This document shows positions 1-64,000 of a stretch of 64,000 bases of DNA, piece by piece. The position numbers were made by a program, and so were the translations under genes. This DNA comes from Vulcanimicrobiota bacterium (GTDB lineage: Bacteria > Vulcanimicrobiota > Vulcanimicrobiia > Vulcanimicrobiales > Vulcanimicrobiaceae). The notes below the pieces were generated by a model, which saw nothing but the letters and a program-made list of their open reading frames with translations, was not told the origin of the DNA and ran no database searches. The number at the start of each line of letters is the position of its first letter. Position 1 is the first letter of the stretch. The stretch lies in NCBI GenBank assembly GCA_027459645.1, contig DAIDHQ010000030.1:1-64000 (forward strand), read 5' to 3'.

Positions 1-28
1 GTAAGCGCCGTTTCAAGGCCGTCTTGAC
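1..28. repeat. IS66 left terminal inverted repeat
   Basis: It begins GTAAGCGCCGTTTC and matches the reverse complement of 2906-2933 with mismatches only at positions 8, 15, 18 and 28. It is the end distal to the tnpA promoter side. Confidence 0.9.
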
Positions 29-52
29 ACCGAACAGGCTGACGTTTAACGA

Positions 53-391
53 TTAGGTCCGCGCCGGATCCGAGGACTCGGGGATACGCTCAGGAGTTAC
101 ATTTTTCAACTCCGGTTCGTTGGCCACTTGTGCGGAGTGCAGCAAGCCGGGTGAAACGGTCCAGCGACGGCCATCGTCGGCAATAACGCTGACGGTTTTC
201 TTATTGTAGCGCGTAATGATTCCTTGGATGGTTTGCAAGCGATCGGTTTGAAACGCGACGCGGTCACCGATGCGAAACTCAAGCATGGCGCGGTGAGCGC
301 GCATTTGACTCAAGAAACTGAGCCGCTCCACGATGCGTCGGTTGAGGTCGATCAACTCTGGCTCGCTCAGCCGATCGATGTCAATCATCAT
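53..391 (-). CDS. Small passenger protein of the IS66 element (KOW/SH3-like)
   Basis: This 112-residue protein is encoded after tnpC and inside the inverted repeats, so it travels with the element. The N-terminal third is helical and charged. It is followed by a beta-rich stretch (about residues 40-80) with GDRVAF, a GII-TRYNKKTVSV segment and DDGRRW, resembling small SH3/KOW-like folds. No catalytic motif is visible. Small ORFs of this kind are not part of the IS66 core machinery. Its role is unknown; a nucleic-acid-binding accessory is a guess. Confidence 0.6.
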   Translation of the reverse strand: MMIDIDRLSEPELIDLNRRIVERLSFLSQMRAHRAMLEFRIGDRVAFQTDRLQTIQGIITRYNKKTVSVIADDGRRWTVSPGLLHSAQVANEPELKNVTPERIPESSDPART

Positions 392-452
392 GCCCGAAGT
401 CTTCGTGATTCGGCAGCGGAAATCAGCCCGCTTGCGCGGGTGTGCGGCGTCG

Positions 453-2054
453 CTACGCTGGGAGCTCTGCCAGAGGTACGGCGCGCTCGGTGATGTGCAC
501 CGCCTGGCTCGCCGAAAGATTCCAAGGCAGCAAATCGGTGATGCGCGCTATCGGATGTTCGGCGATACGGGTGAGCACCTCGCGTAGAAACGTTTCGGGA
601 TTGTGGCCGTTGAGCTTCGCGCTCCCCAGCAAGCTATAAATCGCCGCAGCACGGTCTCCGCCGGCATCACTGCCGGCAAACAGGAAGTTCTTGCGCCCAA
701 GCGCCACGCAGCGCAACGCGCGCTCAGCGGCGTTGTTGTCGATTTCGATGCGGCCGTCCTCACAATAGCGTCGCAGCGCTTCCCAGCGAGTGAGCGCGTA
801 ACGGATGGCCTTCGCGGTCGCCGATTTCTGCGAAAGGGTTGTGAGCGTCTGTTGGAACCAGGCGTGCAGCGCGTCGAGCAGCGGACGACTGCGTTCTCGT
901 CGCACCGCTACACGCTCGTCTGGAGATCGTCCGCGAATCTCTTTCTCGATCGCGTAGAGCGCGCCGATGCGATCCAGCGCCTCTGCCGCAACCGGCGACT
1001 GGTGTAGCTCATGCAGATCGACGAACTTCCGGCGCACATGCGCCCAACAGGCGGCTTCGAGCACGCGCCCACTGTCGTAGATTTTCGAAAAGCCCGTATA
1101 GCCATCGGCTTGCAAAACGCCGGTGAAATCGCGCAGATGGTTTTGCGGATGCTCGCCCTTGCGGTCGGGTGTATAGGTAAACCACACCGCCGGAGCAATC
1201 TCGCCCGCTACGGGCCGCTCGTCGCGCACGTACGTCCAGAGCCGACCGGTCTTGGTTTTGCCGCGACCGGGTGCGAGCACCGGAATCGGCGTGTCATCGC
1301 CGTGAACGACGTCACCAGCGAAAACGTGCTTGCGCAACGCATCGGTCAGCGGCGTGAGCAATGCGGCGGTCTGGCCGACCCATTGCGCGAGCAGGGTGCG
1401 GCCGAGTTCAACGCCCTCGCGTGCATAGATCTCGGCTTGCCGATAGAGCGGCAGGTGGTCGGCATATTTGCCGACCAGCACGTGTGCGAGTAGGCCGGGT
1501 CCGGCCATGCCGCGCTCGATCGGACGGCTCGGTGCCGGCGCCTGCACGATCGTATCGCAGTTCGCGCAGGCCAGTTTCTGGCGCACAGTACGAATCACTT
1601 TGAAACGCACCGGTTCCAATTCCAGTGTTTCGCAGACGTCCTCGCCCAGAGGTTTGAGTGCGCCACCGCAATCCTGGCAGCATGATTGCGGCGGCGCGAT
1701 GGTCTGCGTTTCGCGCGGGAGATGCGCGGGGAACTCTCGCCGCGGCTTGGGAGCGCGACGCGTTGATGGCACCCGTTCTTCCAGAACACTGGCCAGGTGC
1801 GCATCGGCTGTTTCGAGTTCCTCAACCCACAACTCCAATTGCTCGATCTGCCGTTCGCGCCTTTCGCTGCGCTGCCCAAATTGCGCACGACGTAGTTTGA
1901 GAATCTCGAGCTTGAGTGATTCGACCAGGAGCGCGTGAGAGAGGAGTTCCGCATTCGTGACAACGAGCTGCGCGTGCTTTTCGTGCAGCAACGTCTTCAG
2001 TTCCGAGACGCTCAATCCATCGAGATCGGGGAGCGCATCCTTCGCGGAATCCAT
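453..2054 (-). CDS. tnpC: IS66 family DDE transposase TnpC
   Basis: This 533-residue transposase catalyses strand transfer of the element. The first 90 residues are leucine/glutamate-rich and predicted coiled coil. An IS66-type zinc-binding region follows, with Cys 126/129 and Cys 163/166. The DDE catalytic core starts with GDDTP near residue 252, continues with ADGY near 310 and ends with the IEIDNNAAERALR segment, then the C-terminal GRKNFLFAGSD motif typical of the family. Length fits full-size IS66 transposases and no frame disruption is seen, so it is probably functional. Confidence 0.95.
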   Translation of the reverse strand: MDSAKDALPDLDGLSVSELKTLLHEKHAQLVVTNAELLSHALLVESLKLEILKLRRAQFGQRSERRERQIEQLELWVEELETADAHLASVLEERVPSTRRAPKPRREFPAHLPRETQTIAPPQSCCQDCGGALKPLGEDVCETLELEPVRFKVIRTVRQKLACANCDTIVQAPAPSRPIERGMAGPGLLAHVLVGKYADHLPLYRQAEIYAREGVELGRTLLAQWVGQTAALLTPLTDALRKHVFAGDVVHGDDTPIPVLAPGRGKTKTGRLWTYVRDERPVAGEIAPAVWFTYTPDRKGEHPQNHLRDFTGVLQADGYTGFSKIYDSGRVLEAACWAHVRRKFVDLHELHQSPVAAEALDRIGALYAIEKEIRGRSPDERVAVRRERSRPLLDALHAWFQQTLTTLSQKSATAKAIRYALTRWEALRRYCEDGRIEIDNNAAERALRCVALGRKNFLFAGSDAGGDRAAAIYSLLGSAKLNGHNPETFLREVLTRIAEHPIARITDLLPWNLSASQAVHITERAVPLAELPA

Positions 2055-2099
2055 GCATCTATCGTAGCGGATAAACGCGGCACGTCAATCAAAATACAA

Positions 2100-2459
2100 T
2101 CACATCTCGCGTAATGGTGTGCCGGTGCGCACCGGATGCCGCCAATCGATCCCTTCGAGCAACATCGAAAGCTGCGCCGCGCTCAGCCAGACGCTTCCAT
2201 TCTGCGCATGCGGCCAAATGAAGCGACCACGTTCCAAGCGCTTCGCCATCAAGCACAAACCCGTGCCGTCCCACCACAAGAGCTTCAGGAGATCGCCCCG
2301 CCGTCCCCGAAAGACGAAAATATGACCGCAGAACGGATTGCTTGCCAGCGCGTTTTGCACCAGCGCGCTCAGACCGGTGAATCCTTTGCGCATGTCGGTG
2401 ACGCCGGCGCAAAGCCACACACGCGTGCCGCTCGGTACGCTCGCTGCCATCACGCTCAT
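2100..2459 (-). CDS. tnpB: IS66 accessory protein TnpB
   Basis: This 119-residue protein has the IS66 Orf2 signature: an N-terminal [14 protein letters not shown] block, then a [16 protein letters not shown] segment and [11 protein letters not shown]. Its start overlaps the tnpA stop by 4 bp (ATGA), consistent with translational coupling. It is needed with TnpA and TnpC for efficient IS66 transposition in characterised members; its biochemical role is not well defined. Confidence 0.95.
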
Positions 2460-2848
2460 CGTTGTAATTGCACAACCAGCGCGCAGATCAACTCGGCATC
2501 CAGTGCACCGGTTTCAATCCGCAGCGTTGCGCCCGAGGCGAGCATCACCTGCACGACGTTCACGCTGCGATCCAGCGGGTTTGGCACGTGCACCTCAGGT
2601 GCGAGCTTTACCGGCAAGAACGTCGTGGCCGACGTAGCGACGCCACGCTGCGCCGATTGTTCTCCCAGCTTGCCGGCTCGATACAGCGCTTGCCACTGAT
2701 ACAGGCTGTTGCGGTTGAGCCCATGCTCACGTGCAATCGCACGGACTGACGCACCCTCGCGCAGCGTCAACTCGACAATGCGACGCTTTTCAGAAAGCGG
2801 CACGCGGCGGCGCGGCGCGCGCATATTCGGTGCCTTTGATGCGGCCAT
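2456..2848 (-). CDS. tnpA: IS66 accessory protein TnpA (helix-turn-helix)
   Basis: This 130-residue protein is the first gene of the element. Residues about 15-60 form a transposase-type helix-turn-helix ([18 protein letters not shown], then [14 protein letters not shown]). The remainder is typical of IS66 Orf1. It overlaps tnpB by 4 bp. It is expected to bind element DNA and/or regulate transposition. Confidence 0.92.
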
Positions 2849-2905
2849 GGAAACCTCGCGATGTACCAGACGGTTCCGTCCATCATCGCGAGTAAGATAT
2901 CCGAA

Positions 2906-2933
2906 CTCAAGACGGTCTGGAAACGACGCTTAC
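2906..2933. repeat. IS66 right terminal inverted repeat
   Basis: It ends with CGCTTAC at 2927-2933, the inverse of the left end's GTAAGCG, and pairs with bases 1-28 (24/28). It lies 57 bp upstream of the tnpA start. Confidence 0.9.
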
Positions 2934-3215
2934 GAATTGATCCGTGAGCGCACCGGCCTAAGCACCGATGGCACGACGCTATCTTCGGTCGTGTTCAAGC
3001 CCGACAAACCGTTGCTCGCTTTCGCAGATATGAATACGGTTTCGGGACGCGACGAACAGGAAGGCTTCCACAAGATAATGCTCGGTGCGTTCCAGGGCAT
3101 TCGGAATCCCAAGGTGCACCAGCTTAGCCACGACTTGACTGCCCATACTGCTGCACAATATCTGGTCTTTATTAGCCTACTGGTGCGGCGCGCCGAAGAG
3201 TGTCAACGCGTCTAG
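2934..3215 (+). pseudogene. C-terminal part of a TIGR02391-like protein, cut by IS66
   Basis: Directly after the right IS end a frame stays open for 93 codons to a TAG at 3213-3215 and has no start of its own. It reads as the C-terminal domain of the TIGR02391 (Ymh-like) family: a VVFKPDKPLL segment, then GRDEQEGF, GAFQGIRNPKVH and a final helix LVFISLLVRRAEEC. The GIRNP-H motif is characteristic. The N-terminal part would lie left of the IS, outside the window. Family members are often found in defence and mobile neighbourhoods, but their biochemical role is not established. Confidence 0.75.
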
Positions 3216-3241
3216 CCGGTCAGCCATGTCAAGCCACGACG

Positions 3242-3520
3242 AGAAGAAGTCTATAGTGGGCGAAAGTTTCCGATATGGGACTACATTTGCACCGCGCTCA
3301 AGGGCGATCAGTCAATCCCTGACTACCCGAAGGCGCCCTGTCGTTTACGGCGTGTATTTCTGATCGGGACGATGCACCGGCTGTCATTCGTGGCACGAGC
3401 TTCGTGGAGGCGATGCTGCTGGAGATCATTCGAGATAACCTGGAGCAACCAAAGCTTGTTAAGGAAGTGAGCCTCACCCGGTTTGTAGACGAGCGCGATC
3501 CGTGTAAAATCGGCTTCTGA
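3242..3520 (+). pseudogene. Degraded gene fragment with a probable frameshift
   Basis: Two consecutive frames give protein-like sequence. The first includes IWDYICTALKGDQSIPDYPK (about 3273-3332). After a frame change near 3330 the second reads ACISDRDDAPAV, then GTSFVEAMLLEIIRDNLEQ, to a TGA at 3518-3520. No single frame spans both and no clear start is present. The second part resembles helical C-terminal domains of MltR/DUF4145-like proteins, but only loosely. It sits among debris between the IS and the tRNA. It may equally be chance coding-like sequence. Confidence 0.35.
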
Positions 3521-3585
3521 GCCTCATCCGGTTTGCAGGCCAGTGCTCCAACTACTGTCGCTGTCTGGTCCAACAACTAGCGCCG

Positions 3586-3626
3586 AAAAAGAAACAGGTC
3601 CAACAACGTTTCCGTTATTGGACCTG
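3586..3626 (-). terminator. Intrinsic terminator of the initiator tRNA gene
   Basis: CAGGTCCAACAACG at 3595-3608 pairs with 3613-3626 (13 of 14 positions) around a TTTC loop. On the minus strand the stem is followed by TTTCTTTTT (3594-3586). It lies 5 bp after the tRNA 3' end. Confidence 0.85.
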
Positions 3627-3631
3627 CGTTT

Positions 3632-3708
<77 letters not shown>

Positions 3709-3713
3709 TCGCG

Positions 3714-3753
3714 TCCTTCGACAAGCTCAGGATGACAGAAGCTCAGGATGACA
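3714..3753. repeat. Short genome repeat (one full and one partial unit)
   Basis: TCCTTCGACAAGCTCAGGA followed by TGACA (3714-3737), then a second partial unit GCTCAGGATGACA (3741-3753). The same full-plus-partial arrangement recurs at 7364-7409 inside a helicase gene. Related forms occur at 48928, 50921, 51025 and 52745. It lies between the tRNA and the deaminase gene. Confidence 0.85.
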
Positions 3754-3801
3754 GGCGATGATACGGCGGGTTCCGCGTTCTTCCTTCCGAATCGTGTCCG
3801 C

Positions 3802-4839
3802 ATGTACGGAATCGATCCGGCCATCGCGAGTCTACCAAAGATCCAGCTTCATTGCCACCTCGAAGGGACGCTGCGGGCCCAGACGTTTGTCGACCTGACG
3901 CGGCGCTACGGGCTTTCGACCCGCTATTCGCCTTCGGGCGAGGTCGAAGGGCCGACCGATCCGGCCGAGGTCTATCGCTTCGGCGACTTCCGCGAGTTCT
4001 TGCTGATCTTTGCGGCGGTCAGCCGCGCGCTTGCGTCGCCCGACGACTACGCTCGGCTTGCCCGGGAATTCGTCGCCGATGCGCAGCGCCAGAACGTGAT
4101 GTACGGCGAGCTCTTTATCTCGCCGTCGGTGTGGTCGTTCTTTCATCGCGATCTCGATGTCGCCGCCACCATTCGTTCGATCCTGGCCGAGCTACGGCAG
4201 GCGCGAACCGGCGAGTTTCGGCTGATCGTCGACGTTACGCGCAACTTCGGCGCAGATTCGGCCATGAACACGGCGCGCATCGCGGCGTCGCTTGCGGGCG
4301 AGGGCGTCATCGGCATCGGTTTGGGCGGTGACGAAGCCCGCTTTCCCGCAAAACTCTTCGATCGGGTCTTTGCGTTCGCGCGTTCCGAGGGATTGCACGT
4401 CGTGGCGCACGCCGGCGAAGCCGACGGCGCGCACAGCGTGCGCGATGCCGTGGAGGTTCTTCACGCGGAGCGAATCGGTCACGGCATCCGCGCGCTCGAA
4501 GATCCGCAGGTCGTGCAACTCTTACGCGAGCGGCGCATCCCGCTCGAAGTCTGTCCAACGTCGAACTATCGCACGGGGGTCGTGCTGCAGGATGAGATTC
4601 ATCCGATCGCCGCGCTCGATGACGCCGGTATGCTTCTGACGATCGATGCTGACGATCCGGCGCTCTTCGGCACCACGATCGACGACGAATACGCCTATGT
4701 CGCAAACGCGCTCGGGATAGACGCCCTTCGGCGCTTCGTGCGGCAGGGCGTCGACGCCTCGTTCCTCGACCGCGCCTCAAAGCAAGCGCTGCTCGAGCGG
4801 ATGGGGCTGGAACCGAACGAGCCGGTCGCGAAGTCCTAG
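3802..4839 (+). CDS. add: Adenosine/adenine deaminase family protein
   Basis: This metal-dependent purine deaminase has a TIM-barrel fold. Zinc-site motifs are present in order: HCHLEGT near the N-terminus, HAGEADG in the middle (His and catalytic Glu), ERIGHG, and near the C-terminus a DADDPALF segment (Asp pair). I chose ATG 3802, giving MYGIDPAIASLPKIQLHCHLEG, because the longer frame from 3748 starts inside the short genome repeat. The ALFGTTI-EY segment also occurs in adenine and aminodeoxyfutalosine deaminases, so adenosine is not certain as substrate. About 345 residues, usual for the family. Confidence 0.85.
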   Translation: MYGIDPAIASLPKIQLHCHLEGTLRAQTFVDLTRRYGLSTRYSPSGEVEGPTDPAEVYRFGDFREFLLIFAAVSRALASPDDYARLAREFVADAQRQNVMYGELFISPSVWSFFHRDLDVAATIRSILAELRQARTGEFRLIVDVTRNFGADSAMNTARIAASLAGEGVIGIGLGGDEARFPAKLFDRVFAFARSEGLHVVAHAGEADGAHSVRDAVEVLHAERIGHGIRALEDPQVVQLLRERRIPLEVCPTSNYRTGVVLQDEIHPIAALDDAGMLLTIDADDPALFGTTIDDEYAYVANALGIDALRRFVRQGVDASFLDRASKQALLERMGLEPNEPVAKS

Positions 4840-4844
4840 CACCG

Positions 4845-5513
4845 ATGTCCGGCCACAGCCATTTTGCTGAATCGATCGAGGAGTATCTCGAGGCGGTCTA
4901 CCGCCTGGAGCGCGAGGGTCCCGGGGTAACGACCTCGGGGCTTGCTTCCGCGCTCGGCGTTGCACCCGCATCGGTTTCCGGCATGCTCAAAAAACTCGCG
5001 AAAGACGGCTACGTCGAACAGATCGCGCGCGGTGAAGTCCAACTGACGCCGCAGGGATTGGAAGTTGCGGTGCGCGTGCTGCGCCGTCACCGTTTGGCGG
5101 AACGCTTGCTCACCGACGTCCTCGGCATGCCGTGGGATGAAGTGCACACCGAAGCGTGCATGCTCGAACACGCGATTTCCGACAACGTGGAAGCGCGCCT
5201 CATGGCGCTTCTGAAAGACCCCGTCACCTGTCCGCACGGACAGCCCATTCCGCCCAAAGATCTCAGCACGCCGCCGTCGCAGGGCGAACCGCTCGCGCAG
5301 GTGCCGCAGGGGACCCGCGCGCGCATCGAAAGCGTGACCGAAGAATTACCGGAGATTCTACGCTATCTCGGACAGATCGGCATGCGGCCCGGCGTCGAAG
5401 TCACCGTCGTGCAGAAAGCCCCGCTCGGCGGTCCCGTTACCGTCGAACTCAACGGCTCGCGTCACGCGATCTCTCTCGAACTCGCCGGCATGGTAACGGT
5501 TCGTAGCGCGTGA
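4845..5513 (+). CDS. DtxR/IdeR-type metal-dependent transcriptional repressor
   Basis: This 222-residue regulator has an N-terminal winged helix (residues 8-70, with SVSGMLKKLAKDGYV as recognition helix), a metal-binding dimerisation domain around VHTEACMLEH (residues 100-109), and a C-terminal FeoA/SH3-like domain (about 150-220). The ligand Cys105 with Glu108 and His109 follows the iron-type DtxR/IdeR pattern; MntR has Glu in place of this Cys. A matching TTAGG-N4-CCTAA operator is found at 34424 in front of an Nramp-like gene, so it likely represses metal import. The rhomboid gene start overlaps its stop. Confidence 0.9.
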   Translation: MSGHSHFAESIEEYLEAVYRLEREGPGVTTSGLASALGVAPASVSGMLKKLAKDGYVEQIARGEVQLTPQGLEVAVRVLRRHRLAERLLTDVLGMPWDEVHTEACMLEHAISDNVEARLMALLKDPVTCPHGQPIPPKDLSTPPSQGEPLAQVPQGTRARIESVTEELPEILRYLGQIGMRPGVEVTVVQKAPLGGPVTVELNGSRHAISLELAGMVTVRSA

Positions 5514-6163
5514 TCACCCGCTTTTTGATCTTCCTCAACGTCATCGCGTTTCTGTGGGAAGTCTCCGTCGCCGGCCCGGGCATGTTCTCGATGCTCGGCA
5601 GCGCCAACGAACAACAAGTGCTCGTCAGAGGCGCGCTGTGGCCCAGTGCGGTGTTGGTCGGTCACCAATACTGGCGCATCGTCACGAGTGCGTTCTTGCA
5701 CGGCGGCCTGATGCACATCGGCGTCAATATGATGTCGTTGTGGTTTCTCGGCCGGTTCATCGAAATGATCGCGGGCTCCACGCGCATGACGATCATCTAC
5801 GTCATCTCGATGATCGCCTCGGGACTCGGCGTCGTCTTCTGGAGCGCGCCCGACGTCGCGACGCTCGGCGCCAGCGGCGCAATCTTCGGCCTCTTCGGCG
5901 CGCTCTTCGCGATCGGGTTCAAGCTCGGACGTCCCGGCATGCAACTGGTTCGCGATAACCTCGGCATCTTGGTGCTCAACCTGATTATCACGTTCACGGT
6001 GCCGGCCATCTCGTGGCAGGCGCACGTGAGCGGACTCATCACCGGCTTTATCGTGACGTTGCTCATCTATTTCCCGCCGCGCCGCATCGCGCCCGCCGTC
6101 GTCGATGCGAACACCGGCGATGCGTACGAAACGGAATATCAAGCGCCGCCGGAAGCGCGATGA
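5510..6163 (+). CDS. Rhomboid family intramembrane serine protease
   Basis: This 217-residue polytopic membrane protein has the rhomboid core. HGGLMHIGVNMMSLW supplies the conserved loop and Asn, GASGAIFGLFGALF holds the catalytic Ser (GxSG), and WQAHVSGLITGF holds the catalytic His. Six transmembrane segments are plausible. The GTG start overlaps the stop of the DtxR-like gene by 4 bp, and its own stop overlaps the next gene by 4 bp (ATGA), so it sits within a coupled operon. Substrates cannot be told from sequence. Confidence 0.93.
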   Translation: MITRFLIFLNVIAFLWEVSVAGPGMFSMLGSANEQQVLVRGALWPSAVLVGHQYWRIVTSAFLHGGLMHIGVNMMSLWFLGRFIEMIAGSTRMTIIYVISMIASGLGVVFWSAPDVATLGASGAIFGLFGALFAIGFKLGRPGMQLVRDNLGILVLNLIITFTVPAISWQAHVSGLITGFIVTLLIYFPPRRIAPAVVDANTGDAYETEYQAPPEAR

Positions 6164-8103
6164 ACGCCCCCACCATCGAGGATCTCTTTGCGGGCGACGG
6201 GCCGATCGCGCGCGCCTTGCCTGGTTTTGAAGCGCGCCCCGGACAGGTCCAGATGGCGCAGCTCGTCGAGCGCGGCATTCTGGAAGGCATGCACACAATC
6301 GTCGAAGCGGGCACCGGCGTCGGAAAATCGCTTGCGTACCTGATTCCCGCGATACGCAGCGGAAAGAAAATCGTGCTTTCAACCGGGACGATCGCGCTGC
6401 AAGAGCAACTCGTGCGCAAAGATCTGCCGCTCGTGCAAAAGGCGCTCGGCGTGCAGCTGCGCGTCACGCTGCTCAAAGGGCGCAACCATTACTTGTGCAA
6501 GCAGAAGTACGAGCGCATGCGGGCCGACCGGCTGGTGCCGTCGTCGGCCGGCATGCAAGAGATGTGGGCGTGGGCCGAACGCACGCAGACCGGCGATCGG
6601 GCGGAATTGAAGTTCACGCCGCGTGGCGATGAGTGGGAGCAACTCGATGCCGACGCCGACGATTGCACGGGCGAGTTCTGCGAACGCTTCCGCGATTGCT
6701 ATTTCTTCAAGAAGCGTGACGAGGCCAAATACAGCGACATCGTCGTCGTCAATCACGCGCTCTTTTTTTTAGATCTCGTCGTGGGCGGAGGGCTCATTCC
6801 ACCCTACGACGTCGCGATTTTGGATGAAGCGCATCAGTGCGAACGCTGGGCGACCGACGCGCTGACCGCTACGCTCTCGCGCGCCACCGTGGGCCGCATG
6901 ATGCGCAAACTGCATCGCAATTACAACGTGCCGGCTTCGTTCGACGGCGATTTCGATGCCGGCATACGCGGCCTGGAATCGGCGCTCGCGAAGGTCCCGG
7001 GCGACAAATACCCGCTCTCGGCAAACGAAGAGGCGTGGCCCGCGCTCGAACACGTGCGCACCACGCTCTACAAGCTTGAAAACTGGCTCTATGCCAACTG
7101 GCACGCGGCGCTGAAGAAGAAACCGGAAAACGACGCCGAGGCGGAACGCCGCCGCGATCTGGCCATGCGGGCTATCCTCGCGCATCAGAACGCGATCGAT
7201 CGTGCCGAGATGCCGGCCGACGAAGCGATCGCGTGGGTCGAGCGCTCCGATGCCGACGGTCGCTTCGAGGTCAACAGCGCCCCGTTCGACGTTGCGGAGT
7301 TTCTGCGCGCCACGCTCTTTTCGCGCACGCAGAGCGTCGTCTTAACGAGTGCGACGATTTCCATCCTTCGACAAGCTCAGGATGACAAGGGTGTCGCTCA
7401 GGATGACACTGTTGGAGCGTTTGATTTTCTGAAGCGGGCGCTTGGGATCGAAGACGCGCAAGAGCTCATCGCCCCATCCCCGTTCGATTACGAACGTCAG
7501 GCGCGGCTGTTCATCGCGCCGCCGCAGCTCAATCCGAAAGCGCCGGATTTCTCCAAGCGCGCCGCACCGATCGTCGAGGAGTGTCTGGACCGCACGCGCG
7601 GCCGCGCGTTCGTGCTCTTCACGTCCTACGCACGCTTGCGCGAAGTCTACGCGCTCGTGCGAGAACGCGTGCCGTTTCCGATCCGCCTGCAAGGCGAACT
7701 GCCGCGCGCGCAACTGCTGCATTGGTTTCGCACCACGCCGAATGCCGTGCTCTTTGCGACCGGCACGTTTTGGGAAGGCATCGACGTTGCGGGCGAAGCG
7801 CTCTCGTGCGTCATCATCGATCGCCTGCCGTTCCCGTCGCCCGCCGATCCGCTCGTTGCCGCTCGCGTACGCGCGCTGGAATCGCGCGGCCAGGATGGCT
7901 TCGAAGCCTACATGATTCCGGCTGCGATCGTGCGCCTAAAACAAGGATTTGGGCGCCTGATTCGAAGCACCACCGATAGGGGCGTCGTCGCACTCTTGGA
8001 CGGACGCGCGGCGTCGACGCGGTACGGCGCTACGATTCTTGCGGCGCTTCCACCGGCTACCCGCATCACGCACCTCGACGAATTGACGGAGTTTCTCACG
8101 TGA
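6160..8103 (+). CDS. dinG: DinG/XPD-like ATP-dependent DNA helicase
   Basis: This 647-residue superfamily 2 helicase has Walker A EAGTGVGKS (about residue 50), four Cys spaced as in the XPD/DinG Fe-S cluster (YLCKQK, then DDCTGEFCERFRDC), the DEAH box ILDEAHQCE, motif III-like LTSATISI, then TFWEGIDVAGEALS and GFGRLIRS at the C-terminus. ATG 6160 is chosen by its 4-bp overlap with the rhomboid gene and by homology. Residues 402-417 (ILRQAQDDKGVAQDDT) are encoded by the short genome repeat, inserted in frame right after motif III where family members vary. A role in DNA repair or R-loop removal is expected. Confidence 0.93.
   Translation: MNAPTIEDLFAGDGPIARALPGFEARPGQVQMAQLVERGILEGMHTIVEAGTGVGKSLAYLIPAIRSGKKIVLSTGTIALQEQLVRKDLPLVQKALGVQLRVTLLKGRNHYLCKQKYERMRADRLVPSSAGMQEMWAWAERTQTGDRAELKFTPRGDEWEQLDADADDCTGEFCERFRDCYFFKKRDEAKYSDIVVVNHALFFLDLVVGGGLIPPYDVAILDEAHQCERWATDALTATLSRATVGRMMRKLHRNYNVPASFDGDFDAGIRGLESALAKVPGDKYPLSANEEAWPALEHVRTTLYKLENWLYANWHAALKKKPENDAEAERRRDLAMRAILAHQNAIDRAEMPADEAIAWVERSDADGRFEVNSAPFDVAEFLRATLFSRTQSVVLTSATISILRQAQDDKGVAQDDTVGAFDFLKRALGIEDAQELIAPSPFDYERQARLFIAPPQLNPKAPDFSKRAAPIVEECLDRTRGRAFVLFTSYARLREVYALVRERVPFPIRLQGELPRAQLLHWFRTTPNAVLFATGTFWEGIDVAGEALSCVIIDRLPFPSPADPLVAARVRALESRGQDGFEAYMIPAAIVRLKQGFGRLIRSTTDRGVVALLDGRAASTRYGATILAALPPATRITHLDELTEFLT
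7364..7409. repeat. Short genome repeat inside the helicase gene
   Basis: A full unit TCCTTCGACAAGCTCAGGA plus TGACA (7364-7387) and a partial unit CGCTCAGGATGACAC (7395-7409) lie inside the dinG-like coding sequence. The same two-part arrangement occurs at 3714-3753. The frame is kept, adding about 16 residues. Confidence 0.88.
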
Positions 8104-9074
8104 CCCGACGTCTTGCATTCGCGCTCGCGTTACTGCTCGTGCCTTCGCCGGCGCTGGCCTGGGGATTCAAAGGGCATACGATGATCAGCCGGCTCGGCGC
8201 CGCGCATTTTCCGGCCTCGCTTCCGGCCTTCGTGCGTTCGCAACCGGCGGTCAACGAAATCGGCTATCTCGGTCCGGAAGAAGATCGCCTGAAGGGCTCG
8301 GGCAAATCGTGGGACGACGACAACGATCCGGGCCATTATCTGGACATCGGTGACGACGGTCTGGTGGACGGCGTCGTGAGCCTGCGAATGCTGCCGCCGG
8401 ACATGCGCGGCTACGAACGTGCGCTTGCGCGGGCGCATAGCAATCCCTATCATGCCGGCTTTCTTCCCTACGAGATCATGGACGGGTGGGAGCAGGTGCG
8501 CACGGACTTCAGTATTTGGCGCATCGACAATTACATGGCGGCGCATGCAACCACGGCACAAGCGCGACGGAATTTTGCGCAGGCGCGGGCGATGCGCGAA
8601 ACGCTGACGCTGCGCGATATCGGCGTCTGGTCGCATTTCGTGGGCGACGGCAGTCAGCCGCTTCACAACACGATCCACTACAACGAGAACGGCTGGCATT
8701 CGAAGTTCGAAAGCGACTTCGTCGACGCGCACGTCTCCGCGGCCGACGTAGCCAAGGCGATCGCGCCCGATAGGCTTCCGAGCCCGTCGTCGCTGACGTC
8801 GCAGCCGCAGATTGCCCGCATAATAGGGTCGTATCTGCTGGGAAGCGCGAGCCAGGTGAAGCCGCTCTACGTGCTCGCGAACAACGGCGGCTTCACGAAT
8901 GCGACGCCGCAGGCCGTCGCGTTCACGGCCAAGCAGCTCGCGCGCGGCGTAGATGAACTACGCGACCTTACGACGCTCGCGTGGCAAGACAGCCTCAACA
9001 CGAAGGTTGGATATCCGGAGATCTCCGTGCGCGACGTGCTCGCCGGCAAAGTGACGCCGCGAACGCCGATTTAG
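8100..9074 (+). CDS. Exported S1/P1 nuclease / phospholipase C-fold protein
   Basis: The N-terminus is a signal peptide ending ALA, so the mature protein would start WGFKGH. An N-terminal Trp plus His six residues later is the first zinc ligand set of the S1/P1 nuclease and bacterial phospholipase C fold. Further ligands are visible in SHFVGDGSQPLHNT and HYNENGWHSKFE. At 324 residues it fits the fold. It probably hydrolyses nucleic acids or phosphodiesters outside the cytoplasm; which substrate is uncertain. The GTG start overlaps the helicase stop by 4 bp. Confidence 0.8.
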   Translation: MTRRLAFALALLLVPSPALAWGFKGHTMISRLGAAHFPASLPAFVRSQPAVNEIGYLGPEEDRLKGSGKSWDDDNDPGHYLDIGDDGLVDGVVSLRMLPPDMRGYERALARAHSNPYHAGFLPYEIMDGWEQVRTDFSIWRIDNYMAAHATTAQARRNFAQARAMRETLTLRDIGVWSHFVGDGSQPLHNTIHYNENGWHSKFESDFVDAHVSAADVAKAIAPDRLPSPSSLTSQPQIARIIGSYLLGSASQVKPLYVLANNGGFTNATPQAVAFTAKQLARGVDELRDLTTLAWQDSLNTKVGYPEISVRDVLAGKVTPRTPI

Positions 9075-9107
9075 GCGCGGCCGCGAACCCGGCGAGGGGA
9101 ACTGCGC

Positions 9108-11063
<1,956 letters not shown>

Positions 11064-11113
11064 GTGCGACGATTTACCGGGGACGCGCACCGGCGCCTGC
11101 CGAAAACGTCGTA

Positions 11114-11617
11114 ATGGTCCCCGCTCTGGTACTCGCAGCACTGACTGCTTCCACCGGACTCGCTACCATAAAATACGGCGAGACGACGCCGGATTTCACC
11201 GTCGAAACCACGCCCCGGGTCGAACGCCTCTCCGACCTGCGCGGCAAGCCCGTCGTCTTGAATTTTTGGGCGTCCTGGTGTCATCCGTGCACGAACGAAC
11301 TCAGAGATTTCGTACGTGCGAAAAAAGACTTCGGCAGCGAGATTTCGATCGTCACGATCTCGAAGGAGCCGCACGACGTGGCGGCCAGCTACTTGCGTTT
11401 GTGGAACATCGATCTGCCTCTGGTCGAAGACTTGAGCGGCTCGATTTCCAAGGAGTACTCCGTGCCGCCGATCCCGGTCACGATCGTCCTGGACGCGGAC
11501 GGCCGGGTCAGTTACGTCTCGGTCGGGGAGCTCAACTGGAAAGAGCTCAAGGGCGCGATCGACACGGCGCTTGCGGCCGGTACTGTTGGCAGTCCTGCCT
11601 CAGGAGTGCTAAGATAA
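11114..11617 (+). CDS. TlpA-like thioredoxin-fold protein
   Basis: This protein of about 167 residues has a short hydrophobic N-terminus (VPALVLAALTASTGLA), consistent with export or membrane anchoring. The AhpC/TSA-Redoxin domain contains VVLNFWASWCHPC with a CHPC active site and the cis-Pro region PPIPVTIVLD. It likely reduces or oxidises extracytoplasmic thiols. The last codons overlap the right arm of the CIRCE operator of hrcA (11604-11612). A longer frame upstream (10991) overlaps acs and is rejected. Confidence 0.85.
   Translation: MVPALVLAALTASTGLATIKYGETTPDFTVETTPRVERLSDLRGKPVVLNFWASWCHPCTNELRDFVRAKKDFGSEISIVTISKEPHDVAASYLRLWNIDLPLVEDLSGSISKEYSVPPIPVTIVLDADGRVSYVSVGELNWKELKGAIDTALAAGTVGSPASGVLR
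11586..11612 (+). promoter_or_regulatory. CIRCE operator for HrcA
   Basis: Left arm TTGGCAGTC (7 of 9 to consensus TTAGCACTC), a 9-nt spacer, and right arm GAGTGCTAA (9 of 9). It ends 11 bp before the hrcA start codon, fitting HrcA autoregulation. It lies inside the 3' end of the preceding gene. Confidence 0.88.
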
Positions 11618-11623
11618 GGGGCT

Positions 11624-12661
11624 ATGAGGGCAGAGGGCGGTCTCGATAAGCGCAAGGCGTACATCCTTGCGACGGTCGTCTACGAGTATATCGCGACGGC
11701 CGAACCGGTCGGTTCGAATACGCTGACCCAGAAATATAAGATGGGCGTCAGCTCGGCCACGATTCGCAACGAGATGGCGGAGCTGGAGGCCGAGGGGTAT
11801 CTGGTCCAGCCGCATACCTCGGCCGGCCGCGTGCCCTCGGATGCCGGCTACCGTACCTACGTCGATGAGTTGATGCAGCCCGAACAGCTCGCAGTCGACG
11901 ATCGCCGGCGCATCCGCGACGATCTGCGGGAAGCCAGCCGCGAACTCGACGAGATCATCGATCAAGCCAGCCGCCTGCTCGGTCGTCTTTCGAACAACCT
12001 TGCCTTTGTGACCAAGCCCCAGCGCGACACGCAGAGCTTCAAGCACATCCAGTTGATTTGGCTTTCGCCGCACACCGGGGTCGCGATCGTCGTGACCTCG
12101 CTCGGCGTAGCGGCTCAGACGCTCTTCGAACTGGCGCACGACGTGGACGCCGATTCACTCACGCGCCTTTCGAACGCGCTCAACGCGCGCCTGACGAATC
12201 GGCCGTTGCGGCAGATCGCCGAAGGCGACGTGGCCACGACCGTTTCGGAACTCGGCTTGAACGACGATCTTGCCACCGCCGTGTCGTCGGCGTTGCGCAG
12301 CGCGCGTTCGGGTGAAGCGCCGGGCGTCGTCGCGGCCGGTACGCAGAACTTGCTGGACCAGCCGGAGTTCCACGACCTGCGCAAGGTGCGTTCGATTCTC
12401 AAAATGGTCGAAGAGCAGAAGACGCTCTACGATCTAGTCGCCGATGCCATGACGAGCGAAACGCCCAGCGTGAAGATCGGCGCCGAGCTCGGCGTCGACG
12501 AAATGTCGGATCTTTCCGTCGTTACGGTGCCGTATCGCTTCGGGGAACATGCAATCGGGATGCTCTCGATTCTCGGGCCGCGGCGCATGCCGTACGCCAG
12601 GTTGCTTGCGCTCGCTTCGGGAACAGCCGATACCCTCTCCGAACGCTTGTCGGACGTCTAA
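11624..12661 (+). CDS. hrcA: Heat-inducible transcription repressor HrcA
   Basis: This 345-residue repressor of class I heat-shock genes binds CIRCE. The N-terminal winged helix includes YEYIATAEPVGSNTL and VSSATIRNEMAELE, followed by GYLVQPHTSAGRVPSDAGYR, the family signature. The C-terminal GAF-like domain contains TVPYRFGEHAIGMLSILGP and RMPYARLL. A purine-rich AAGGGG precedes the ATG. It heads a same-strand run of nine genes beginning with dnaJ, and a CIRCE copy lies directly upstream. Confidence 0.97.
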   Translation: MRAEGGLDKRKAYILATVVYEYIATAEPVGSNTLTQKYKMGVSSATIRNEMAELEAEGYLVQPHTSAGRVPSDAGYRTYVDELMQPEQLAVDDRRRIRDDLREASRELDEIIDQASRLLGRLSNNLAFVTKPQRDTQSFKHIQLIWLSPHTGVAIVVTSLGVAAQTLFELAHDVDADSLTRLSNALNARLTNRPLRQIAEGDVATTVSELGLNDDLATAVSSALRSARSGEAPGVVAAGTQNLLDQPEFHDLRKVRSILKMVEEQKTLYDLVADAMTSETPSVKIGAELGVDEMSDLSVVTVPYRFGEHAIGMLSILGPRRMPYARLLALASGTADTLSERLSDV

Positions 12662-12682
12662 AACTCCCAAAAAAAGTAGGAC

Positions 12683-13810
12683 ATGCCCACCAAGGATTAT
12701 TACGAGGTGCTCGGCGTCGCGCGCACCGCTTCGCCCGATGACATCAAGCGCGCGTACCGTCAGCTCGCGCGCACGCATCATCCCGACGTCGCCGACGACA
12801 AAGCGCAAGCCGAACATCGGTTCAAGGAAATCAACGAAGCCTACGAGGTGCTTTCGGATCCGCAGAAACGCGCGCAATACGATCGATTCGGCGCGGCCGG
12901 CGCACCGGGCGGCGGCGACTTCGGGTTCGGCGGATTCGGACCGGCGGGCTTCGGCGACATCTTCGACATGTTCTTCGGCGATATGCGCGGCGGCGCGGCG
13001 CAGCAACCGCGGCGCAGCGGTCCGCAGCGTGGATCCGATTTGCGCTACGATTTGGAAATCACGCTCGACGAAGCGTTTTCCGGCACGACGAAGGAGATCC
13101 AATTCTCGCATCTCGCGCAGTGCGAGACGTGCAAGGGATCCGGCGCGGAGCCGGGCTCGCTGATCGTCGCGTGCGACCGCTGCGGCGGAAGCGGCGTGAT
13201 GCGCACCGTTCGCCAAACGCCGCTCGGGCAATTCGTCACGCAGACGACGTGCACGAAATGCGCTGGTGAGGGCAGCGTCATCTCGCAGCCGTGCCCCACG
13301 TGCGGCGGCCGCGGACGTCACGAAATCGAACGCAAACTCACCGTGAAGGTGCCTGCGGGCGTCGACGACGGTTCGCGTATCCGCATCGCCGGCAACGGCG
13401 AAGCGGGCATTCGCGGCGGCGCTGCGGGCGATCTGTACGTGTATCTGAATATCGCGCCGCATCCGTTTTTCAAACGCGACGGGCTCGACACGTACGTCGA
13501 CGTTCCGATCAGTTTCCCGCAAGCGACCCTCGGCGCGGCGATCGACGTCCCGTCGCTGGAAGGCCCGCTGAATTTGGCGATTCCCCCCGGCACGCAAGGC
13601 GGAACGACCCTGCGCTTGCGCGGCCACGGCATGCCGACCGTTCGCGGTTCGCAGCGCGGCGATCATCACGTCACCGTTCACGTCGTCGTTCCGAGCAAAC
13701 TCAACAAACGGCAACGCGAATTACTCGAAGAATACGCGCGCGCGGGCGGAGATACCATCGAAGAAAAGAGCTTCTTAGATCGCGTGAAAGACGCGTTCAA
13801 ACCCGACTAA
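12683..13810 (+). CDS. dnaJ: Chaperone protein DnaJ
   Basis: This 375-residue type I J-protein is the co-chaperone of DnaK. The J domain has HPD near residue 36. A Gly/Phe-rich linker ([17 protein letters not shown]) follows, then four zinc-binding repeats ([32 protein letters not shown]) and the C-terminal substrate-binding domains. It lies 21 bp after hrcA. grpE and dnaK are not in this window, so the operon differs from the usual hrcA-grpE-dnaK-dnaJ order. Confidence 0.98.
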
Positions 13811-13817
13811 GCCGACG

Positions 13818-14546
13818 ATGCCGGCACGGCGATTCTTTATCGGCGGCGTTCACGAACCCGGCGACACCGTAGAAGTCGCCGGCCCCGATGCGCGCAAGAT
13901 TCGCGCGGTCCTTCGTTTGAAGGAGGGCGACGCGCTCGAACTGATCGATTCCGCGGGAAGCATCTTCGCCTCCGATATCGTCGACGCGCGTGACGGCGTG
14001 CGCGCGCAGTTGCGGGAACGCGTGGCATCGCCGGAGCGCGAGCGTTTGTGCATCGACGTCGCGCAAGGGATTCCGAAGGGTCAGAAGATGGACTTCGTGA
14101 TCGAAAAGGTGAGCGAACTCGGCGTACGGCGCATCGTTCCGCTGCTCTCGCAACGCGTGCAGGGTGCGCCGGGGGATGGCAAGATCGAACGCTGGCGCCG
14201 TATCGCCAAATCGGCGGCGGAACAATGCGGGCGGCACGATATCGCCGAGGTGGCCGAACCGGTGCGCTTCGACGCGTTGCTCTCGACGTTCGGGGAATAC
14301 GACGCGGTGCTCTTTCCGTGGGAGGTCGCCTCGGGCGCGCAACCGTTGCGCGAACTGCTGCCCGCGCTGATCGACGGGACGCATCGCATTCTCGTCGTGA
14401 TCGGCCCCGAGGGGGGATTCTCGCACGAGGAAGCCGAGGGCGCGGCTCGGGCCGGCGCCCGCGTCGTATCGCTCGGATCGCGCATCCTGCGCACGGAAAC
14501 CGCCGCGCTGGTGCTAATAGCGATAGTGCAGTATATAGCCGAGTAA
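13818..14546 (+). CDS. rsmE: 16S rRNA (uracil(1498)-N(3))-methyltransferase
   Basis: This 242-residue SPOUT-class methyltransferase modifies U1498 in helix 44 of 16S rRNA. Family features visible are an N-terminal PUA-like domain (RRFFIGGV, DARKIRAVLRLKEGDALELID), the ISKGQKMD-like block IPKGQKMDFVIEKVSELGV, and the C-terminal knot VVIGPEGGFSHEEAE with LGSRILRTETAAL. It starts 7 bp after dnaJ, an arrangement common in many bacteria. Confidence 0.95.
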   Translation: MPARRFFIGGVHEPGDTVEVAGPDARKIRAVLRLKEGDALELIDSAGSIFASDIVDARDGVRAQLRERVASPERERLCIDVAQGIPKGQKMDFVIEKVSELGVRRIVPLLSQRVQGAPGDGKIERWRRIAKSAAEQCGRHDIAEVAEPVRFDALLSTFGEYDAVLFPWEVASGAQPLRELLPALIDGTHRILVVIGPEGGFSHEEAEGAARAGARVVSLGSRILRTETAALVLIAIVQYIAE

Positions 14547-14570
14547 ACGTCGTATATCGGCGCCGATACC

Positions 14571-15290
14571 ATGGCGAAGTTTCCGTTTTCTATCGTGATT
14601 CCGACGTATAACGAGGCCGGCGGCATAGAACGCCTTCTTCGCGCGTTAAACGCGGTCTTTAAAGAGCACGATCTCGACGGCGAGATGATCGTCGTCGACG
14701 ACAACTCGCCCGACGGCACGGGCGCGATCGTCGATCGTCTCGCGGCGGAACTTCCCGTGCGCTGTCTGCACCGGCCCGGCAAACTCGGGCTCTCCAGCGG
14801 CGTCATCGAAGGATGGAAATTCGCGCGTCCCGAGTCGGTTGCGCTCGGAGCCATGGATGCCGATTTCAGCCACGATATCAATATTCTGCCGGCGATGGTG
14901 GCGGCGCTCGAATCCGGAAAGTATGGTCTTGCGATCGGAAGCCGGTACGTCAGGGGCGGCGGTATCACCAACTGGCCCGCCAAACGCATTATTACCTCGA
15001 GGGTGGCGTGCTGGCTCGCGCGCCCGCTGACCAATGTCAAAGACATCACGAGCGGCTACTTTCTGGTCAAACGCGAAGCCCTCGACGGCGTTGAACTCGA
15101 TCCGATCGGCTTTAAAATCGGGCTCGAGGTCGTGGCGAAGGCGCACTACGGGCGCGCTCTCGAAGTGCCGTACGTCTTTACCGACCGGATCGTGGGCGAA
15201 TCGAAGCTCAACCAAAAAGAAATCTTCAACTACCTCAAACAACTGCGCAAGCTCTATGCAGCGCGGCTGTTTCCGGCGGGAAAGAGCTAA
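14571..15290 (+). CDS. Polyprenol-phosphate mannosyltransferase-like GT2 glycosyltransferase
   Basis: This 239-residue GT-A enzyme has SIVIPTYNEAGGIERLL at the N-terminus, VVDDNSPDGT for nucleotide-sugar binding, and MDADFSHD (DxD-like) for the metal. It resembles dolichol-phosphate mannose synthases, which move a sugar from a nucleotide donor to a lipid phosphate on the cytoplasmic side. There is no obvious C-terminal membrane segment. The sugar cannot be assigned from sequence. It sits between rsmE and accD on the same strand with short gaps. Confidence 0.85.
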   Translation: MAKFPFSIVIPTYNEAGGIERLLRALNAVFKEHDLDGEMIVVDDNSPDGTGAIVDRLAAELPVRCLHRPGKLGLSSGVIEGWKFARPESVALGAMDADFSHDINILPAMVAALESGKYGLAIGSRYVRGGGITNWPAKRIITSRVACWLARPLTNVKDITSGYFLVKREALDGVELDPIGFKIGLEVVAKAHYGRALEVPYVFTDRIVGESKLNQKEIFNYLKQLRKLYAARLFPAGKS

Positions 15291-15292
15291 TC

Positions 15293-16141
15293 ATGGCCAT
15301 GCCGGAATGGCTGCGCAGCAGGCGCGGCAAAAATGCAGAGGCGCGCGACGCGGCGCTATGGAGCAAATGCCCCGGCTGCGGTGAGGTGTTGTACCGGCGC
15401 GACCTGGCGGCCAACCAATTCGTCTGCACCAAGTGCGGCCATCATTTCCGCATGGGCGCGCACGACCGCATCAACATGCTCATCGACGGCGATTTCCACG
15501 AGATCGGCGCCGAGGTTCAACCGGGCGATCCCCTCGGCTGGGCCGATAAGAAGACCTACGCCGTCAAACTCGCCGGAGACCGTGAAAAGAGCGGTCTAAG
15601 CGAAGGCGTGGTATGCGGCCTCGGCGCGATGGACGGATTCGAAATCGCGCTCGGCGTGATGGACTTTCACTTTCGCGGCGGCACTATGGGCACCGTCGTC
15701 GGCGAGCGCATCACGATGCTCTTGGAAGAAGCGCGCAAGCGAAAGCTGCCCTGCATCATCTTTACCGCTTCGGGCGGCGCGCGCATGGAAGAGGGGATGT
15801 TTGCGCTGATGCAGATGGCCAAAACGACCGCTGCCGTCACGCGATTCATGGATGAAGGTAACCTGTTCGTCACGGTCCTGACCGATCCGACGACGGGTGG
15901 CGTCTCTGCGTCGTTCGCCTTTGAATCCGACGTTATTATCGCCGAACCCAAGGCCATGATCGGCTTCGCCGGTCGCCGGGTTATCGAGCAAACGATCCGT
16001 CAAAAGCTTCCCGATCAGTTTCAGACCGCGGAGTTCTTGCTGGAAAAAGGCCACATCGACATGGTCGTCAACCGGCACGATCTCAAAGCGGCGCTGGTGC
16101 GCCTGCTGCAATATGCCGCTGGTAAGGTCGTGGCATCATGA
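15293..16141 (+). CDS. accD: Acetyl-CoA carboxylase carboxyltransferase subunit beta
   Basis: This 282-residue subunit of acetyl-CoA carboxylase, with AccA, transfers CO2 from biotin to acetyl-CoA in fatty-acid synthesis. It has the N-terminal four-Cys zinc finger (CPGC ... CTKC, residues about 24-46) and crotonase-fold motifs FTASGGARMEEGM and TDPTTGGVSASFA. It begins 3 bp after the glycosyltransferase, and its stop overlaps the accA start by 4 bp. Confidence 0.97.
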   Translation: MAMPEWLRSRRGKNAEARDAALWSKCPGCGEVLYRRDLAANQFVCTKCGHHFRMGAHDRINMLIDGDFHEIGAEVQPGDPLGWADKKTYAVKLAGDREKSGLSEGVVCGLGAMDGFEIALGVMDFHFRGGTMGTVVGERITMLLEEARKRKLPCIIFTASGGARMEEGMFALMQMAKTTAAVTRFMDEGNLFVTVLTDPTTGGVSASFAFESDVIIAEPKAMIGFAGRRVIEQTIRQKLPDQFQTAEFLLEKGHIDMVVNRHDLKAALVRLLQYAAGKVVAS

Positions 16142-17118
16142 ATTTGATCGTCGAGCGCGAGAAAGGCTTGCTCGAACTCGAGCGCCGCATCGCCGATCTG
16201 CGTACCGCGAACGTCAGTCAGCCGGTCGATATGTCGGCCGAGATCGCCGCGCTTCAGGCCAAGTACGAAGAACTGCAGCGCGAGATCTTCGGATCGCTGA
16301 CGCCCTGGCAAAAAGTCCACATGGCGCGTCACCCCAACCGTCCGACGGCGCTCGACTATATTTCGCAACTCGATCGCTTCGACGAATTGCACGGCGATCG
16401 CATGTTCCGCGACGACCCGGCAATCGTGGGCGGCTTTGCGCTTTTGCGCGGACGGCCCGTGATGGTCGTCGGCGAGCAGCGCGGGCGCGATACGAAGGAA
16501 AACATCAAGCGCAACTTCGGCATGGTGACGCCCGAGGGGTACCGTAAGGTCCAGCGCCTTGCTCGCACCGCGTCGCGCCTGGGCCTGCCGATCGTCACGC
16601 TCGTCGATACCAAAGGTGCCGATCCGGGCATCAGCTCCGAAGAGCACGCGCAATCCGAGGCCATCGCGAAATGCCTGGTCGAGTTCAGCGAAGCGCGCAC
16701 GCCGATCGTCGCGGCCATCGTGGGCGAAGGCGGCTCCGGCGGTGCGCTGGCCCTCGCCATCGCCGACCACGTCATCATGCTCGAGCACTCCGTTTATAGC
16801 GTGGCGTCGCCCGATGCTGCTGCGGCGATTCTCTGGAGCGATGCGACAAAAGCGGAAGAAGCGGCGGCGCGGTTGAAGTTAACCGCTGCGGACTTGCAGC
16901 AGTTCGGCATCATCGACGAGATCGTGCCGGAACCGCTCGGAGGTGCGCACCGCGAGCCGGCACTCGTCGTGGGCAAGGTTCTCGGATCGGTATCACTCGC
17001 TTTGCAGCGGCTCTCGGAAATGCCCGTGGAAGCGCTGCGTGAGGCGCGCTATCAGAAGTATCGACGCATAGGCGCATGGCAAAAGGAGCGCCCGGAGCCG
17101 ATCGGAAGCACGCGGTGA
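16138..17118 (+). CDS. accA: Acetyl-CoA carboxylase carboxyltransferase subunit alpha
   Basis: This 326-residue partner of AccD has an N-terminal coiled coil (residues 1-60), then RPTALDYI, GERRG-like GEQRGRDTKENIKRNFG, TLVDTKGADPGISSEEHAQSEAIA and GEGGSGGALALAIAD, all family signatures. It is coupled to accD by a 4-bp overlap. accB and accC are not in the window. Confidence 0.97.
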   Translation: MNLIVEREKGLLELERRIADLRTANVSQPVDMSAEIAALQAKYEELQREIFGSLTPWQKVHMARHPNRPTALDYISQLDRFDELHGDRMFRDDPAIVGGFALLRGRPVMVVGEQRGRDTKENIKRNFGMVTPEGYRKVQRLARTASRLGLPIVTLVDTKGADPGISSEEHAQSEAIAKCLVEFSEARTPIVAAIVGEGGSGGALALAIADHVIMLEHSVYSVASPDAAAAILWSDATKAEEAAARLKLTAADLQQFGIIDEIVPEPLGGAHREPALVVGKVLGSVSLALQRLSEMPVEALREARYQKYRRIGAWQKERPEPIGSTR

Positions 17119-17435
17119 AGCGGAAGACGCAGGCACCGCTCGTTTATCGTCTCCTCGGCCGCGTCTTCACGACCTTCATCGCCCTTCTCATCTTTGGACT
17201 CGTCGGCGTGCAATTCGCGCGCGTCATCCGCGACAACGTTGCGCTCGCCCGCGAGCTTCACGCGACGCGCCACGAGATCAGCGCGTTGCAGGCGCGCCGC
17301 CGCTGGCAGATGCGCGAACTGCGCCGCCTTTCAAATCCCGAAGGCGCCGTTCCCGATATCCACGACCGCCTGCGCATGACGCGGCCCAACGAAGCGATCA
17401 TTTTCGTGAGTCCCGCACCGTCCCCGGCCTCGTGA
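17115..17435 (+). CDS. FtsB/DivIC-like septum formation initiator protein
   Basis: This is a bitopic membrane protein with a short basic cytoplasmic tail, one transmembrane helix (VFTTFIALLIFGLVGVQFA) and an extracytoplasmic coiled coil (ALARELHATRHEISALQARR), the architecture of FtsB/DivIC divisome proteins. I chose GTG 17115, which gives a 4-bp overlap with accA as seen for its neighbours; ATG 17076 is an alternative with 13 more residues. The C-terminus ends in a Pro/Ser tail. Function is inferred from architecture and is not certain. Confidence 0.75.
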   Translation: MKRKTQAPLVYRLLGRVFTTFIALLIFGLVGVQFARVIRDNVALARELHATRHEISALQARRRWQMRELRRLSNPEGAVPDIHDRLRMTRPNEAIIFVSPAPSPAS

Positions 17436-17797
17436 GCGGACGCGTCTTCGGCTTCGTCATTAACGTGAATGCGTACGGTGCGACCGTGCGTCTCGAATCG
17501 GGCGAACTCGCGAGCGCGCCGGCGGGCGACGTGGACGCGCACCGCGCGCAGTACGAACGAAGCATCTCGGGGCGTAAAGCGCTCGCGTTCGTGCGTCATC
17601 CAGGGACGAAGCGCCCGATGGTCACGATCGCGCCGCAGATCGAGGAGCCGGAACTCGACGCGCAGATCGCCGATTATTTTAAGAGCACCGAGTCGTGGGA
17701 GGCCGACGAAGAAGGTCGCCCGGCTCACGAACGGCACTTTCTGCAAAAGAAGAAGCGCGCCGCGCTCTTTCAATCAAAGCATAGCGACGAAACGTAA
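17432..17797 (+). CDS. S1-like RNA-binding domain protein, uncharacterised
   Basis: This 121-residue protein begins GRVFGFVINVNAYGATVRLESGELASAP, the pattern of an S1/OB-fold repeat where a beta barrel binds RNA. The C-terminal half is charged and lacks known motifs. The GTG start overlaps the ftsB-like stop by 4 bp. In many bacteria an S1-domain protein lies next to a DivIC-like gene, which supports the neighbouring call. The precise role is unknown. Confidence 0.65.
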   Translation: MSGRVFGFVINVNAYGATVRLESGELASAPAGDVDAHRAQYERSISGRKALAFVRHPGTKRPMVTIAPQIEEPELDAQIADYFKSTESWEADEEGRPAHERHFLQKKKRAALFQSKHSDET

Positions 17798-17806
17798 CAT
17801 CGCGCC

Positions 17807-18748
17807 GTGAAACATTGGGCAATTCTGTCGATCGGCACGAATTCGACGCGCGTCCTCTTGGCCGATATGGAGCCGGAGATTCCGCGGATCGAGACGTCGC
17901 GTTCGATCGGCACGCGCATCGGAGAAGGTTTGCGCGAAAGCGGATCGCTCGGTGAAGAACCGATGATGCGCACGCTCGAAGCGATTCGCGATCACATGCG
18001 CGCAGTTCGCGGCCATTACGTGCGCTTGTACGCCATCGCCACCAGCGCGCTGCGCCGCGCGGACAACGGCGCGCTCTTTCGCGAAACCGTGCACGATACG
18101 ATCGGCGTACCCGTTCAGGTGCTCAGCGGCGACGAAGAAGCGGCCGCGTCGTATCGCGGCGCGATCACGGCGTTCGGCGCCGGGCGTCACGACGAGGTCG
18201 GCGTGATCGATACCGGCGGAGGCAGCACCGAGTACGCGATTGGTTCCACGCACGAGCCCGAACGCACGATTTCGTGCGAGATCGGCGCCGTGCGCTTGAC
18301 CGAGGCGGTGCCGCAACTGAGCGGTCGCGAAGGCATCGTCGATCTCGATACGATTGCGCGCGCAAAAGAACTGGCGCGCGCGGCGCTCGAGCCGCTGCTG
18401 GACTTCCGGCACGTGGAACGGCTGGCGCTCGTGGGCGGCTCTGCGACCACGGCGGTTCAAGTCGTGCGGGAACGCAAGACGAAGATGGATCGCGCCGAGC
18501 TGACGCGGGTCGATCTGCAGCGTGCGCTCGTGCGCCTCTGCGGCATGACCTACAAGCAGCGCCGGGACGTCGTCGGAATGAAACCGCATCGTGCGGACAT
18601 TTTGCCCGCCGGCATTATCGTGCTGGAAACCGCCCTCGAGATGCTCGGGCACGACCGGGCGACGGCAACGACGGCAGATCTCTTGCTTGGATATCTGCTG
18701 CAGCAGCGCGACCGGCATCCGATTCGCGCCCGCATCCTTCCGCGTTAG
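17807..18748 (+). CDS. Ppx/GppA family exopolyphosphatase
   Basis: This 313-residue protein of the ASKHA fold has ILSIGTNSTRVLLADM at the N-terminus (phosphate-1 loop), then VIDTGGGSTEYAIG (phosphate-2) and LVGGSATT. It is shorter than E. coli Ppx and lacks the C-terminal domains, like the short Ppx2-type enzymes. It should release phosphate from polyphosphate or hydrolyse pppGpp; which is not decidable here. GTG start, last gene of the hrcA run. Confidence 0.88.
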   Translation: MKHWAILSIGTNSTRVLLADMEPEIPRIETSRSIGTRIGEGLRESGSLGEEPMMRTLEAIRDHMRAVRGHYVRLYAIATSALRRADNGALFRETVHDTIGVPVQVLSGDEEAAASYRGAITAFGAGRHDEVGVIDTGGGSTEYAIGSTHEPERTISCEIGAVRLTEAVPQLSGREGIVDLDTIARAKELARAALEPLLDFRHVERLALVGGSATTAVQVVRERKTKMDRAELTRVDLQRALVRLCGMTYKQRRDVVGMKPHRADILPAGIIVLETALEMLGHDRATATTADLLLGYLLQQRDRHPIRARILPR

Positions 18749-18787
18749 CAGGGCTCCCGGGCCCCGGCCCCGGAGCTACCCGGGGCT

Positions 18788-19030
18788 ATGGAAGATCCAG
18801 CGATTCACAAACACATCGAAGCTCTGGTCGCGGAAGAGCACCGTCTTCTAGAACACCACGAAGGCGGCGTTATCACCGACGCGGACCGCAAGCGCTTAGA
18901 CGACGTGCAGGTGCAACTCGACCGCTACTACGACCTCTTACGTCAACGGCGCGCGCGTCGCGACGCAGGACAAGATCCGAATGTCGCGCACATGCGCTCG
19001 GCGGACACGGTCGAACACTACGAACAATAA
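18788..19030 (+). CDS. DUF2630 family protein
   Basis: This 80-residue soluble protein matches the DUF2630 pattern: HIEALVAEEHRLLEH, then RLDDVQVQLDRYYDLLRQRRARRDAGQDP and a C-terminal VEHYEQ. Family function is unknown; members are common in Actinobacteria and Chloroflexi-like genomes. It is a short gene after ppx and directly upstream of the intron-containing tRNA. Confidence 0.85.
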   Translation: MEDPAIHKHIEALVAEEHRLLEHHEGGVITDADRKRLDDVQVQLDRYYDLLRQRRARRDAGQDPNVAHMRSADTVEHYEQ

Positions 19031-19126
19031 CTCAACCGTCGCAGCCGCAGGATGCCTGCAGCCGCAGGATGCGGCTGGAACGTTTTGAGCACAGGATGTG
19101 CGCCCCGGCGAAGCCGGGCAAAACAT

Positions 19127-19445
19127 GGGATGGTGGTGGAACTGGCAGACACAGCAGACTTGAGGAGACTCCTTGAGCCGTACGGCGGGAAACCTCGTAC
19201 GGGATGCGCTCAAAGTCGGCGAACTCTTGACTGACAACGCCGAGCCAAGCGGGTTCGCAAATCATGCGAGCCCGAAGGTGTAGAGACTGGACGGGCGCGA
19301 CCTAACGACTATTGCTAACGGGCAAAGTCCACGGTCAAGGCACAGTCCGGACCACAAACATCGTTCAACGATGGTAGCGAAAGCTATAGTGGTGTGAAAA
19401 TTTGCCGCCCGAAAGGGCATGCGGGTTCGATTCCCGCCCGTCCCA
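19127..19445 (+). tRNA. tRNA-Leu(UAA) interrupted by a group I intron
   Basis: Exon 1 is 19127-19161 and exon 2 is 19397-19445. The acceptor GGGATGG pairs with CCGTCCC, the T arm is GCGGG-TTCGATT-CCCGC, and a long variable arm fits Leu. The anticodon stem GCAGA/TTTGC closes a CUUAAAA loop, giving anticodon UAA with the intron after U34. CCA is not encoded. This is the same insertion position as in cyanobacterial and plastid tRNA-Leu(UAA). Confidence 0.93.
19162..19396 (+). other. Group I intron (IC3-like) in tRNA-Leu(UAA)
   Basis: The 235-nt intron carries the conserved core: CGCCGAGCCAAGC (Q-like), GAGACTGGACGGG (R) pairing through GACT with CACAGTCCGG (S) to form P7, and a P9-like GGTAGCGAAAGCTATAG. 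The 5' exon end CTT pairs with an internal GAG to give the conserved U-G pair at the splice site in P1. The intron ends in G before exon 2 (omega G). It has no room for a homing endonuclease, and no ORF is seen. Confidence 0.9.
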
Positions 19446-19446
19446 T

Positions 19447-19498
19447 AAAAAAAGCCCTCGGGTGTTGTCGTCCTAATGTGGAGGCAACAGCCGAGGGC
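19447..19498 (-). terminator. Intrinsic terminator of the small exported protein gene
   Basis: GCCCTCGG-TGTTG at 19454 onward pairs with CAACA-CCGAGGGC ending at 19498, at 14 of 16 positions. On the minus strand the stem is followed by seven T (19453-19447). It may also end tRNA-Leu transcription from the plus strand. Confidence 0.8.
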
Positions 19499-19506
19499 GT
19501 TGAAAT

Positions 19507-19785
19507 TTATTCCTGAGCGTAAACCGGAACTTGGCCCTTAACGACCGAGATCTTCACGTTCGAATTCGGCTTCACTTTCGAGAATGAAACCGCGCCCTTG
19601 GCGGCGAGCGTCGTCTCCATGCCGTTGGGCATCATGACGGTGATGTGTTGCGAATCGACGACCTTTTCGACTTTGACGGTATAGGTGCCGTCCGGAATCA
19701 GGCTCGAGTCGACGGTCGCGGCGAACGCGCTGACCGGAATCGAGATGGCGGCTGCGACCGCGAGACTTGCGATGACCTTGCGCAC
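19507..19785 (-). CDS. Small exported protein, uncharacterised
   Basis: This 92-residue protein has a clear signal peptide (RKVIASLAVAAAISIPVSAFA) and a mature domain of about 70 residues with alternating beta-strand pattern: YTVKVEKVVDSQHITVMMPNG and NVKISVVKGQVPVYAQE. There are no Cys and no catalytic motif. It stands alone between a terminator and the PaiB-like gene. I do not recognise a family; an OB-like periplasmic domain is possible. Confidence 0.75.
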   Translation of the reverse strand: MRKVIASLAVAAAISIPVSAFAATVDSSLIPDGTYTVKVEKVVDSQHITVMMPNGMETTLAAKGAVSFSKVKPNSNVKISVVKGQVPVYAQE

Positions 19786-19896
19786 GTTGTTTTCTTACTC
19801 CAATGACGTTGCTGACAACGCCTCGCAGCATACCTCGCCGGAAGGAGTCCCCCGCTACGACACTTCGCGCAATCGCTTGAGACCTCAACGGAATCT

Positions 19897-20547
19897 TTAC
19901 CGACTCTCCCTTGCACTGCGATTTTCGTCGGAGCCGAAAAAGGCTGCGATTTGCTCGGCCTCGGGGGTCTGCGCGGCGCATAAGCGCTCGTGGATCTCGC
20001 GAAGATTTTCTTGCGGGTGATTTTGGTTCAGCTTGAACGTGCCGAGAAGCCGTTCGACGGTCATCTCCACGCCGACGATTTCTGCAAGTTCGGCATCCAT
20101 GTACTCGCGCGGCGCGTCCTCAGGCTTCCACGTGCCGCCGCAGCGCCGTTCTTGATCTTCGCTCAGACGCCAGGTGAGCGATTCCAGCCACGCGCGATCG
20201 TGGACGAAGCGCACGGGGCCGCGCGCTTCGATCGCGACGTAATCGTAGGTGGGCACAACGCGCGGATCGCGATGACGCGACGGATACCACGTCGGCGAAA
20301 TATAGTGCGACGCAACGCGAAAGGCGGCGACCGCGGCCGTCGCTTCGTGGTGCCACTGATCGTTCGAACGCGCGATATGGCCTTCGAGCAGCAAACGGCC
20401 GCCGTCGTGACGGGCCATCATCGGAAGATACGTGAGCGAGAGCGTCGCGTCGTGCGCCGTGACGAACGTCGCGAGCGGGTGCTGCGCGACCAGCTCCAGC
20501 AGCGTCGCCTGGTCGTCCATGCGGAAATACGGTGGCCGGTACGTCAT
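19897..20547 (-). CDS. PaiB-like FMN-binding protein
   Basis: This 216-residue split-barrel flavin-binding protein has the family start MTYRPPYFRMDDQATLLELV. It also has HIARSNDQW, SHYISPTWYPS, VPTYDYVAIEARG and the C-terminal KLNQNHPQENLREIHERL. B. subtilis PaiB is called a negative transcriptional regulator, but most homologues are untested. ATG 20547 is chosen by family start; the open frame to 20745 is upstream extension. Transcribed divergently from an Old Yellow Enzyme gene with 76 bp between. Confidence 0.9.
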   Translation of the reverse strand: MTYRPPYFRMDDQATLLELVAQHPLATFVTAHDATLSLTYLPMMARHDGGRLLLEGHIARSNDQWHHEATAAVAAFRVASHYISPTWYPSRHRDPRVVPTYDYVAIEARGPVRFVHDRAWLESLTWRLSEDQERRCGGTWKPEDAPREYMDAELAEIVGVEMTVERLLGTFKLNQNHPQENLREIHERLCAAQTPEAEQIAAFFGSDENRSARESR

Positions 20548-20623
20548 CGACGCCGTATTCGCGCAACGAAACCTCTTCCATCCGCAACTCGAGCGCGGTC
20601 GAAGGCGATTAAGAGCCTTCGAT

Positions 20624-21691
20624 ATGAGCATCCTGTTTTCGCCGCTGGATCTGCGTGGGCTCGAACTCGACAATCGCGTGGTCGTCTCCCCCATGTGCCA
20701 GTACTCGTCGACCGATGGCAACGCCAACGATTGGCACGTCGTCAACCTCGGCCATTACGCCCTCTCGGGGCCGGCACTCGCATTCTTCGAAGCGACGGCC
20801 GTGAGCCCGGAAGGGCGCATCACCGACCGCGATCTAGGCTTATATTCCGACGACAACGAGCGCGCGATGGCGCGCGTCGTCGCCTTTATGCGCGATTGGA
20901 CGCGCACGAAGGTCGGCGTGCAACTCGCCCACGCCGGGCGCAAAGCTTCGACGCTTCCGCCTTGGGAAGGCGGCGGCGCTGCCCACGGCGATCGCGCGTA
21001 TCCAACGGTCGCCCCGTCGGCGATTGCCTACACCGAAGGGTGGCAGACGCCCGAAGCGCTGGATCTCGGCGGGTTGCGCAAGGTGCGCGACGATTTTGTC
21101 GCGGCGGCGCGGCGCTGCGAACGTTTGGGCATCGACGCGATCGAACTGCATCTTGCGCACGGATACTTGGGGCATCAGTTTCTCTCACCGCTGAGCAACC
21201 ATCGAAACGACGACTACGGCGGCTCGCTGCAAAACCGGATGCGCTTTCCGATCGAACTCTTTGAAGCGGTGCGCGGCGTGTGGCACGACAGGCCGCTCGG
21301 CGTGCGCATCTCCGCGACGGACTGGGCCGAGGGCGGATGGGACGTCGAGCAATCGATCGCGTTGATAAAGGAACTCAAAGCGCGCGGCTGCGATTTCGTC
21401 GACGTTTCCAGCGGAGGGCTCGTTCCGCATCAAAAGATCGAAGTCGGCCCCGGCTATCAGGTGCCCTTCGCGCGAGAGATCAAACGTGCGACCGGCATGA
21501 CCACGATGAGCGTCGGCATGATCACCGACCCGCAGCAAGCCGAGACGATTCTGCGTGAAGGCGACGCCGATTTGATCGAACTCGCCCGCGGCTTTATCCG
21601 CAACCCGAACTGGACCTGGGACGCCGGCGACGCTCTGGGTGGAGAACCGTTCGTTCCAAATCAATATCAACGCGGGCGCCGCAAACATTGA
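20624..21691 (+). CDS. NADH:flavin oxidoreductase, YqjM/Old Yellow Enzyme family
   Basis: This 355-residue TIM-barrel flavoenzyme reduces activated C=C bonds using NAD(P)H. Family motifs are SPMCQYSSTDG (the Cys is the redox-tuning residue of YqjM), VQLAHAGRKAS, HLAHGYLGHQFLSPLSN with the substrate-binding His and Tyr, and the C-terminal DADLIELARGFIRNPNW. ATG 20624 matches the family start (MSILFSPLDLRGLELDNRV). The frame further upstream overlaps the paiB-like gene. Confidence 0.93.
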   Translation: MSILFSPLDLRGLELDNRVVVSPMCQYSSTDGNANDWHVVNLGHYALSGPALAFFEATAVSPEGRITDRDLGLYSDDNERAMARVVAFMRDWTRTKVGVQLAHAGRKASTLPPWEGGGAAHGDRAYPTVAPSAIAYTEGWQTPEALDLGGLRKVRDDFVAAARRCERLGIDAIELHLAHGYLGHQFLSPLSNHRNDDYGGSLQNRMRFPIELFEAVRGVWHDRPLGVRISATDWAEGGWDVEQSIALIKELKARGCDFVDVSSGGLVPHQKIEVGPGYQVPFAREIKRATGMTTMSVGMITDPQQAETILREGDADLIELARGFIRNPNWTWDAGDALGGEPFVPNQYQRGRRKH

Positions 21692-21701
21692 GCTTTTAGG
21701 C

Positions 21702-21729
21702 TTGACTCACGGCGTATGATGGGTATGGA
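21702..21729 (+). promoter_or_regulatory. Candidate promoter of the M-box/Nramp transcript
   Basis: TTGACT at 21702-21707 (-35) and TATGGA at 21724-21729 (-10), spacer 16. TATGAT at 21715-21720 is an alternative -10 with a poorer -35. Either would start the transcript at or just before the M-box. Confidence 0.4.
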
Positions 21730-21730
21730 T

Positions 21731-21890
21731 TCCTCGTTAGGTGAGGCGTCTGCACGAGAAAATGCCGCTGCCCGGAAAGGTCGAGAGACCCCAATGGGTT
21801 ACCAGGCACCGTCGAATCAAGGCGGTACCTAACGCGGCTCCCGCGAGGGTCACGGCGTGCAGTGCTAAAGCTCGACGTTGAGGGGAAGCC
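21731..21890 (+). promoter_or_regulatory. M-box (ykoK leader) Mg2+ riboswitch
   Basis: The conserved M-box blocks appear in order: CGTTAGGTGAGGC at 21735, GCCGCTGCCC, GTCGAGAGAC, CCAATGGGTTACCAGG, and the 3' GTGCTAAAGCTCGACG ending near 21876. The RNA binds Mg2+ and closes when the metal is plentiful. An intrinsic terminator follows at 21916-21948, then the Nramp-like start at 21974. This implies Mg2+-dependent premature termination of the transporter mRNA. Confidence 0.92.
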
Positions 21891-21915
21891 AGGAGCGATC
21901 TTGGTGTTTCGTCGA

Positions 21916-21948
21916 CTGTCGCGTGCGAGGAAGCCGCGGCAGTTTTTT
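21916..21948 (+). terminator. Riboswitch-controlled intrinsic terminator
   Basis: CTGTCGCG at 21916 pairs with CGCGGCAG ending 21942 (7 of 8 plus a G-U), followed by six T. It lies between the M-box and the transporter start, as an expression platform should. Confidence 0.8.
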
Positions 21949-21973
21949 ATTTACCAGAGAGAGGGGCCGGATC

Positions 21974-23281
21974 GTGACCTCGTCGATTCGCGTGATTCCG
22001 GTGTGGCGGCGACTGATGATCTTTTTGTCGATCGTCGGCCCCGGAATTATTACCGCGAACGCAGACAACGACGTCGGCGGCATCCTGACCTATTCGCAGG
22101 CGGGCGCTCAATTCGGGTACGGCCTGTTGTGGTTGCTCATTCCGGTAACGATCGCGCTGATCGTCACCCAGGAAATGTGCGCGCGCATGGGCGCGGTGAC
22201 CGGAAAGGGCCTCGCCGATCTGATCCGCGAGAACTTCGGCGTCAAGGTGACGTTCTGGGTGCTCGTCATGTTCGTCGTCTGCGACCTGGGGAACACGGCG
22301 ACCGAATTCGCGGGCGTCGCCTCGGTCGCGCCCATTTTCGCCGGGTTCGGGAACCTGAATCCGATCGCCGTAAAGATCGCGATGGTCGTAGGCGCGGCGG
22401 TCTTCGTCTATACGATGGTGACGCGCGGAAACTACAAGGTCGTCGAGCGGATATTCTTCGTTTTTTGCTCGATCTATCTCACCTACGTCGTTAGCGCCGT
22501 CCTCGTTCACCCCGACTGGAACGCCGTTGCAAAGGCGACCTTCATGCCGCATCTCTCGGCGTCGAAGGATTACGTGCTGATGATCATCGCGGTCATCGGA
22601 ACGACGATCTCCCCATGGATGCAATTCTACATTCAGGCCGCCGTCGTCGATAAGGGCGTCCGCGAAGAAAACTATAGCGATTCGCGCGTCGACGTGGTCG
22701 CGGGGGCGATCATTACCGACGTGATCGCCTTTTTCATCATCATCGCCTGCGCGGCTACCATCTACATTCACAACCTTCACGTGCCCGCCGCGCACCAGAT
22801 CGCCGTCAACGATGCGAGCGACGTGGCGGTCGCGTTGCAACCGCTTGCCGGCAAGTTCGCATCGCTGCTCTTCGCGCTCGGGCTCCTGAACGCGGCGGTA
22901 TTTACGGCGTCGATCCTTCCGCTTTCAACGGCCTACTACGTGTGCGAAGCCTTCGGTTTCGAACGCGGCGTCGATCACCGCTTCGGCGAAGCAAGAGTCT
23001 TTTACGGACTCTATCTCGGATTGATCGCCATCGGCGCAGGGGTCGTCATTATCCCGAACGCCCCGCTGCTTGCGATCATCTTTTACTCGCAGGTGCTCAA
23101 CGGTGCCTTGCTCCCAGTGGTTCTGGTGTTGATGCTGTTGCTGATCAACAATCGTCGCATCATGGGTTCGTGGACCAACGGCCGCGTCTTTAATGCAATT
23201 GCATGGTTGACCGTCGCCGTGGTCGTCGTACTGACCGTTATTTCCACCGTGCAGCTCATGCTGCCGGGGAGCGGAAGTTGA
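21974..23281 (+). CDS. Divergent Nramp-family transporter (NRMT-like), probably Mg2+
   Basis: This 435-residue LeuT-fold membrane protein has about 11 transmembrane helices. The first begins GPGIITANADNDVGG; where Mn/Fe Nramps have DPGN, this has DNDV. In the sixth, the usual MPH is SPW (GTTISPWMQFYIQ). Loss of the Met ligand argues against a classic Mn/Fe transporter and resembles the Nramp-related Mg transporters (NRMT). The M-box upstream supports Mg2+. GTG 21974 follows GAGAGAGGGG. A second divergent homologue is at 33132-34418. Confidence 0.88.
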   Translation: MTSSIRVIPVWRRLMIFLSIVGPGIITANADNDVGGILTYSQAGAQFGYGLLWLLIPVTIALIVTQEMCARMGAVTGKGLADLIRENFGVKVTFWVLVMFVVCDLGNTATEFAGVASVAPIFAGFGNLNPIAVKIAMVVGAAVFVYTMVTRGNYKVVERIFFVFCSIYLTYVVSAVLVHPDWNAVAKATFMPHLSASKDYVLMIIAVIGTTISPWMQFYIQAAVVDKGVREENYSDSRVDVVAGAIITDVIAFFIIIACAATIYIHNLHVPAAHQIAVNDASDVAVALQPLAGKFASLLFALGLLNAAVFTASILPLSTAYYVCEAFGFERGVDHRFGEARVFYGLYLGLIAIGAGVVIIPNAPLLAIIFYSQVLNGALLPVVLVLMLLLINNRRIMGSWTNGRVFNAIAWLTVAVVVVLTVISTVQLMLPGSGS

Positions 23282-23300
23282 CGCTGAAGCCGGTGAGGCC

Positions 23301-25148
23301 GTGCATCTAATCGTTCTGGCTGCCGCGCTGCTCGCCGCCCCGTCGTCACCGTCACCTGCGCCGACGGCCACACCGCGTGTTGAACTGCACCTCAGCGGAG
23401 CGAACGTCTTTATCGATCAGGCGACGAACGGGCCGGGACAGGTGCCGCCCGAAGGGGCGGCGTTTGCAAACGGCGCTCCCGCTGCGCCAATGACGCCCTA
23501 CGATTGGTTTTCTACGGCGCCGCTCGTGCCCGGCGTCGGCGGCGAGCTGCAATATCGCGCAACGGCGACGCTGCACGAAAAACACTTCAGCGTCGATCTC
23601 TCGGCGATGGCATCGGCGGTCGGCGGGGACGCTACGAACACCGCGTTTTGGGGCGAACCGCTGCTCGGTTCGTTCGACCCTATCGAAGGTCGCGGAAAAT
23701 ATCCGCTGCCCATCGTGTTTCCAACGCACGCGGGCACGAACGACGTGTATGCCGCCGGATTGCAACTCCCGTACAATGTAACGCTGCGCGCAAACGACAA
23801 GCGCTGGAAGATCGGCGGCGGATACGTCGATACGAGTGGGTACGATCCGTTCGTCTTTACGCAGCCCGCATTCGCATCGGTCAATCCTTCGCTCAATATG
23901 CAGGTTTTTGAGTCGAGCGGTCCCGGGCTCTCCGATCTGGAGAGCTGGAAGCACCTCGCGAGCGCGCTTCCGCTGCTCGGCGCGGACGCGTCGCTAAAAT
24001 CGGGAGCGGTGCGATTCGAAGTGACCGATGCGTTGCTGCCGATGCTGCAGCAGTCGAACGCGCGCATGACGGGCGGCAACGCCCGGATCGATCTCGCGAA
24101 CGGCGCTCGCGTCTCCGGCGACGTCGTCCACGTGCAGACCTCGGGCGATCCACTCGCGATCCCGTCGCTCTTCGGATATGCGCCGGCGATCAATCCCGGC
24201 GCGCAGGGACCGCTCGCGCTCTCGACGCTCGGCGATCAATCGCAGACCATCGCCGGCATATGCGCGTTTCTCCACCCCGTGCGCGGCTACGACGCGACGC
24301 TGGAACTGGGGCGCGCGTGGTATGACGCATCGCTCGTGGCGCGTCCCGGAAGCTCGCATTACGGAGATTTCGAGCATCTTTCACTGACGCGCAACTTCAA
24401 CGCGAACGATTCGGCGGGAATCGAATATTACCGCATGTCGGCGCGGTATGGAACGGTGTACCTGCCCTACGGCCAGCCGCTCAACGTATGGGGCGTCGCG
24501 TGGGCGTATCCCGGCCCGTGGCTCAAGGGCGCGTATCAACTCGTCAACGACGATTGGGGCGGATCGAATCGTGAAGGCCCGCGCGTACATGTGAGCTTTA
24601 CCCGCGGCGCGTGGACGCTCGATGCCGCAGCGTACGATTACCGTCAGATCGAACCATCGACGTATCAGAATCTCACGAGCACGGGCTTCGTCGAAGTCGA
24701 CTACCTGGTGCTTTCGCCGGGCGATCTCACCTACGGCCACACGCGCGGCGTGCAGACCTATCTGGGGTGGAAGGGCGCGCGCGATACGATCTCCCTCGAC
24801 TACGCCAACGACTCCCAGCACCGTGGCTACACCGGAGCCAACGCGGTCGATCTCGTCGATATGCGCTATCCGCAGTTGGTGCTCGCCGATCAGCACGCGT
24901 TTTCGAAACACTTTCTCGCTTCCGCCGGCTACGGACGCTACCAGGCGGCCGGGATGTGGACGACCACTCCGGTCAACGGCATCTACGGGGTCGGATTCGT
25001 TGGGGCCGAGTGGGACCTGGGCCGCCTCGGCCAGTTCTTCGTGCAGCTGCGCCGTTTTGGGGTCGTCGGGTTGCCGTCGATTCCGGGAGGTCCCCCTCCC
25101 ACGCTGCGCGGGATCGGCCTCGTCGTGGACCATCACTTCCAAATCTGA
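23301..25148 (+). CDS. Exported, outer-membrane beta-barrel-like protein
   Basis: This 615-residue protein has a short signal peptide (LIVLAAALLAAPSSP), a Pro/Thr linker and then a long region of alternating polar and apolar beta-strand segments with many Tyr and Trp (YRMSARYGTVYLPYG, HVSFTRGAWTLDAAAYDYR). It ends DHHFQI, like an outer-membrane barrel. No TonB box or plug is evident. It starts 19 bp after the transporter, so it may be co-transcribed under the M-box. I do not recognise a family; passive channel or porin is an inference. Confidence 0.6.
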   Translation: MHLIVLAAALLAAPSSPSPAPTATPRVELHLSGANVFIDQATNGPGQVPPEGAAFANGAPAAPMTPYDWFSTAPLVPGVGGELQYRATATLHEKHFSVDLSAMASAVGGDATNTAFWGEPLLGSFDPIEGRGKYPLPIVFPTHAGTNDVYAAGLQLPYNVTLRANDKRWKIGGGYVDTSGYDPFVFTQPAFASVNPSLNMQVFESSGPGLSDLESWKHLASALPLLGADASLKSGAVRFEVTDALLPMLQQSNARMTGGNARIDLANGARVSGDVVHVQTSGDPLAIPSLFGYAPAINPGAQGPLALSTLGDQSQTIAGICAFLHPVRGYDATLELGRAWYDASLVARPGSSHYGDFEHLSLTRNFNANDSAGIEYYRMSARYGTVYLPYGQPLNVWGVAWAYPGPWLKGAYQLVNDDWGGSNREGPRVHVSFTRGAWTLDAAAYDYRQIEPSTYQNLTSTGFVEVDYLVLSPGDLTYGHTRGVQTYLGWKGARDTISLDYANDSQHRGYTGANAVDLVDMRYPQLVLADQHAFSKHFLASAGYGRYQAAGMWTTTPVNGIYGVGFVGAEWDLGRLGQFFVQLRRFGVVGLPSIPGGPPPTLRGIGLVVDHHFQI

Positions 25149-25226
25149 GAGGCGGTTTTGGAGGGCTCCGGGCTGTCATGGCTAATCTGCCCGGGTTCCC
25201 CCGTTTATAGGAGGTCAGATCTCCAC

Positions 25227-26015
25227 GTGAAGATCGTGGTCACGGTCAAGCTTGTGCCCGACCCGAACGCTGAAAAGCGGATCGATACGAGCACGAAGCG
25301 ATTGGTGCGCACCGGCGTTGAAACGGTGCTGAATCCCTACGACGAATACGCTCTCGAGGCGGCGCTGCAACTCAAAGAAAAAGCCGGCGGCGATACGACC
25401 GTCACCGTGTTTGCCATGGCGCCAGAGTCGCTCAAAGAGACGTTGCGCAAAGCGCTCGCGATGGGTGCCGACGACGCGGTGCTGCTGAGCGATCCCGCAC
25501 TCGAAGGAAGCGACGTCTGGGCGACTTCGTACGCGATGTCGCATGCGCTGAAGAAGATCGGCTTCGATCTGTTGATCGTCGGCGGTCTCTCCGACGACGG
25601 TTCGACCGGCGCGACCCCCGGCGCACTGGCGGAATATCTGCAGACGCCACTCGTGACGAACGTCCGCAAGGCCGACGCCGAAGGCAATTCGCTCAAGCTG
25701 GAGCGCGAAACGGATACCGGATATCAGACCGTAGCCGCACCGCTGCCCTGTGCAATAACGACGGCGTTGACCTTCGGTGAACCGCGGTACGCTTCGCTCA
25801 AAGGCATCATGGGTGCGAAGAAAAAGACCATCGCACCGCTGACGGTCGGCGATCTGGGACTTGACCGCGAAGTCGGCGTTTCCGGATCGAAAACCGCGTT
25901 GCTCGCCGCGAATCCGCCGGCCGCGCGCGGTAAGGGCCAAGTCGTCGAAGCCGCGGACGGCGCGACGGGCGCCAAGGCGATCTTCGATTTCCTCAAAGAA
26001 CGGAAGCTCGTGTAA
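25227..26015 (+). CDS. etfB: Electron transfer flavoprotein subunit beta
   Basis: This 262-residue protein is half of the FAD/AMP-containing electron carrier linking acyl-CoA dehydrogenases to the quinone pool. Its start IVVTVKLVPDPNAEKRID is typical, as are NPYDEYALEAALQLKE, VFAMAPESLKETLRKALAMGADDA and GATPGALAEYL. GTG 25227 is preceded by TAGGAGG. The etfA start overlaps its stop by 1 bp. Confidence 0.95.
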   Translation: MKIVVTVKLVPDPNAEKRIDTSTKRLVRTGVETVLNPYDEYALEAALQLKEKAGGDTTVTVFAMAPESLKETLRKALAMGADDAVLLSDPALEGSDVWATSYAMSHALKKIGFDLLIVGGLSDDGSTGATPGALAEYLQTPLVTNVRKADAEGNSLKLERETDTGYQTVAAPLPCAITTALTFGEPRYASLKGIMGAKKKTIAPLTVGDLGLDREVGVSGSKTALLAANPPAARGKGQVVEAADGATGAKAIFDFLKERKLV

Positions 26016-26992
26016 TGAAGAACGTTCTGGTTTACGTTCAGCACAAAGGCGGCGTGACGCCTAAGGTCACGTTCGAAATGGCGACGGAAGCGCGCAAACT
26101 TGCCGATCAACTCGGTGGAAAAGCGCATGCGGTCGTCGTCGGCAAAGGCTCCTCGCAACTCGCCGAGCAGCTCAAGAGCTACCCGCTCGATACGATCCAC
26201 GTCAATGACGACGCCGACGTCGATACGTTCTTGCTCGATCCGGTCGTCGATTACGTCGAAGCTGCCGCGCGCGCCGCGGGGCCGTCGCTGGTTCTCGTGG
26301 CCAACACGCTGACCGGGAAAGACGTCGCGGGACGCTTGGTCGGGCGCCTGAACGCCGGGGTGTGCGCCGATGCGACCGATTTCAAGATCGATGGCGGCAA
26401 GATCGAAGCGATTATGCCCAAGATGGGCGGCGCGGCGATTACCACCTGCGCCCTCAAAGACGGCGATTACGGCATCGCGACGATACGCCCCAACGCGTTT
26501 TCGGCTCAGGCCGGCGGTTCGGGCGCAAGCGTGCAAGCAATCGAAAAGCCGTCCGGCAAGACCTACACGGTGCGCATCGAGAACGACGTTGAAGAGGGCA
26601 CCGGGGAGCTGGCCCTCGAGGAAGCGCCGGCCGTGGTGGCCGGCGGACGCGGTTTGGGTGGCCCCGAGCCGTTCGACACGCTTCTGAAACCGCTCGCGAA
26701 GGAACTCGGCGGCGCCGTCGGCGCCTCGCGTGCCGCGGCGGATGCCGGCTGGGTGCCCTATAGCCTGCAGATCGGGCAGACGGGCAAGACCGTTAGCCCG
26801 AACCTCTATATCGCGGTCGGCATCTCGGGCGCGATACAACACAAGGTCGGTATGCGTTCTTCAGGTACGATCATTGCGATCAATAAGGACGGCGCCGCTC
26901 CCATCGCGGAGTTTTCGGATCTCACGGTCGTGGGCGACGCGTTCGCCATCGTGCCGGAGCTCACGAAACTTATCGCGGCTTCGAAATCGTAA
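26015..26992 (+). CDS. etfA: Electron transfer flavoprotein subunit alpha
   Basis: This 325-residue FAD-binding partner of EtfB has an N-terminal nucleotide-fold domain and a C-terminal FAD site with VVAGGRGLGGPEPFDTL, GAVGASRAAADAGW, QIGQTGKTVSPNLYIAVGISGAIQH and INKDGAAPIAEFSDL, all family signatures. It is encoded directly after etfB. Confidence 0.96.
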   Translation: MKNVLVYVQHKGGVTPKVTFEMATEARKLADQLGGKAHAVVVGKGSSQLAEQLKSYPLDTIHVNDDADVDTFLLDPVVDYVEAAARAAGPSLVLVANTLTGKDVAGRLVGRLNAGVCADATDFKIDGGKIEAIMPKMGGAAITTCALKDGDYGIATIRPNAFSAQAGGSGASVQAIEKPSGKTYTVRIENDVEEGTGELALEEAPAVVAGGRGLGGPEPFDTLLKPLAKELGGAVGASRAAADAGWVPYSLQIGQTGKTVSPNLYIAVGISGAIQHKVGMRSSGTIIAINKDGAAPIAEFSDLTVVGDAFAIVPELTKLIAASKS

Positions 26993-27013
26993 TACAGTCA
27001 GGAATCACGACAC

Positions 27014-28537
27014 TTGAAACGTTTTGCAATTCTGTTCATGCTCGCGGTCGCGTTCATCGGCGCCGCCGTTGCAACGACGCCCCGGGCGGACGCCGGGCTC
27101 TTCGGCTCCCATAAAGCGGCGCCGACGCCCTCGCCGTCACCCTCGGCACTGCCGACCGCAACGCCCGAGCCGCCCAGCGTGGCGATCCCGCGCCTCCAGG
27201 CCAAACTGAAGGCCAATCCCAACGACCAGCAAGCCATGGCGGAACTCGCAGGACAGTTCCTCGGCATCAATCGCCCGGATCTCTCCGTGCAATTGACGCA
27301 GCGGCTCATTCAGATGGGCGATAAGACCGCGCAGGTCTATTACCTGGACGGCGTCGCGCTCGACCAGCTCGGCCGCACGGCTCAGGCGATCGGCGATCTG
27401 GAACAAGCGCGCAACCTCGATCCGAGCAACGCGGGCGTACTCGGGCAACTTGTCTCGCTCTACCTGAAGGCGAACCGTTTCACCGACGCCGAGAATCTCG
27501 CGAAGAAGAACATGATCCTGAACAAGGACGATTCGACTTCGGTGATGACGATGGGTTCGGTGTATGCGGCAGAGCAAAAATTCGACCAGGCCCGCGCATA
27601 CTTCGCAAAGGCCGCGGCGATGAATCCAAAGGACACGTCACCGCTCTATCAGATCGCGACGACCTACGCCCAGCAGAACAACATTCCGGTTGCGCTGCAG
27701 TACGTCGGGAAGATCCTCGCGCTCGATCCCAAAGACATTCAAGCCCTCGTGTTCAAGGCGCAACTGTATGCGGCTCAGCACGACGACGCGAATACCTCCG
27801 CGGCGTACGACGACGCGATGGTGGCCGCGGCGAACGATCAGCAGCGTCAAGCGATTCTGATTCGTAAGGCGCAGTATTTCGCGACCGAGAAGAAGCAAGC
27901 CCAGGCGCAAGCCGTCTTCACGCAGGCGATTGCGAAATATCCCACCTCCACCGCGCTGCACGATGCCTACGGCGAGTACTGGTTGTCGCTGAAGAACACC
28001 GCGAACGCGGAAAACGAGTGGCGTGCGGCGCTCAACATCGACAAGAACGATGCAGCGGCGCTCGGCAGCCTGGCGCAAGTGAGCATGCAGCAGAACAAGG
28101 TCAACGACGCGATCGGCTACCTGAAGACGCTCACGACCGTCGCTCCCGATCCGCAATCGTTTGCGATGTTGGGGCAGGCGTATTCGTACGTACACAACTA
28201 CGCGCAGTCGAAAGATGCGTGCGCGAAGAGCTTCAACCTGCAGAAAAACCCGGCGACGCTCGCCTGCATCGGCGGCGCCGACTACGAGTTGAAGAACTAC
28301 AAGGAAGCGACGCAGATTTTCGACGCGCTCGATCAGGCCGCGGCGGGCTTCCTGGATGCCAATCCGCAGTTGCTGTGGGTGGCGGGTCAGAGCTATGCGA
28401 AGCAGCACGAGAACGCCAAGGCGATCTCGGCCTATCGCCGGCTCCTCGCGAAGATCCGTAAGGGTACCAAAGAGTACAACCGGATCGAAGCGCAAATTGC
28501 GATGCTCTCGAAGAGCAAGGGCAAGCCGCACCGGTAA
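27014..28537 (+). CDS. Exported TPR-repeat protein
   Basis: This 507-residue protein begins at TTG with a signal sequence (KRFAILFMLAVAFIGAAVATTPRADA), a Pro/Ser/Thr-rich linker, then about ten tetratricopeptide repeats from residue 60 to the C-terminus (for example AQVYYLDGVALDQLGRTAQAIGDLEQA). The repeats form a superhelical protein-binding surface, here outside the cytoplasm. No enzyme motif is present. It lies 22 bp after etfA and 5 bp before the HDAC-like gene. Partner unknown. Confidence 0.85.
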   Translation: MKRFAILFMLAVAFIGAAVATTPRADAGLFGSHKAAPTPSPSPSALPTATPEPPSVAIPRLQAKLKANPNDQQAMAELAGQFLGINRPDLSVQLTQRLIQMGDKTAQVYYLDGVALDQLGRTAQAIGDLEQARNLDPSNAGVLGQLVSLYLKANRFTDAENLAKKNMILNKDDSTSVMTMGSVYAAEQKFDQARAYFAKAAAMNPKDTSPLYQIATTYAQQNNIPVALQYVGKILALDPKDIQALVFKAQLYAAQHDDANTSAAYDDAMVAAANDQQRQAILIRKAQYFATEKKQAQAQAVFTQAIAKYPTSTALHDAYGEYWLSLKNTANAENEWRAALNIDKNDAAALGSLAQVSMQQNKVNDAIGYLKTLTTVAPDPQSFAMLGQAYSYVHNYAQSKDACAKSFNLQKNPATLACIGGADYELKNYKEATQIFDALDQAAAGFLDANPQLLWVAGQSYAKQHENAKAISAYRRLLAKIRKGTKEYNRIEAQIAMLSKSKGKPHR

Positions 28538-28541
28538 TCCC

Positions 28542-29537
28542 GTGCTCGTCGTCACCGACGCGCTTTACGGCGACCACCTTCGAGGGATCGGGCATCCTGA
28601 ATCGCCCGACCGAGTGGAGGTGGTCGCCGTTCGTTTACGCGAGCTTGGTTTGCTCGATCGAACGCTCGCCGCGCGCGACGCCACCGACGACGAACTCTTA
28701 ACTGTTCACACCCAACGCTATCTCGATCTCGTCAAACGCGAGATCGAAGCAACGGACTCCGCGCGCTATCTTTCGACGGGCGACGTGGTGGTCGATTCGC
28801 GTTCGCTCGACGTCGCGCGCCGCGCCGCCGGCGGAGCGATCGTAGCGATCGAGGAAGCGTCAAAGCGGCAGCAGCCCGCCTTCGCCCTGGTGCGCCCTCC
28901 CGGTCATCACGCCGAGCGGCGCCGGGGCATGGGTTTTTGCTTGTTCAATAACGCGGCAATCGCGGCGCGTGCGTATCAGGCAACCCACGGCGGCCGCGTG
29001 ATGATCGTCGATTTCGATTACCATCACGGCAACGGCACCCAGGACGCGGCCGGGAACGGTCTCTCGTATCTTTCCACGCACGCATCGCCCGCGTATCCCG
29101 GAACGGGATTCGAAATCGAAATAGCCGAGGATGCGATCGTCAACGTGCCGCTTCCGGCGACGGGCATTGCGACCGAAGCGTTCGTTTCAGTGTGGGAACG
29201 TTTACTTGAAGCCTACGCGCGGCGCGTTCGCCCCGACGCGATCGTCGTGAGCGCCGGTTTCGATTACGTTGCGGGCGATCCGGTGGGTGATCTTGGCGTC
29301 GATGTGCCGGCCGCGTCTTCGCTCGCACAGGCGCTTAACGCCATCGCGCAAGAGTACGCGCACGGGCGCCTGGCCTACGTTCTCGAGGGCGGATACGACA
29401 TCGCCGCGCTTACGGAATCGATCGCGCACGTGCTCTCATCCGAAACGCGCGTTACGCAAAGCGGTGCCGAGGCCGGTTCGATACCGTCGCCCGTCCGCGA
29501 GCGGCTCGACGCCGCAATCGCGGCGGCCGGCGATTAA
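28542..29537 (+). CDS. Histone deacetylase / acetylpolyamine amidohydrolase family protein
   Basis: This zinc-dependent deacetylase of 331 residues has an early GIGHPESPDR. The catalytic loops are RPPGHHAERRRGMGFCLFNN (His-His pair), MIVDFDYHHGNGTQD (Asp and His zinc ligands) and SAGFDYVAGDPVGDLGV (second Asp). Bacterial members deacetylate polyamines, acetoin-related or protein substrates; the target cannot be told. GTG 28542 is chosen over the longer frame at 28356, which overlaps the TPR gene. Confidence 0.9.
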   Translation: MLVVTDALYGDHLRGIGHPESPDRVEVVAVRLRELGLLDRTLAARDATDDELLTVHTQRYLDLVKREIEATDSARYLSTGDVVVDSRSLDVARRAAGGAIVAIEEASKRQQPAFALVRPPGHHAERRRGMGFCLFNNAAIAARAYQATHGGRVMIVDFDYHHGNGTQDAAGNGLSYLSTHASPAYPGTGFEIEIAEDAIVNVPLPATGIATEAFVSVWERLLEAYARRVRPDAIVVSAGFDYVAGDPVGDLGVDVPAASSLAQALNAIAQEYAHGRLAYVLEGGYDIAALTESIAHVLSSETRVTQSGAEAGSIPSPVRERLDAAIAAAGD

Positions 29538-30523
29538 GGCGCGACCGAAGCCGCGATTTTTTCGAGTTCCGAACGGTTCAGGTCGCCGACGAGGGTGAAA
29601 TGCAGACCGGCCGCCGACCATGCCAGCAGCGTCGTTGGGCCGTCGTGCGCGTACTTCGCGGCGTGGTTGCCGATCTTGGCCGACTCCACGTGCAATTTCG
29701 AAAAGCCGACGTTCGCGTTTCCGGCGTTTTGAAAGAGCGATACCGTGCGAATGCCGTCGGAATACAGAAGATGGAGCGTGCGTACGCCCTGCACGACGCT
29801 CACGTCGCCTTCGACGGGCGTGAATCCCTCGGGTAAATACTTCGGGCCGCGCGCGGCAAAGCCGGCGCTCTTGAGCAACTGTCCGATGTCGTTCGACGGA
29901 AGCGACCGGGCGGGCCCGACGAGCACCTTAAGGCCCTTGGGAACGTCGAAGACTGCGAGCGGAATCGAGTTGTTGTAGTGGATGTGTTCGAAGTGCGTTT
30001 GCGCGACGAGCGACCCGTTCGATGCGAAGATCTCTTTGTCGAGCACCAGCCCGGTCTGTTCGTCGATCTTCAAACGCATCGTCATTTGGCCGGTGTGTTT
30101 GTTGGTCAAGATCACCACGCGGGTCGCGCGGCCGGCAACCGTGTCGTTCGGCGCGAACGTGGCGCGGTAGTTCGACGCAAGCACTGAAAAATTGTCGTCT
30201 TCGGCGACCTGATCGTCGATGGAGTCGTCTTCGGCTTCGAGTACCGTGTTGCGCTTGACGTCGACGGAATACGATTGTTCGCCGCGAGAAATGATCGAAT
30301 CACCGTAGAGATCCTGCGGCGCTTCGTACCAGCGGCGCGTCAGGTTCGGCGCCCGGTGTTCGATGCGGAAGATCGCGGCATCGGAATGCTGCGGACCGAA
30401 TTGAAGCACTTGCACCTCCCCGACGTAGGAGACGTGCCGCGGCGCGGCGATCGCCGTTCGAAGCAGGTCCAGCGGCGATTTCGCAACCGCCGCCGCCAAA
30501 ACGACGCTAGCGAGCGTCAGCAA
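29534..30523 (-). CDS. RseB/MucB-like sigma-factor regulatory protein
   Basis: This 329-residue exported protein has an N-terminal hydrophobic signal (LTLASVVLAAAVA) and a domain like RseB: PRHVSYVGEVQVLQFG, then MRLKIDEQTGLVLDKEIFASNGSLVAQTHFEHI and a C-terminal part with GPKYLPEGFTPVEG. RseB binds the anti-sigma factor and senses mislocalised lipoproteins or LPS in proteobacteria. It overlaps the anti-sigma gene by 17 bp and is third in the sigma operon. Assignment rests on pattern and context. Confidence 0.75.
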   Translation of the reverse strand: MLTLASVVLAAAVAKSPLDLLRTAIAAPRHVSYVGEVQVLQFGPQHSDAAIFRIEHRAPNLTRRWYEAPQDLYGDSIISRGEQSYSVDVKRNTVLEAEDDSIDDQVAEDDNFSVLASNYRATFAPNDTVAGRATRVVILTNKHTGQMTMRLKIDEQTGLVLDKEIFASNGSLVAQTHFEHIHYNNSIPLAVFDVPKGLKVLVGPARSLPSNDIGQLLKSAGFAARGPKYLPEGFTPVEGDVSVVQGVRTLHLLYSDGIRTVSLFQNAGNANVGFSKLHVESAKIGNHAAKYAHDGPTTLLAWSAAGLHFTLVGDLNRSELEKIAASVAP

Positions 30524-31037
30524 CGAGCGATCCGCTCAACTTCGGAGACGTCGCGTCGGCCGTGGTGGTCGCCGGAGCGTTGCTGCCCATACCCGACGGG
30601 ACGATGATGCCTTCGCTGAACGGCACCGTGCCGGTGATGGCCGCATGATCTTGCAGATAGTACGACGCGTCGATCGTCGTGATGGGCGTTCGGTGCGTCG
30701 CGGAATAACCGAAGAAGATGCCGATGACGAGCAGCGCCGCCACGGGAACCGCGATCGCCGGACGCCAGAACGCCGCGATACGCGCGCCCCAACTCGGCGA
30801 ACGCTCCTCGCGGTCGATCCGGTCCCAAATCCGGTTGACGACGCCTTGCGGCAATTCGCGTTCGCTCATGCGCGCGTAGGCGCGCAGCGCTTCCGAAACG
30901 CGCGCTTGTTCGTCGTATGCCAAGGCGCAGGCGCCGCAGTGTTCTAAGTGCTGCAGGATTTCGGCGTCGTCTCCGGGCGCGAGCTCTCCGTGCAGGTAGT
31001 CTATAAGTTGTTCTGTCGTTACGTGTTGTTGATTCAT
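30507..31037 (-). CDS. Anti-sigma factor with zinc-finger (ZAS) domain
   Basis: This 176-residue single-pass membrane protein has a cytoplasmic ZAS-like motif HLEHCGACALAYDEQ (HxxxCxxC) at residues about 30-45. One transmembrane helix (AIAVPVAALLVIGIFFGYS) follows, and then an extracytoplasmic tail rich in Thr and Ser. It should hold the co-encoded ECF sigma factor inactive. It overlaps the sigma gene by 4 bp. Confidence 0.88.
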   Translation of the reverse strand: MNQQHVTTEQLIDYLHGELAPGDDAEILQHLEHCGACALAYDEQARVSEALRAYARMSERELPQGVVNRIWDRIDREERSPSWGARIAAFWRPAIAVPVAALLVIGIFFGYSATHRTPITTIDASYYLQDHAAITGTVPFSEGIIVPSGMGSNAPATTTADATSPKLSGSLVADAR

Positions 31038-31600
31038 TTTGCCGCCGAAAAGTGTTCAACGAGTTTGCGTAGTTGTTGACGCGCGCGATGCAATCGCGAG
31101 CGCACCGTTCCGATCGAGCATCCGACGATCTCCGCGATCTCTTGGTAGCTGTACTCCTCGATGTCCGCCAGGACGATCACTTGCCTCTGATCGGGCGAAA
31201 GCGCGTCGAGCGCCTTCGACATGGTCTCGCCCAGCTGGGCTTCGACGAGCTCCTCGATCGGCTCCACGGCAAGGGGCCGTTCTCCGCCGTACTGTTGGGG
31301 TGCGTTGTCCTCGGGTATCTCTTCCTGATAACGACCTTTCCGTCGCCGAAGTTCGTCCCGGTACAGATTTGTTACGATCCGGTAGATCCAGGACACGAAC
31401 GACGTCCCGGGCTGGAAGCTGCGCCAGGCCCGGTAGACGCGGATGAAGGCTTCCTGGGTCAGGTCTCGCGCGTCGGCCTCGTTGTGGGTCAAACGAAGCG
31501 CGAAGTTGTAGGTCGCCTTGCCGTGTTCTTCGATCGCCCGTTCGAGGAACGCGACCTGTTCGGGGGTCGGCGGATCGAAGGGCTTGCGGGGTGCTGCCAT
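31034..31600 (-). CDS. ECF RNA polymerase sigma factor, RpoE-like
   Basis: This 188-residue sigma-70 family protein has region 2 (DARDLTQEAFIRVYRAWRSF, then FVSWIYRIVTNLYRDELRR) and region 4 (LDALSPDQRQVIVLADIEEYSYQEIAEIVGCSIGTVRSRLHRARQQL). It heads the sigma, anti-sigma, RseB-like operon, an envelope-stress layout. The start lies 30 bp after the SCO-like gene, so read-through from that operon is possible. Confidence 0.95.
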   Translation of the reverse strand: MAAPRKPFDPPTPEQVAFLERAIEEHGKATYNFALRLTHNEADARDLTQEAFIRVYRAWRSFQPGTSFVSWIYRIVTNLYRDELRRRKGRYQEEIPEDNAPQQYGGERPLAVEPIEELVEAQLGETMSKALDALSPDQRQVIVLADIEEYSYQEIAEIVGCSIGTVRSRLHRARQQLRKLVEHFSAAK

Positions 31601-31629
31601 CGGTTAGCGGAGCTTTTACCCCGCGACGC

Positions 31630-32571
31630 TCAGTGCGGCCTTCCCCAGAGGACGCGGCCGACCCACCAGAGGCTGGCGGTTACGATGGCGAGGACGATGA
31701 AGAACAGGATCATCTCGAGGAGGACGATCCCGGCGTACTGGCTGCCGCCGCAGACCGCGACGACCGATGCGATCAGCGAAAGCTTGAGGCGCTCGAAGGG
31801 GTTGCTTGCCATGCCGGCCACCGATTCGGCTTCGGACATCACCCCTTGGGGGTCCCAACCGGCGGTATCGACGATGTAGGCGACTTTGCCGGTCGGTTCG
31901 ATGATGTAGAGCTTGTCGTTGTGCTGGTACGTTGCGGGAGCGACCAGCAGCGAGTTGATGCCGAACGCATCCAAAACGCGCTGCGTCGTCGAGCCGGTTC
32001 CCACGAACAGGCGCCAAATCTTCGGATCGGCGCTAAAGCGTTTCGCGTACGCACGCAAGACCGCCGGCGAGTCGTATTTCGGATCGAGCGTGATCTCGGC
32101 CAGCAGAAACTTCGCCGGATCCAGGCGCGATTGCATGTACGCATATTTGCCGGAAATGACCGGGCAGATGTCGGTGCAACGGGTGAAGATGAAGCTCAGC
32201 AGCACCGTTTTGCCCGCGAATGCGTCGTGCAGCGTCATCGCATGCCCGTCTTGATCGACGAGCGTCGCTTTCGGCAGCGGTTTTCCGATATCGACGGGCT
32301 GCGCTTTGGCAACGTCGGGAAGGCCGGCGACGAACTCGGCAGCCACCTCGGGATCGCGCAGCGTCCACGGCGTCGTGCTGCGATCGAGCAAGCCGTCGAT
32401 ACCCACGCCCGGCCGCACGGTAATCCGTGGCGAGAGACGCATGCGGGTCGTCGTTGCGGGCAGCATATCCACGATGGCGTCGTTGCGCACGACGACGTCG
32501 CCGTGCGCTGCGGGCGAGAGTACGACCCCGTGCATCGGGGTAAGGAGCGCGGCGAGAAGAACCGCGATCAT
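31630..32571 (-). CDS. SCO1/SenC-like protein with C-terminal membrane anchor
   Basis: This 313-residue protein has an N-terminal signal and an unassigned domain of about 90 residues (AHGDVVVRNDAIVDMLPA). A thioredoxin-fold SCO domain follows, with FIFTRCTDICPV (CxxxC copper site) and a later EITLDPKYDSP. The C-terminus holds a transmembrane segment (ILFFIVLAIVTASLWWVG). SCO proteins deliver copper to cytochrome oxidase CuA or act as thiol reductants. The overlap with the next upstream SCO gene is 4 bp. No oxidase genes are in the window. Confidence 0.85.
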   Translation of the reverse strand: MIAVLLAALLTPMHGVVLSPAAHGDVVVRNDAIVDMLPATTTRMRLSPRITVRPGVGIDGLLDRSTTPWTLRDPEVAAEFVAGLPDVAKAQPVDIGKPLPKATLVDQDGHAMTLHDAFAGKTVLLSFIFTRCTDICPVISGKYAYMQSRLDPAKFLLAEITLDPKYDSPAVLRAYAKRFSADPKIWRLFVGTGSTTQRVLDAFGINSLLVAPATYQHNDKLYIIEPTGKVAYIVDTAGWDPQGVMSEAESVAGMASNPFERLKLSLIASVVAVCGGSQYAGIVLLEMILFFIVLAIVTASLWWVGRVLWGRPH

Positions 32572-33110
32572 TCGGCGATGCTCCGAAGGTCTTGCGCGAG
32601 CTGCGTCACGCCGTCGGTCTGGTCGGCGATCATGCGCTGCGTTCCGTTCGGATCGATGAAGAAGATCGTCGCGATGTGCGCTTCGTCATAGTCGTTGCTG
32701 CCGTTCTTTCCGGGAATCTTCTGCGCCCATACGTGATAGAGCCGTTCCACCTTCGCGATCTGCGCCGGCGTTCCGGTGAGTCCGACGATCGTGGCGCCTT
32801 CGAAACGCCGCAGATAGGCCGCCATCACGGGCGGCGTGTCGCGCTCCGGATCGACGGTGACGAACGCGATTTCGGCCTTGGCGTGCGCCCGCGCCGTTGC
32901 CTTTGCGAGTTTGGCAAGCGTGGCCGGACAGGTGTCCTTGCAATGCGTGAAGCCGAAGAAGAGCGCGACGCTCGTCCCGTGCTGCGCGGAAAGCGTCCAC
33001 GGCCGGCCGCTTTGGTCGGTCAGCGTGAAGTTGGGAGCGGCGGGGCCGGGGTGCGCGCAGCCGGCGAGGAGCAAGCCGAAGGCGACGGCCGCAGCCATGA
33101 GGCGCGACAT
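32568..33110 (-). CDS. SCO1/SenC family lipoprotein
   Basis: This 180-residue protein has a lipobox (FGLLLAGCAHP) and a SCO-type thioredoxin fold: FTLTDQSGRPWTLS, FFGFTHCKDTCPATLA (CxxxC), FVTVDPERDTP and a later His in DYDEAHIATIFFID. It is a likely copper chaperone or thiol-disulfide protein at the membrane. It lies 21 bp after the Nramp-like gene in the same orientation. Confidence 0.92.
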   Translation of the reverse strand: MSRLMAAAVAFGLLLAGCAHPGPAAPNFTLTDQSGRPWTLSAQHGTSVALFFGFTHCKDTCPATLAKLAKATARAHAKAEIAFVTVDPERDTPPVMAAYLRRFEGATIVGLTGTPAQIAKVERLYHVWAQKIPGKNGSNDYDEAHIATIFFIDPNGTQRMIADQTDGVTQLAQDLRSIAE

Positions 33111-33131
33111 GCCGCTATTGTAGCGAATCTG

Positions 33132-34418
33132 CTAGCCGCCCGGGTGGAGAATTGTCGTGATCGCCATCCAAAGGCCGAGCGCGACGCAGACGCCCGAGAG
33201 CGCAAAGGTGATCGCATTCCCGAGCGGACGGTTGTGCCGCTCCCCGATCACACGTTTGTCGTTCACCAGCACGAGCAAGAAGCCTAGTACGATCGGCAGG
33301 ACGAAGCCGTTGAACGCTTCGACGTAGACCGTGATCTCCACGAGGGGCAGATTCGGGATCAGCACGATCGCTGCAGCGATGCCGACGCAGCCAGCGTAGA
33401 GGCCCGTGAAGCGCTTGGCGCGCAGGCCGTCGTTGAGCGAACAGCGCCAGGAGAACGCTTCTCCGAACGCCCACGCGGTCGCGAGCGCGACCACGAATGC
33501 ACCCAGCATGGACGCACCGATCAGCGCTACGCCGAATGTGACGCCGGCGAAGCGTCCGACCAGCGGCTCGAGCGCGAGCGCTGCATGCGCGGCATCCGAA
33601 ACCGGAATGTGACGGACAAAGAGCGTCGCCGCCGTGGTTACAATGACGGCGCACATGATGATTTGCGTAAATACCGCGCCCAGCGCCGTATCGACGCGCG
33701 CAAAGTGCAGATCGGGTAACTTTAGTCCTTTATCGACCGTCGCGCTTTGCTGGTAGAAGATCATCCACGGCATGATGACCGCGCCGATGTTCGATGCAAT
33801 CAGCAACAAGTACGCGTAATTGCCGAGCGGCTGCGAGCCGAAGAGGCCTTTCATCACGACTTCCCGCAGGGGCGGATGCGCCGCGAACGCCGCCGGAATA
33901 AAGAGTAGTTCGACGAGGCAGAGCGCGAGTGCGAAATTTTCCGCGCGTTTATATTTCGCGGTGAAGATGACGGCGACGAGCAAGACTGCCGCGAGTAGTA
34001 CGAGCGGCACGGGATTCAAACCGAAAATCAGCGCGGCTCCCGCAATGCCCGCGAATTCGGTGACGAGCGCTGCAACGTTCGTGACCAGCATCGTGCCGAG
34101 CGATACCCACGCCCAACCCAAGCCGTAATGCTCGCGAATCAGGCGCGCGTGCCCCTTGCCCGTCACGACGCCGAGGCGGACGGTCATCTCTTGCACGACA
34201 AAGAGCGGTACGATCAACAGCAGTTGCAGCAAGATCAGCTTGTATCCGAACTGCGCGCCCGATGTGGCAGCGGTCGTAATGCTGCCGGCTTCCGTATCGG
34301 CAAAGGCCACGACGAGGCCCGGTCCAACGACCGCGAGAAAACGCAGCAACCAGCGCCACACCGTGCGGCGCGAGCCGTCCGAGTCGACCGGCGGGGTGAG
34401 CGATTCGAGCGAAGCCAT
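33132..34418 (-). CDS. Second divergent Nramp-family metal transporter
   Basis: This 428-residue membrane protein has about 11 helices. The first has GPGLVVAFADTEAGS, so DPGN is replaced by DTEA. The sixth has GAVIMPWMIFYQQS, keeping Met but replacing His with Trp. It thus differs both from classic Mn/Fe Nramp and from the M-box homologue at 21974. A DtxR/IdeR-like box (34424-34437) ends 6 bp before its start codon, which suggests repression by metal-loaded regulator 4845-5513. Two SCO genes follow. Confidence 0.88.
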   Translation of the reverse strand: MASLESLTPPVDSDGSRRTVWRWLLRFLAVVGPGLVVAFADTEAGSITTAATSGAQFGYKLILLQLLLIVPLFVVQEMTVRLGVVTGKGHARLIREHYGLGWAWVSLGTMLVTNVAALVTEFAGIAGAALIFGLNPVPLVLLAAVLLVAVIFTAKYKRAENFALALCLVELLFIPAAFAAHPPLREVVMKGLFGSQPLGNYAYLLLIASNIGAVIMPWMIFYQQSATVDKGLKLPDLHFARVDTALGAVFTQIIMCAVIVTTAATLFVRHIPVSDAAHAALALEPLVGRFAGVTFGVALIGASMLGAFVVALATAWAFGEAFSWRCSLNDGLRAKRFTGLYAGCVGIAAAIVLIPNLPLVEITVYVEAFNGFVLPIVLGFLLVLVNDKRVIGERHNRPLGNAITFALSGVCVALGLWMAITTILHPGG

Positions 34419-34423
34419 TGCTA

Positions 34424-34437
34424 TTAGGTTAGCCTAA
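34424..34437. promoter_or_regulatory. DtxR/IdeR-like operator
   Basis: TTAGGTTAGCCTAA has perfect TTAGG/CCTAA arms around a 4-nt centre. It equals the first 14 bases of one form of the DtxR/IdeR consensus (TTAGGTTAGSCTAACCTAA). It lies between divergent genes, 5 bp upstream of the Nramp-like start and 35 bp upstream of the MauE-like start. Confidence 0.8.
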
Positions 34438-34472
34438 ATGCCCTTCAAGGACTGCCGACAATCTCGCTGAAA

Positions 34473-34919
34473 ATGATTTTCACGCCTTGGCCCGTCTTGG
34501 CCGCGCGCGTTGCGCTCGGCGGCCTGCTCGTCGTGACGGGACTGCTCAAGGTCGGCCATCACGTCGAGCTGGCCGCCGCCATCGCCGGGTTCAGGCTCTT
34601 GCCGCCCGGCTTGATCGCCCCGCTCGCGGTGGCGTTACCGTACTTCGAACTGTTGCTCGGCCTCTATCTGCTTGCGGGTCTACTCACGCGCTATGCCGGC
34701 TGGATCGCGGTCGCGCAGTTCCTGATCTATGCGGGCGCGATTGCCTCGGCGGTCGTTCGCGGTATCCCGGCGAACTGCGGGTGTTTCGGACCGAACGACG
34801 CCGCGACCGCCGATTGGCCGCACGTCGGTTTCGATCTATTGCTCGCACTCGTCGCATGTATCATCGCGCTCGGCGCACCCGGGCGTTTCGCGCTCGATTC
34901 GAAAATAAGGAAGACATGA
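34473..34919 (+). CDS. MauE/DoxX-like membrane protein
   Basis: This 148-residue protein has four predicted transmembrane helices, and its conserved IPANCGCFGPND motif is typical of MauE. MauE-type proteins work with thioredoxin-like partners in disulfide formation. The next gene, a TlpA-like thioredoxin, overlaps its stop by 4 bp, which supports that pairing. It is divergent from the Nramp-like gene across the DtxR-like box. Confidence 0.87.
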   Translation: MIFTPWPVLAARVALGGLLVVTGLLKVGHHVELAAAIAGFRLLPPGLIAPLAVALPYFELLLGLYLLAGLLTRYAGWIAVAQFLIYAGAIASAVVRGIPANCGCFGPNDAATADWPHVGFDLLLALVACIIALGAPGRFALDSKIRKT

Positions 34920-35488
34920 ATCAACGTACGCTTGCGATCGTCTCGGTCGTCGTGCTCGCACTCATCGTCATCGGTGCGGTGCTTTTCGTTCGCTTGCAGC
35001 CTTCGCGGCAGTTGCAAAACGCGTCGACGGCGCCGGCGTCGTCATCACTGAAAGTGGGCGATACCGCGCCTCAGTTTCAGATCCCGACGACGGCCGGTCC
35101 CTTCGATTTGAACGCGCAAACGAAGCCGGTCTTTTTGGAAGTGTTTGCCACGTGGTGTCCGCATTGCCAGCGCGAAACGAAAGTCCTCGACGCGCTCTAT
35201 CAAAAATATAAGGACCGCGTGGCGTTCATCGCGGTCCCGGGAAGTACGACGGGGATGGACGGGCAATCGCCCGAGTCGCAAGGCGACGTCTTTGCCTTCG
35301 AACAGCGTTTCAATGCGCTCTATCCGATCGCAGCGTACGATCCGAACCTGACGGTCGCCAACAAGTATTTGATGAGCGGCTTTCCGACGCTCGTCGTCAT
35401 TGACAAGAACAAGAAGGTCGCGTACTTGAACAGCGGCGAGGTTCCTTACGCAGAACTCGCCGCTGCCTTAAACAAGGTCACTCGTTAG
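34916..35488 (+). CDS. Membrane-anchored TlpA/ResA-like thioredoxin
   Basis: This 190-residue protein has one N-terminal transmembrane anchor (TLAIVSVVVLALIVIGAVLFV). The extracytoplasmic Redoxin domain includes KVGDTAPQFQIPT, FLEVFATWCPHCQRETK (CPHC active site) and SGFPTLVVIDKNKK (cis-Pro). ATG 34916 overlaps the MauE-like stop by 4 bp. It probably handles thiol chemistry of exported or copper proteins. The 3' end overlaps the convergent gene by 11 bp. Confidence 0.9.
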   Translation: MNQRTLAIVSVVVLALIVIGAVLFVRLQPSRQLQNASTAPASSSLKVGDTAPQFQIPTTAGPFDLNAQTKPVFLEVFATWCPHCQRETKVLDALYQKYKDRVAFIAVPGSTTGMDGQSPESQGDVFAFEQRFNALYPIAAYDPNLTVANKYLMSGFPTLVVIDKNKKVAYLNSGEVPYAELAAALNKVTR

Positions 35489-36230
35489 GCGGGAACGCGT
35501 AGATCGGCGGCGTCACCACCGGGGTGCCTACCTCTAGGGTGATCAGGTTGTGCGCCTTCAACGGGATCGCGGCAAGCTCGCCGTCGTATTTCTGGCCGTT
35601 AACGAACGCGGTGACCGGGCCTTTGAGTCCGGCAACGTCGTCGCGTTTGAGCGGTTGTCCCCAGATGTCGAACAGCATGCCAAGCGTGTAGTCGGGGCCG
35701 CCGGGCGGCGCGAGCTGCGGCGCTTCGACGTGAATGATGCCGGTCGCGTCGTGCGTGTGAATCCAGTAGAGACATCCGCCGTTCGCGGTCGGTGCTGCGC
35801 CGATGAAGTGCGGCACCTGCACCTGCTGTCCCTTATAGAAAATCGAGAGGTGCGGGTGGACGTGCAGCGTCACGTACTCTTGGCCGGCGCACGGAATGCC
35901 GTCGACCGGTTGTCCCAAACCGCCTTTGCTCGTATCCGTCGACTTCTTATCGACTTTGATGAGCGCTTTGCCGATCGCGGTTCCGTCGACGAGCGGAATC
36001 GGCGTCGGGCCGCCGCTCGCGCTCGGAATCGGCGATGGCGTCGCGTACGCGGCCTGCACTTCGTTGTTCTGCTGCCAACGCAGCAGCCCGAGGCCCGCGA
36101 CGAAGATTACGACGATGGCGGCGAGCGCAATATAGATCGTGCGCATCGGATCGCGGCGTTGCGGCGTCGAGCCGCCCGGGCCGGAGCGTTGCGCTTGGCG
36201 GCGTTGTGAACGTGAGGAATCAGGCGGCAC
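35478..36230 (-). CDS. Membrane-anchored His-rich-motif protein, uncharacterised
   Basis: This 250-residue protein has a basic cytoplasmic N-terminus and one membrane helix (IYIALAAIVVIFVAGLGLL). Its extracytoplasmic domain contains YVTLHVHPHLSIFYKGQ and YWIHTHDATGIIHVEAP, plus Cys in IPCAGQEY and GGCLYW. The clustered His suggest metal binding. Homologues are known as hypothetical proteins near redox or copper genes. Start could also be ATG near 36146 (MRTIYIALAA). Function unknown; a link to the TlpA/SCO genes is an inference. Confidence 0.65.
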   Translation of the reverse strand: MPPDSSRSQRRQAQRSGPGGSTPQRRDPMRTIYIALAAIVVIFVAGLGLLRWQQNNEVQAAYATPSPIPSASGGPTPIPLVDGTAIGKALIKVDKKSTDTSKGGLGQPVDGIPCAGQEYVTLHVHPHLSIFYKGQQVQVPHFIGAAPTANGGCLYWIHTHDATGIIHVEAPQLAPPGGPDYTLGMLFDIWGQPLKRDDVAGLKGPVTAFVNGQKYDGELAAIPLKAHNLITLEVGTPVVTPPIYAFPPNE

Positions 36231-36242
36231 GAAAAGACCTCG

Positions 36243-37262
36243 CTAGGCGGAGACGGTGGAATAATCGACCGCGGGATCGAGTTCGCGGCCGGGAAGCAGA
36301 TAGTGCGAAACGTAATCGGTGACGGCGTCGGCAAGCGGCGTGAGCGGACGGGTGTACCCGCTCTCGCGCAAGCGTTCGGTCGTCGCGCGCGTACAGTATT
36401 GGTATTTGTCGCGCAACATCTCGGGCATTTCGATGAACTCGATGCGTTCGGCGACGCCGAGCGCGGTAAAGATCGGTCGCACCAGCTCGAGCCACGTGTG
36501 CGGCGTGCCGGTCCCCACGTTGACGATGCCGTTCAATCCTGACGTCGCCACGTGTAGCGTCATTTCGACCGCGTCTTTGACGTAGATGAAGTCGCGCTGC
36601 TGGCCCCCGTCGGGATATTCGGACCGATAGCTCTTGAAGAGCCGCACCGCTCCGGTCTCGCGAATCTGATGGAAGGCCTTAAAGACGATGCTGCGCATGT
36701 CGCCCTTGTGGTCTTCGTTGGGGCCGAAGACGTTGAAGTATTTTACTCCGGCAATGCGTTCGGCCAGGCCCGTACGCTGCGCGTAGAGATCGAAAAGGTG
36801 TTTCGAGTACGCGTACATGTTCAGCGGACGAAGCGCGCGCAGGTCGATCGTGTCGGAGAGGCCGTCTTCGAGCGAACCGTAGGTCGCGGCGGAAGAGGCA
36901 TAGACGAAACGCGATCCGAGGTCTACGGCCCAATGCGCGAGCGCCTTCGTATATTCGTAGTTGTTGCGCATCAGGTAGTCGGCGTTGCGTTCGGTCGTCG
37001 ACGAGCACGCGCCCAGGTGAAAGACCGCTCCGACTTCGCCGAAGTAGTTGCGGTGCTCGGTGACCAGGTCCAAGAAATCGTCGGCGTCGACATACTCCGA
37101 AAAGCGGAGCGGCACCAAGTGCTTCCATTTTTCGGATTCGTCCAGGCGGTCGACGACCACGATGTCGTCGATTCCCCGGCGATTGAGAAGCCAGATGAGG
37201 GCGCTGCCGATGAGGCCGGCGCCCCCCGTTACAACGACGGGGCCTTGCAAAGCGGTTTCCAT
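36243..37262 (-). CDS. hldD: ADP-L-glycero-D-manno-heptose 6-epimerase
   Basis: This 339-residue short-chain dehydrogenase-fold epimerase makes the heptose donor for lipopolysaccharide core. It has VVVTGGAGLIGSALIWLLN (dinucleotide site), FHLGACSSTTERNADYLMRNNYEYT, typical of HldD, YASSAATYG and the catalytic YAYSKHLFD. ATG 37262 (METALQGP) is chosen over 37298. It is the best single sign that the cell makes LPS. Confidence 0.93.
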   Translation of the reverse strand: METALQGPVVVTGGAGLIGSALIWLLNRRGIDDIVVVDRLDESEKWKHLVPLRFSEYVDADDFLDLVTEHRNYFGEVGAVFHLGACSSTTERNADYLMRNNYEYTKALAHWAVDLGSRFVYASSAATYGSLEDGLSDTIDLRALRPLNMYAYSKHLFDLYAQRTGLAERIAGVKYFNVFGPNEDHKGDMRSIVFKAFHQIRETGAVRLFKSYRSEYPDGGQQRDFIYVKDAVEMTLHVATSGLNGIVNVGTGTPHTWLELVRPIFTALGVAERIEFIEMPEMLRDKYQYCTRATTERLRESGYTRPLTPLADAVTDYVSHYLLPGRELDPAVDYSTVSA

Positions 37263-37339
37263 AAAAGCGACCGGGCCGTATTCACCCGTAAGGCTCACCT
37301 CGCCTGTGGAGCAGGCTGGACTAGGTAAGCCGTCAGGGA

Positions 37340-37490
37340 GGCAAGCAAGCCGAGAATGAGGGCGCCCGGCAACTGCCGGAGGCTCATCCGGGTTTCCATT
37401 CTCGCCGGGCGCAGGGGCCGCCTTGAGAGCGCGTCGTATCTCTCGGGCCCCCTACCCTTGCCGGACCTGGTCCTCCGGGGTATGGGGGGT
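37340..37490 (+). other. Structured intergenic region, candidate RNA leader
   Basis: The 239-bp gap between hldD and the next gene is rich in stems. GAGAATG and CATTCTC flank a CCGGCA-AC-TGCCGG hairpin. GGGGCC (37414) pairs with GGCCCC (37446-37451) enclosing a GAGAG/CTCTC stem. CCCCCTACC (37448-37456) can pair instead with GGTATGGGGG (37479-37488). The last two share bases, so they exclude each other. No known RNA family is recognised. Confidence 0.4.
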
Positions 37491-37501
37491 GAAGTGAGAT
37501 C

Positions 37502-38053
37502 ATGAATAGTCGTCTACCCGTCGAGAACGCCGATACCGTAAGCCTCGTGTGCGCACTCCTCGTGCGCTTCCCCGAGCTTGCTTCAATTCGTTCTGCCCCG
37601 GCGGATAGGACCGTGCGTCTCACCTTCGCCGTCAATACGCGGCTGGACAAGCGCGCGCAGGCCGCGGCGGGCGAAGCGATCGTCGATCACGTCGACGGCT
37701 ACCTGCTGCTGGTAAAGGACGAAGCGAAGATCCTCCGGGTCGAATGCGAGACGGACCGTGCCACCACGTTCGTGCACGTCACCCGCGACAGCGAGAGCTT
37801 CTCGAAGGAAGAGCTCGAGATGCTCGTCGGATTCTTCACCGCCGAGTTCGGTGATGCGCTGGTGCGCAACCCGTTGCCCGAGGATCATTTGGACGCCGAC
37901 CCCGTCGCGCAGGATGAAGCGGCCCTCTACGCAATCGAGGCGTTGCGTGATCCCACGCAATCGAAGAGTCTCGTCGGCTTCCGCGAAGAAGCGCGCGTGC
38001 TCGTCTACTTCTTAAAATCACAACGGAAAGCGAAGGCTTCGTCGCGCCGATAG
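37502..38053 (+). CDS. Uncharacterised 183-residue cytoplasmic protein
   Basis: It has no signal peptide or membrane helix. The protein is acidic, with beta-rich N-terminal half (TVRLTFAVNTRL, GYLLLVKDEAKILRVECE) and helical C-terminal part (LYAIEALRDPTQSKSLVGFREEARVLVYFLKSQ). I do not recognise a family. It directly precedes a ymdB homologue, where other genomes often have rny (RNase Y); this protein is not RNase Y. The structured region upstream may control it. Confidence 0.7.
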   Translation: MNSRLPVENADTVSLVCALLVRFPELASIRSAPADRTVRLTFAVNTRLDKRAQAAAGEAIVDHVDGYLLLVKDEAKILRVECETDRATTFVHVTRDSESFSKEELEMLVGFFTAEFGDALVRNPLPEDHLDADPVAQDEAALYAIEALRDPTQSKSLVGFREEARVLVYFLKSQRKAKASSRR

Positions 38054-38064
38054 ATACCCTCAAC

Positions 38065-38844
38065 CTGCTCCTCGTCGGCGACGTAGTCGGCTCTCCGGGC
38101 CGCGACACGCTCAAGCGGTGCGTCCCGTTGATCCGCGAGCAGCATCATATTCACGCATGCATAGCCAACGGCGAGAACGCCGCGGGCGGCTTCGGCTTGA
38201 CGGCGCAGACGGCGGACGAGATGTTCGCCACCGGCGTCGACTTTATTACGTCCGGAAATCACATCTTCGACAAGCGCGATTTCAAGACGTATTTGGATGC
38301 CACCGACCGCGTCATCCGCCCCGCAAATTATCCGCCGGGCGTTCCGGGGAAAGGCTACGGGACGTTTGTCGCAGACGGCGTGACCGTCGCCGTCCTCAAC
38401 GTCATGGGCCGCACGTTCATGCCGCCGGTCGACGATCCGTTCCGCACGGTCGATCCCCTCGTGGAAGACCTGCGCGCGCTCACGCCGCTCGTGGTAGTGG
38501 ACGTCCACGCGGAAGCCACCTCCGAAAAAGTGGCCCTGGCGCGGTTCCTCGATGGCCGGGTCTCGGCCATTTATGGCACACACACGCACGTGCAGACCGC
38601 CGACGAGCATATTTCCGCCGAGGGGACGGCCTATATCAGCGACGTTGGTATGACCGGCCCGTCCGACGGGGTCATCGGGATGGAGCAGGGGCCGGTACTA
38701 GATCGGTTCTTGACAGGAATGTCCGAACGGTTCAATGTTCAAAAAAGCGGAACGAAACAGTTCTGTGGTGTTGTTGTAAGTCTCGATCGGGCGACCGGAA
38801 AAGCGACCGACATCAAACGCATTTTTCTTCGAGGCATTGCGTGA
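38065..38844 (+). CDS. ymdB: YmdB/TIGR00282 family metallophosphoesterase
   Basis: This calcineurin-like phosphodiesterase hydrolyses 2',3'-cyclic nucleotides in B. subtilis YmdB. Motifs are LLVGDVVGSPGRD, IANGENAAGGFGLT, ITSGNHIFDKRDF, VDVHAEATSEK and IYGTHTHVQTADE. The conserved start (VGDVVG) lies upstream of the first canonical in-frame start, TTG 38128, which would cut off a metal-binding Asp. No ATG, GTG or TTG is in frame before it; CTG 38065 (reading LLLVGD) or ATA 38050 is the likely start. The spoVS start overlaps its stop. Confidence 0.88.
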   Translation: MLLVGDVVGSPGRDTLKRCVPLIREQHHIHACIANGENAAGGFGLTAQTADEMFATGVDFITSGNHIFDKRDFKTYLDATDRVIRPANYPPGVPGKGYGTFVADGVTVAVLNVMGRTFMPPVDDPFRTVDPLVEDLRALTPLVVVDVHAEATSEKVALARFLDGRVSAIYGTHTHVQTADEHISAEGTAYISDVGMTGPSDGVIGMEQGPVLDRFLTGMSERFNVQKSGTKQFCGVVVSLDRATGKATDIKRIFLRGIA

Positions 38845-39140
38845 TGACCAGCGCAGAAACCCCACTCGTCACCCCCGGAACGCTGAAGGTATCCGCCAAA
38901 AGCAATCCCAACGCGGTTGCCGGGGCGCTCGCGGCCGTGATCCGCGAACGCGAGACCGCCGAGATCCAAGCCGTCGGTGCAGGCGCCATTAACCAAGCGG
39001 TGAAGGCCGTCGCGATCGCGCGCAGCTACCTTAAAGATAGCGGGCTCGACGTCGTGTGCATCCCGGCATTTATCACGGTCGAAATCCACGACCACGAACG
39101 GACGGGCATCTCCCTCGCGGTAGAACGACGCCGTCATTGA
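38844..39140 (+). CDS. spoVS: Stage V sporulation protein S (SpoVS)
   Basis: This 98-residue Alba-like protein has LKVSAKSNPNAVAGALAAVIRE, EIQAVGAGAINQAVKAVAIARSYL, GLDVVCIPAFITVEI and DHERTGISLAVE, near-invariant in SpoVS. It is widespread beyond spore formers, where the role is unclear; the Alba fold suggests nucleic-acid binding. ATG 38844 overlaps the ymdB stop by 1 bp. The ymdB-spoVS order is also seen in Firmicutes and Deinococcus. Confidence 0.95.
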   Translation: MTSAETPLVTPGTLKVSAKSNPNAVAGALAAVIRERETAEIQAVGAGAINQAVKAVAIARSYLKDSGLDVVCIPAFITVEIHDHERTGISLAVERRRH

Positions 39141-39940
39141 TCGTCGACTTCCATAGTCATACGTACGAGAGCGACGGAACGCTCTCACCGCAGGCGCTCG
39201 CGGATTTCATGGGAGAGCGCGGGGTCGAGATCTTTTCCATCAGCGATCACGATACGCTCAGCGCCTATGGTGCCTTCGAGCCGCCCGCCGGCGCCCGCGT
39301 CGTGACGGGCGTCGAGATCAACACGACCTATCGGGATAACGAAGTCCACGTTCTGGGCTATGGCGTGCCGCTGACACCGTCGCCGTTGCACGAACTCGTC
39401 GCAAGCAACGTGACCGCGCGGCGCGAACGCGTCGATCGCATGGTCGCGCAACTTCGCCGCGCCGGCTACGGCATAACGGCCGAAGACGTCCTGCGTGAAG
39501 GCGAGCACGCGCACGCGCTCGGCCGTCCGCACGTTGCCAAAGCGCTGATTCGGGCGGGCATGGTTCCCGACGTCGATTACGCGTTTCGTCACCTCTTGCG
39601 CGCCGGTAAACCCGGGTACGTGCCGTCGGCTCACGTAACGCCGCGCGAGGCGATCGACGCGATTCATTCGGTAGGCGGCATCGCCGTGCTCGCGCATCCG
39701 GGCAGGCTGAAAGACCGCTCGATGATTCCGCATCTCGTCGAGCTGGGTGTCGACGGTCTCGAAGTCTTTTATCCGCTCCACGACGCCGAAGACGTCGCGC
39801 AATTTCGCGACATGGCAAACCGCCTGCAACTGTTCATGACCGCCGGTGCGGATTTTCACGACATTCGCTATCACACGCGCGGCGTCGGAATGAACGTCGA
39901 TCTCGAAGACATTCGTCCGTTCCTCGACCGCGTCGCATAA
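39137..39940 (+). CDS. PHP-domain phosphoesterase (RNase AM/TrpH-like)
   Basis: This 267-residue metal-dependent phosphoesterase has VDFHSHTYESDGTLSP with the first ligands, SISDHDTLSAYGAF, VVTGVEINTTY, GRPHVAKALIRAG, VLAHPGR and GADFHD, all PHP motifs. Related enzymes (YciV/RNase AM) remove nucleotides from 5' ends of RNA or act on 3',5'-bisphosphonucleotides. TTG 39137 overlaps the spoVS stop by 4 bp. It forms a unit with ymdB and spoVS. Confidence 0.9.
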   Translation: MIVDFHSHTYESDGTLSPQALADFMGERGVEIFSISDHDTLSAYGAFEPPAGARVVTGVEINTTYRDNEVHVLGYGVPLTPSPLHELVASNVTARRERVDRMVAQLRRAGYGITAEDVLREGEHAHALGRPHVAKALIRAGMVPDVDYAFRHLLRAGKPGYVPSAHVTPREAIDAIHSVGGIAVLAHPGRLKDRSMIPHLVELGVDGLEVFYPLHDAEDVAQFRDMANRLQLFMTAGADFHDIRYHTRGVGMNVDLEDIRPFLDRVA

Positions 39941-40023
39941 CGCATACGGCAAGCGTTCGCTGCGGCGCACGCGCCAACCGAGCGGTGCGTTTCGAATACG
40001 TGCATTTTTACCTGTGGCGCTAG

Positions 40024-40052
40024 TTGTGCATTTTCGAACGGAGGCTTACTAT
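40024..40052 (+). promoter_or_regulatory. Candidate sigma-70-type promoter of the SpoIIE phosphatase gene
   Basis: TTGTGC at 40024-40029 and TACTAT at 40047-40052, spacer 17. A ribosome binding site GGAGGA follows at 40075-40080, ahead of a CTG codon at 40089. Confidence 0.45.
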
Positions 40053-40088
40053 ATGAGTCCCTAGCCGCAGGGCCGGAGGAACTCAATC

Positions 40089-42299
40089 CTGTTCGCACGC
40101 TACACCGAGTTCATCGACCGCTATGCGCACGCCGCCCTGCTGTGGGTTTCCGCGCGGGAGTTTGCCTATGCGAATCCGCGCGGGAGTGTTCGCTTTCACG
40201 ATGACGCGCAAGCTCGGCCGCTTGCGGCGGCCGCCGAGTTGGTTGTGCGCACGCAGCGAGCGGAAATGTTCGAGGATTCCGAAAGCACCGTACTGCTGCT
40301 TCCGCTCATCGGGGCGACCAATCGGACGGAGTTCGTTCTGGCTCTCGAGCATGCGGATTTGGGCGACGTGCCCACCCTCTTGCATCAACTCGAAGATCAC
40401 CGCCGCCATTTCGCGCAAATCGTGCACCGGCTGCCGCAGGCGGTCTTAACGGCGCGTCCCGACGGCCGTTTCGACTACGCGAGCCGTCAGTGGATCGATG
40501 CAACGGGAGATCGAGAGGCCGCGTTGCACGTTCACGAGAGCGTCCAGCGCGCCTGTGCGTGGGACGTTGCAGCGTTCGACCGTCGCTGGCGTGAGGCAAT
40601 CGAATCGAACGAGCCATTTATATTCGAGGTGCCGCTTCGTACGGTGCGCGGCGTGCGCCGGCACGAACTGCGCGCGAACCCCTGGTTCGAAGAACAGAAA
40701 TTGCGAAAGTGGATCGTCAGCGTTGAAGACGTGGACGATAACACGGCGGCGCGCGCGCGCTTGAACGCCTATCGCGAGCACCTGGCCGTTCTCGCCGAAG
40801 TCGGCGGGGCCGCCCTCGAACCCAACCTGTCGGAAGAAGAACTGGTGCGTCGCGTTCTCGCCGCCTCCGCGCGGATCGTTACGAAGGTTTGGATCGCAAC
40901 GTTGAACGTCGACGGCCGCGACGTGGTTATCGCTCAACCGAACGGCGCGCGGCTTTTCGAACGATGGTTCGAACGCACGGCGGCGCCAAATGGTCCGTCC
41001 GCGAGCGTAGAAAGCTGGAACGGCGAACGTGGGCGCCCGGTGCTGCGCGTTCCACTGCGGCTGCCGGGACGCAACGGCCAGATTGCGGTGGTTGGGGAAC
41101 CGGGCGATTCAGCGTTCTCCGAAGATGCGCTCAACGTGGTGCGCGACGTCGCCTATCGTCTGGCTTCTGCGCTGCAAAATGCACGCGACATCGCCCGGGA
41201 AAACCGCATAGCGCAGGTTCTGCAGATGGCCATACTGTCGGCGGTGCTTCCGCAAGCGCAGGGCGTATCGTTCGACGTGGCTTATCGCGCCGCGCAGACG
41301 CGCCCGCTCATCGGTGGCGATTGGTACGACGCGTTCGAACTGCGCGACGGGCGCGTCGCCTTTTCGATCGGCGACGTGTGCGGTCAGGGTCTCGACGCCG
41401 CGGTGATTATGGGCCGCGTTCGCGAGATGTTGCGCGTCAGCGCTCTGGAAGGAAGCTCTGCTTCGGATGCGCTGGCCGCAACCAATGCGAGCATCGTCGC
41501 GGACGATCAGGGACTGATCACCGCATTTCTCGCCTACCTCGATCCGTTCACGCTCGCACTCGAGTTTGCGAGCGCCGGGCATTGCCCGCCGAGGCTCGTC
41601 AACCTGCGCGGCGAGGTCGTAGAACTGTCAACCGGCGACGTGCTCCTGGGCGCGACCGCCGCCGCGAGCTATAGCATGCACACACGGCAACTCGACGAAG
41701 GTGACGCGATCGTGCTGTATACCGACGGCTTGACGAAATGTTCGCGCGACCCGGTTGCCGGCGAACGCGCGCTCGGTGACGCGCTAGGCACCTGGGGTGC
41801 GCGTGGTTTCGATAGCAATGCGGAAACGCTGCTGAACGCGGTCGTGAAGGAAGCGGCGTTGGATGACGACGCCGCGTTGCTCGTCATGCGCACGCAGGCG
41901 GTCGATCAACTCGATCATTCGTTCAGCTCAAACGTCGTAAACGCGCGTCGGGCACGTGCCTGGATGGAGCGTTCGCTCTCGCGCTCGTTGCTGCGGACCC
42001 GCACCGGAGACTTCGTCCTCGCGATGTCCGAAGCGGTCAATAACGCGATCGAGCACGGGTCGGGAAGTTCGAACGATTCATTCCGCGTCGCGGTCGACTG
42101 GGATGACGGCGAAGTGCGTGGCTTGGTCGAGAGCACGGGGCCTTGGCAGGAACACGAATCGACGCTCGAACGCGGCCGGGGCTTGACGCTCATGCGCGCG
42201 CTTACCGATCGCGTAGCTATCACCGTCGGCACCAGGGGCACGTGCGTTCGGCTCTTCGCGACGCTAGGCGCCCCGTGCCCCGCCGCGCAGATTCCCTGA
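40089..42299 (+). CDS. Multidomain SpoIIE phosphatase with PAS, GAF and RsbW-like kinase domains
   Basis: This protein is about 736 residues if it starts at CTG 40089. An unassigned N-terminus is followed by a PAS domain (LPQAVLTARPDGRFDYASRQWIDATG), a GAF-like domain (ASARIVTKVWIATLNVDG), a PP2C-type SpoIIE phosphatase (PLIGGDWYDAFELRDGRVAFSIGDVCGQG) and a C-terminal HATPase (EAVNNAIEHGSG, GRGLTLMRALTDRV). This layout is typical of sensors that switch anti-sigma antagonists. The first canonical start, TTG 40239, would drop 50 well-formed codons and lies 160 nt after the Shine-Dalgarno GGAGGA at 40075. Confidence 0.87.
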   Translation: MFARYTEFIDRYAHAALLWVSAREFAYANPRGSVRFHDDAQARPLAAAAELVVRTQRAEMFEDSESTVLLLPLIGATNRTEFVLALEHADLGDVPTLLHQLEDHRRHFAQIVHRLPQAVLTARPDGRFDYASRQWIDATGDREAALHVHESVQRACAWDVAAFDRRWREAIESNEPFIFEVPLRTVRGVRRHELRANPWFEEQKLRKWIVSVEDVDDNTAARARLNAYREHLAVLAEVGGAALEPNLSEEELVRRVLAASARIVTKVWIATLNVDGRDVVIAQPNGARLFERWFERTAAPNGPSASVESWNGERGRPVLRVPLRLPGRNGQIAVVGEPGDSAFSEDALNVVRDVAYRLASALQNARDIARENRIAQVLQMAILSAVLPQAQGVSFDVAYRAAQTRPLIGGDWYDAFELRDGRVAFSIGDVCGQGLDAAVIMGRVREMLRVSALEGSSASDALAATNASIVADDQGLITAFLAYLDPFTLALEFASAGHCPPRLVNLRGEVVELSTGDVLLGATAAASYSMHTRQLDEGDAIVLYTDGLTKCSRDPVAGERALGDALGTWGARGFDSNAETLLNAVVKEAALDDDAALLVMRTQAVDQLDHSFSSNVVNARRARAWMERSLSRSLLRTRTGDFVLAMSEAVNNAIEHGSGSSNDSFRVAVDWDDGEVRGLVESTGPWQEHESTLERGRGLTLMRALTDRVAITVGTRGTCVRLFATLGAPCPAAQIP

Positions 42300-42359
42300 A
42301 TACGGCGTAGTCCGAAAAGACCGTAGGAGCTTCGTGCGCCGGAGCCAAGAGAGCGCCCC

Positions 42360-45005
42360 GTGATGATCTTTGCCGCTGCGGTTCTTGCCGCTCTCGTTTC
42401 CGCGCCCGCCCCCGCCCCCGGCGTAACCCAAGCGACGCTTCCCAACGGGCTCCGCGTCGTGGTCGTGCCCAATCACCTAGCGCCGGTCGCGACGACCTCG
42501 CTACTGTACGAGGTCGGTTCGAACGACGATACGATTCCGGGCATCGCGCACGCGACGGAGCATATGATGTTCCGCGGCACGCCTGAGATTTCGTCGGATC
42601 AGTTTGCGAATATCGCCACCCGGATCGGGGCCGAATATAACGCGGAAACGACCAACACGTACACGCGGTATTACTTCACGGTTCCGGCGTCGTACGTCGA
42701 CGTCGTGCTTCGCATGGAAGCCGATCGCATGCAGCATGCGTCGATGAGCGCTGCATCGTGGAACACCGAACGCGGCGCAATCGAGCAAGAGGTCAAAGCG
42801 CATCTGGCGAGCCCGCTTGCGAAGATCATGACGGAGACCAACCAGGCCTACTATGGGGCGAACTCTCCGTGGGCGCGCAATACGGTCGGTACGATCGCCG
42901 GATTCCAAAAGATGCAAGCATCGGATATCGCAGCGTTCTATCACACCTGGTATCATCCGAACAACGCGATTTTGGTCGTCGCGGGCGACGTCGATCCCAA
43001 GGCCGTGCTGGCTTCGGTGCGCCGGTTCTTCGGAGCGATTCCCGACGTACCCGTGCCCGCGCATCCGCCGTTACCGACGGCACCTCTTGCAAAGACGGCG
43101 CTCGCCGAGCAGGTCGATTTTCCGGTGCCGATCGCGGCGCGGCTCTTCCGTTTGCCGGGAACCGATTCGCCCGACTACGGCGCGACGGACGTGCTCTTCG
43201 GTGCTTTCGGCAGCAAGCGCTCCGCGTTTTCCGATCTGATGCTGAGCGGAAAAGATCTGTTGGCGTTTACGTTTGCGTCGTCGATTCCGCAGGGCGGCAG
43301 CGGCCTCGTCTTTGTTGCGGCGCGACCCGGCACGAAACCGCAGACATCGCTCGACGACATCTCCAGCGTCATCGCGGGATACGCGAAGGACGGAATTCCG
43401 GTCGCCGATATCGAGGCGGCAAAAGCGCGCGACCTTGCATCGCAAGCCTACGAAGGCGCGAGCATTCCGGGTGAAGCCGCGCTGTGGTCGTTCGCGCAAG
43501 GCGTCGATCACGTGACGCCCGCGCAGATCTACGCGCAGATCCAGAACGTGACGCCGGCCGACGTCGAACGCGTCTTTAAGACGTACGTCGACACCGATCG
43601 TGCGATTACGTTGGCGCTCACGCCCAAGCCCAATGCGAGCCTGCCGACGGCGACGGGCGCCATGGCAAAAGAGAACGTGCAGGTGCCGTCGACCAAGAGT
43701 GTTGCGTTGCCCGCATGGACGAACGCATACTTCCGCGCACCCTTGAAGGCCCCGCAAACCGACGGCGCGATCAAGCTCTATCGCCTGCGCAACGGGCTCA
43801 AGCTCATCGTGCGCCGCGAGACGTCTTCGCCGACGGTCGTGATTAACGGCGAGGTGCAATCGAATCCGGAACTGTACGAACCGAAAGGGAAGGAGGGCGT
43901 CGCGTCGATGACCTCCGCGCTGCTGGGACTCGGGACGAAGAAACACGACGTGAAGGCGTACCAATCGGCGCTGGATGCAATCGCCGCGACGGTGACGCTC
44001 GGCTCGTCGTTTTCGGCGGAGTCGCGTGCCGCCGATTTGGATGCTACGGTCGGTCTACTCGCCGAAGGCATGCTCGAACCCGCGTTTTCTCCCGCGCAGT
44101 TCGCGCACGTGTCCGCGAATTCGATCAGTTCGCTTCGCGCGTTCGAAAATCGCCCCGAATATAAGGCGCAGATCGCCAAGCTCGACGCGATGTATCCGCC
44201 TCACGATCCGCACCGCCGCCACGAGACGGCGGCGTCACTCTCCCACGTCACGCTCGACGACATCCGCGCGTGGTACCGTTTTGCGTATCGTCCGGACATG
44301 ACGACGATCGCGGTCGTGGGCGACGTCGATCCCGCAAGCGTCAGGGCACTCTTCGAACGCGACTTCGGTGCGTGGACCGCGCACGGAAAGCGGCCCTCGC
44401 TTGCGTTCCCGCCGGTCAAAGGACGTACGCGCGCTAAATCGACGACGATCGCATCATCGACGGCAACGCAGTCCGAAGTGACGCTCTCGCAGCACATCGA
44501 TTTGCGCCGTGGCGATCGCGACGTCGTCGCGCTCCAACTCGCGAACACGATGCTTTCGGGGGAAGGCACGGGATCGATGCTCTTCCAAGACGTGCGCAAG
44601 GCGCACGGCTACGTGTACACCGTCGGCAGTTCGCTCAACGTGGGCACCAACGGCTCGACCTTCAATCTGACCTTTGCATCGGATCCGAAGAACGAGCAGC
44701 CGGCGCAGCTTGCCGCGACGGCAACCGTCGAACGGCTGCGCCGTTTTCCGCCGACCGCCTCGCAGTTAGCGCTGGCAAAAGCGATGACGCTCTCCCAATA
44801 CTTCGTCTCGCTGGACTCGTACGGCAGCGTCGCGGAAGATCTCTTGAATACGGCCGAATCCGGTTTGGACGCCAACGACGTCTCCCGCTATTACACGCGC
44901 GTGCTGGCGGTTACGCCGGCCGACGTGCAGCGCGCGATGCGCAAGTGGATCGATCCGCAGAAATTCGCTCGCGTGGTGATCGAACCCAAAGCCCTCGTGC
45001 GCTAG
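42360..45005 (+). CDS. M16 family zinc metallopeptidase (two-domain)
   Basis: This 881-residue exported protein has a signal peptide (IFAAAVLAALVSAPAPAPG) and two M16 halves. The N-terminal half has the inverted zinc site HATEHMMFRG (HxxEH) and the downstream Glu in ERGAIEQEV. The C-terminal half (from about 470) has the same fold but no HxxEH, so it is the usual inactive partner. It probably degrades peptides in the periplasm. GTG 42360 and ATG 42363 are both possible starts. Confidence 0.92.
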   Translation: MMIFAAAVLAALVSAPAPAPGVTQATLPNGLRVVVVPNHLAPVATTSLLYEVGSNDDTIPGIAHATEHMMFRGTPEISSDQFANIATRIGAEYNAETTNTYTRYYFTVPASYVDVVLRMEADRMQHASMSAASWNTERGAIEQEVKAHLASPLAKIMTETNQAYYGANSPWARNTVGTIAGFQKMQASDIAAFYHTWYHPNNAILVVAGDVDPKAVLASVRRFFGAIPDVPVPAHPPLPTAPLAKTALAEQVDFPVPIAARLFRLPGTDSPDYGATDVLFGAFGSKRSAFSDLMLSGKDLLAFTFASSIPQGGSGLVFVAARPGTKPQTSLDDISSVIAGYAKDGIPVADIEAAKARDLASQAYEGASIPGEAALWSFAQGVDHVTPAQIYAQIQNVTPADVERVFKTYVDTDRAITLALTPKPNASLPTATGAMAKENVQVPSTKSVALPAWTNAYFRAPLKAPQTDGAIKLYRLRNGLKLIVRRETSSPTVVINGEVQSNPELYEPKGKEGVASMTSALLGLGTKKHDVKAYQSALDAIAATVTLGSSFSAESRAADLDATVGLLAEGMLEPAFSPAQFAHVSANSISSLRAFENRPEYKAQIAKLDAMYPPHDPHRRHETAASLSHVTLDDIRAWYRFAYRPDMTTIAVVGDVDPASVRALFERDFGAWTAHGKRPSLAFPPVKGRTRAKSTTIASSTATQSEVTLSQHIDLRRGDRDVVALQLANTMLSGEGTGSMLFQDVRKAHGYVYTVGSSLNVGTNGSTFNLTFASDPKNEQPAQLAATATVERLRRFPPTASQLALAKAMTLSQYFVSLDSYGSVAEDLLNTAESGLDANDVSRYYTRVLAVTPADVQRAMRKWIDPQKFARVVIEPKALVR

Positions 45006-45607
45006 GCGATGTGGCGCCGGATCGCCGCCAGTAACGCCGCCCCTTCGCGTTCGTAGCGCTGCAGCACGTTGCGTTGCGCTTCGATCGCTTCGGCGTCGTG
45101 CATGAACTTGTGATTGATGCGCACGTTATACGCGCACGCGGCGAGCGCGGCATAGCCGAACTCTCCGGCGCAGCCGATATCGCTCACGAGGTTCTTGTTG
45201 GGAATCGTCAAGGCGCGGACCGCAAGCCGCAACGCTTCAAGCGCGAGTTCGGCTGCGAGCAGCGGCTCGGCTGCCGCGTGTGAGAGCGCCTTTTCGAGGG
45301 CTTCTCGCCGGACGCGTTTTTCATCGTCGGTGCCCTTGGGCATCGCGGTTGCGGCGACCACGCGGTCGTACGCCGCCTCGTCTCGCTCGCGCGCCCGCAG
45401 GAACTCCAGGCGCAGCTCGTCCGCTTGCTGCACGATCTCCCGCGCGTCGTCCCGATAGCCGGCGTACTTGGGGTTGGTCGAACTGATCCGGGCGACCATA
45501 GCGACCAGGGCGGCGGCGGACGCTCCGACAACGGTCGCAGCGCTCCCTCCGCCGGGCGTCGGCCATTCGGAGGCAAGCTGGGTAAGATATTCGGAAAGGC
45601 TCTCCAC
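45002..45607 (-). CDS. Cyclodeaminase/cyclohydrolase family protein (FchA-like)
   Basis: This 201-residue helical protein has WPTPGGGSAATVVGASAAALVAMVARIS near the N-terminus and a later RALTIPNKNLVSDIGCAGEF, the signature of formiminotetrahydrofolate cyclodeaminase and methenyl-THF cyclohydrolase FchA. It acts on C1-carrying folates. The 3' end overlaps the convergent M16 gene by 4 bp. It is divergent from ahcY (71 bp between), both near C1 and methyl metabolism. Confidence 0.9.
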   Translation of the reverse strand: MESLSEYLTQLASEWPTPGGGSAATVVGASAAALVAMVARISSTNPKYAGYRDDAREIVQQADELRLEFLRARERDEAAYDRVVAATAMPKGTDDEKRVRREALEKALSHAAAEPLLAAELALEALRLAVRALTIPNKNLVSDIGCAGEFGYAALAACAYNVRINHKFMHDAEAIEAQRNVLQRYEREGAALLAAIRRHIA

Positions 45608-45654
45608 GCGGGTGCCTTGAACAGCACTGCCTCCCCCATCCTTCTCTATGCTGA

Positions 45655-46950
<1,296 letters not shown>

Positions 46951-48177
46951 TTGTCAAACTATCGCAGACTCTTCACCTCTGAATCGGTCACCGAAGGCCA
47001 CCCCGACAAAGTCGCGGATCAAATCTCCGATGCGGTGCTCGACGCGCTGCTCAAAGACGATCCCATGTCGCGCGTTGCCGTCGAGACGTTTGCCATCACC
47101 GGCCAGATTCACATCGCCGGCGAGGTGACGACGAAGACCTACATCGACATCCCGCGCATCGTTCGCGAGACCATCGCCGACATCGGTTATACGAAGTCGA
47201 CGGTAGGATTCGACGCGGAGACCTGCGGCGTCAGCGTCTCGATCGACGAACAGTCGCCCGACATCGCGATGGGCGTCGATAAGTCGCTCGAAGCCAAGGG
47301 CGGTAAGGACGAAGAGTTCGAGCGCACCGGCGCGGGCGACCAAGGCATGATGTTCGGCTATGCATGTAAGGAAACGCCGGAACTGATGCCGCTGCCGATC
47401 ACGCTCGCGCACAACCTCACGCGCCACCTGGCCGCGATGCGTAAGAACGGCGACATTCCGTATCTGCGCCCCGACGGCAAATCGCAAGTCACCGTCGAGT
47501 ACGACGGCGACAAGCCGGTGCGCGTCGATGCGGTCGTGATCTCGACGCAGCACGAACCCGACATCTCGCTTGAAGTGATTCGGCAAGAAGTCTCCGACAA
47601 GATCATCCGTCACGTCATCCCGCGCTCGATGTTCGACGACAATACGCGCGTGTACGTCAATCCGACGGGACGCTTCGTCATCGGCGGTCCCAAGGGCGAT
47701 GCCGGTTTGACCGGACGCAAGATCATCGCCGACACCTACGGCGGGATGGCCCGTCACGGCGGCGGCGCGTTCTCGGGTAAGGATCCGACGAAGGTGGATC
47801 GCTCGGCTGCATACGCAGCGCGTTGGGTCGCAAAGAACGTGGTTGCGGCGGGACTAGCCGATCGTTGCGAAGTGCAGGTTGCCTATGCGATCGGCGTCGC
47901 GGAACCGATGAGCGTGCTCGTGGAAACGTTCGGTACGGGAAAGATCTCGGAAGAGCAGATTTCGAAAGCCGTGCTCGAGGTCTTCGACCTCCGTCCGGCG
48001 GCCATCATCCACTACCTCGACCTGCGTCGTCCGATCTATCGGCAGACCGCGGCCTACGGTCACTTCGGCCGTCCCGACCTCGATTTGCCGTGGGAGCGTC
48101 TCGACAAAGTCGACGCCTTGCGCCAAGCGACCGGATTCACGGGCGAAGCCTTGCGCGTTCCCAACTTCGCCAAGTAA
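46951..48177 (+). CDS. metK: S-adenosylmethionine synthase
   Basis: This 408-residue enzyme makes SAM from methionine and ATP. It has [23 protein letters not shown] at the N-terminus, [33 protein letters not shown] and [22 protein letters not shown] (ATP and Mg sites). TTG 46951 directly follows the ahcY stop, so the two methyl-cycle genes are probably co-transcribed. Length and motifs are normal. Confidence 0.97.
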
Positions 48178-48230
48178 CGGGGTTCGGCTTCGCCGAGCGT
48201 TCGGCTTCGGCCGATCCGCAGCATAAAGTG

Positions 48231-48256
48231 GACCCCGCGGAACGCTCCGCGGGGTC
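48231..48256. terminator. Perfect GC-rich hairpin after metK
   Basis: GACCCCGCGGA pairs exactly with TCCGCGGGGTC around an ACGC loop. There is no T-run, so it may act as an RNA stabiliser or a weak terminator. TATAAT (48264-48269) just after it is a possible -10 for the next gene, though no good -35 is present. Confidence 0.5.
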
Positions 48257-48317
48257 CTCGCGTTATAATGAGAGAAACGGGAGCGCTTCGCGTTCCGCAG
48301 ACAGATAAGGGGAAAGC

Positions 48318-48920
48318 ATGAAGATTCGCAACACGCTGATGGCGCTCGCAATGATCGCGGGGTTCGCAGGAACCACGCTGGTCGCGCCGGCGCAAAGCAA
48401 CACTCTGACGCTCTATCAGGGTGCCCAGATCAATGCGCGCTTGCGCAATGCAATCGACAGCGGTTCCGCACACGTCGGGGACCGTTTCGTCATGGACGTG
48501 GTACCGCCGTACCCGAGCGGCAATCCGGCCTTCCAAGGCGCGATTATCGCGGGAGAAATCACCAGCGTAACGCACGCGGGACAAGGCCGTAAGCCGTCGC
48601 TCGGGATGCAGTTCGACTACTTGCGCCTTGCCGACGGCAGCACCGTCGATATCTCGGCGTCGATGACGCAAGATCAGAAGAAACAGCAACAGGGCAACGG
48701 CGCCAAAGTTGCGCTTGCGACGATCGGCGGCATGCTGCTGGGCAACGTCATCGGCAAGACGATTTTCCACACCGGCGGCGGCGGTCTCGTCGGCGCGGCG
48801 GGCGGATTGCTCTACGGCCTCAACGGCAAGACGAATTTCACCCTGCCGTCAGGGTCGAACGTTCAACTGACGCTGAACCAAACCGTCACCATTCGCAGAC
48901 AAGCGGGCGGCGGCCAGTAA
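48318..48920 (+). CDS. Exported glycine-zipper protein, uncharacterised
   Basis: This 200-residue protein has a signal peptide (RNTLMALAMIAGFAGTTLVAPAQS). A beta-rich domain follows (TLYQGAQINARLRNAIDSGS, VGDRFVMDVV), then a Gly-rich helix pair (GGMLLGNVIGKTIF, GGGLVGAAGGLLYGLNG) like glycine-zipper domains of envelope proteins. The C-terminus TLPSGSNVQLTLNQTVTI is a strand pattern. No enzyme motif. Start ATG follows AAGGGGAAAG. Role unknown. Confidence 0.75.
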   Translation: MKIRNTLMALAMIAGFAGTTLVAPAQSNTLTLYQGAQINARLRNAIDSGSAHVGDRFVMDVVPPYPSGNPAFQGAIIAGEITSVTHAGQGRKPSLGMQFDYLRLADGSTVDISASMTQDQKKQQQGNGAKVALATIGGMLLGNVIGKTIFHTGGGGLVGAAGGLLYGLNGKTNFTLPSGSNVQLTLNQTVTIRRQAGGGQ

Positions 48921-48926
48921 CACATA

Positions 48927-50597
48927 TCATCCTGAGCCTGTCGAAGGCATGAGAACGGCTGGAGCTTTTCGCTCCGGCCGTTTTTCGTCTGCGAAATAGG
49001 CGTTGGTGGCGTATTGCGCGACCATGCGTTGCGTGTTGAAGAACGAGCCGTTGAGCGAGATGGACGAACGCCGGATCGCGGCGTATTCGTCGGGGTGCTC
49101 GTAGTAGCACGGTACGACCACGCGTTCCAGCTTGTCGTAGAGGGTGCGTTCGTCGATCGACCAGCCGGTGACGCCTTCGACCCAGCCTTCGATCCACCAG
49201 CCATCGAGAATGCTGATGCTCGGCACGCCGTTGAGCGCAGCTTTCATCCCGCTCGTCCCCGATGCTTCCATCGGCGGCTTAGGGGTATTGAGCCACGCGT
49301 CGACTCCCGCGGTCAAAAGCGCGCCGAGCGTGAGGTCGTAGTTTTCGATATAGACGAAACGGATGACGTCGCGCAGCGATTCGGCAGCTTCCACCACGCC
49401 CCGGATTTCGGCCTTGCCGTCTTCGTCGCGTGGATGCGCTTTGCCGGCGTAGACCAGTTGCAGCGGGCCTGCGCGTTTGGCGATCGCGCGCAGGCGTTCC
49501 ACGTCGTCGAAGAGCAGGTGAGCGCGCTTATAGGTGGCCGCGCGGCGCGCAAAGCCGATCGTGAAGACGGTCGGATCGAGGGCGACGCCGGTGCGTGCCT
49601 TGATCTCCTGCGTCATGCGTGCTTTCGCGCCGTCGTGCGCGTCGCGAATGTCGGTGAGCGGAATGCCGACGGCATAGCGCAGATAGTAGTTGTCGGCGCG
49701 CCATTCCGGAATGTGGCGATCGAAGAGGGCCGCGAACTCGGGGGAAGCCCAGCGTCCGGCGTGCACGCCGTTGGTAATGGCGTGAATGGGATAGTGCGGA
49801 AACATCCCTTGCGAAACCTCGCCGTGCTTCATCGCGACGCCGTTGATGTAGCGCGAACCGCGCAGGGCGAGATAGGTCATGTTGAGCTGTGCTTCGTGCA
49901 ATCCGTCGATCGATTCAAGGGCGAGCAGTCGCCGCTCGCCGAGCACGTCGTGAACCAGGTCGACCATGAAACGATCGTGGCCGGCCGGCACGGGCGTGTG
50001 CGTGGTGAAGACGCAGCGGTCGCGGACGCTTCCAAGATCGTTGCCGCGTTCGAGCAAGCCGAGCACGAGCAGCGCGGCGTGGCCTTCGTTGAGATGATAG
50101 CTTTCGATCTCGTAGCCGAGCGCTTCCAGCAGCTTTAATCCGCCGAGGCCGAGCACCGCTTCTTGCGCGAGACGATAGGCGGCGTCCCCACCGTAGAGCG
50201 TATCGGTGATCGTGCGATCGCGTGGATCGTTTTCGGGGACTTCGGTGTCGAGAAGATACACCGGGAGCTTGGCTCCGCCGAAACCGGTCACGTCATATTG
50301 CCACGCGCGCACCGTCACCGTTCGCCCGGAGAGTTCGAGCTGAATCGCCGTATCGAGCAGCGTGCAGCGCGTGTGCGGAAGCCACGGATCGGGTGCTTCG
50401 GATTGTTTGCCCGCGTCGTCGATCGACTGACGGAAATACCCGTTGCGATACGCGAGCGTGACCGCGACCATCGGCATCGCCGCATCGGCGGAGGAGCGGA
50501 GAAAATCGCCCGCAAGGACGCCGAGCCCGCCGCTGTAGGTGGGCAGCGCGGGGTCGAGAGCGATCTCCATCGAGAAATAGGCGACGCGTGGTTCCAT
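48927..50597 (-). CDS. glgP: Alpha-glucan (glycogen) phosphorylase, short form
   Basis: This 556-residue GT35 enzyme releases glucose-1-phosphate from alpha-1,4-glucans. It has VAYFSMEIALDPALPTYSGGLGVLAGD at the N-terminus, ESYHLNEGHAALLVLGL, GFARRAATYKRAHLL, and the pyridoxal-phosphate Lys in EASGTSGMKAALNGVPS. It is shorter than classic GlgP, like the TIGR02094 type. The C-terminal residues LMPSTGSG are encoded by a copy of the short genome repeat (48928-48950). ATG 50597 matches the family start; a GTG-type extension to 50633 is unlikely. Confidence 0.93.
   Translation of the reverse strand: MEPRVAYFSMEIALDPALPTYSGGLGVLAGDFLRSSADAAMPMVAVTLAYRNGYFRQSIDDAGKQSEAPDPWLPHTRCTLLDTAIQLELSGRTVTVRAWQYDVTGFGGAKLPVYLLDTEVPENDPRDRTITDTLYGGDAAYRLAQEAVLGLGGLKLLEALGYEIESYHLNEGHAALLVLGLLERGNDLGSVRDRCVFTTHTPVPAGHDRFMVDLVHDVLGERRLLALESIDGLHEAQLNMTYLALRGSRYINGVAMKHGEVSQGMFPHYPIHAITNGVHAGRWASPEFAALFDRHIPEWRADNYYLRYAVGIPLTDIRDAHDGAKARMTQEIKARTGVALDPTVFTIGFARRAATYKRAHLLFDDVERLRAIAKRAGPLQLVYAGKAHPRDEDGKAEIRGVVEAAESLRDVIRFVYIENYDLTLGALLTAGVDAWLNTPKPPMEASGTSGMKAALNGVPSISILDGWWIEGWVEGVTGWSIDERTLYDKLERVVVPCYYEHPDEYAAIRRSSISLNGSFFNTQRMVAQYATNAYFADEKRPERKAPAVLMPSTGSG
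48928..48950. repeat. Short genome repeat at the 3' end of glgP
   Basis: CATCCTGAGCCTGTCGAAGG, the reverse orientation of the unit at 3714, with one base change. It supplies the stop and last codons of glgP and lies 8 bp after the convergent gene. Confidence 0.8.
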
Positions 50598-50747
50598 CGC
50601 CGCTCCATTGGGCGCAATGCCGGCAAAAACCACTCATGCGACCGGCGTCGGGGCGCTCGCGCTTGCTTCATGATAAGATGCGGCAGGGTCGCGCCCATCC
50701 GGCAGGATGACGCCCCGAACCCGCCAATTAGGGCGGGTCGCTGACGG

Positions 50748-50823
50748 TCCGGATTAGCTCAGTTGGTAGAGCAGCTGACTGTTAATCAGCGGGTCGCTGG
50801 TTCGAGTCCAGCATCCGGAGCCA
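50748..50823 (+). tRNA. tRNA-Asn (GTT)
   Basis: This is a 76-nt cloverleaf with encoded CCA. The acceptor TCCGGAT pairs with ATCCGGA. The anticodon stem CTGAC... TCAG closes a loop with GTT, and the T arm is CTGGTTCGAGTCCAG. A GC hairpin lies just upstream (50720-50738) and a strong terminator just downstream. Pieces of its 3' end recur at 50950, 51083 and 52650-52691. Confidence 0.96.
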
Positions 50824-50827
50824 TAAA

Positions 50828-50864
50828 TCAAACGGCCCACCCCACGAAGGGGTGGGCCGTTTGA
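50828..50864 (+). terminator. Terminator of tRNA-Asn
   Basis: TCAAACGGCCCACCCC pairs perfectly over 16 bp with GGGGTGGGCCGTTTGA around an ACGAA loop. Confidence 0.85.
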
Positions 50865-51176
50865 CTTACCGTCCCGCATGCTGAGACGAGAACCGTCATT
50901 CTGAGCGAGCACAGCACATTGTCACCCTGAGCTTGTCGAAGGGCGAAGAACGAGTCCAGCATCCGGAGCCATGTGAAAGCCCGCCCCACGTTGGGGCTGG
51001 CTTTATTTATGTATGCAACGCCGTGTCATCCTGAGCGGAGCTGTTCCGCGAAGCGGAACGTGCGAAGTCGAAGGACGAAGAACGAGTCCTGCATCCGGAG
51101 CCAAGCGAAGAGAGTGGTTGCATGCCGGAGAAACGTCACGAGAGAGCGAACGCTTGGTCGCTAGGAGGACTTAACT
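50865..51176 (+). repeat. Repeat-rich spacer with two tRNA-Asn 3'-end fragments
   Basis: No gene is supported here. It holds a genome repeat (50921-50942), a tRNA-Asn 3' fragment (CGAGTCCAGCATCCGGAGCC, 50951-50970), a terminator-like hairpin (50976-51004), another repeat with palindrome GTTCCGCGAAGCGGAAC (51043-51059), and a second fragment with one change (51083-51103). The first block belongs to direct repeat copy A. The ribosome binding site AGGAGG of the next gene is at about 51163. Confidence 0.85.
50946..51070 (+). repeat. Direct repeat copy A (tRNA fragment, hairpin, palindrome)
   Basis: This 125-bp unit closely matches 52666-52788. It starts with AAGAACGAGTCCAGCATCC (tRNA-Asn 3' end), continues through an AAAGCCCGCCCC-ACGTT-GGGGCTGGCTTT hairpin and ends with CGAAGTCG. 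The two copies are about 1.6 kb apart and bracket three small exported-protein genes. Confidence 0.88.
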
Positions 51177-51626
51177 TTGAGACGTTTCTCTATAGTGGTA
51201 GCCAGCTTGGCGTTCGTCTTCGGCGCCATGTTGGCTCCCGCGTTAGCCGATGTGCATTGGGAGGCGGCTAACGGTGTTATCTTAATCCGCAATCAGACCC
51301 ACGAATTCGTGAAAATCACGGAGATCCGGCACATGGTGGGTTCGTTGCCGGGCATCGTGATTGACCGGGATCTCGCGATCCCTCCCAACGGGCTCGTCTA
51401 CGCAAACCGGTGCTGCTACGCGGCGGGATCCGTCTATCGCGTCAGTTATGCGTATCACTCCGGTGCCGAGCAGAAGACGGGTTCACTCCTGATCACCATG
51501 GGCCTCGGAACGACCGAGTGCGCAAGATTGTACGGGCCCGTTGCGGCCACCGATGAGATCAATTTCCATCAGTTAAGATCCGGCGAAATAAAAGTGGTCG
51601 ATAGCGGGCGTTGGTGTCAACGATGA
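51177..51626 (+). CDS. Exported CC-motif protein, copy 1
   Basis: This 149-residue protein of unrecognised family starts at TTG 51177 after AGGAGG. It has a signal peptide (FSIVVASLAFVFGAMLAPALA), then a beta-rich domain with VILIRNQTHEFVKITEIRH, MVGSLPGIVIDRDL and YANRCCYAAGSVYR. Two further Cys (ECARLY, GRWCQR) could pair with the CC. Copy 2 shares the MVGSLPGIVIDRDL block and the YANRCCYA block. It lies between tRNA-derived direct repeats and is immediately followed by copy 2. Function unknown. Confidence 0.75.
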   Translation: MRRFSIVVASLAFVFGAMLAPALADVHWEAANGVILIRNQTHEFVKITEIRHMVGSLPGIVIDRDLAIPPNGLVYANRCCYAAGSVYRVSYAYHSGAEQKTGSLLITMGLGTTECARLYGPVAATDEINFHQLRSGEIKVVDSGRWCQR

Positions 51627-51637
51627 GGAGCAACGCG

Positions 51638-52072
51638 ATGAAGTATGTTTCCCTTTGGTGTGCGACCCTCGCGCTTGTTTTGGGTCTGGCAAACGGGTCG
51701 GCTCTGGCGTATACCCATGAAAACGGCGTCATTATTCTCCGAAATCGCACGAACGTGCCCGTCAAGATCGTTGAAATTCGGCACATGGTGGGCTCGCTTC
51801 CCGGGATCGTGATCGATCGCGATCTCACCGTTCCGCCTCACCAAACCGTTTACGCGAATCGATGCTGCTATGCCGGGGGATCCGACTATCGCATCGCCGC
51901 TATGGCCGACGGCTCTGACCACACGGTTTCGCACGTCGTGCAGGTTCGTATGCGTCTTTGCAAAGTGGAGGGCCATTTAGATGCACACTACTATGCAAGT
52001 TTCGCCGTCGAGTTCTTGAAGGACCCGAGGGGGAATCTCGAGTTCGTAGACCAAGGCCCCGACTGCAAATAA
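51638..52072 (+). CDS. Exported CC-motif protein, copy 2
   Basis: This 144-residue close paralogue of copy 1 has a signal peptide (VSLWCATLALVLGLANGSALA), VIILRNRTNVPVKIVEIRH, MVGSLPGIVIDRDL and YANRCCYAGGSDYRI. Later Cys are in RLCKVEGH and the C-terminal GPDCK. ATG 51638 is chosen for the GAGGAG 8 nt upstream; GTG 51611 and ATG 51623 are alternatives overlapping copy 1. The pair is probably a tandem duplication. Function unknown. Confidence 0.75.
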   Translation: MKYVSLWCATLALVLGLANGSALAYTHENGVIILRNRTNVPVKIVEIRHMVGSLPGIVIDRDLTVPPHQTVYANRCCYAGGSDYRIAAMADGSDHTVSHVVQVRMRLCKVEGHLDAHYYASFAVEFLKDPRGNLEFVDQGPDCK

Positions 52073-52177
52073 TTTCAGGCCCTTCGTGACCGATCGCTAT
52101 CGATCGCACAACTTGCCGTATTCGTCGCCGCTGTCGCGGCGGCAACGGAAGTAAGCCCGATTCAAGGAGAATCAATA

Positions 52178-52603
52178 ATGAAGCGTTTTTCGATACTGGT
52201 TGCCGCTCTCGCAGCGGTCCTGTTATTCACGCGTCCGGCGCTCGCCGTCAACCTGCACAACGGTGCCATCGTCGTTCACAACAACACGCAAGACGTGATC
52301 TACGTCAGATTCGAAAACGGCTTGTTCAAAGGGCATTTCATTTATGGCTATCGAAGCCTCTCCATCGCCCCCGGTAAAGCTTTGATCACCGATGCGTGCT
52401 GCTTCGCCGCGGGTACGCCGTATGTGATGCACGCGGATCGCCTTGCTCCCGAACCTGTGGGTGGGAAACTCACTTCCTTCGTCTTTACCCCGCATCTTTG
52501 CAATAGGAATGGCATTCCATACGGCTACGCCGTGATCGTCGTGAAAGACAACAACGCAGTCCAAGAAGTCGAGCATGGATCCTGTTACGAAGGGCCGCAC
52601 TGA
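52178..52603 (+). CDS. Exported CC-motif protein, copy 3 (diverged)
   Basis: This 141-residue protein has a signal peptide (FSILVAALAAVLLFTRPALA), then AIVVHNNTQDVIYVRFENG and ALITDACCFAAGTPYVMH, keeping the CC motif and the strand order of copies 1 and 2 with little other identity. Other Cys lie in PHLCNRNG and EHGSCYEGPH. It starts with ATG after AAGGAGA, 105 bp after copy 2. Function unknown. Confidence 0.72.
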   Translation: MKRFSILVAALAAVLLFTRPALAVNLHNGAIVVHNNTQDVIYVRFENGLFKGHFIYGYRSLSIAPGKALITDACCFAAGTPYVMHADRLAPEPVGGKLTSFVFTPHLCNRNGIPYGYAVIVVKDNNAVQEVEHGSCYEGPH

Positions 52604-53066
52604 GGGAATCGGAACGACCGACGAACGGCCAAAGGCACCTGTCCCTAACTATTAATCAGCGAGTCAAGAACGAGTCCAGCATCCGGAGCCAAGTGAAAGG
52701 CCCGTCCCACGTTGGGGCGGGCTTTGTTTATGTACGCAACGACGTGTCATCCTGAGCGGAGTTCCGCGAAGCGGAACGTGCGAAGTCGTGATCTTGCTGT
52801 CGACGATCTGAGCTCCGAACTCCCGATATCCGTCGCCAAACTCTCGATTTGCGTCACTACCCTGAGATTGGCTACATTACCGGGGCGACAACTGCCCTGC
52901 TTGTTTCTCCGAAAGGTGCCGGGATGGTAATGGCGGCTCCGATCGCGGTTGCAAATCGCTAACTGCGGCGAACATCGGCCGTCTCGAACCTCCTTGGAGC
53001 CGGACGCTGCGGGGACGCGCGCGTGCTACCATCCCCAAAATCATATTCAATCCCAGGAGGTAACAC
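52604..53066 (+). repeat. Gene-free repeat region with degenerate tRNA-Asn 3' half
   Basis: It holds a tRNA-Asn remnant (ATTAATCAGCGAGTC at 52650, then CGAGTCCAGCATCCGGAGCC at 52671-52690), a terminator-like hairpin (52696-52725), the genome repeat with its GTTCCGCGAAGCGGAAC palindrome (about 52745-52788), then about 240 bp with nothing recognisable. A ribosome binding site AGGAGGTAAC lies at 53056. Confidence 0.8.
52666..52788 (+). repeat. Direct repeat copy B
   Basis: This 123-bp imperfect copy of 50946-51070 has the same tRNA-Asn 3' fragment, hairpin, GCAACGACGTGTCATCCTGA-like stretch and palindrome, in the same order and orientation. Upstream it extends further into tRNA-like sequence than copy A does. 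Confidence 0.88.
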
Positions 53067-53576
53067 ATGAAGCGACTCTGCGTCCTCGCCACGGCCGCGC
53101 TGCTGGCAGTCTGGGCCATACCAGCCGGGGCTGCGACCGTCTCGACCAATCCCGACGTTCCGGCGACCTTGAAGGTCAACACGATTATCGGCCACATGAA
53201 TCAAGGCGACGGCAAGGGCTTTGACAACTACTATACGTTCCGGGCCGGCCCGGGCACGGTGAAGGTGCGCGCGACCGCGCGAGCGGGCACGGATGCCGCC
53301 GATCTCGAGATTACACTATCAGATCCCGACGGAAACAGCCTCACGCCTACGAGCTGCACCGGCAATTGTAACGGTGAGAAAGTCGTCACGGCCGGCCAGG
53401 GTGACAATACCACAACGGCGGCATTCACGCTCACGGCCGCCGCGACGCTGGTAGTTCACGTACATGGAACGGCGCAATACTACCACAGCGGCGCTCACCC
53501 GACGTACCGGATATCGTTCGACGGAGCCGTCAAACTTAACAAGACCGCAAAGCCGCTCCGCGTAAATAACCATTAG
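53067..53576 (+). CDS. Exported pre-peptidase-like beta-sandwich protein
   Basis: This 169-residue protein has a signal peptide (RLCVLATAALLAVWAIPAGAA) and a domain with FDNYYTFRAGPGTVKVRATA, DLEITLSDPDGNSL and ATLVVHVHGTAQYYHSG. It follows the pattern of PPC-type (bacterial pre-peptidase C-terminal) domains, which usually occur attached to secreted enzymes. Here it stands alone. The Shine-Dalgarno AGGAGGT is strong. Two Cys (TSCTGNCNG) may form a disulfide. Confidence 0.7.
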   Translation: MKRLCVLATAALLAVWAIPAGAATVSTNPDVPATLKVNTIIGHMNQGDGKGFDNYYTFRAGPGTVKVRATARAGTDAADLEITLSDPDGNSLTPTSCTGNCNGEKVVTAGQGDNTTTAAFTLTAAATLVVHVHGTAQYYHSGAHPTYRISFDGAVKLNKTAKPLRVNNH

Positions 53577-53632
53577 CGCGGCGGCGCGGTGCGGTACTCC
53601 TCGCGTCCGCAAGCAACCGCGCGTTCCGGATG

Positions 53633-56600
53633 TTACGGCGCCATAACCGGGAGCTCCGCAGCCAGGAGCTCCCGGCAAAACGGGCGATTGCGAAACGCCG
53701 CGCGGACCGTCTCGTCGCCGAATTTCGCGGCGCCATTCTCCAACTCGGCGCGCCCGCGCAGCACGAAATCGCCGTAACCGCTAAGATCGCCTGCTGCGCG
53801 GCGCGCGCGCGCCAGCGTCCAGCAGATATGTGCGGGTGCCATCTGGTGTACCGGTTCGCGCAGATAGATGTCTTCGAGTTCGCGGGCTGCTTCAGCGGCG
53901 GCGGCGTGTTGACCGGATTCCAAAAGCGCCTCGACGAACAGGCACAGATCTGCTGCCAGCGACCACGCTGCTGCACTCTCTCTGCGTAGCGCGATCCCTT
54001 CGCGCATATGCGCGAGCCCCTCTTCCGAACGCCCGAGCATGCATTGCACCCAACCAACGACGACGAGCGCCGTACAGCGTGTTTTCGAGAGTTCGGTGGA
54101 TTGCGAAAGTTGCAGTGCGCGCTGTGCAAACTGCTCGGCACCGGCAAGATCGCCCAAGCCGCGCCGAGCCTCCATTCTCGCCAGTACGCCGTATGCTATT
54201 CCGCCCGTCCAGCCGATTCGCTCCGCAAGGGGTATCGCAACGTCTAACAGACGGTTTGCCTCCTCGTAGCGGCCGAGTTCCGATTCTATACCGGCCAGAT
54301 CGATAAGCATCGCGTTGTATTCTTGCGACGCGCCGATCTGCTCGAAGATCGAGGCCGCCTCGCCGAACCGGTCGCGCATGACCTCTAGATTCATCTCGCT
54401 ATACGCCGCGGCATAGGCGAACAGCCGCTGCGCGTCGGCCTCGGCTTCCACGTCGCCGATGCGTCGTGCCAGATTTAGCTGCTCCTGCGCGATGCGCTCC
54501 AGCTCGGCACCATCCTCGCATGCCATCGCGACGGCAGCACGCGCACGCACGAGCGCGAGACGATGGTGCGGCTGCAGCAAGGAATCGGATTTGGCGCGTT
54601 CGTACTCTTCGCGCGCTTCTTCCACGCGGCCGCACGCTGCAAACGCACGAATCAGCATAACCAGTGCCTGCACCTGCAGATCTGCATCCTCCGTTTGCTC
54701 GGCCGCTGCTTGCGCCGCCCGCAGCACCTCGACGGCCGACGCAGCTGCGCCGGCTCGCGATCGGACAGCGCCTTGGCCAAGCATCGTCGCCGCCAGCTGC
54801 AAACGGTCTCCACTAGCGTGCGCGATCGCCGCCATTTCATCCAGTACCGCCTGATGCGCTTCGGGCTCGCCGGCTCGCTCGCAGCGGCGCGCCGCCGCCG
54901 TAAGCGCTTCGAAGCGGCGCCGCGGATCGGCGCCCTTCGTTAGATCCAGCAGAAGCTGCGTATCGCGTTCCCATGCTCGCGCATCGCCCGTGCGCTCGTC
55001 GGTGCGAACGAGCTGTACGAGCGCACGATAGCGCACGTCTTCGCCATCGGCCAGTTCTAATGCGCGACGGGCATGGTTGCGCGCCGTTTCGTTTGCATAG
55101 ACGGCCAAGGCGGCATCCGCCGCCTGCAGATGCGCGAGTGCCGCGCGCTGTGCGTCTCCGGCGCGGTCCCAGTGGAGCGCGATCTCACCGTGAAATTCCG
55201 AATGCTCTGCACGCGTATTTTCAAGCAGCGCGGCAATACGGCGATGCAGCCGCCGCCGCTCCGCAGCCGGGACCGTCTCGTACACGGCACGCTGGACCAA
55301 ATCGTGCGCGAAGGCGTATTCATATTGTGCGCGCTGGAACGACGCACGAACGACATGCCGGTGCGTCAGTTCCGAGAGAGCGCCGAGCAGATCGTCCTCG
55401 CCCCAGCCGGTGAGATTTCCGAGCAGATCGACGGAAAAACTTGCTCCCATGACGGCGGCGTGGGCGGCCACCAGCCGCGCGTCATCGGAAAGATGTGCGA
55501 TGCGCGACGCAATTGCAGCGCCGATACCCGCACCTGCAGCCGGCTCCTGCGGAACTTCGCGCGTCTCGGCGAAGTCGCGCGCGAGGTGGAGGAGAAAGAG
55601 GGGATTACCGCCGCTGATGCGGTGCAGCGTGGATGCCAAATCGGGCGGACCGCCGGCGATTTCCGGCATCTGTTCGAGCAGCATACCGGCATCTTCACGC
55701 GTCAGGCGTGAGAGTTCCACGCGCACGACGCGGCGTTCGCGTTCCAGGGAATGGCGCGCCTGATTCAATTCGGCGCTGCGAGCCGGTTCGTCGTCCCGGT
55801 ACGTCGCGACGACGATACCGCGAATACCCCCGGCTCGGCGTGCGACGAATTCGAGTGCTTGGATCGTCGCAGAGTCCGCCCAGTGTACGTCTTCGAGCAC
55901 CAGCAGAAACGGTCGCTCGCGGCCGAGCAGCGAGAGGACGCGGGTGAGCGCTTCGAATAGGCGCGAACGCGCGGGTTTGTCGCCGATCGGTTCGAGTGAC
56001 GTATACTGCGGCAGCTGCGCCTGCAGTTCGGGAACGATGCTCGCCAGAACGCGCATCCAAAGCTCGTCCGCGCAGACGCGCGCCAGATATGGAACCGCTG
56101 CGCGCAGAGCGTCCGAGAGCGCCTCGTAGGGTATTGCTTCGGGGTTCGACGTTCCGCCCGCGAGTACGCGAGCGCCTTGGCGCTGCGCGTACAAGGCAAA
56201 CTCGTGAACTAAACGCGTCTTTCCGATGCCGGCCGGACCGCATACGAAGGCCAGCGCTCCGGTGCCGTGTGCGATACCGCCCCAAAGGTCGCGCAGCCGT
56301 TCGAATTCCCGCGCGCGTCCCACGAACGGAAGCGCCGACGGCCCCGGCATGAATTCCGGGGTCGCCTCGCGCGCCGACACGCTGATCGGAGCATTGCGCA
56401 CCATCGCGTCACGCAGCGCAATGGTTTCCGGCATCGGCTCGACGCGAAGTTCCTCGCCCAGACGCCGCGCAAAACGTTCGTACGTTCCCAACGCTCCGGC
56501 GCGGTCGCCGGTTTCGTAGCGAATCGCCATCACGACGCGCACGACGTCCTCGCGCCACTCGTCCAATTGCAGGATTCGCTGGGCGTAGGCGAGCGCGCCG

Positions 56601-57082
56601 GAGTAATCACGCGCCGATTGTGCCTCTGCGAGCAAATCCAGCAGCGCGTTGACGTACGCGTTCGAGAGACGCTCGCGCTGCAGGATGATCCAGTCGTCGT
56701 AATAGCCTTCCAAGAAATCGCCGCCATAGCACGCAGCGGCTGCGCGCCGGTCGCCGGCGGCAAGCGCGTTCTCGAACGAAACGACGTCGATGCACGCATC
56801 CCCGTTCCAAATCAGCGCCTCTCCATCCGCGGCTATCCACGGCTCTTCGCGCGGCGGAAGCCCTTTGGCGAGCCGGTGCAGATGGCGGCGCAGATTGTTG
56901 CGCGCTTCCTCTTCGTCGGCGTCAGGCCACAGTGCCGCGGCAAGCACTTCGCGCGGCACCGCGCCGCCGGCGGTCGCGACGTAGCCGAGCAACGCCAAAG
57001 CACGTGGGGGAACGGTCAGGCGCCACGCCTGGCCGTCTACCGTTACGCGCCGCGGTCCTAGCAGATGAATTGCCGTCGCCAC
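53633..57082 (-). CDS. BTAD/AAA-ATPase/TPR transcriptional regulator
   Basis: This 1149-residue protein has an N-terminal DNA-binding winged helix (residues 1-90, HLLGPRRVTVDG, RALALLGYVA) and a bacterial transcriptional activation domain of TPR type (about 95-230). An AAA/STAND ATPase follows, with FVCGPAGIGKTRLVHEF (Walker A, about 285) and LLVLEDVHWADSATIQALEF (Walker B), and then a long TPR-rich C-terminus. This SARP/MalT-like layout senses ligands and activates transcription. Targets are unknown; it converges on the exported pre-peptidase-like gene. It has a GC-rich Ala/Arg composition like its neighbours. Confidence 0.9.
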   Translation of the reverse strand: MATAIHLLGPRRVTVDGQAWRLTVPPRALALLGYVATAGGAVPREVLAAALWPDADEEEARNNLRRHLHRLAKGLPPREEPWIAADGEALIWNGDACIDVVSFENALAAGDRRAAAACYGGDFLEGYYDDWIILQRERLSNAYVNALLDLLAEAQSARDYSGALAYAQRILQLDEWREDVVRVVMAIRYETGDRAGALGTYERFARRLGEELRVEPMPETIALRDAMVRNAPISVSAREATPEFMPGPSALPFVGRAREFERLRDLWGGIAHGTGALAFVCGPAGIGKTRLVHEFALYAQRQGARVLAGGTSNPEAIPYEALSDALRAAVPYLARVCADELWMRVLASIVPELQAQLPQYTSLEPIGDKPARSRLFEALTRVLSLLGRERPFLLVLEDVHWADSATIQALEFVARRAGGIRGIVVATYRDDEPARSAELNQARHSLERERRVVRVELSRLTREDAGMLLEQMPEIAGGPPDLASTLHRISGGNPLFLLHLARDFAETREVPQEPAAGAGIGAAIASRIAHLSDDARLVAAHAAVMGASFSVDLLGNLTGWGEDDLLGALSELTHRHVVRASFQRAQYEYAFAHDLVQRAVYETVPAAERRRLHRRIAALLENTRAEHSEFHGEIALHWDRAGDAQRAALAHLQAADAALAVYANETARNHARRALELADGEDVRYRALVQLVRTDERTGDARAWERDTQLLLDLTKGADPRRRFEALTAAARRCERAGEPEAHQAVLDEMAAIAHASGDRLQLAATMLGQGAVRSRAGAAASAVEVLRAAQAAAEQTEDADLQVQALVMLIRAFAACGRVEEAREEYERAKSDSLLQPHHRLALVRARAAVAMACEDGAELERIAQEQLNLARRIGDVEAEADAQRLFAYAAAYSEMNLEVMRDRFGEAASIFEQIGASQEYNAMLIDLAGIESELGRYEEANRLLDVAIPLAERIGWTGGIAYGVLARMEARRGLGDLAGAEQFAQRALQLSQSTELSKTRCTALVVVGWVQCMLGRSEEGLAHMREGIALRRESAAAWSLAADLCLFVEALLESGQHAAAAEAARELEDIYLREPVHQMAPAHICWTLARARRAAGDLSGYGDFVLRGRAELENGAAKFGDETVRAAFRNRPFCRELLAAELPVMAP

Positions 57083-57111
57083 GTCATTTGTGTACGACGG
57101 CGCTGCGCGTG

Positions 57112-57597
57112 CTACATGCGGGCGGCAACCTCTTGCGCGAAGCGCCGCTCGGCGGGCGTCATCTTCGCGTTGCTCCCGGGAATCGTGAAGTTGATCTCGG
57201 CGCCGTGCGCATGCTTGCTAAGGTAGAGCGCGCCGTCCTTACCCCAAACCGCGCGATCGCCCATCCCGCTCACCGTCACCGTGCCCGGCATATGCGCGAA
57301 GGAGTCGACCAGATCGGCATCGGCAAGTTGAATGTAGATTTCGTAGTCGGGTGTCGGACCGTCCCAATGGCAAAAACCCTGGCCGTACTTGCGAAACTGC
57401 CCCGCCGACGACGGTTTCCCCATCGCGGCAGCAGCTTCGGAACGCGTTGCGAGCGTACAGGGATTGAGTGCGGCGGTACGAGCCGCGGGTGCTGCCTGCG
57501 CGGAAGCGCTGTTGCCGGCGGCGCCCGTCTTAGCTGCGGAACACGCGCCGGTTGCAAGTGCGGCAAACGCGAGCGCGAGGTGTGCTGGCTTTATCAT
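57112..57597 (-). CDS. Exported Ala-rich protein, DUF3558-like
   Basis: This protein of about 161 residues has an N-terminal signal (HLALAFAALATGACSAAKTG) with a Cys at a possible, atypical lipobox. An Ala-rich linker leads into a domain with LNPCTLATRSEAAAAMGKP, GQGFCHWDGPTPDYEIYI and SGMGDRAVWGKDGALYL, reminiscent of DUF3558 lipoproteins. ATG 57597 (MIKPAHL) is preferred to 57606. It lies 29 bp upstream of the large regulator on the same strand, so the two could be in one operon, with this one first. Confidence 0.65.
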   Translation of the reverse strand: MIKPAHLALAFAALATGACSAAKTGAAGNSASAQAAPAARTAALNPCTLATRSEAAAAMGKPSSAGQFRKYGQGFCHWDGPTPDYEIYIQLADADLVDSFAHMPGTVTVSGMGDRAVWGKDGALYLSKHAHGAEINFTIPGSNAKMTPAERRFAQEVAARM

Positions 57598-57683
57598 GTC
57601 GTCCATGATATCGAAGCGCCGTCCCGTGTGCGTCCATTCGCTTTGGGACGCCGGGGGGACGGCCGCGCGCTATTCTGTCGTTC

Positions 57684-57875
57684 ATGAAGACCGGCGAGCA
57701 GAGAATGCGGCGCGAGGACGCCTTTGTGGTGCGTATCTGGCGCGAGCCGACACCGCACGACACCCCTTGGCGCGCCTTCGTGCAGCACTTGGAGTCGGGC
57801 GAGCGCCGCTTCTTCAGCAACTACGGAGAGCTCTGTGAGTTCTTGGATCTTTTTTGCCAAAGGAGACCATCGTGA
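57684..57875 (+). CDS. Small conserved-looking protein (63 residues)
   Basis: A short cytoplasmic protein with FVVRIWREPT, WRAFVQHLESGERRFFSN and ELCEFLDLF, resembling small proteins of unknown function in high-GC genomes. The next gene's GTG overlaps its stop by 4 bp, which supports it being real. No motif points to a role. Confidence 0.6.
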   Translation: MKTGEQRMRREDAFVVRIWREPTPHDTPWRAFVQHLESGERRFFSNYGELCEFLDLFCQRRPS

Positions 57876-58858
57876 AATACGTTCTGCTTGCGCTTCTAGC
57901 ATTTGTGCCCGCGGCGTGCTCGTCGGGCGGCAGCGGCTCGATTCCGCAAAATCCATCGACACCGACGCCCGCGCCCAGCCCGATGATTGTGGTGGCGAAC
58001 CGGAACGGCCCGCAGGCGCTGCTGGGCTTCGCCATCGGTACGCAAGGCAATCTGAGCCCCGTCCTCAACATTTCCGGTTCCAATACCGGATTGACGAGCA
58101 ACAGCGGCGGCCCCATCGCCGTCGCGCTCGATTCCAGCGGCCGGCTGTACACGGCCGACGATAGCAGCAGTACGACGACCATCGCCGTGTTCGCGCCCGG
58201 CAGCACGGGAAACGTCGCGCCGTCGGCAACGATCACCAACGTCGGCGCGGTCGGCGGACTGGCAACCGATTCGGCGGGCAATCTCTACGTCGCAAGCTGG
58301 GTGCAGAACAGCGTGAGCGTCTATGCCCCCGGCGCCACCGGAAACGCGGCGCCCAGCCGCGTCATTTCCGGTTCGAATACGCTTCTGAATAGGCCGGGCT
58401 GCGTGTACGTCGACTCGTCCGGCAAGATCTACGTGTGCAACTACAGTTCCGCAAACCAGATCCTGGTCTTTGCGGCGAACTCAAGCGGTAACGTTGCACC
58501 GGTGCAAAATCTCCAAGGCGCCGCGACGCTGCTCGATGGCCCCGACGGCATCACCGTCGACGCCGCCGGTCAAATGATCGTCGCCAATGGCGGCGGGAGC
58601 GGTCCCATTTCATTCTTTGCACCGGGCGCAACCGGCAACGTCGCGCCGGTCAATACGATAGGCGGCTCATCCACGGGGCTGCAAAATGAATCGGGCATCA
58701 CCCTGGACGCGCAGGGAAATATGTACGTAGCCGACGCCACCGCAAACGCGGTCTTCGAATTCGCCGCCAATGCGAGCGGAAACGTCGCTCCCATCGCGAC
58801 GATTCAGGGCTCGAACACGCTGCTCAACGATCCGTTCGGCCCCGTTCTCGTGCCGTGA
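57872..58858 (+). CDS. Lipoprotein with NHL-like beta-propeller repeats
   Basis: This 328-residue protein has a signal and lipobox-like end (LLALLAFVPAACSSGG), a Pro/Thr linker, then six or so repeats of about 45 residues, each with a GNVAP-type turn, a GSNT-L segment and D-SG-YVAN strand (for example SAGNLYVASWVQNSVSVYAPG). This suggests a beta-propeller on the membrane. The GTG start follows AAGGAGA and overlaps the small gene upstream. Binding partner unknown. Confidence 0.8.
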   Translation: MKYVLLALLAFVPAACSSGGSGSIPQNPSTPTPAPSPMIVVANRNGPQALLGFAIGTQGNLSPVLNISGSNTGLTSNSGGPIAVALDSSGRLYTADDSSSTTTIAVFAPGSTGNVAPSATITNVGAVGGLATDSAGNLYVASWVQNSVSVYAPGATGNAAPSRVISGSNTLLNRPGCVYVDSSGKIYVCNYSSANQILVFAANSSGNVAPVQNLQGAATLLDGPDGITVDAAGQMIVANGGGSGPISFFAPGATGNVAPVNTIGGSSTGLQNESGITLDAQGNMYVADATANAVFEFAANASGNVAPIATIQGSNTLLNDPFGPVLVP

Positions 58859-58929
58859 GACCGCAGATGACGGATGGGAGTCTCGACAGGCAAAGCGGAG
58901 GATAGGCATAAAGCGGAGGATATCGGAGT

Positions 58930-58970
58930 TGCCCGTCGTGGCCGAAACCACCAGTTAGCCACGGCGGGCA
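58930..58970. terminator. Long hairpin after the propeller gene
   Basis: TGCCCGTCGTGGC at 58930 pairs with GCCACGGCGGGCA at 58958 (12 of 13). No T-run follows. Two copies of AAAGCGGAGGATA lie just before it. Confidence 0.5.
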
Positions 58971-58988
58971 CGATGGATCCGTTGTGAG

Positions 58989-59657
58989 GTGCTCGTTGTG
59001 CGAAATCCGCTTGTCTGGATTACCGTCGCGAACGTGTTGTATCTGGCGTCGTATTCGGTTCGCGACATTTTATGGCTGCGGGTTTTAACCGTCGTAGCGT
59101 CAGTCTTACTGATTCCCTATTATGCCCTGCAGAGCTCGCCCCTGATCGCTCCCATCGGCTGGAACGCCGTGTTCGTCGCGATCAACGCGTACTGGATCGT
59201 CCGGCTCATTCTCGACCGGCGCCCGGTGATTTTGCCGCCCGACGAAGCGCGGCTGCGATCGCTGTCGTTCCCCTCGTTGACGACGCGGGAAGCGAAGCAT
59301 CTTTTCGCCGCGGGCGTTTGGGACGACGTGCCGGCCGGTTCATCGCTCGTGGAGCACGACAACGGTACAAACCGCTTCTCGGTAATATTACGCGGCGTGG
59401 CCGACGTGCTGCATCATCGAATGAAGATCGCGGAACTCGGTGAAGGGCAGTTCGTCGGCGTTATCGACGTGCATGCCGAACGGATCGACATGGACGTTCT
59501 CGTCCGAAGCGATGCGCGCGTCATGTGCTGGTCGCGAGGCCCCCTTCAGGCGTTTCTCAACGATCGCCCCGATGTTGCGCTCGCGCTGGAGAGAAGCGTC
59601 GGGCTGGAAGTTCGGCGACTTCTCGACACGGCGCTGAACAAATTGGATCCAACCTAA
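58989..59657 (+). CDS. Popeye-like membrane protein with cyclic-nucleotide-binding fold
   Basis: This 222-residue protein has three transmembrane helices (VWITVANVLYLASYSVRDI, VLTVVASVLLIPYYAL, WNAVFVAINAYWIVRLIL) and an RRPVILPPDEARL linker. A cytoplasmic cNMP-binding-like beta-roll follows (FSVILRGVADVLH, ELGEGQFVGVIDVHAER). This order matches Popeye-domain proteins, which bind cAMP in animals; bacterial members are little studied. GTG 58989 is the chosen start. Whether it binds a nucleotide cannot be seen. Confidence 0.75.
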   Translation: MLVVRNPLVWITVANVLYLASYSVRDILWLRVLTVVASVLLIPYYALQSSPLIAPIGWNAVFVAINAYWIVRLILDRRPVILPPDEARLRSLSFPSLTTREAKHLFAAGVWDDVPAGSSLVEHDNGTNRFSVILRGVADVLHHRMKIAELGEGQFVGVIDVHAERIDMDVLVRSDARVMCWSRGPLQAFLNDRPDVALALERSVGLEVRRLLDTALNKLDPT

Positions 59658-59663
59658 ATTCGC

Positions 59664-60137
59664 CTACGCCGGGTCCGCAAATTGCGCGTCGACGAAAATC
59701 CCCGTTGTTAACGCGATGCGTAGACCGGCTTCGAGTTCGTTTGCCGTGGAATCTTTTGCAACGAGCGCATTCATACCGGCATCGCGAAGGTCCACCATTT
59801 GCGGCACAGTCAGGGCGGATGCGAACACGACGAGCAGCGCGTGCGGCAGCCCGAATCGCAGGTGCCGAAGCGCTTGGTACGGATCCGCCTTCATCGTGTC
59901 AAAATCGATGACCAAGACCTCGGGAGCGAGCGCGTGCAGCATGACGATATCGAGGAGCGCGACGTTGAGTTGAACGTCTCCGAGCACGGCTTCTAGAGCT
60001 GCGGCGAGGCGGGAAACGTCCTGCGGGGCCGCGCCGACCAGGCAGCACACGGAGGCCATGATTGCAACGCTTTCATCGCGAAGAGAGGGAAAAGATGCGT
60101 TGAGGGCAGCGTACCGCGGAAGTTGAGGCGCGACCAT
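59664..60137 (-). CDS. Receiver-like (pseudo-receiver) protein
   Basis: This protein of about 157 residues has a single response-regulator-like domain. The phospho-acceptor position is kept in VLVIDFDTMKADPYQAL, and the switch and Lys regions appear as LLVVFASALTVPQMVDL and MNALVAKDSTANELEAGL. The N-terminal acidic pair is absent (LVGAAPQD), so phosphorylation is doubtful. There is no output domain. The frame extending to 60551 runs across the divergent LuxR gene and is a shadow. An alternative start is near 60056. It is divergent from that LuxR-type gene with 34 bp between. Confidence 0.7.
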   Translation of the reverse strand: MVAPQLPRYAALNASFPSLRDESVAIMASVCCLVGAAPQDVSRLAAALEAVLGDVQLNVALLDIVMLHALAPEVLVIDFDTMKADPYQALRHLRFGLPHALLVVFASALTVPQMVDLRDAGMNALVAKDSTANELEAGLRIALTTGIFVDAQFADPA

Positions 60138-60171
60138 CCAAAAAAAGCACGATACCGTCTTCGTCGACGAC

Positions 60172-61149
60172 ATGCCGCAAACGGACACGGCGTATCCGAT
60201 CATCGATGCAATTCTTCGCGTCGTGCCGGTATCGCGGTGGGCCTTCGCTCGCATCGCGAGCGACGAGCTGGCGCACCTCTTGCGTTCCGACGGAACCGAC
60301 GAGGGCGAGCTCGCGGGCCTGCGCAACGAAAACGCGAGGCAGCGCGAGGTGCTCAAAGCCGGGCCGCGCATCGCGGCCATGCTCGGTCCGCTCGACGGAT
60401 ACGACAGCGGCATAACGCTGCTCTTCGCGGACGCTCGAACCAATTTCGGCATCTTAACGATGATGCGAAGTGAGGAGCTGGGGCTCTTTACCTCGGCGGA
60501 AATCGCCATCCTCACGCTGGCGCTCGACTCGGCGTCGGAACAATTGCGCATGCTCCGCTTGAACGCAACCGCGATGGCGCGCGCGAGCGCCGATCATCAC
60601 CACGATGCGATTACGGCGCTCATGAATCCGGCCGGCGAAGAATACGTCCTCGACGGCGACCTTCAGATCGTCATGACGTGGACCTCCCAAAACCAGCGAC
60701 GGGCCGCCCTCACCGGGTTGCGCACGCGTTTTGCGAGCCGCCTGTCCGCGATTCTCGAGCAGACGGTCAGCGAACTTACGAGCACGTGGCGCAGCGAACC
60801 CGCCACGCAACTCCCGGGCGTTGCGCGGCCCGTTCCGTTTCTCGTCGTGCGCACGCAACCCGTAGCCGGACCGTCCGGGCTGTGCATCGGCGTTCGTATC
60901 AACCGCTTCGAGCCCGCGAATTCGCTCGTGGCGCCGGCAGCACGTTTTCGCATCACGCCACGTGAGTTGGAAGTGCTTGCGCTCCTGCTCGACGGCGCTA
61001 AGGTCGAAACGATTTCTGATGCATTGAGCATTACCGCTTCGACCGTTCAAGACCACATCAAGAATATGGTCGAAAAGACCGAGAGCCGTAACCGCACCGA
61101 GCTGATCGCGCGCGTTCTCGGCTGGGGAAGCCCCTCCGAAACGCAATAA
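60172..61149 (+). CDS. LuxR-type transcriptional regulator
   Basis: This 325-residue protein has an N-terminal GAF-like sensory region (residues 1-130) and a linker. The C-terminal LuxR helix-turn-helix reads ITPRELEVLALLLDGAKVETISDALSITASTVQDHIKNMVEKTESRNRTELIARVLG. No receiver or autoinducer domain is obvious. It is divergent from the receiver-like gene, so the two may work together (inference). Confidence 0.87.
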   Translation: MPQTDTAYPIIDAILRVVPVSRWAFARIASDELAHLLRSDGTDEGELAGLRNENARQREVLKAGPRIAAMLGPLDGYDSGITLLFADARTNFGILTMMRSEELGLFTSAEIAILTLALDSASEQLRMLRLNATAMARASADHHHDAITALMNPAGEEYVLDGDLQIVMTWTSQNQRRAALTGLRTRFASRLSAILEQTVSELTSTWRSEPATQLPGVARPVPFLVVRTQPVAGPSGLCIGVRINRFEPANSLVAPAARFRITPRELEVLALLLDGAKVETISDALSITASTVQDHIKNMVEKTESRNRTELIARVLGWGSPSETQ

Positions 61150-61249
61150 ATCGCATTTTTCACTATACTCGCTGAGGCTCTCCGACGTTAGCGTAGAAGC
61201 ATGGCTAAATTTTTGACCAGGCTTGCTGTCGCTATGGTGACATTCTGAC

Positions 61250-62488
61250 ATGAGAGCCTTTCTTTTGATGCTCGGGCTCGTCACCGCGGCCGTCTCGCCC
61301 GCCTGGGCAAGCAGCGCCGATTTCGGAACGCCGCCCTCGGGCTCGATTCCGATTCTTTACAACAACCACACCGTTTACGCCAAACCGGACGTACTCAAAC
61401 AAGGCCGCGTCCTCGCCGCATCGGTGAAGAACGGGCAATTGTACGTACCGTTGAAGGCCATGTTCGAACGGATGGGTGCAACGGTAACGGCGTCGTCCGA
61501 CGGAAACACCTACACGGTCACGCGCGGAGATTCAAGCGCATCGGTAACGCTCGGCAAGCCGGAGGTGATCGTCAACGGGATGTCGCGTCCGCTCGACGTG
61601 CCGCCGATTCTCTATCACGGAATCGTGCTCGTTCCTATCCGCGTACTCTCCGAAGCGCTCGGCGCCTACGTCCAATGGGTTCCCGAAAAGCGGCTCGTGG
61701 TCGTTCGTTACATTCCGGTATCGCCGCCGCCGGCACCGACTGCATCGCCTACGGAGATGCCCACCGTCGCGCCCACACCGTCGGCCACCCCCATGCCGGT
61801 ACGCACCCCAGCGCCGTATATCGCATTTGTTGCGGCCGCGTTCTCGTCGCGAAGCAACTATAACGAATTCGTGAGCGGGCAACGCTGCAACCAATCGTAC
61901 TTGCTTAGCGGCGTCTATGCGCCGCCGAACTCACGTTGGGCCGGAAAATTTGATTTCCGCCAAGACGCCTACGTGACCAACTCCAATCTTACCGATGCGC
62001 TCGGAAACCAATACACGCAGTTTTCGACCATCGACGGCGGCTATGCGGCAACGCCGGTCTTTCTCGGAAAGCAAACAAGTCTCGACGCGCGTTTGGAATA
62101 TCAGATTGCGGATCCGCGTATCTACGTTGGCCTCGGCTATCTCCAAACGAGCACCAATTACGGCTATCCGTCCTTGCGCGGCCTCGGCGCAGGCGTAGAA
62201 AAGCTCCCCGAGCTACGCCCCGGCATCAGCTACTTTGGGTCGGTATTCTATTATCCGACGGCGAGCGGAAACTTCACGGTCGCGAGCCCCGGCAGTTCGA
62301 ACAACGGAAGGACCTATCGCCAGCAGTATGCGGTAACGAAAGTTGACGTCGGGCTCGCCTTAGTTTTCCGAAAGTTCCCCGTCTTTCTCTACGGTGGCTA
62401 TAGCGGCGACGAATACGCCGCAAAGCAGCATGCACCCGTCGGCCAGACGCACAACGGGCCGTACCTCGGCCTCGGCATAAAGCTCTAA
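61250..62488 (+). CDS. Exported copper-amine-oxidase-stalk domain fused to a beta-barrel
   Basis: This 412-residue protein has a signal peptide (FLLMLGLVTAAVSPAWA). It then carries a copper amine oxidase N-terminal-like domain: QLYVPLKAMFERMGATVTAS, VIVNGMSRPLDVPPILYHG, VLVPIRVLSEALGAYVQW (residues 25-150). After a Pro/Thr-rich linker it has a C-terminal beta-strand domain of about 230 residues ending YLGLGIKL, like an outer-membrane barrel. The stalk domain is a cell-wall-binding module in Firmicutes. The combination suggests a surface anchor in a diderm. Function unknown. Confidence 0.75.
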   Translation: MRAFLLMLGLVTAAVSPAWASSADFGTPPSGSIPILYNNHTVYAKPDVLKQGRVLAASVKNGQLYVPLKAMFERMGATVTASSDGNTYTVTRGDSSASVTLGKPEVIVNGMSRPLDVPPILYHGIVLVPIRVLSEALGAYVQWVPEKRLVVVRYIPVSPPPAPTASPTEMPTVAPTPSATPMPVRTPAPYIAFVAAAFSSRSNYNEFVSGQRCNQSYLLSGVYAPPNSRWAGKFDFRQDAYVTNSNLTDALGNQYTQFSTIDGGYAATPVFLGKQTSLDARLEYQIADPRIYVGLGYLQTSTNYGYPSLRGLGAGVEKLPELRPGISYFGSVFYYPTASGNFTVASPGSSNNGRTYRQQYAVTKVDVGLALVFRKFPVFLYGGYSGDEYAAKQHAPVGQTHNGPYLGLGIKL

Positions 62489-62510
62489 CGTGCTAGAAAG
62501 GACTTCTTTC

Positions 62511-63005
62511 ATGCGTAAATATCTCGCGTTCTTTCCGGTACGATTGATCGCTCCGGTAGCCGCTATCATTCTCCTCGCATCGTGCAGCGGGGGATGCCCA
62601 AGCTGCAACGTGCCCTCGTTCCACAGTCCGACGCTCGCGCCCGGGGCTACGCCGACACCGCCGGGATTCATCCCGCCTCCCGCGACGCCCACCCCGGCTC
62701 CGACCGCGACGCCGAGTCCGATTCCGGCGCTGGCGTGCAGCCAAGGTGGGCCGTCCACGATCGCGCTCGGCGCCGCAGCTCCGTTCGCGCTTCTCGGAGC
62801 CGGCGGAATAACGAACACGGGCAACACATTCGTCAACTTTGCAACGGGCGCCGTGAGTGTCGTGCCGCCCTTTGGAACGTTCAACGACGATCTGATCGGC
62901 GCGTATCCGACGACGACAGTCGCCGGTATCACCGAGGGCGGAGCCGGCATAACGATCTCGTCCCCTGTCACCGGGTTGACCATTACCAACCCCGGTGGAA
63001 ATTAA
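62511..63005 (+). CDS. Lipoprotein with Pro-rich linker and DUF3494-like start
   Basis: This protein of about 164 residues has a lipobox (AAIILLASCSGG), a Cys pair (GCPSCN) and a Pro/Thr spacer. The last 80 residues (IALGAAAPFALLGAGGITNTG, NTFVNFATGAVSV) look like the first strands of DUF3494/ice-binding beta-helix domains, but too short for the full fold. ATG 62511 is preferred to 62490. It may be a truncated or minimal member. It follows the stalk-barrel gene by 22 bp. Confidence 0.65.
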   Translation: MRKYLAFFPVRLIAPVAAIILLASCSGGCPSCNVPSFHSPTLAPGATPTPPGFIPPPATPTPAPTATPSPIPALACSQGGPSTIALGAAAPFALLGAGGITNTGNTFVNFATGAVSVVPPFGTFNDDLIGAYPTTTVAGITEGGAGITISSPVTGLTITNPGGN

Positions 63006-63017
63006 CGGAAACGCTTT

Positions 63018-63359
63018 ATGAAAAAACACATCGCGCTGGCACTCGCAACCGTGCTGAGTACTCTAGCACTCTCGACCGGCTCCGCGTTTGCAGCTTCGAC
63101 CTTTTACGGTATCGTTCGCCACATCGCGGTCAACAGCATCAAGGTTGAGAATCCGCGAACGCATCAGACGCTCGGATTCGAAATCGTGCCGCATTTCGAC
63201 CGCCTGTTCTCGGCAAACGGCAAGACAACGTACCAAATGAGAGAACTGCGACCCGGCCGGTACGTTGGAATCGTGTACGATCAGCGGGCGTTCGGCATCC
63301 GTCACGCGGATAAGGTCTACTTGCTGCGCAACGGAAATCAGCGAATCAGCCAGCCGTAA
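63018..63359 (+). CDS. Small exported protein, uncharacterised
   Basis: This 113-residue protein has a signal peptide (KHIALALATVLSTLALSTGSAFA) and a mature domain rich in beta strands (FYGIVRHIAVNSIKVENPR, YVGIVYDQRAFGIRHADKVYLL). The pattern resembles small OB-like periplasmic domains. No Cys in the mature part. It lies 12 bp after the lipoprotein gene, likely one operon. Confidence 0.7.
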   Translation: MKKHIALALATVLSTLALSTGSAFAASTFYGIVRHIAVNSIKVENPRTHQTLGFEIVPHFDRLFSANGKTTYQMRELRPGRYVGIVYDQRAFGIRHADKVYLLRNGNQRISQP

Positions 63360-63386
63360 CGGCATCCAAAGAAAACAGGTTCGGGG

Positions 63387-64000
63387 TTACGGTCGCGGCG
63401 TTGCCGGCGGCACGAACCCCGGACCGATCACCGGCGGCTTCCAGGATGACGTCTGGCTCGAGAGCGTGACGTTTTGGCCGTTACGATAGAGCGAGAACTG
63501 CAGTCCGTCTTGAAACTCGGCGATCAGTTGCAGAAACGCCTGAACCGTCGTGAACGAACGCCCGTTGACAGCCCATACCACGTCCTGAGATTGGAAACCG
63601 GCTGACGACGCCCAGCTCTGGGGTGCCACATTCATAATAATGACGCCGTGCACGTCCGCATAACGCGAAGGATCGGGCATGAGATCCACGAGCTGCTGAG
63701 TCACCGGAAGCACGTTCATGCCGAGCGAGGGCACCGCCACAATCCACGAGCGCACCAATGCCTTTCCTTGCGGCGAATTCCACGTCGCATGCGTCGAGTT
63801 CGAGAGCGCGCCGTTTGATTGCGAACCGAAATACACGATGCGGCCCCGACGGAGGACCGCGAGACGCAGGCCGGCTGTCGACTGTTCGACGCGAACGATG
63901 TCGTCGATCGAATGAACGAGGCGACCGTTGATACCCAGGATCACATCGCCGGCTCGAAGACCCCAACGCGCCGCGCTCCCACCCGGCCATAACGCGAGCA
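63387..64000 (-). CDS. PDZ-domain protein, partial (5' end outside window)
   Basis: The visible 200 residues hold two PDZ domains, the C-terminal part of what is probably a DegP/HtrA-like protease or a PDZ scaffold. PDZ 1 is AARWGLRAGDVILGINGRLV at the window edge. PDZ 2 is VIIMNVAPQSWASSAGFQSQ and DVVWAVNGRSFTTVQAFLQL. The frame is open to base 64000. The protease domain, if any, lies beyond. The tail is Pro-rich (KPPVIGPGFVPPATPRP). Confidence 0.8.
   Translation of the reverse strand, partial: LALWPGGSAARWGLRAGDVILGINGRLVHSIDDIVRVEQSTAGLRLAVLRRGRIVYFGSQSNGALSNSTHATWNSPQGKALVRSWIVAVPSLGMNVLPVTQQLVDLMPDPSRYADVHGVIIMNVAPQSWASSAGFQSQDVVWAVNGRSFTTVQAFLQLIAEFQDGLQFSLYRNGQNVTLSSQTSSWKPPVIGPGFVPPATPRP

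Follow-up and report, generated by a model that had tools for sequence, protein, structure and literature searches.

Which metal is taken up by the genes behind an M-box riboswitch in a bacterium with two membranes, and which proteins carry it across each of them? Most work on Mg2+ uptake concerns the inner membrane, general porins being assumed to leave the outer membrane freely permeable. The locus considered here lies in a stretch of 64,000 nucleotides (the window) on contig C30 of a 47-contig, 3.14 Mb genome that is 96.6% complete. At 85% identity, the nearest named relatives of the transporter encoded here come from Eremiobacterota metagenome genomes. M-box control of NrmT transporters has been known since 2014 (PMC4072509). 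The first-pass annotation described an operon of this kind, made up of a riboswitch and a transporter only, and overlooked a second gene that is the more novel part of the locus and the point worth following. We think it fairly probable that the M-box operon serves to bring Mg2+ through both membranes of a diderm bacterium from the little-studied phylum Eremiobacterota, and we read it as analogous to the pe20 Mbox operon of Mycobacterium tuberculosis. The features of the locus are as follows.

21726 to 21891, forward strand: M-box (Mg2+) riboswitch aptamer, RF00380 (cmscan, 125.4 bits, full length, model positions 1-169)
21872 to 21924, forward strand: predicted antiterminator hairpin (nascent-transcript folding; boundaries approximate)
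21914 to 21948, forward strand: intrinsic terminator (folding; stem 21914-21926 with about 21933-21945, U-run 21943-21948)
21974 to 23281, forward strand: nrmT, SLC11-fold transporter, 435 aa, GTG start, site DVGG/TTIS (PF01566, EleNRMT 7qia, motifs, tree)
23301 to 25148, forward strand: predicted outer-membrane beta-barrel porin, 615 aa, GTG start (low-confidence AF2/Foldseek; M-box linkage)

The leader and the extent of the operon

An Infernal search with RF00380 gave a strong match (gathering score 44, E-value 1.1e-27 for the window), and the "full set of M-box blocks" seen previously proved to be a full-length aptamer. The "terminator hairpin with six T" was also borne out, with a stem at about 21914-21945 and six T at 21943-21948. 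This terminator was found by folding. A simple scanner limited to loops of 3-8 and no bulge missed it because of its bulge and the loop limit. With one simple rule applied to both, 97 of 120 M-box loci from the phylum had a hairpin with a T-run, as did 10 of 120 shuffles.

The antiterminator takes its 5' strand from helix P1 of the aptamer, whose 3' strand (bases 21875-21887) it uses, and the antiterminator 3' strand overlaps the 5' strand of the terminator. This alternative hairpin appeared in growing transcripts at lengths of 195-212 nt when nascent transcripts were folded. In these folds P1, antiterminator, and terminator were mutually exclusive, and the terminator and antiterminator vied for the P1 3' strand. 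The platform is predicted to be a classic arrangement that is off at high Mg2+. With high cytoplasmic Mg2+ as the presumed ligand, the aptamer would fold, P1 would keep its 3' strand, and the terminator would halt transcription. At low Mg2+, pairing of the P1 3' strand with the terminator's 5' side would let RNA polymerase continue into nrmT and the barrel gene.

The span first assigned to the locus (21731-23281) was right in that it holds the aptamer and nrmT, but the leader begins at 21726 and the likely transcription unit reaches at least 25148. The barrel gene starts 19 nt after nrmT, and the two are probably co-transcribed. A TTG at 21878 was rejected as the start of nrmT because it falls within the aptamer, and the GTG at 21974, after GAGAGAGGGG, was preferred. 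No sigma-70-like promoter was found in a promoter scan.

The genome has a second M-box (C22, L002/L084), which is followed by an MgtE_N-CBS gene and another nrmT with DVGG/TTIS. The hairpin downstream of the C22 M-box ends in TTTT only and masks the Shine-Dalgarno sequence of the next gene. Because of this, the C22 M-box may act on translation, and the two M-boxes of this single genome may have different expression platforms.

The Nramp homologue and its site

The presence of an Nramp homologue after the riboswitch was confirmed by a PF01566 match of 312 bits, with a probable start at GTG 21974 and a stop at 23281. The best solved relative in a PDB sequence search was EleNRMT, at 319 bits versus 88 bits for MntH, and the score against the NCBIfam MntH model (131) was below its cut-off of 430. 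The site was aligned with E. coli MntH (NC_000913), D. radiodurans Nramp, and EleNRMT as references. The canonical MntH motifs, DPGN and A/CxxMPH, are absent, and DVGG and TTISPW are found instead, the latter in the ATIMPH columns. The first-pass annotation had read MPH as SPW, in agreement with the alignment. Its reading of DPGN as DNDV was mis-registered and is ruled out by the alignment: in the columns of DPGN the protein has DVGG, with Gly in place of Asn and the second D of "DND" as the binding Asp.

The window NrmT therefore has the site DxxG/TxxS, compared with DxxN/AxxM in MntH. As published, Mn/Fe transporters carry the signature DxxN-A/CxxM, and NRMTs carry DxxG-TxxA/T (PMC8806188). 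The TM1 part of the NRMT signature, DxxG, is present; in TM6 the Thr is kept, the Met is absent, and Ser occurs instead of Ala or Thr. By sequence, this site appears close to the published NRMT signature, and DxxG-TxxS recurs in more than 90 homologous ORFs across the phylum. EleNRMT of Eggerthella lenta (7qia; PMC8806188) likewise has Gly at the Asn column and no Met at the site, which in that protein reads DAGG/TTIA, so that the window protein differs at the Met column, where Ser takes the place of Ala or Thr. In the proposed operon, NrmT would move Mg2+ across the inner membrane by way of a site that has Gly and Ser where Mn/Fe transporters have the selecting Asn and Met.

In a tree of 102 proteins, the window NrmT fell into a set of 82 that includes EleNRMT, with a support of 96 (SH-aLRT), and E. 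coli MntH and D. radiodurans Nramp lay far outside this set. The tree was built by a quick method with EleNRMT in and CabNRMT not in, and several of its branches are long. The window protein thus groups with EleNRMT and away from MntH. The 82-protein set also holds Acidobacteriota proteins. EleNRMT transports Mg2+ and also Mn2+ (PMC8806188). The NrmT of A. capsulatum, which has no M-box, appeared to be chiefly a Mn2+ transporter and complemented Mn2+ transport, whereas an M-box-controlled NrmT restores Mg2+ uptake (PMC4072509). The clade alone leaves the metal unsettled because Acidobacteriota are in the set and the A. capsulatum NrmT carried Mn2+. The M-box is a stronger argument for the metal than the clade.

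Other Mg2+ importers and Nramp genes in the genome

No match above cut-off to CorA, the MgtE channel, or MgtA was found in the genome (96.6% complete). It contains five Nramp-family genes, none of which has the canonical Mn/Fe site. From these two findings we infer, reasonably in our view, that SLC11-fold proteins would be the main Mg2+ importers here. The earlier proposal that this lineage takes up Mg2+ by an SLC11-fold protein is supported by the RF00380 match, the tree, the PDB search, the site, and the lack of matches above cut-off to CorA, MgtE, and MgtA; such uptake is already known in kind (Shin 2014; Ramanadane 2022). Because neither a CorA nor an MgtE channel turned up in this genome, Eremiobacterota is one more lineage whose Mg2+ supply may rely on SLC11-fold proteins.

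A second Nramp-family gene lies in the window at 33132-34418 on the reverse strand. Its site is EAGS/AVIM, with Asp changed to Glu, Asn changed to Ser, and Met retained. Two further Nramp-like genes of this genome (L085 and L087) have the sites DPSG/TTIT and DPTT/TALT and very long tree branches. Elsewhere in the phylum, a branch of 540-aa Nramp proteins with a C-terminal extension and the site DAGA/TTVA or TTIA is often first after M-boxes (L003:6459-8081, L133, L138, L172, L176, L198, L210).

The barrel protein

The second gene, present as one copy in this genome and almost all others, encodes a 615-aa protein with no Pfam, NCBIfam, or PDB sequence match. About 21-22 homologues gave no Pfam match either. 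The N-terminus has a hydrophobic, signal-like segment, and the C-termini of the homologues have alternating hydrophobic residues, which we take to be typical of barrel C-termini. Two AF2 models from ten sequences showed about 20 long strands, both at low confidence (mean pLDDT 43.6 and 52.6, pTM 0.39 and 0.53). For the better model, all of the 50 Foldseek matches listed were outer-membrane barrels, among them maltoporin, MOMP, Occ porins, and OmpF. Over both models the matches had weak TM-scores, and those listed were outer-membrane proteins, AlgE included. Because the models are of low confidence, the outer-membrane beta-barrel is given as the likely fold class and no family is assigned.

OprB (PF04966) was considered as an identity and rejected. 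Neither the window barrel nor any of 22 homologues matched PF04966, and in a profile comparison with the M-box-linked OprB set only an N-terminal low-complexity stretch aligned.

In Vulcanimicrobium, a cultured relative, the envelope is Gram-negative and its outer membrane contains LPS (PMC9758169). If located in an outer membrane, the barrel protein would admit Mg2+, and probably other cations too, through the outer membrane.

The barrel family and M-boxes across the phylum

The M-boxes of 149 phylum genomes were surveyed. An M-box was present in 96 genomes, and 120 loci were fetched and their downstream genes listed. With the window added to these 120 loci, the barrel family was found downstream and on the same strand of 27 M-boxes, against a chance expectation of only 0.13 (P about 1e-54, relatedness ignored). 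The 27 linked genomes belong to 11 genera and 3 families and show six gene orders. The barrel was the first recognised gene after the M-box in 17 of the 27 and was seen with no Nramp downstream at 8 loci. The gene orders after the M-box were the following.

MgtE_N then Nramp: about 38 loci
nrmT alone: 32 loci
barrel then nrmT, the homologous barrel gene of relatives lying between M-box and nrmT: 9 loci
barrel alone: 8 loci (L118 and L168 are examples)
Nramp of another branch then barrel: 6 loci
nrmT then barrel: 2 loci, the window being one of them
others: further single cases

At five further M-box loci the barrel is replaced by other porins, namely OprB (PF04966; L140, L175, and L204) or small barrel-like proteins (L128 and L235). 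The small proteins, L128:1062-1910 and L235:8394-9263, are 282-289 aa long and unrelated to the window barrel; one of the two had a weak, sub-threshold Phenol_MetA_deg match. L128 retains the etfB-etfA-TPR neighbours of the window. MgtC genes were found at 15 of the surveyed M-box loci, mostly in line with the operon, and in several operons that also carry the barrel; at L172 the order is M-box, Nramp, barrel, mgtC.

Strong barrel matches occur in 54 genomes; in 27 of them the gene stands apart from an M-box or its position could not be judged. Twenty unlinked copies were inspected, a few of them at contig ends, and neither an M-box nor an Nramp gene was nearby. Since half of the strong-match genomes lack M-box linkage, the barrel family is probably not exclusive to the Mg2+ regulon and probably consists of porins that were repeatedly recruited to that regulon or kept in it.

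Alternative roles for the two genes

One possible explanation, which we regard as unlikely, is that only the NrmT half matters and the barrel is a neighbour with no Mg2+ role beside a published M-box/NrmT arrangement. The NrmT half does match the published system nearly throughout (PMC4072509, PMC8806188), and half of the barrel genes are away from any M-box. However, a mere neighbour fits poorly with a barrel that is first after the M-box in 17 loci and stands without a downstream Nramp in 8, with six gene orders in 11 genera (27 linkages observed versus 0.13 expected), and with unrelated porins in the same position at other M-box loci.

Another possible explanation, less likely again, is that the barrel stabilises or remodels the outer membrane once Mg2+ no longer bridges LPS and does not serve Mg2+ entry. 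OprH of Pseudomonas is a proposed outer-membrane stabiliser at low Mg2+. The same regulatory logic and outer-membrane location would fit such a role, as would a barrel that sequence searches place in no family. The size of the protein, about 600-700 aa with a low-confidence model like 16-18-stranded porins, is however far above that of an OprH-type 8-stranded barrel, and the barrel alternates in position with OprB-type channel porins.

That the transporter mainly imports Mn2+, or divalents broadly, with an M-box that answers Mn2+ or several divalents, seems very improbable: the Mn2+ transport by the A. capsulatum NrmT (PMC4072509) and EleNRMT (PMC8806188) and the mycobacterial M-box class beside Mn2+-type transporters (PMC12810186) speak for it, but the aptamer is a strong, full-length M-box, the other obvious Mg2+ importer families are absent above cut-off in the genome, and M-boxes of the phylum accompany MgtE_N and MgtC genes.

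If Mg2+ uptake across both membranes is the correct reading, the passage of Mg2+ through the outer membrane would itself be regulated in a diderm phylum, as suggested for PE20/PPE31 of M. tuberculosis. A Mg2+ riboswitch would then stand repeatedly over porin genes, sometimes with a porin gene as the only recognised gene behind the M-box. The outcome is a named, testable set of barrel proteins.

Comparison with known systems

The NrmT genes of C. acetobutylicum (Ca_c0685 and Ca_c3329; PMC4072509) share with the window an M-box and terminator directly upstream and the same clade type. In contrast to C. acetobutylicum, the window nrmT has an outer-membrane barrel gene beside it in a host with an outer membrane. 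The adjacent MgtE N-domain gene of most NrmT operons of Shin et al. is absent beside the window nrmT; such a gene (PF03448 + CBS) is present at the second M-box of the genome.

In M. tuberculosis, the Mbox-rv1805A-pe20-ppe31-...-mgtC operon encodes envelope proteins proposed to be part of a Mg2+ transporter and has a conserved small upstream ORF; mycobacteria also have an M-box class adjoining Mn2+-type transporters (PMC12810186). The M. tuberculosis operon likewise places an M-box over low-Mg2+ envelope proteins and mgtC, and relatives of the window, too, have small ORFs behind the M-box. It differs in having PE/PPE proteins in a mycobacterial envelope, where a beta-barrel in a Gram-negative-type envelope is predicted here, and a translational/Rho platform with no NrmT, in contrast to the intrinsic terminator found here.

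MnoP-MntH of Bradyrhizobium combines a dedicated outer-membrane channel with an inner-membrane Nramp importer, for Mn2+ and under a protein regulator. The pairing of channel and Nramp importer, predicted here, is the point of likeness, whereas the window operon has an M-box RNA in place of a protein regulator for Mn2+.

A search of open-access papers other than preprints found no report, outside mycobacteria or on this phylum, that links an M-box to an outer-membrane porin. The importer half follows a known arrangement; the channel half appears to be new. The window operon joins the M-box/NrmT and M-box/envelope-protein ideas, with a Gram-negative-type envelope and a predicted beta-barrel, a combination described in none of the papers found.

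Small ORFs and unusual M-box loci in relatives

In relatives, a short ORF that begins ATG GAY GAY GGN CCN (MDDGP...) and has a strong Shine-Dalgarno sequence lies directly after the M-box terminator. It was seen in 24-25 of 123 M-box rows (for example L130, L134, L144, L148, L124, L126, and L146), its third codon positions vary, and it does not occur in the window. The acidic and proline-containing start resembles MgtL-type Mg2+-sensing leader peptides (PMC11552253). We put forward tentatively, at somewhat less than an even chance, that the M-box of Eremiobacterota rules the whole Mg2+ supply line, including an undescribed family of Mg2+-admitting porins that sometimes has its own M-box, and that in relatives the MDDGP... 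acidic leader peptide would be a second, ribosome-based Mg2+ sensor.

Another conserved micro-ORF, about 45-50 aa long and ending ...HDDTLRANQ....FSYWRALVS, was found at about 25 loci. It is located downstream of the M-box and ahead of the barrel or Nramp gene (L130, L134, L137, L144, L148, L150, L160, L202, and others) and is comparable with rv1805A of M. tuberculosis. An Rfam search of L126, L146, and L134 for a further RNA element downstream of the M-box gave the M-box only.

After the M-box matches of L124, L126, L206, and L232, no recognised Mg2+ gene is seen among the next large genes; those of L124 and L126 are nuo genes. These four loci are possibly degenerate or unusual members of the regulon.
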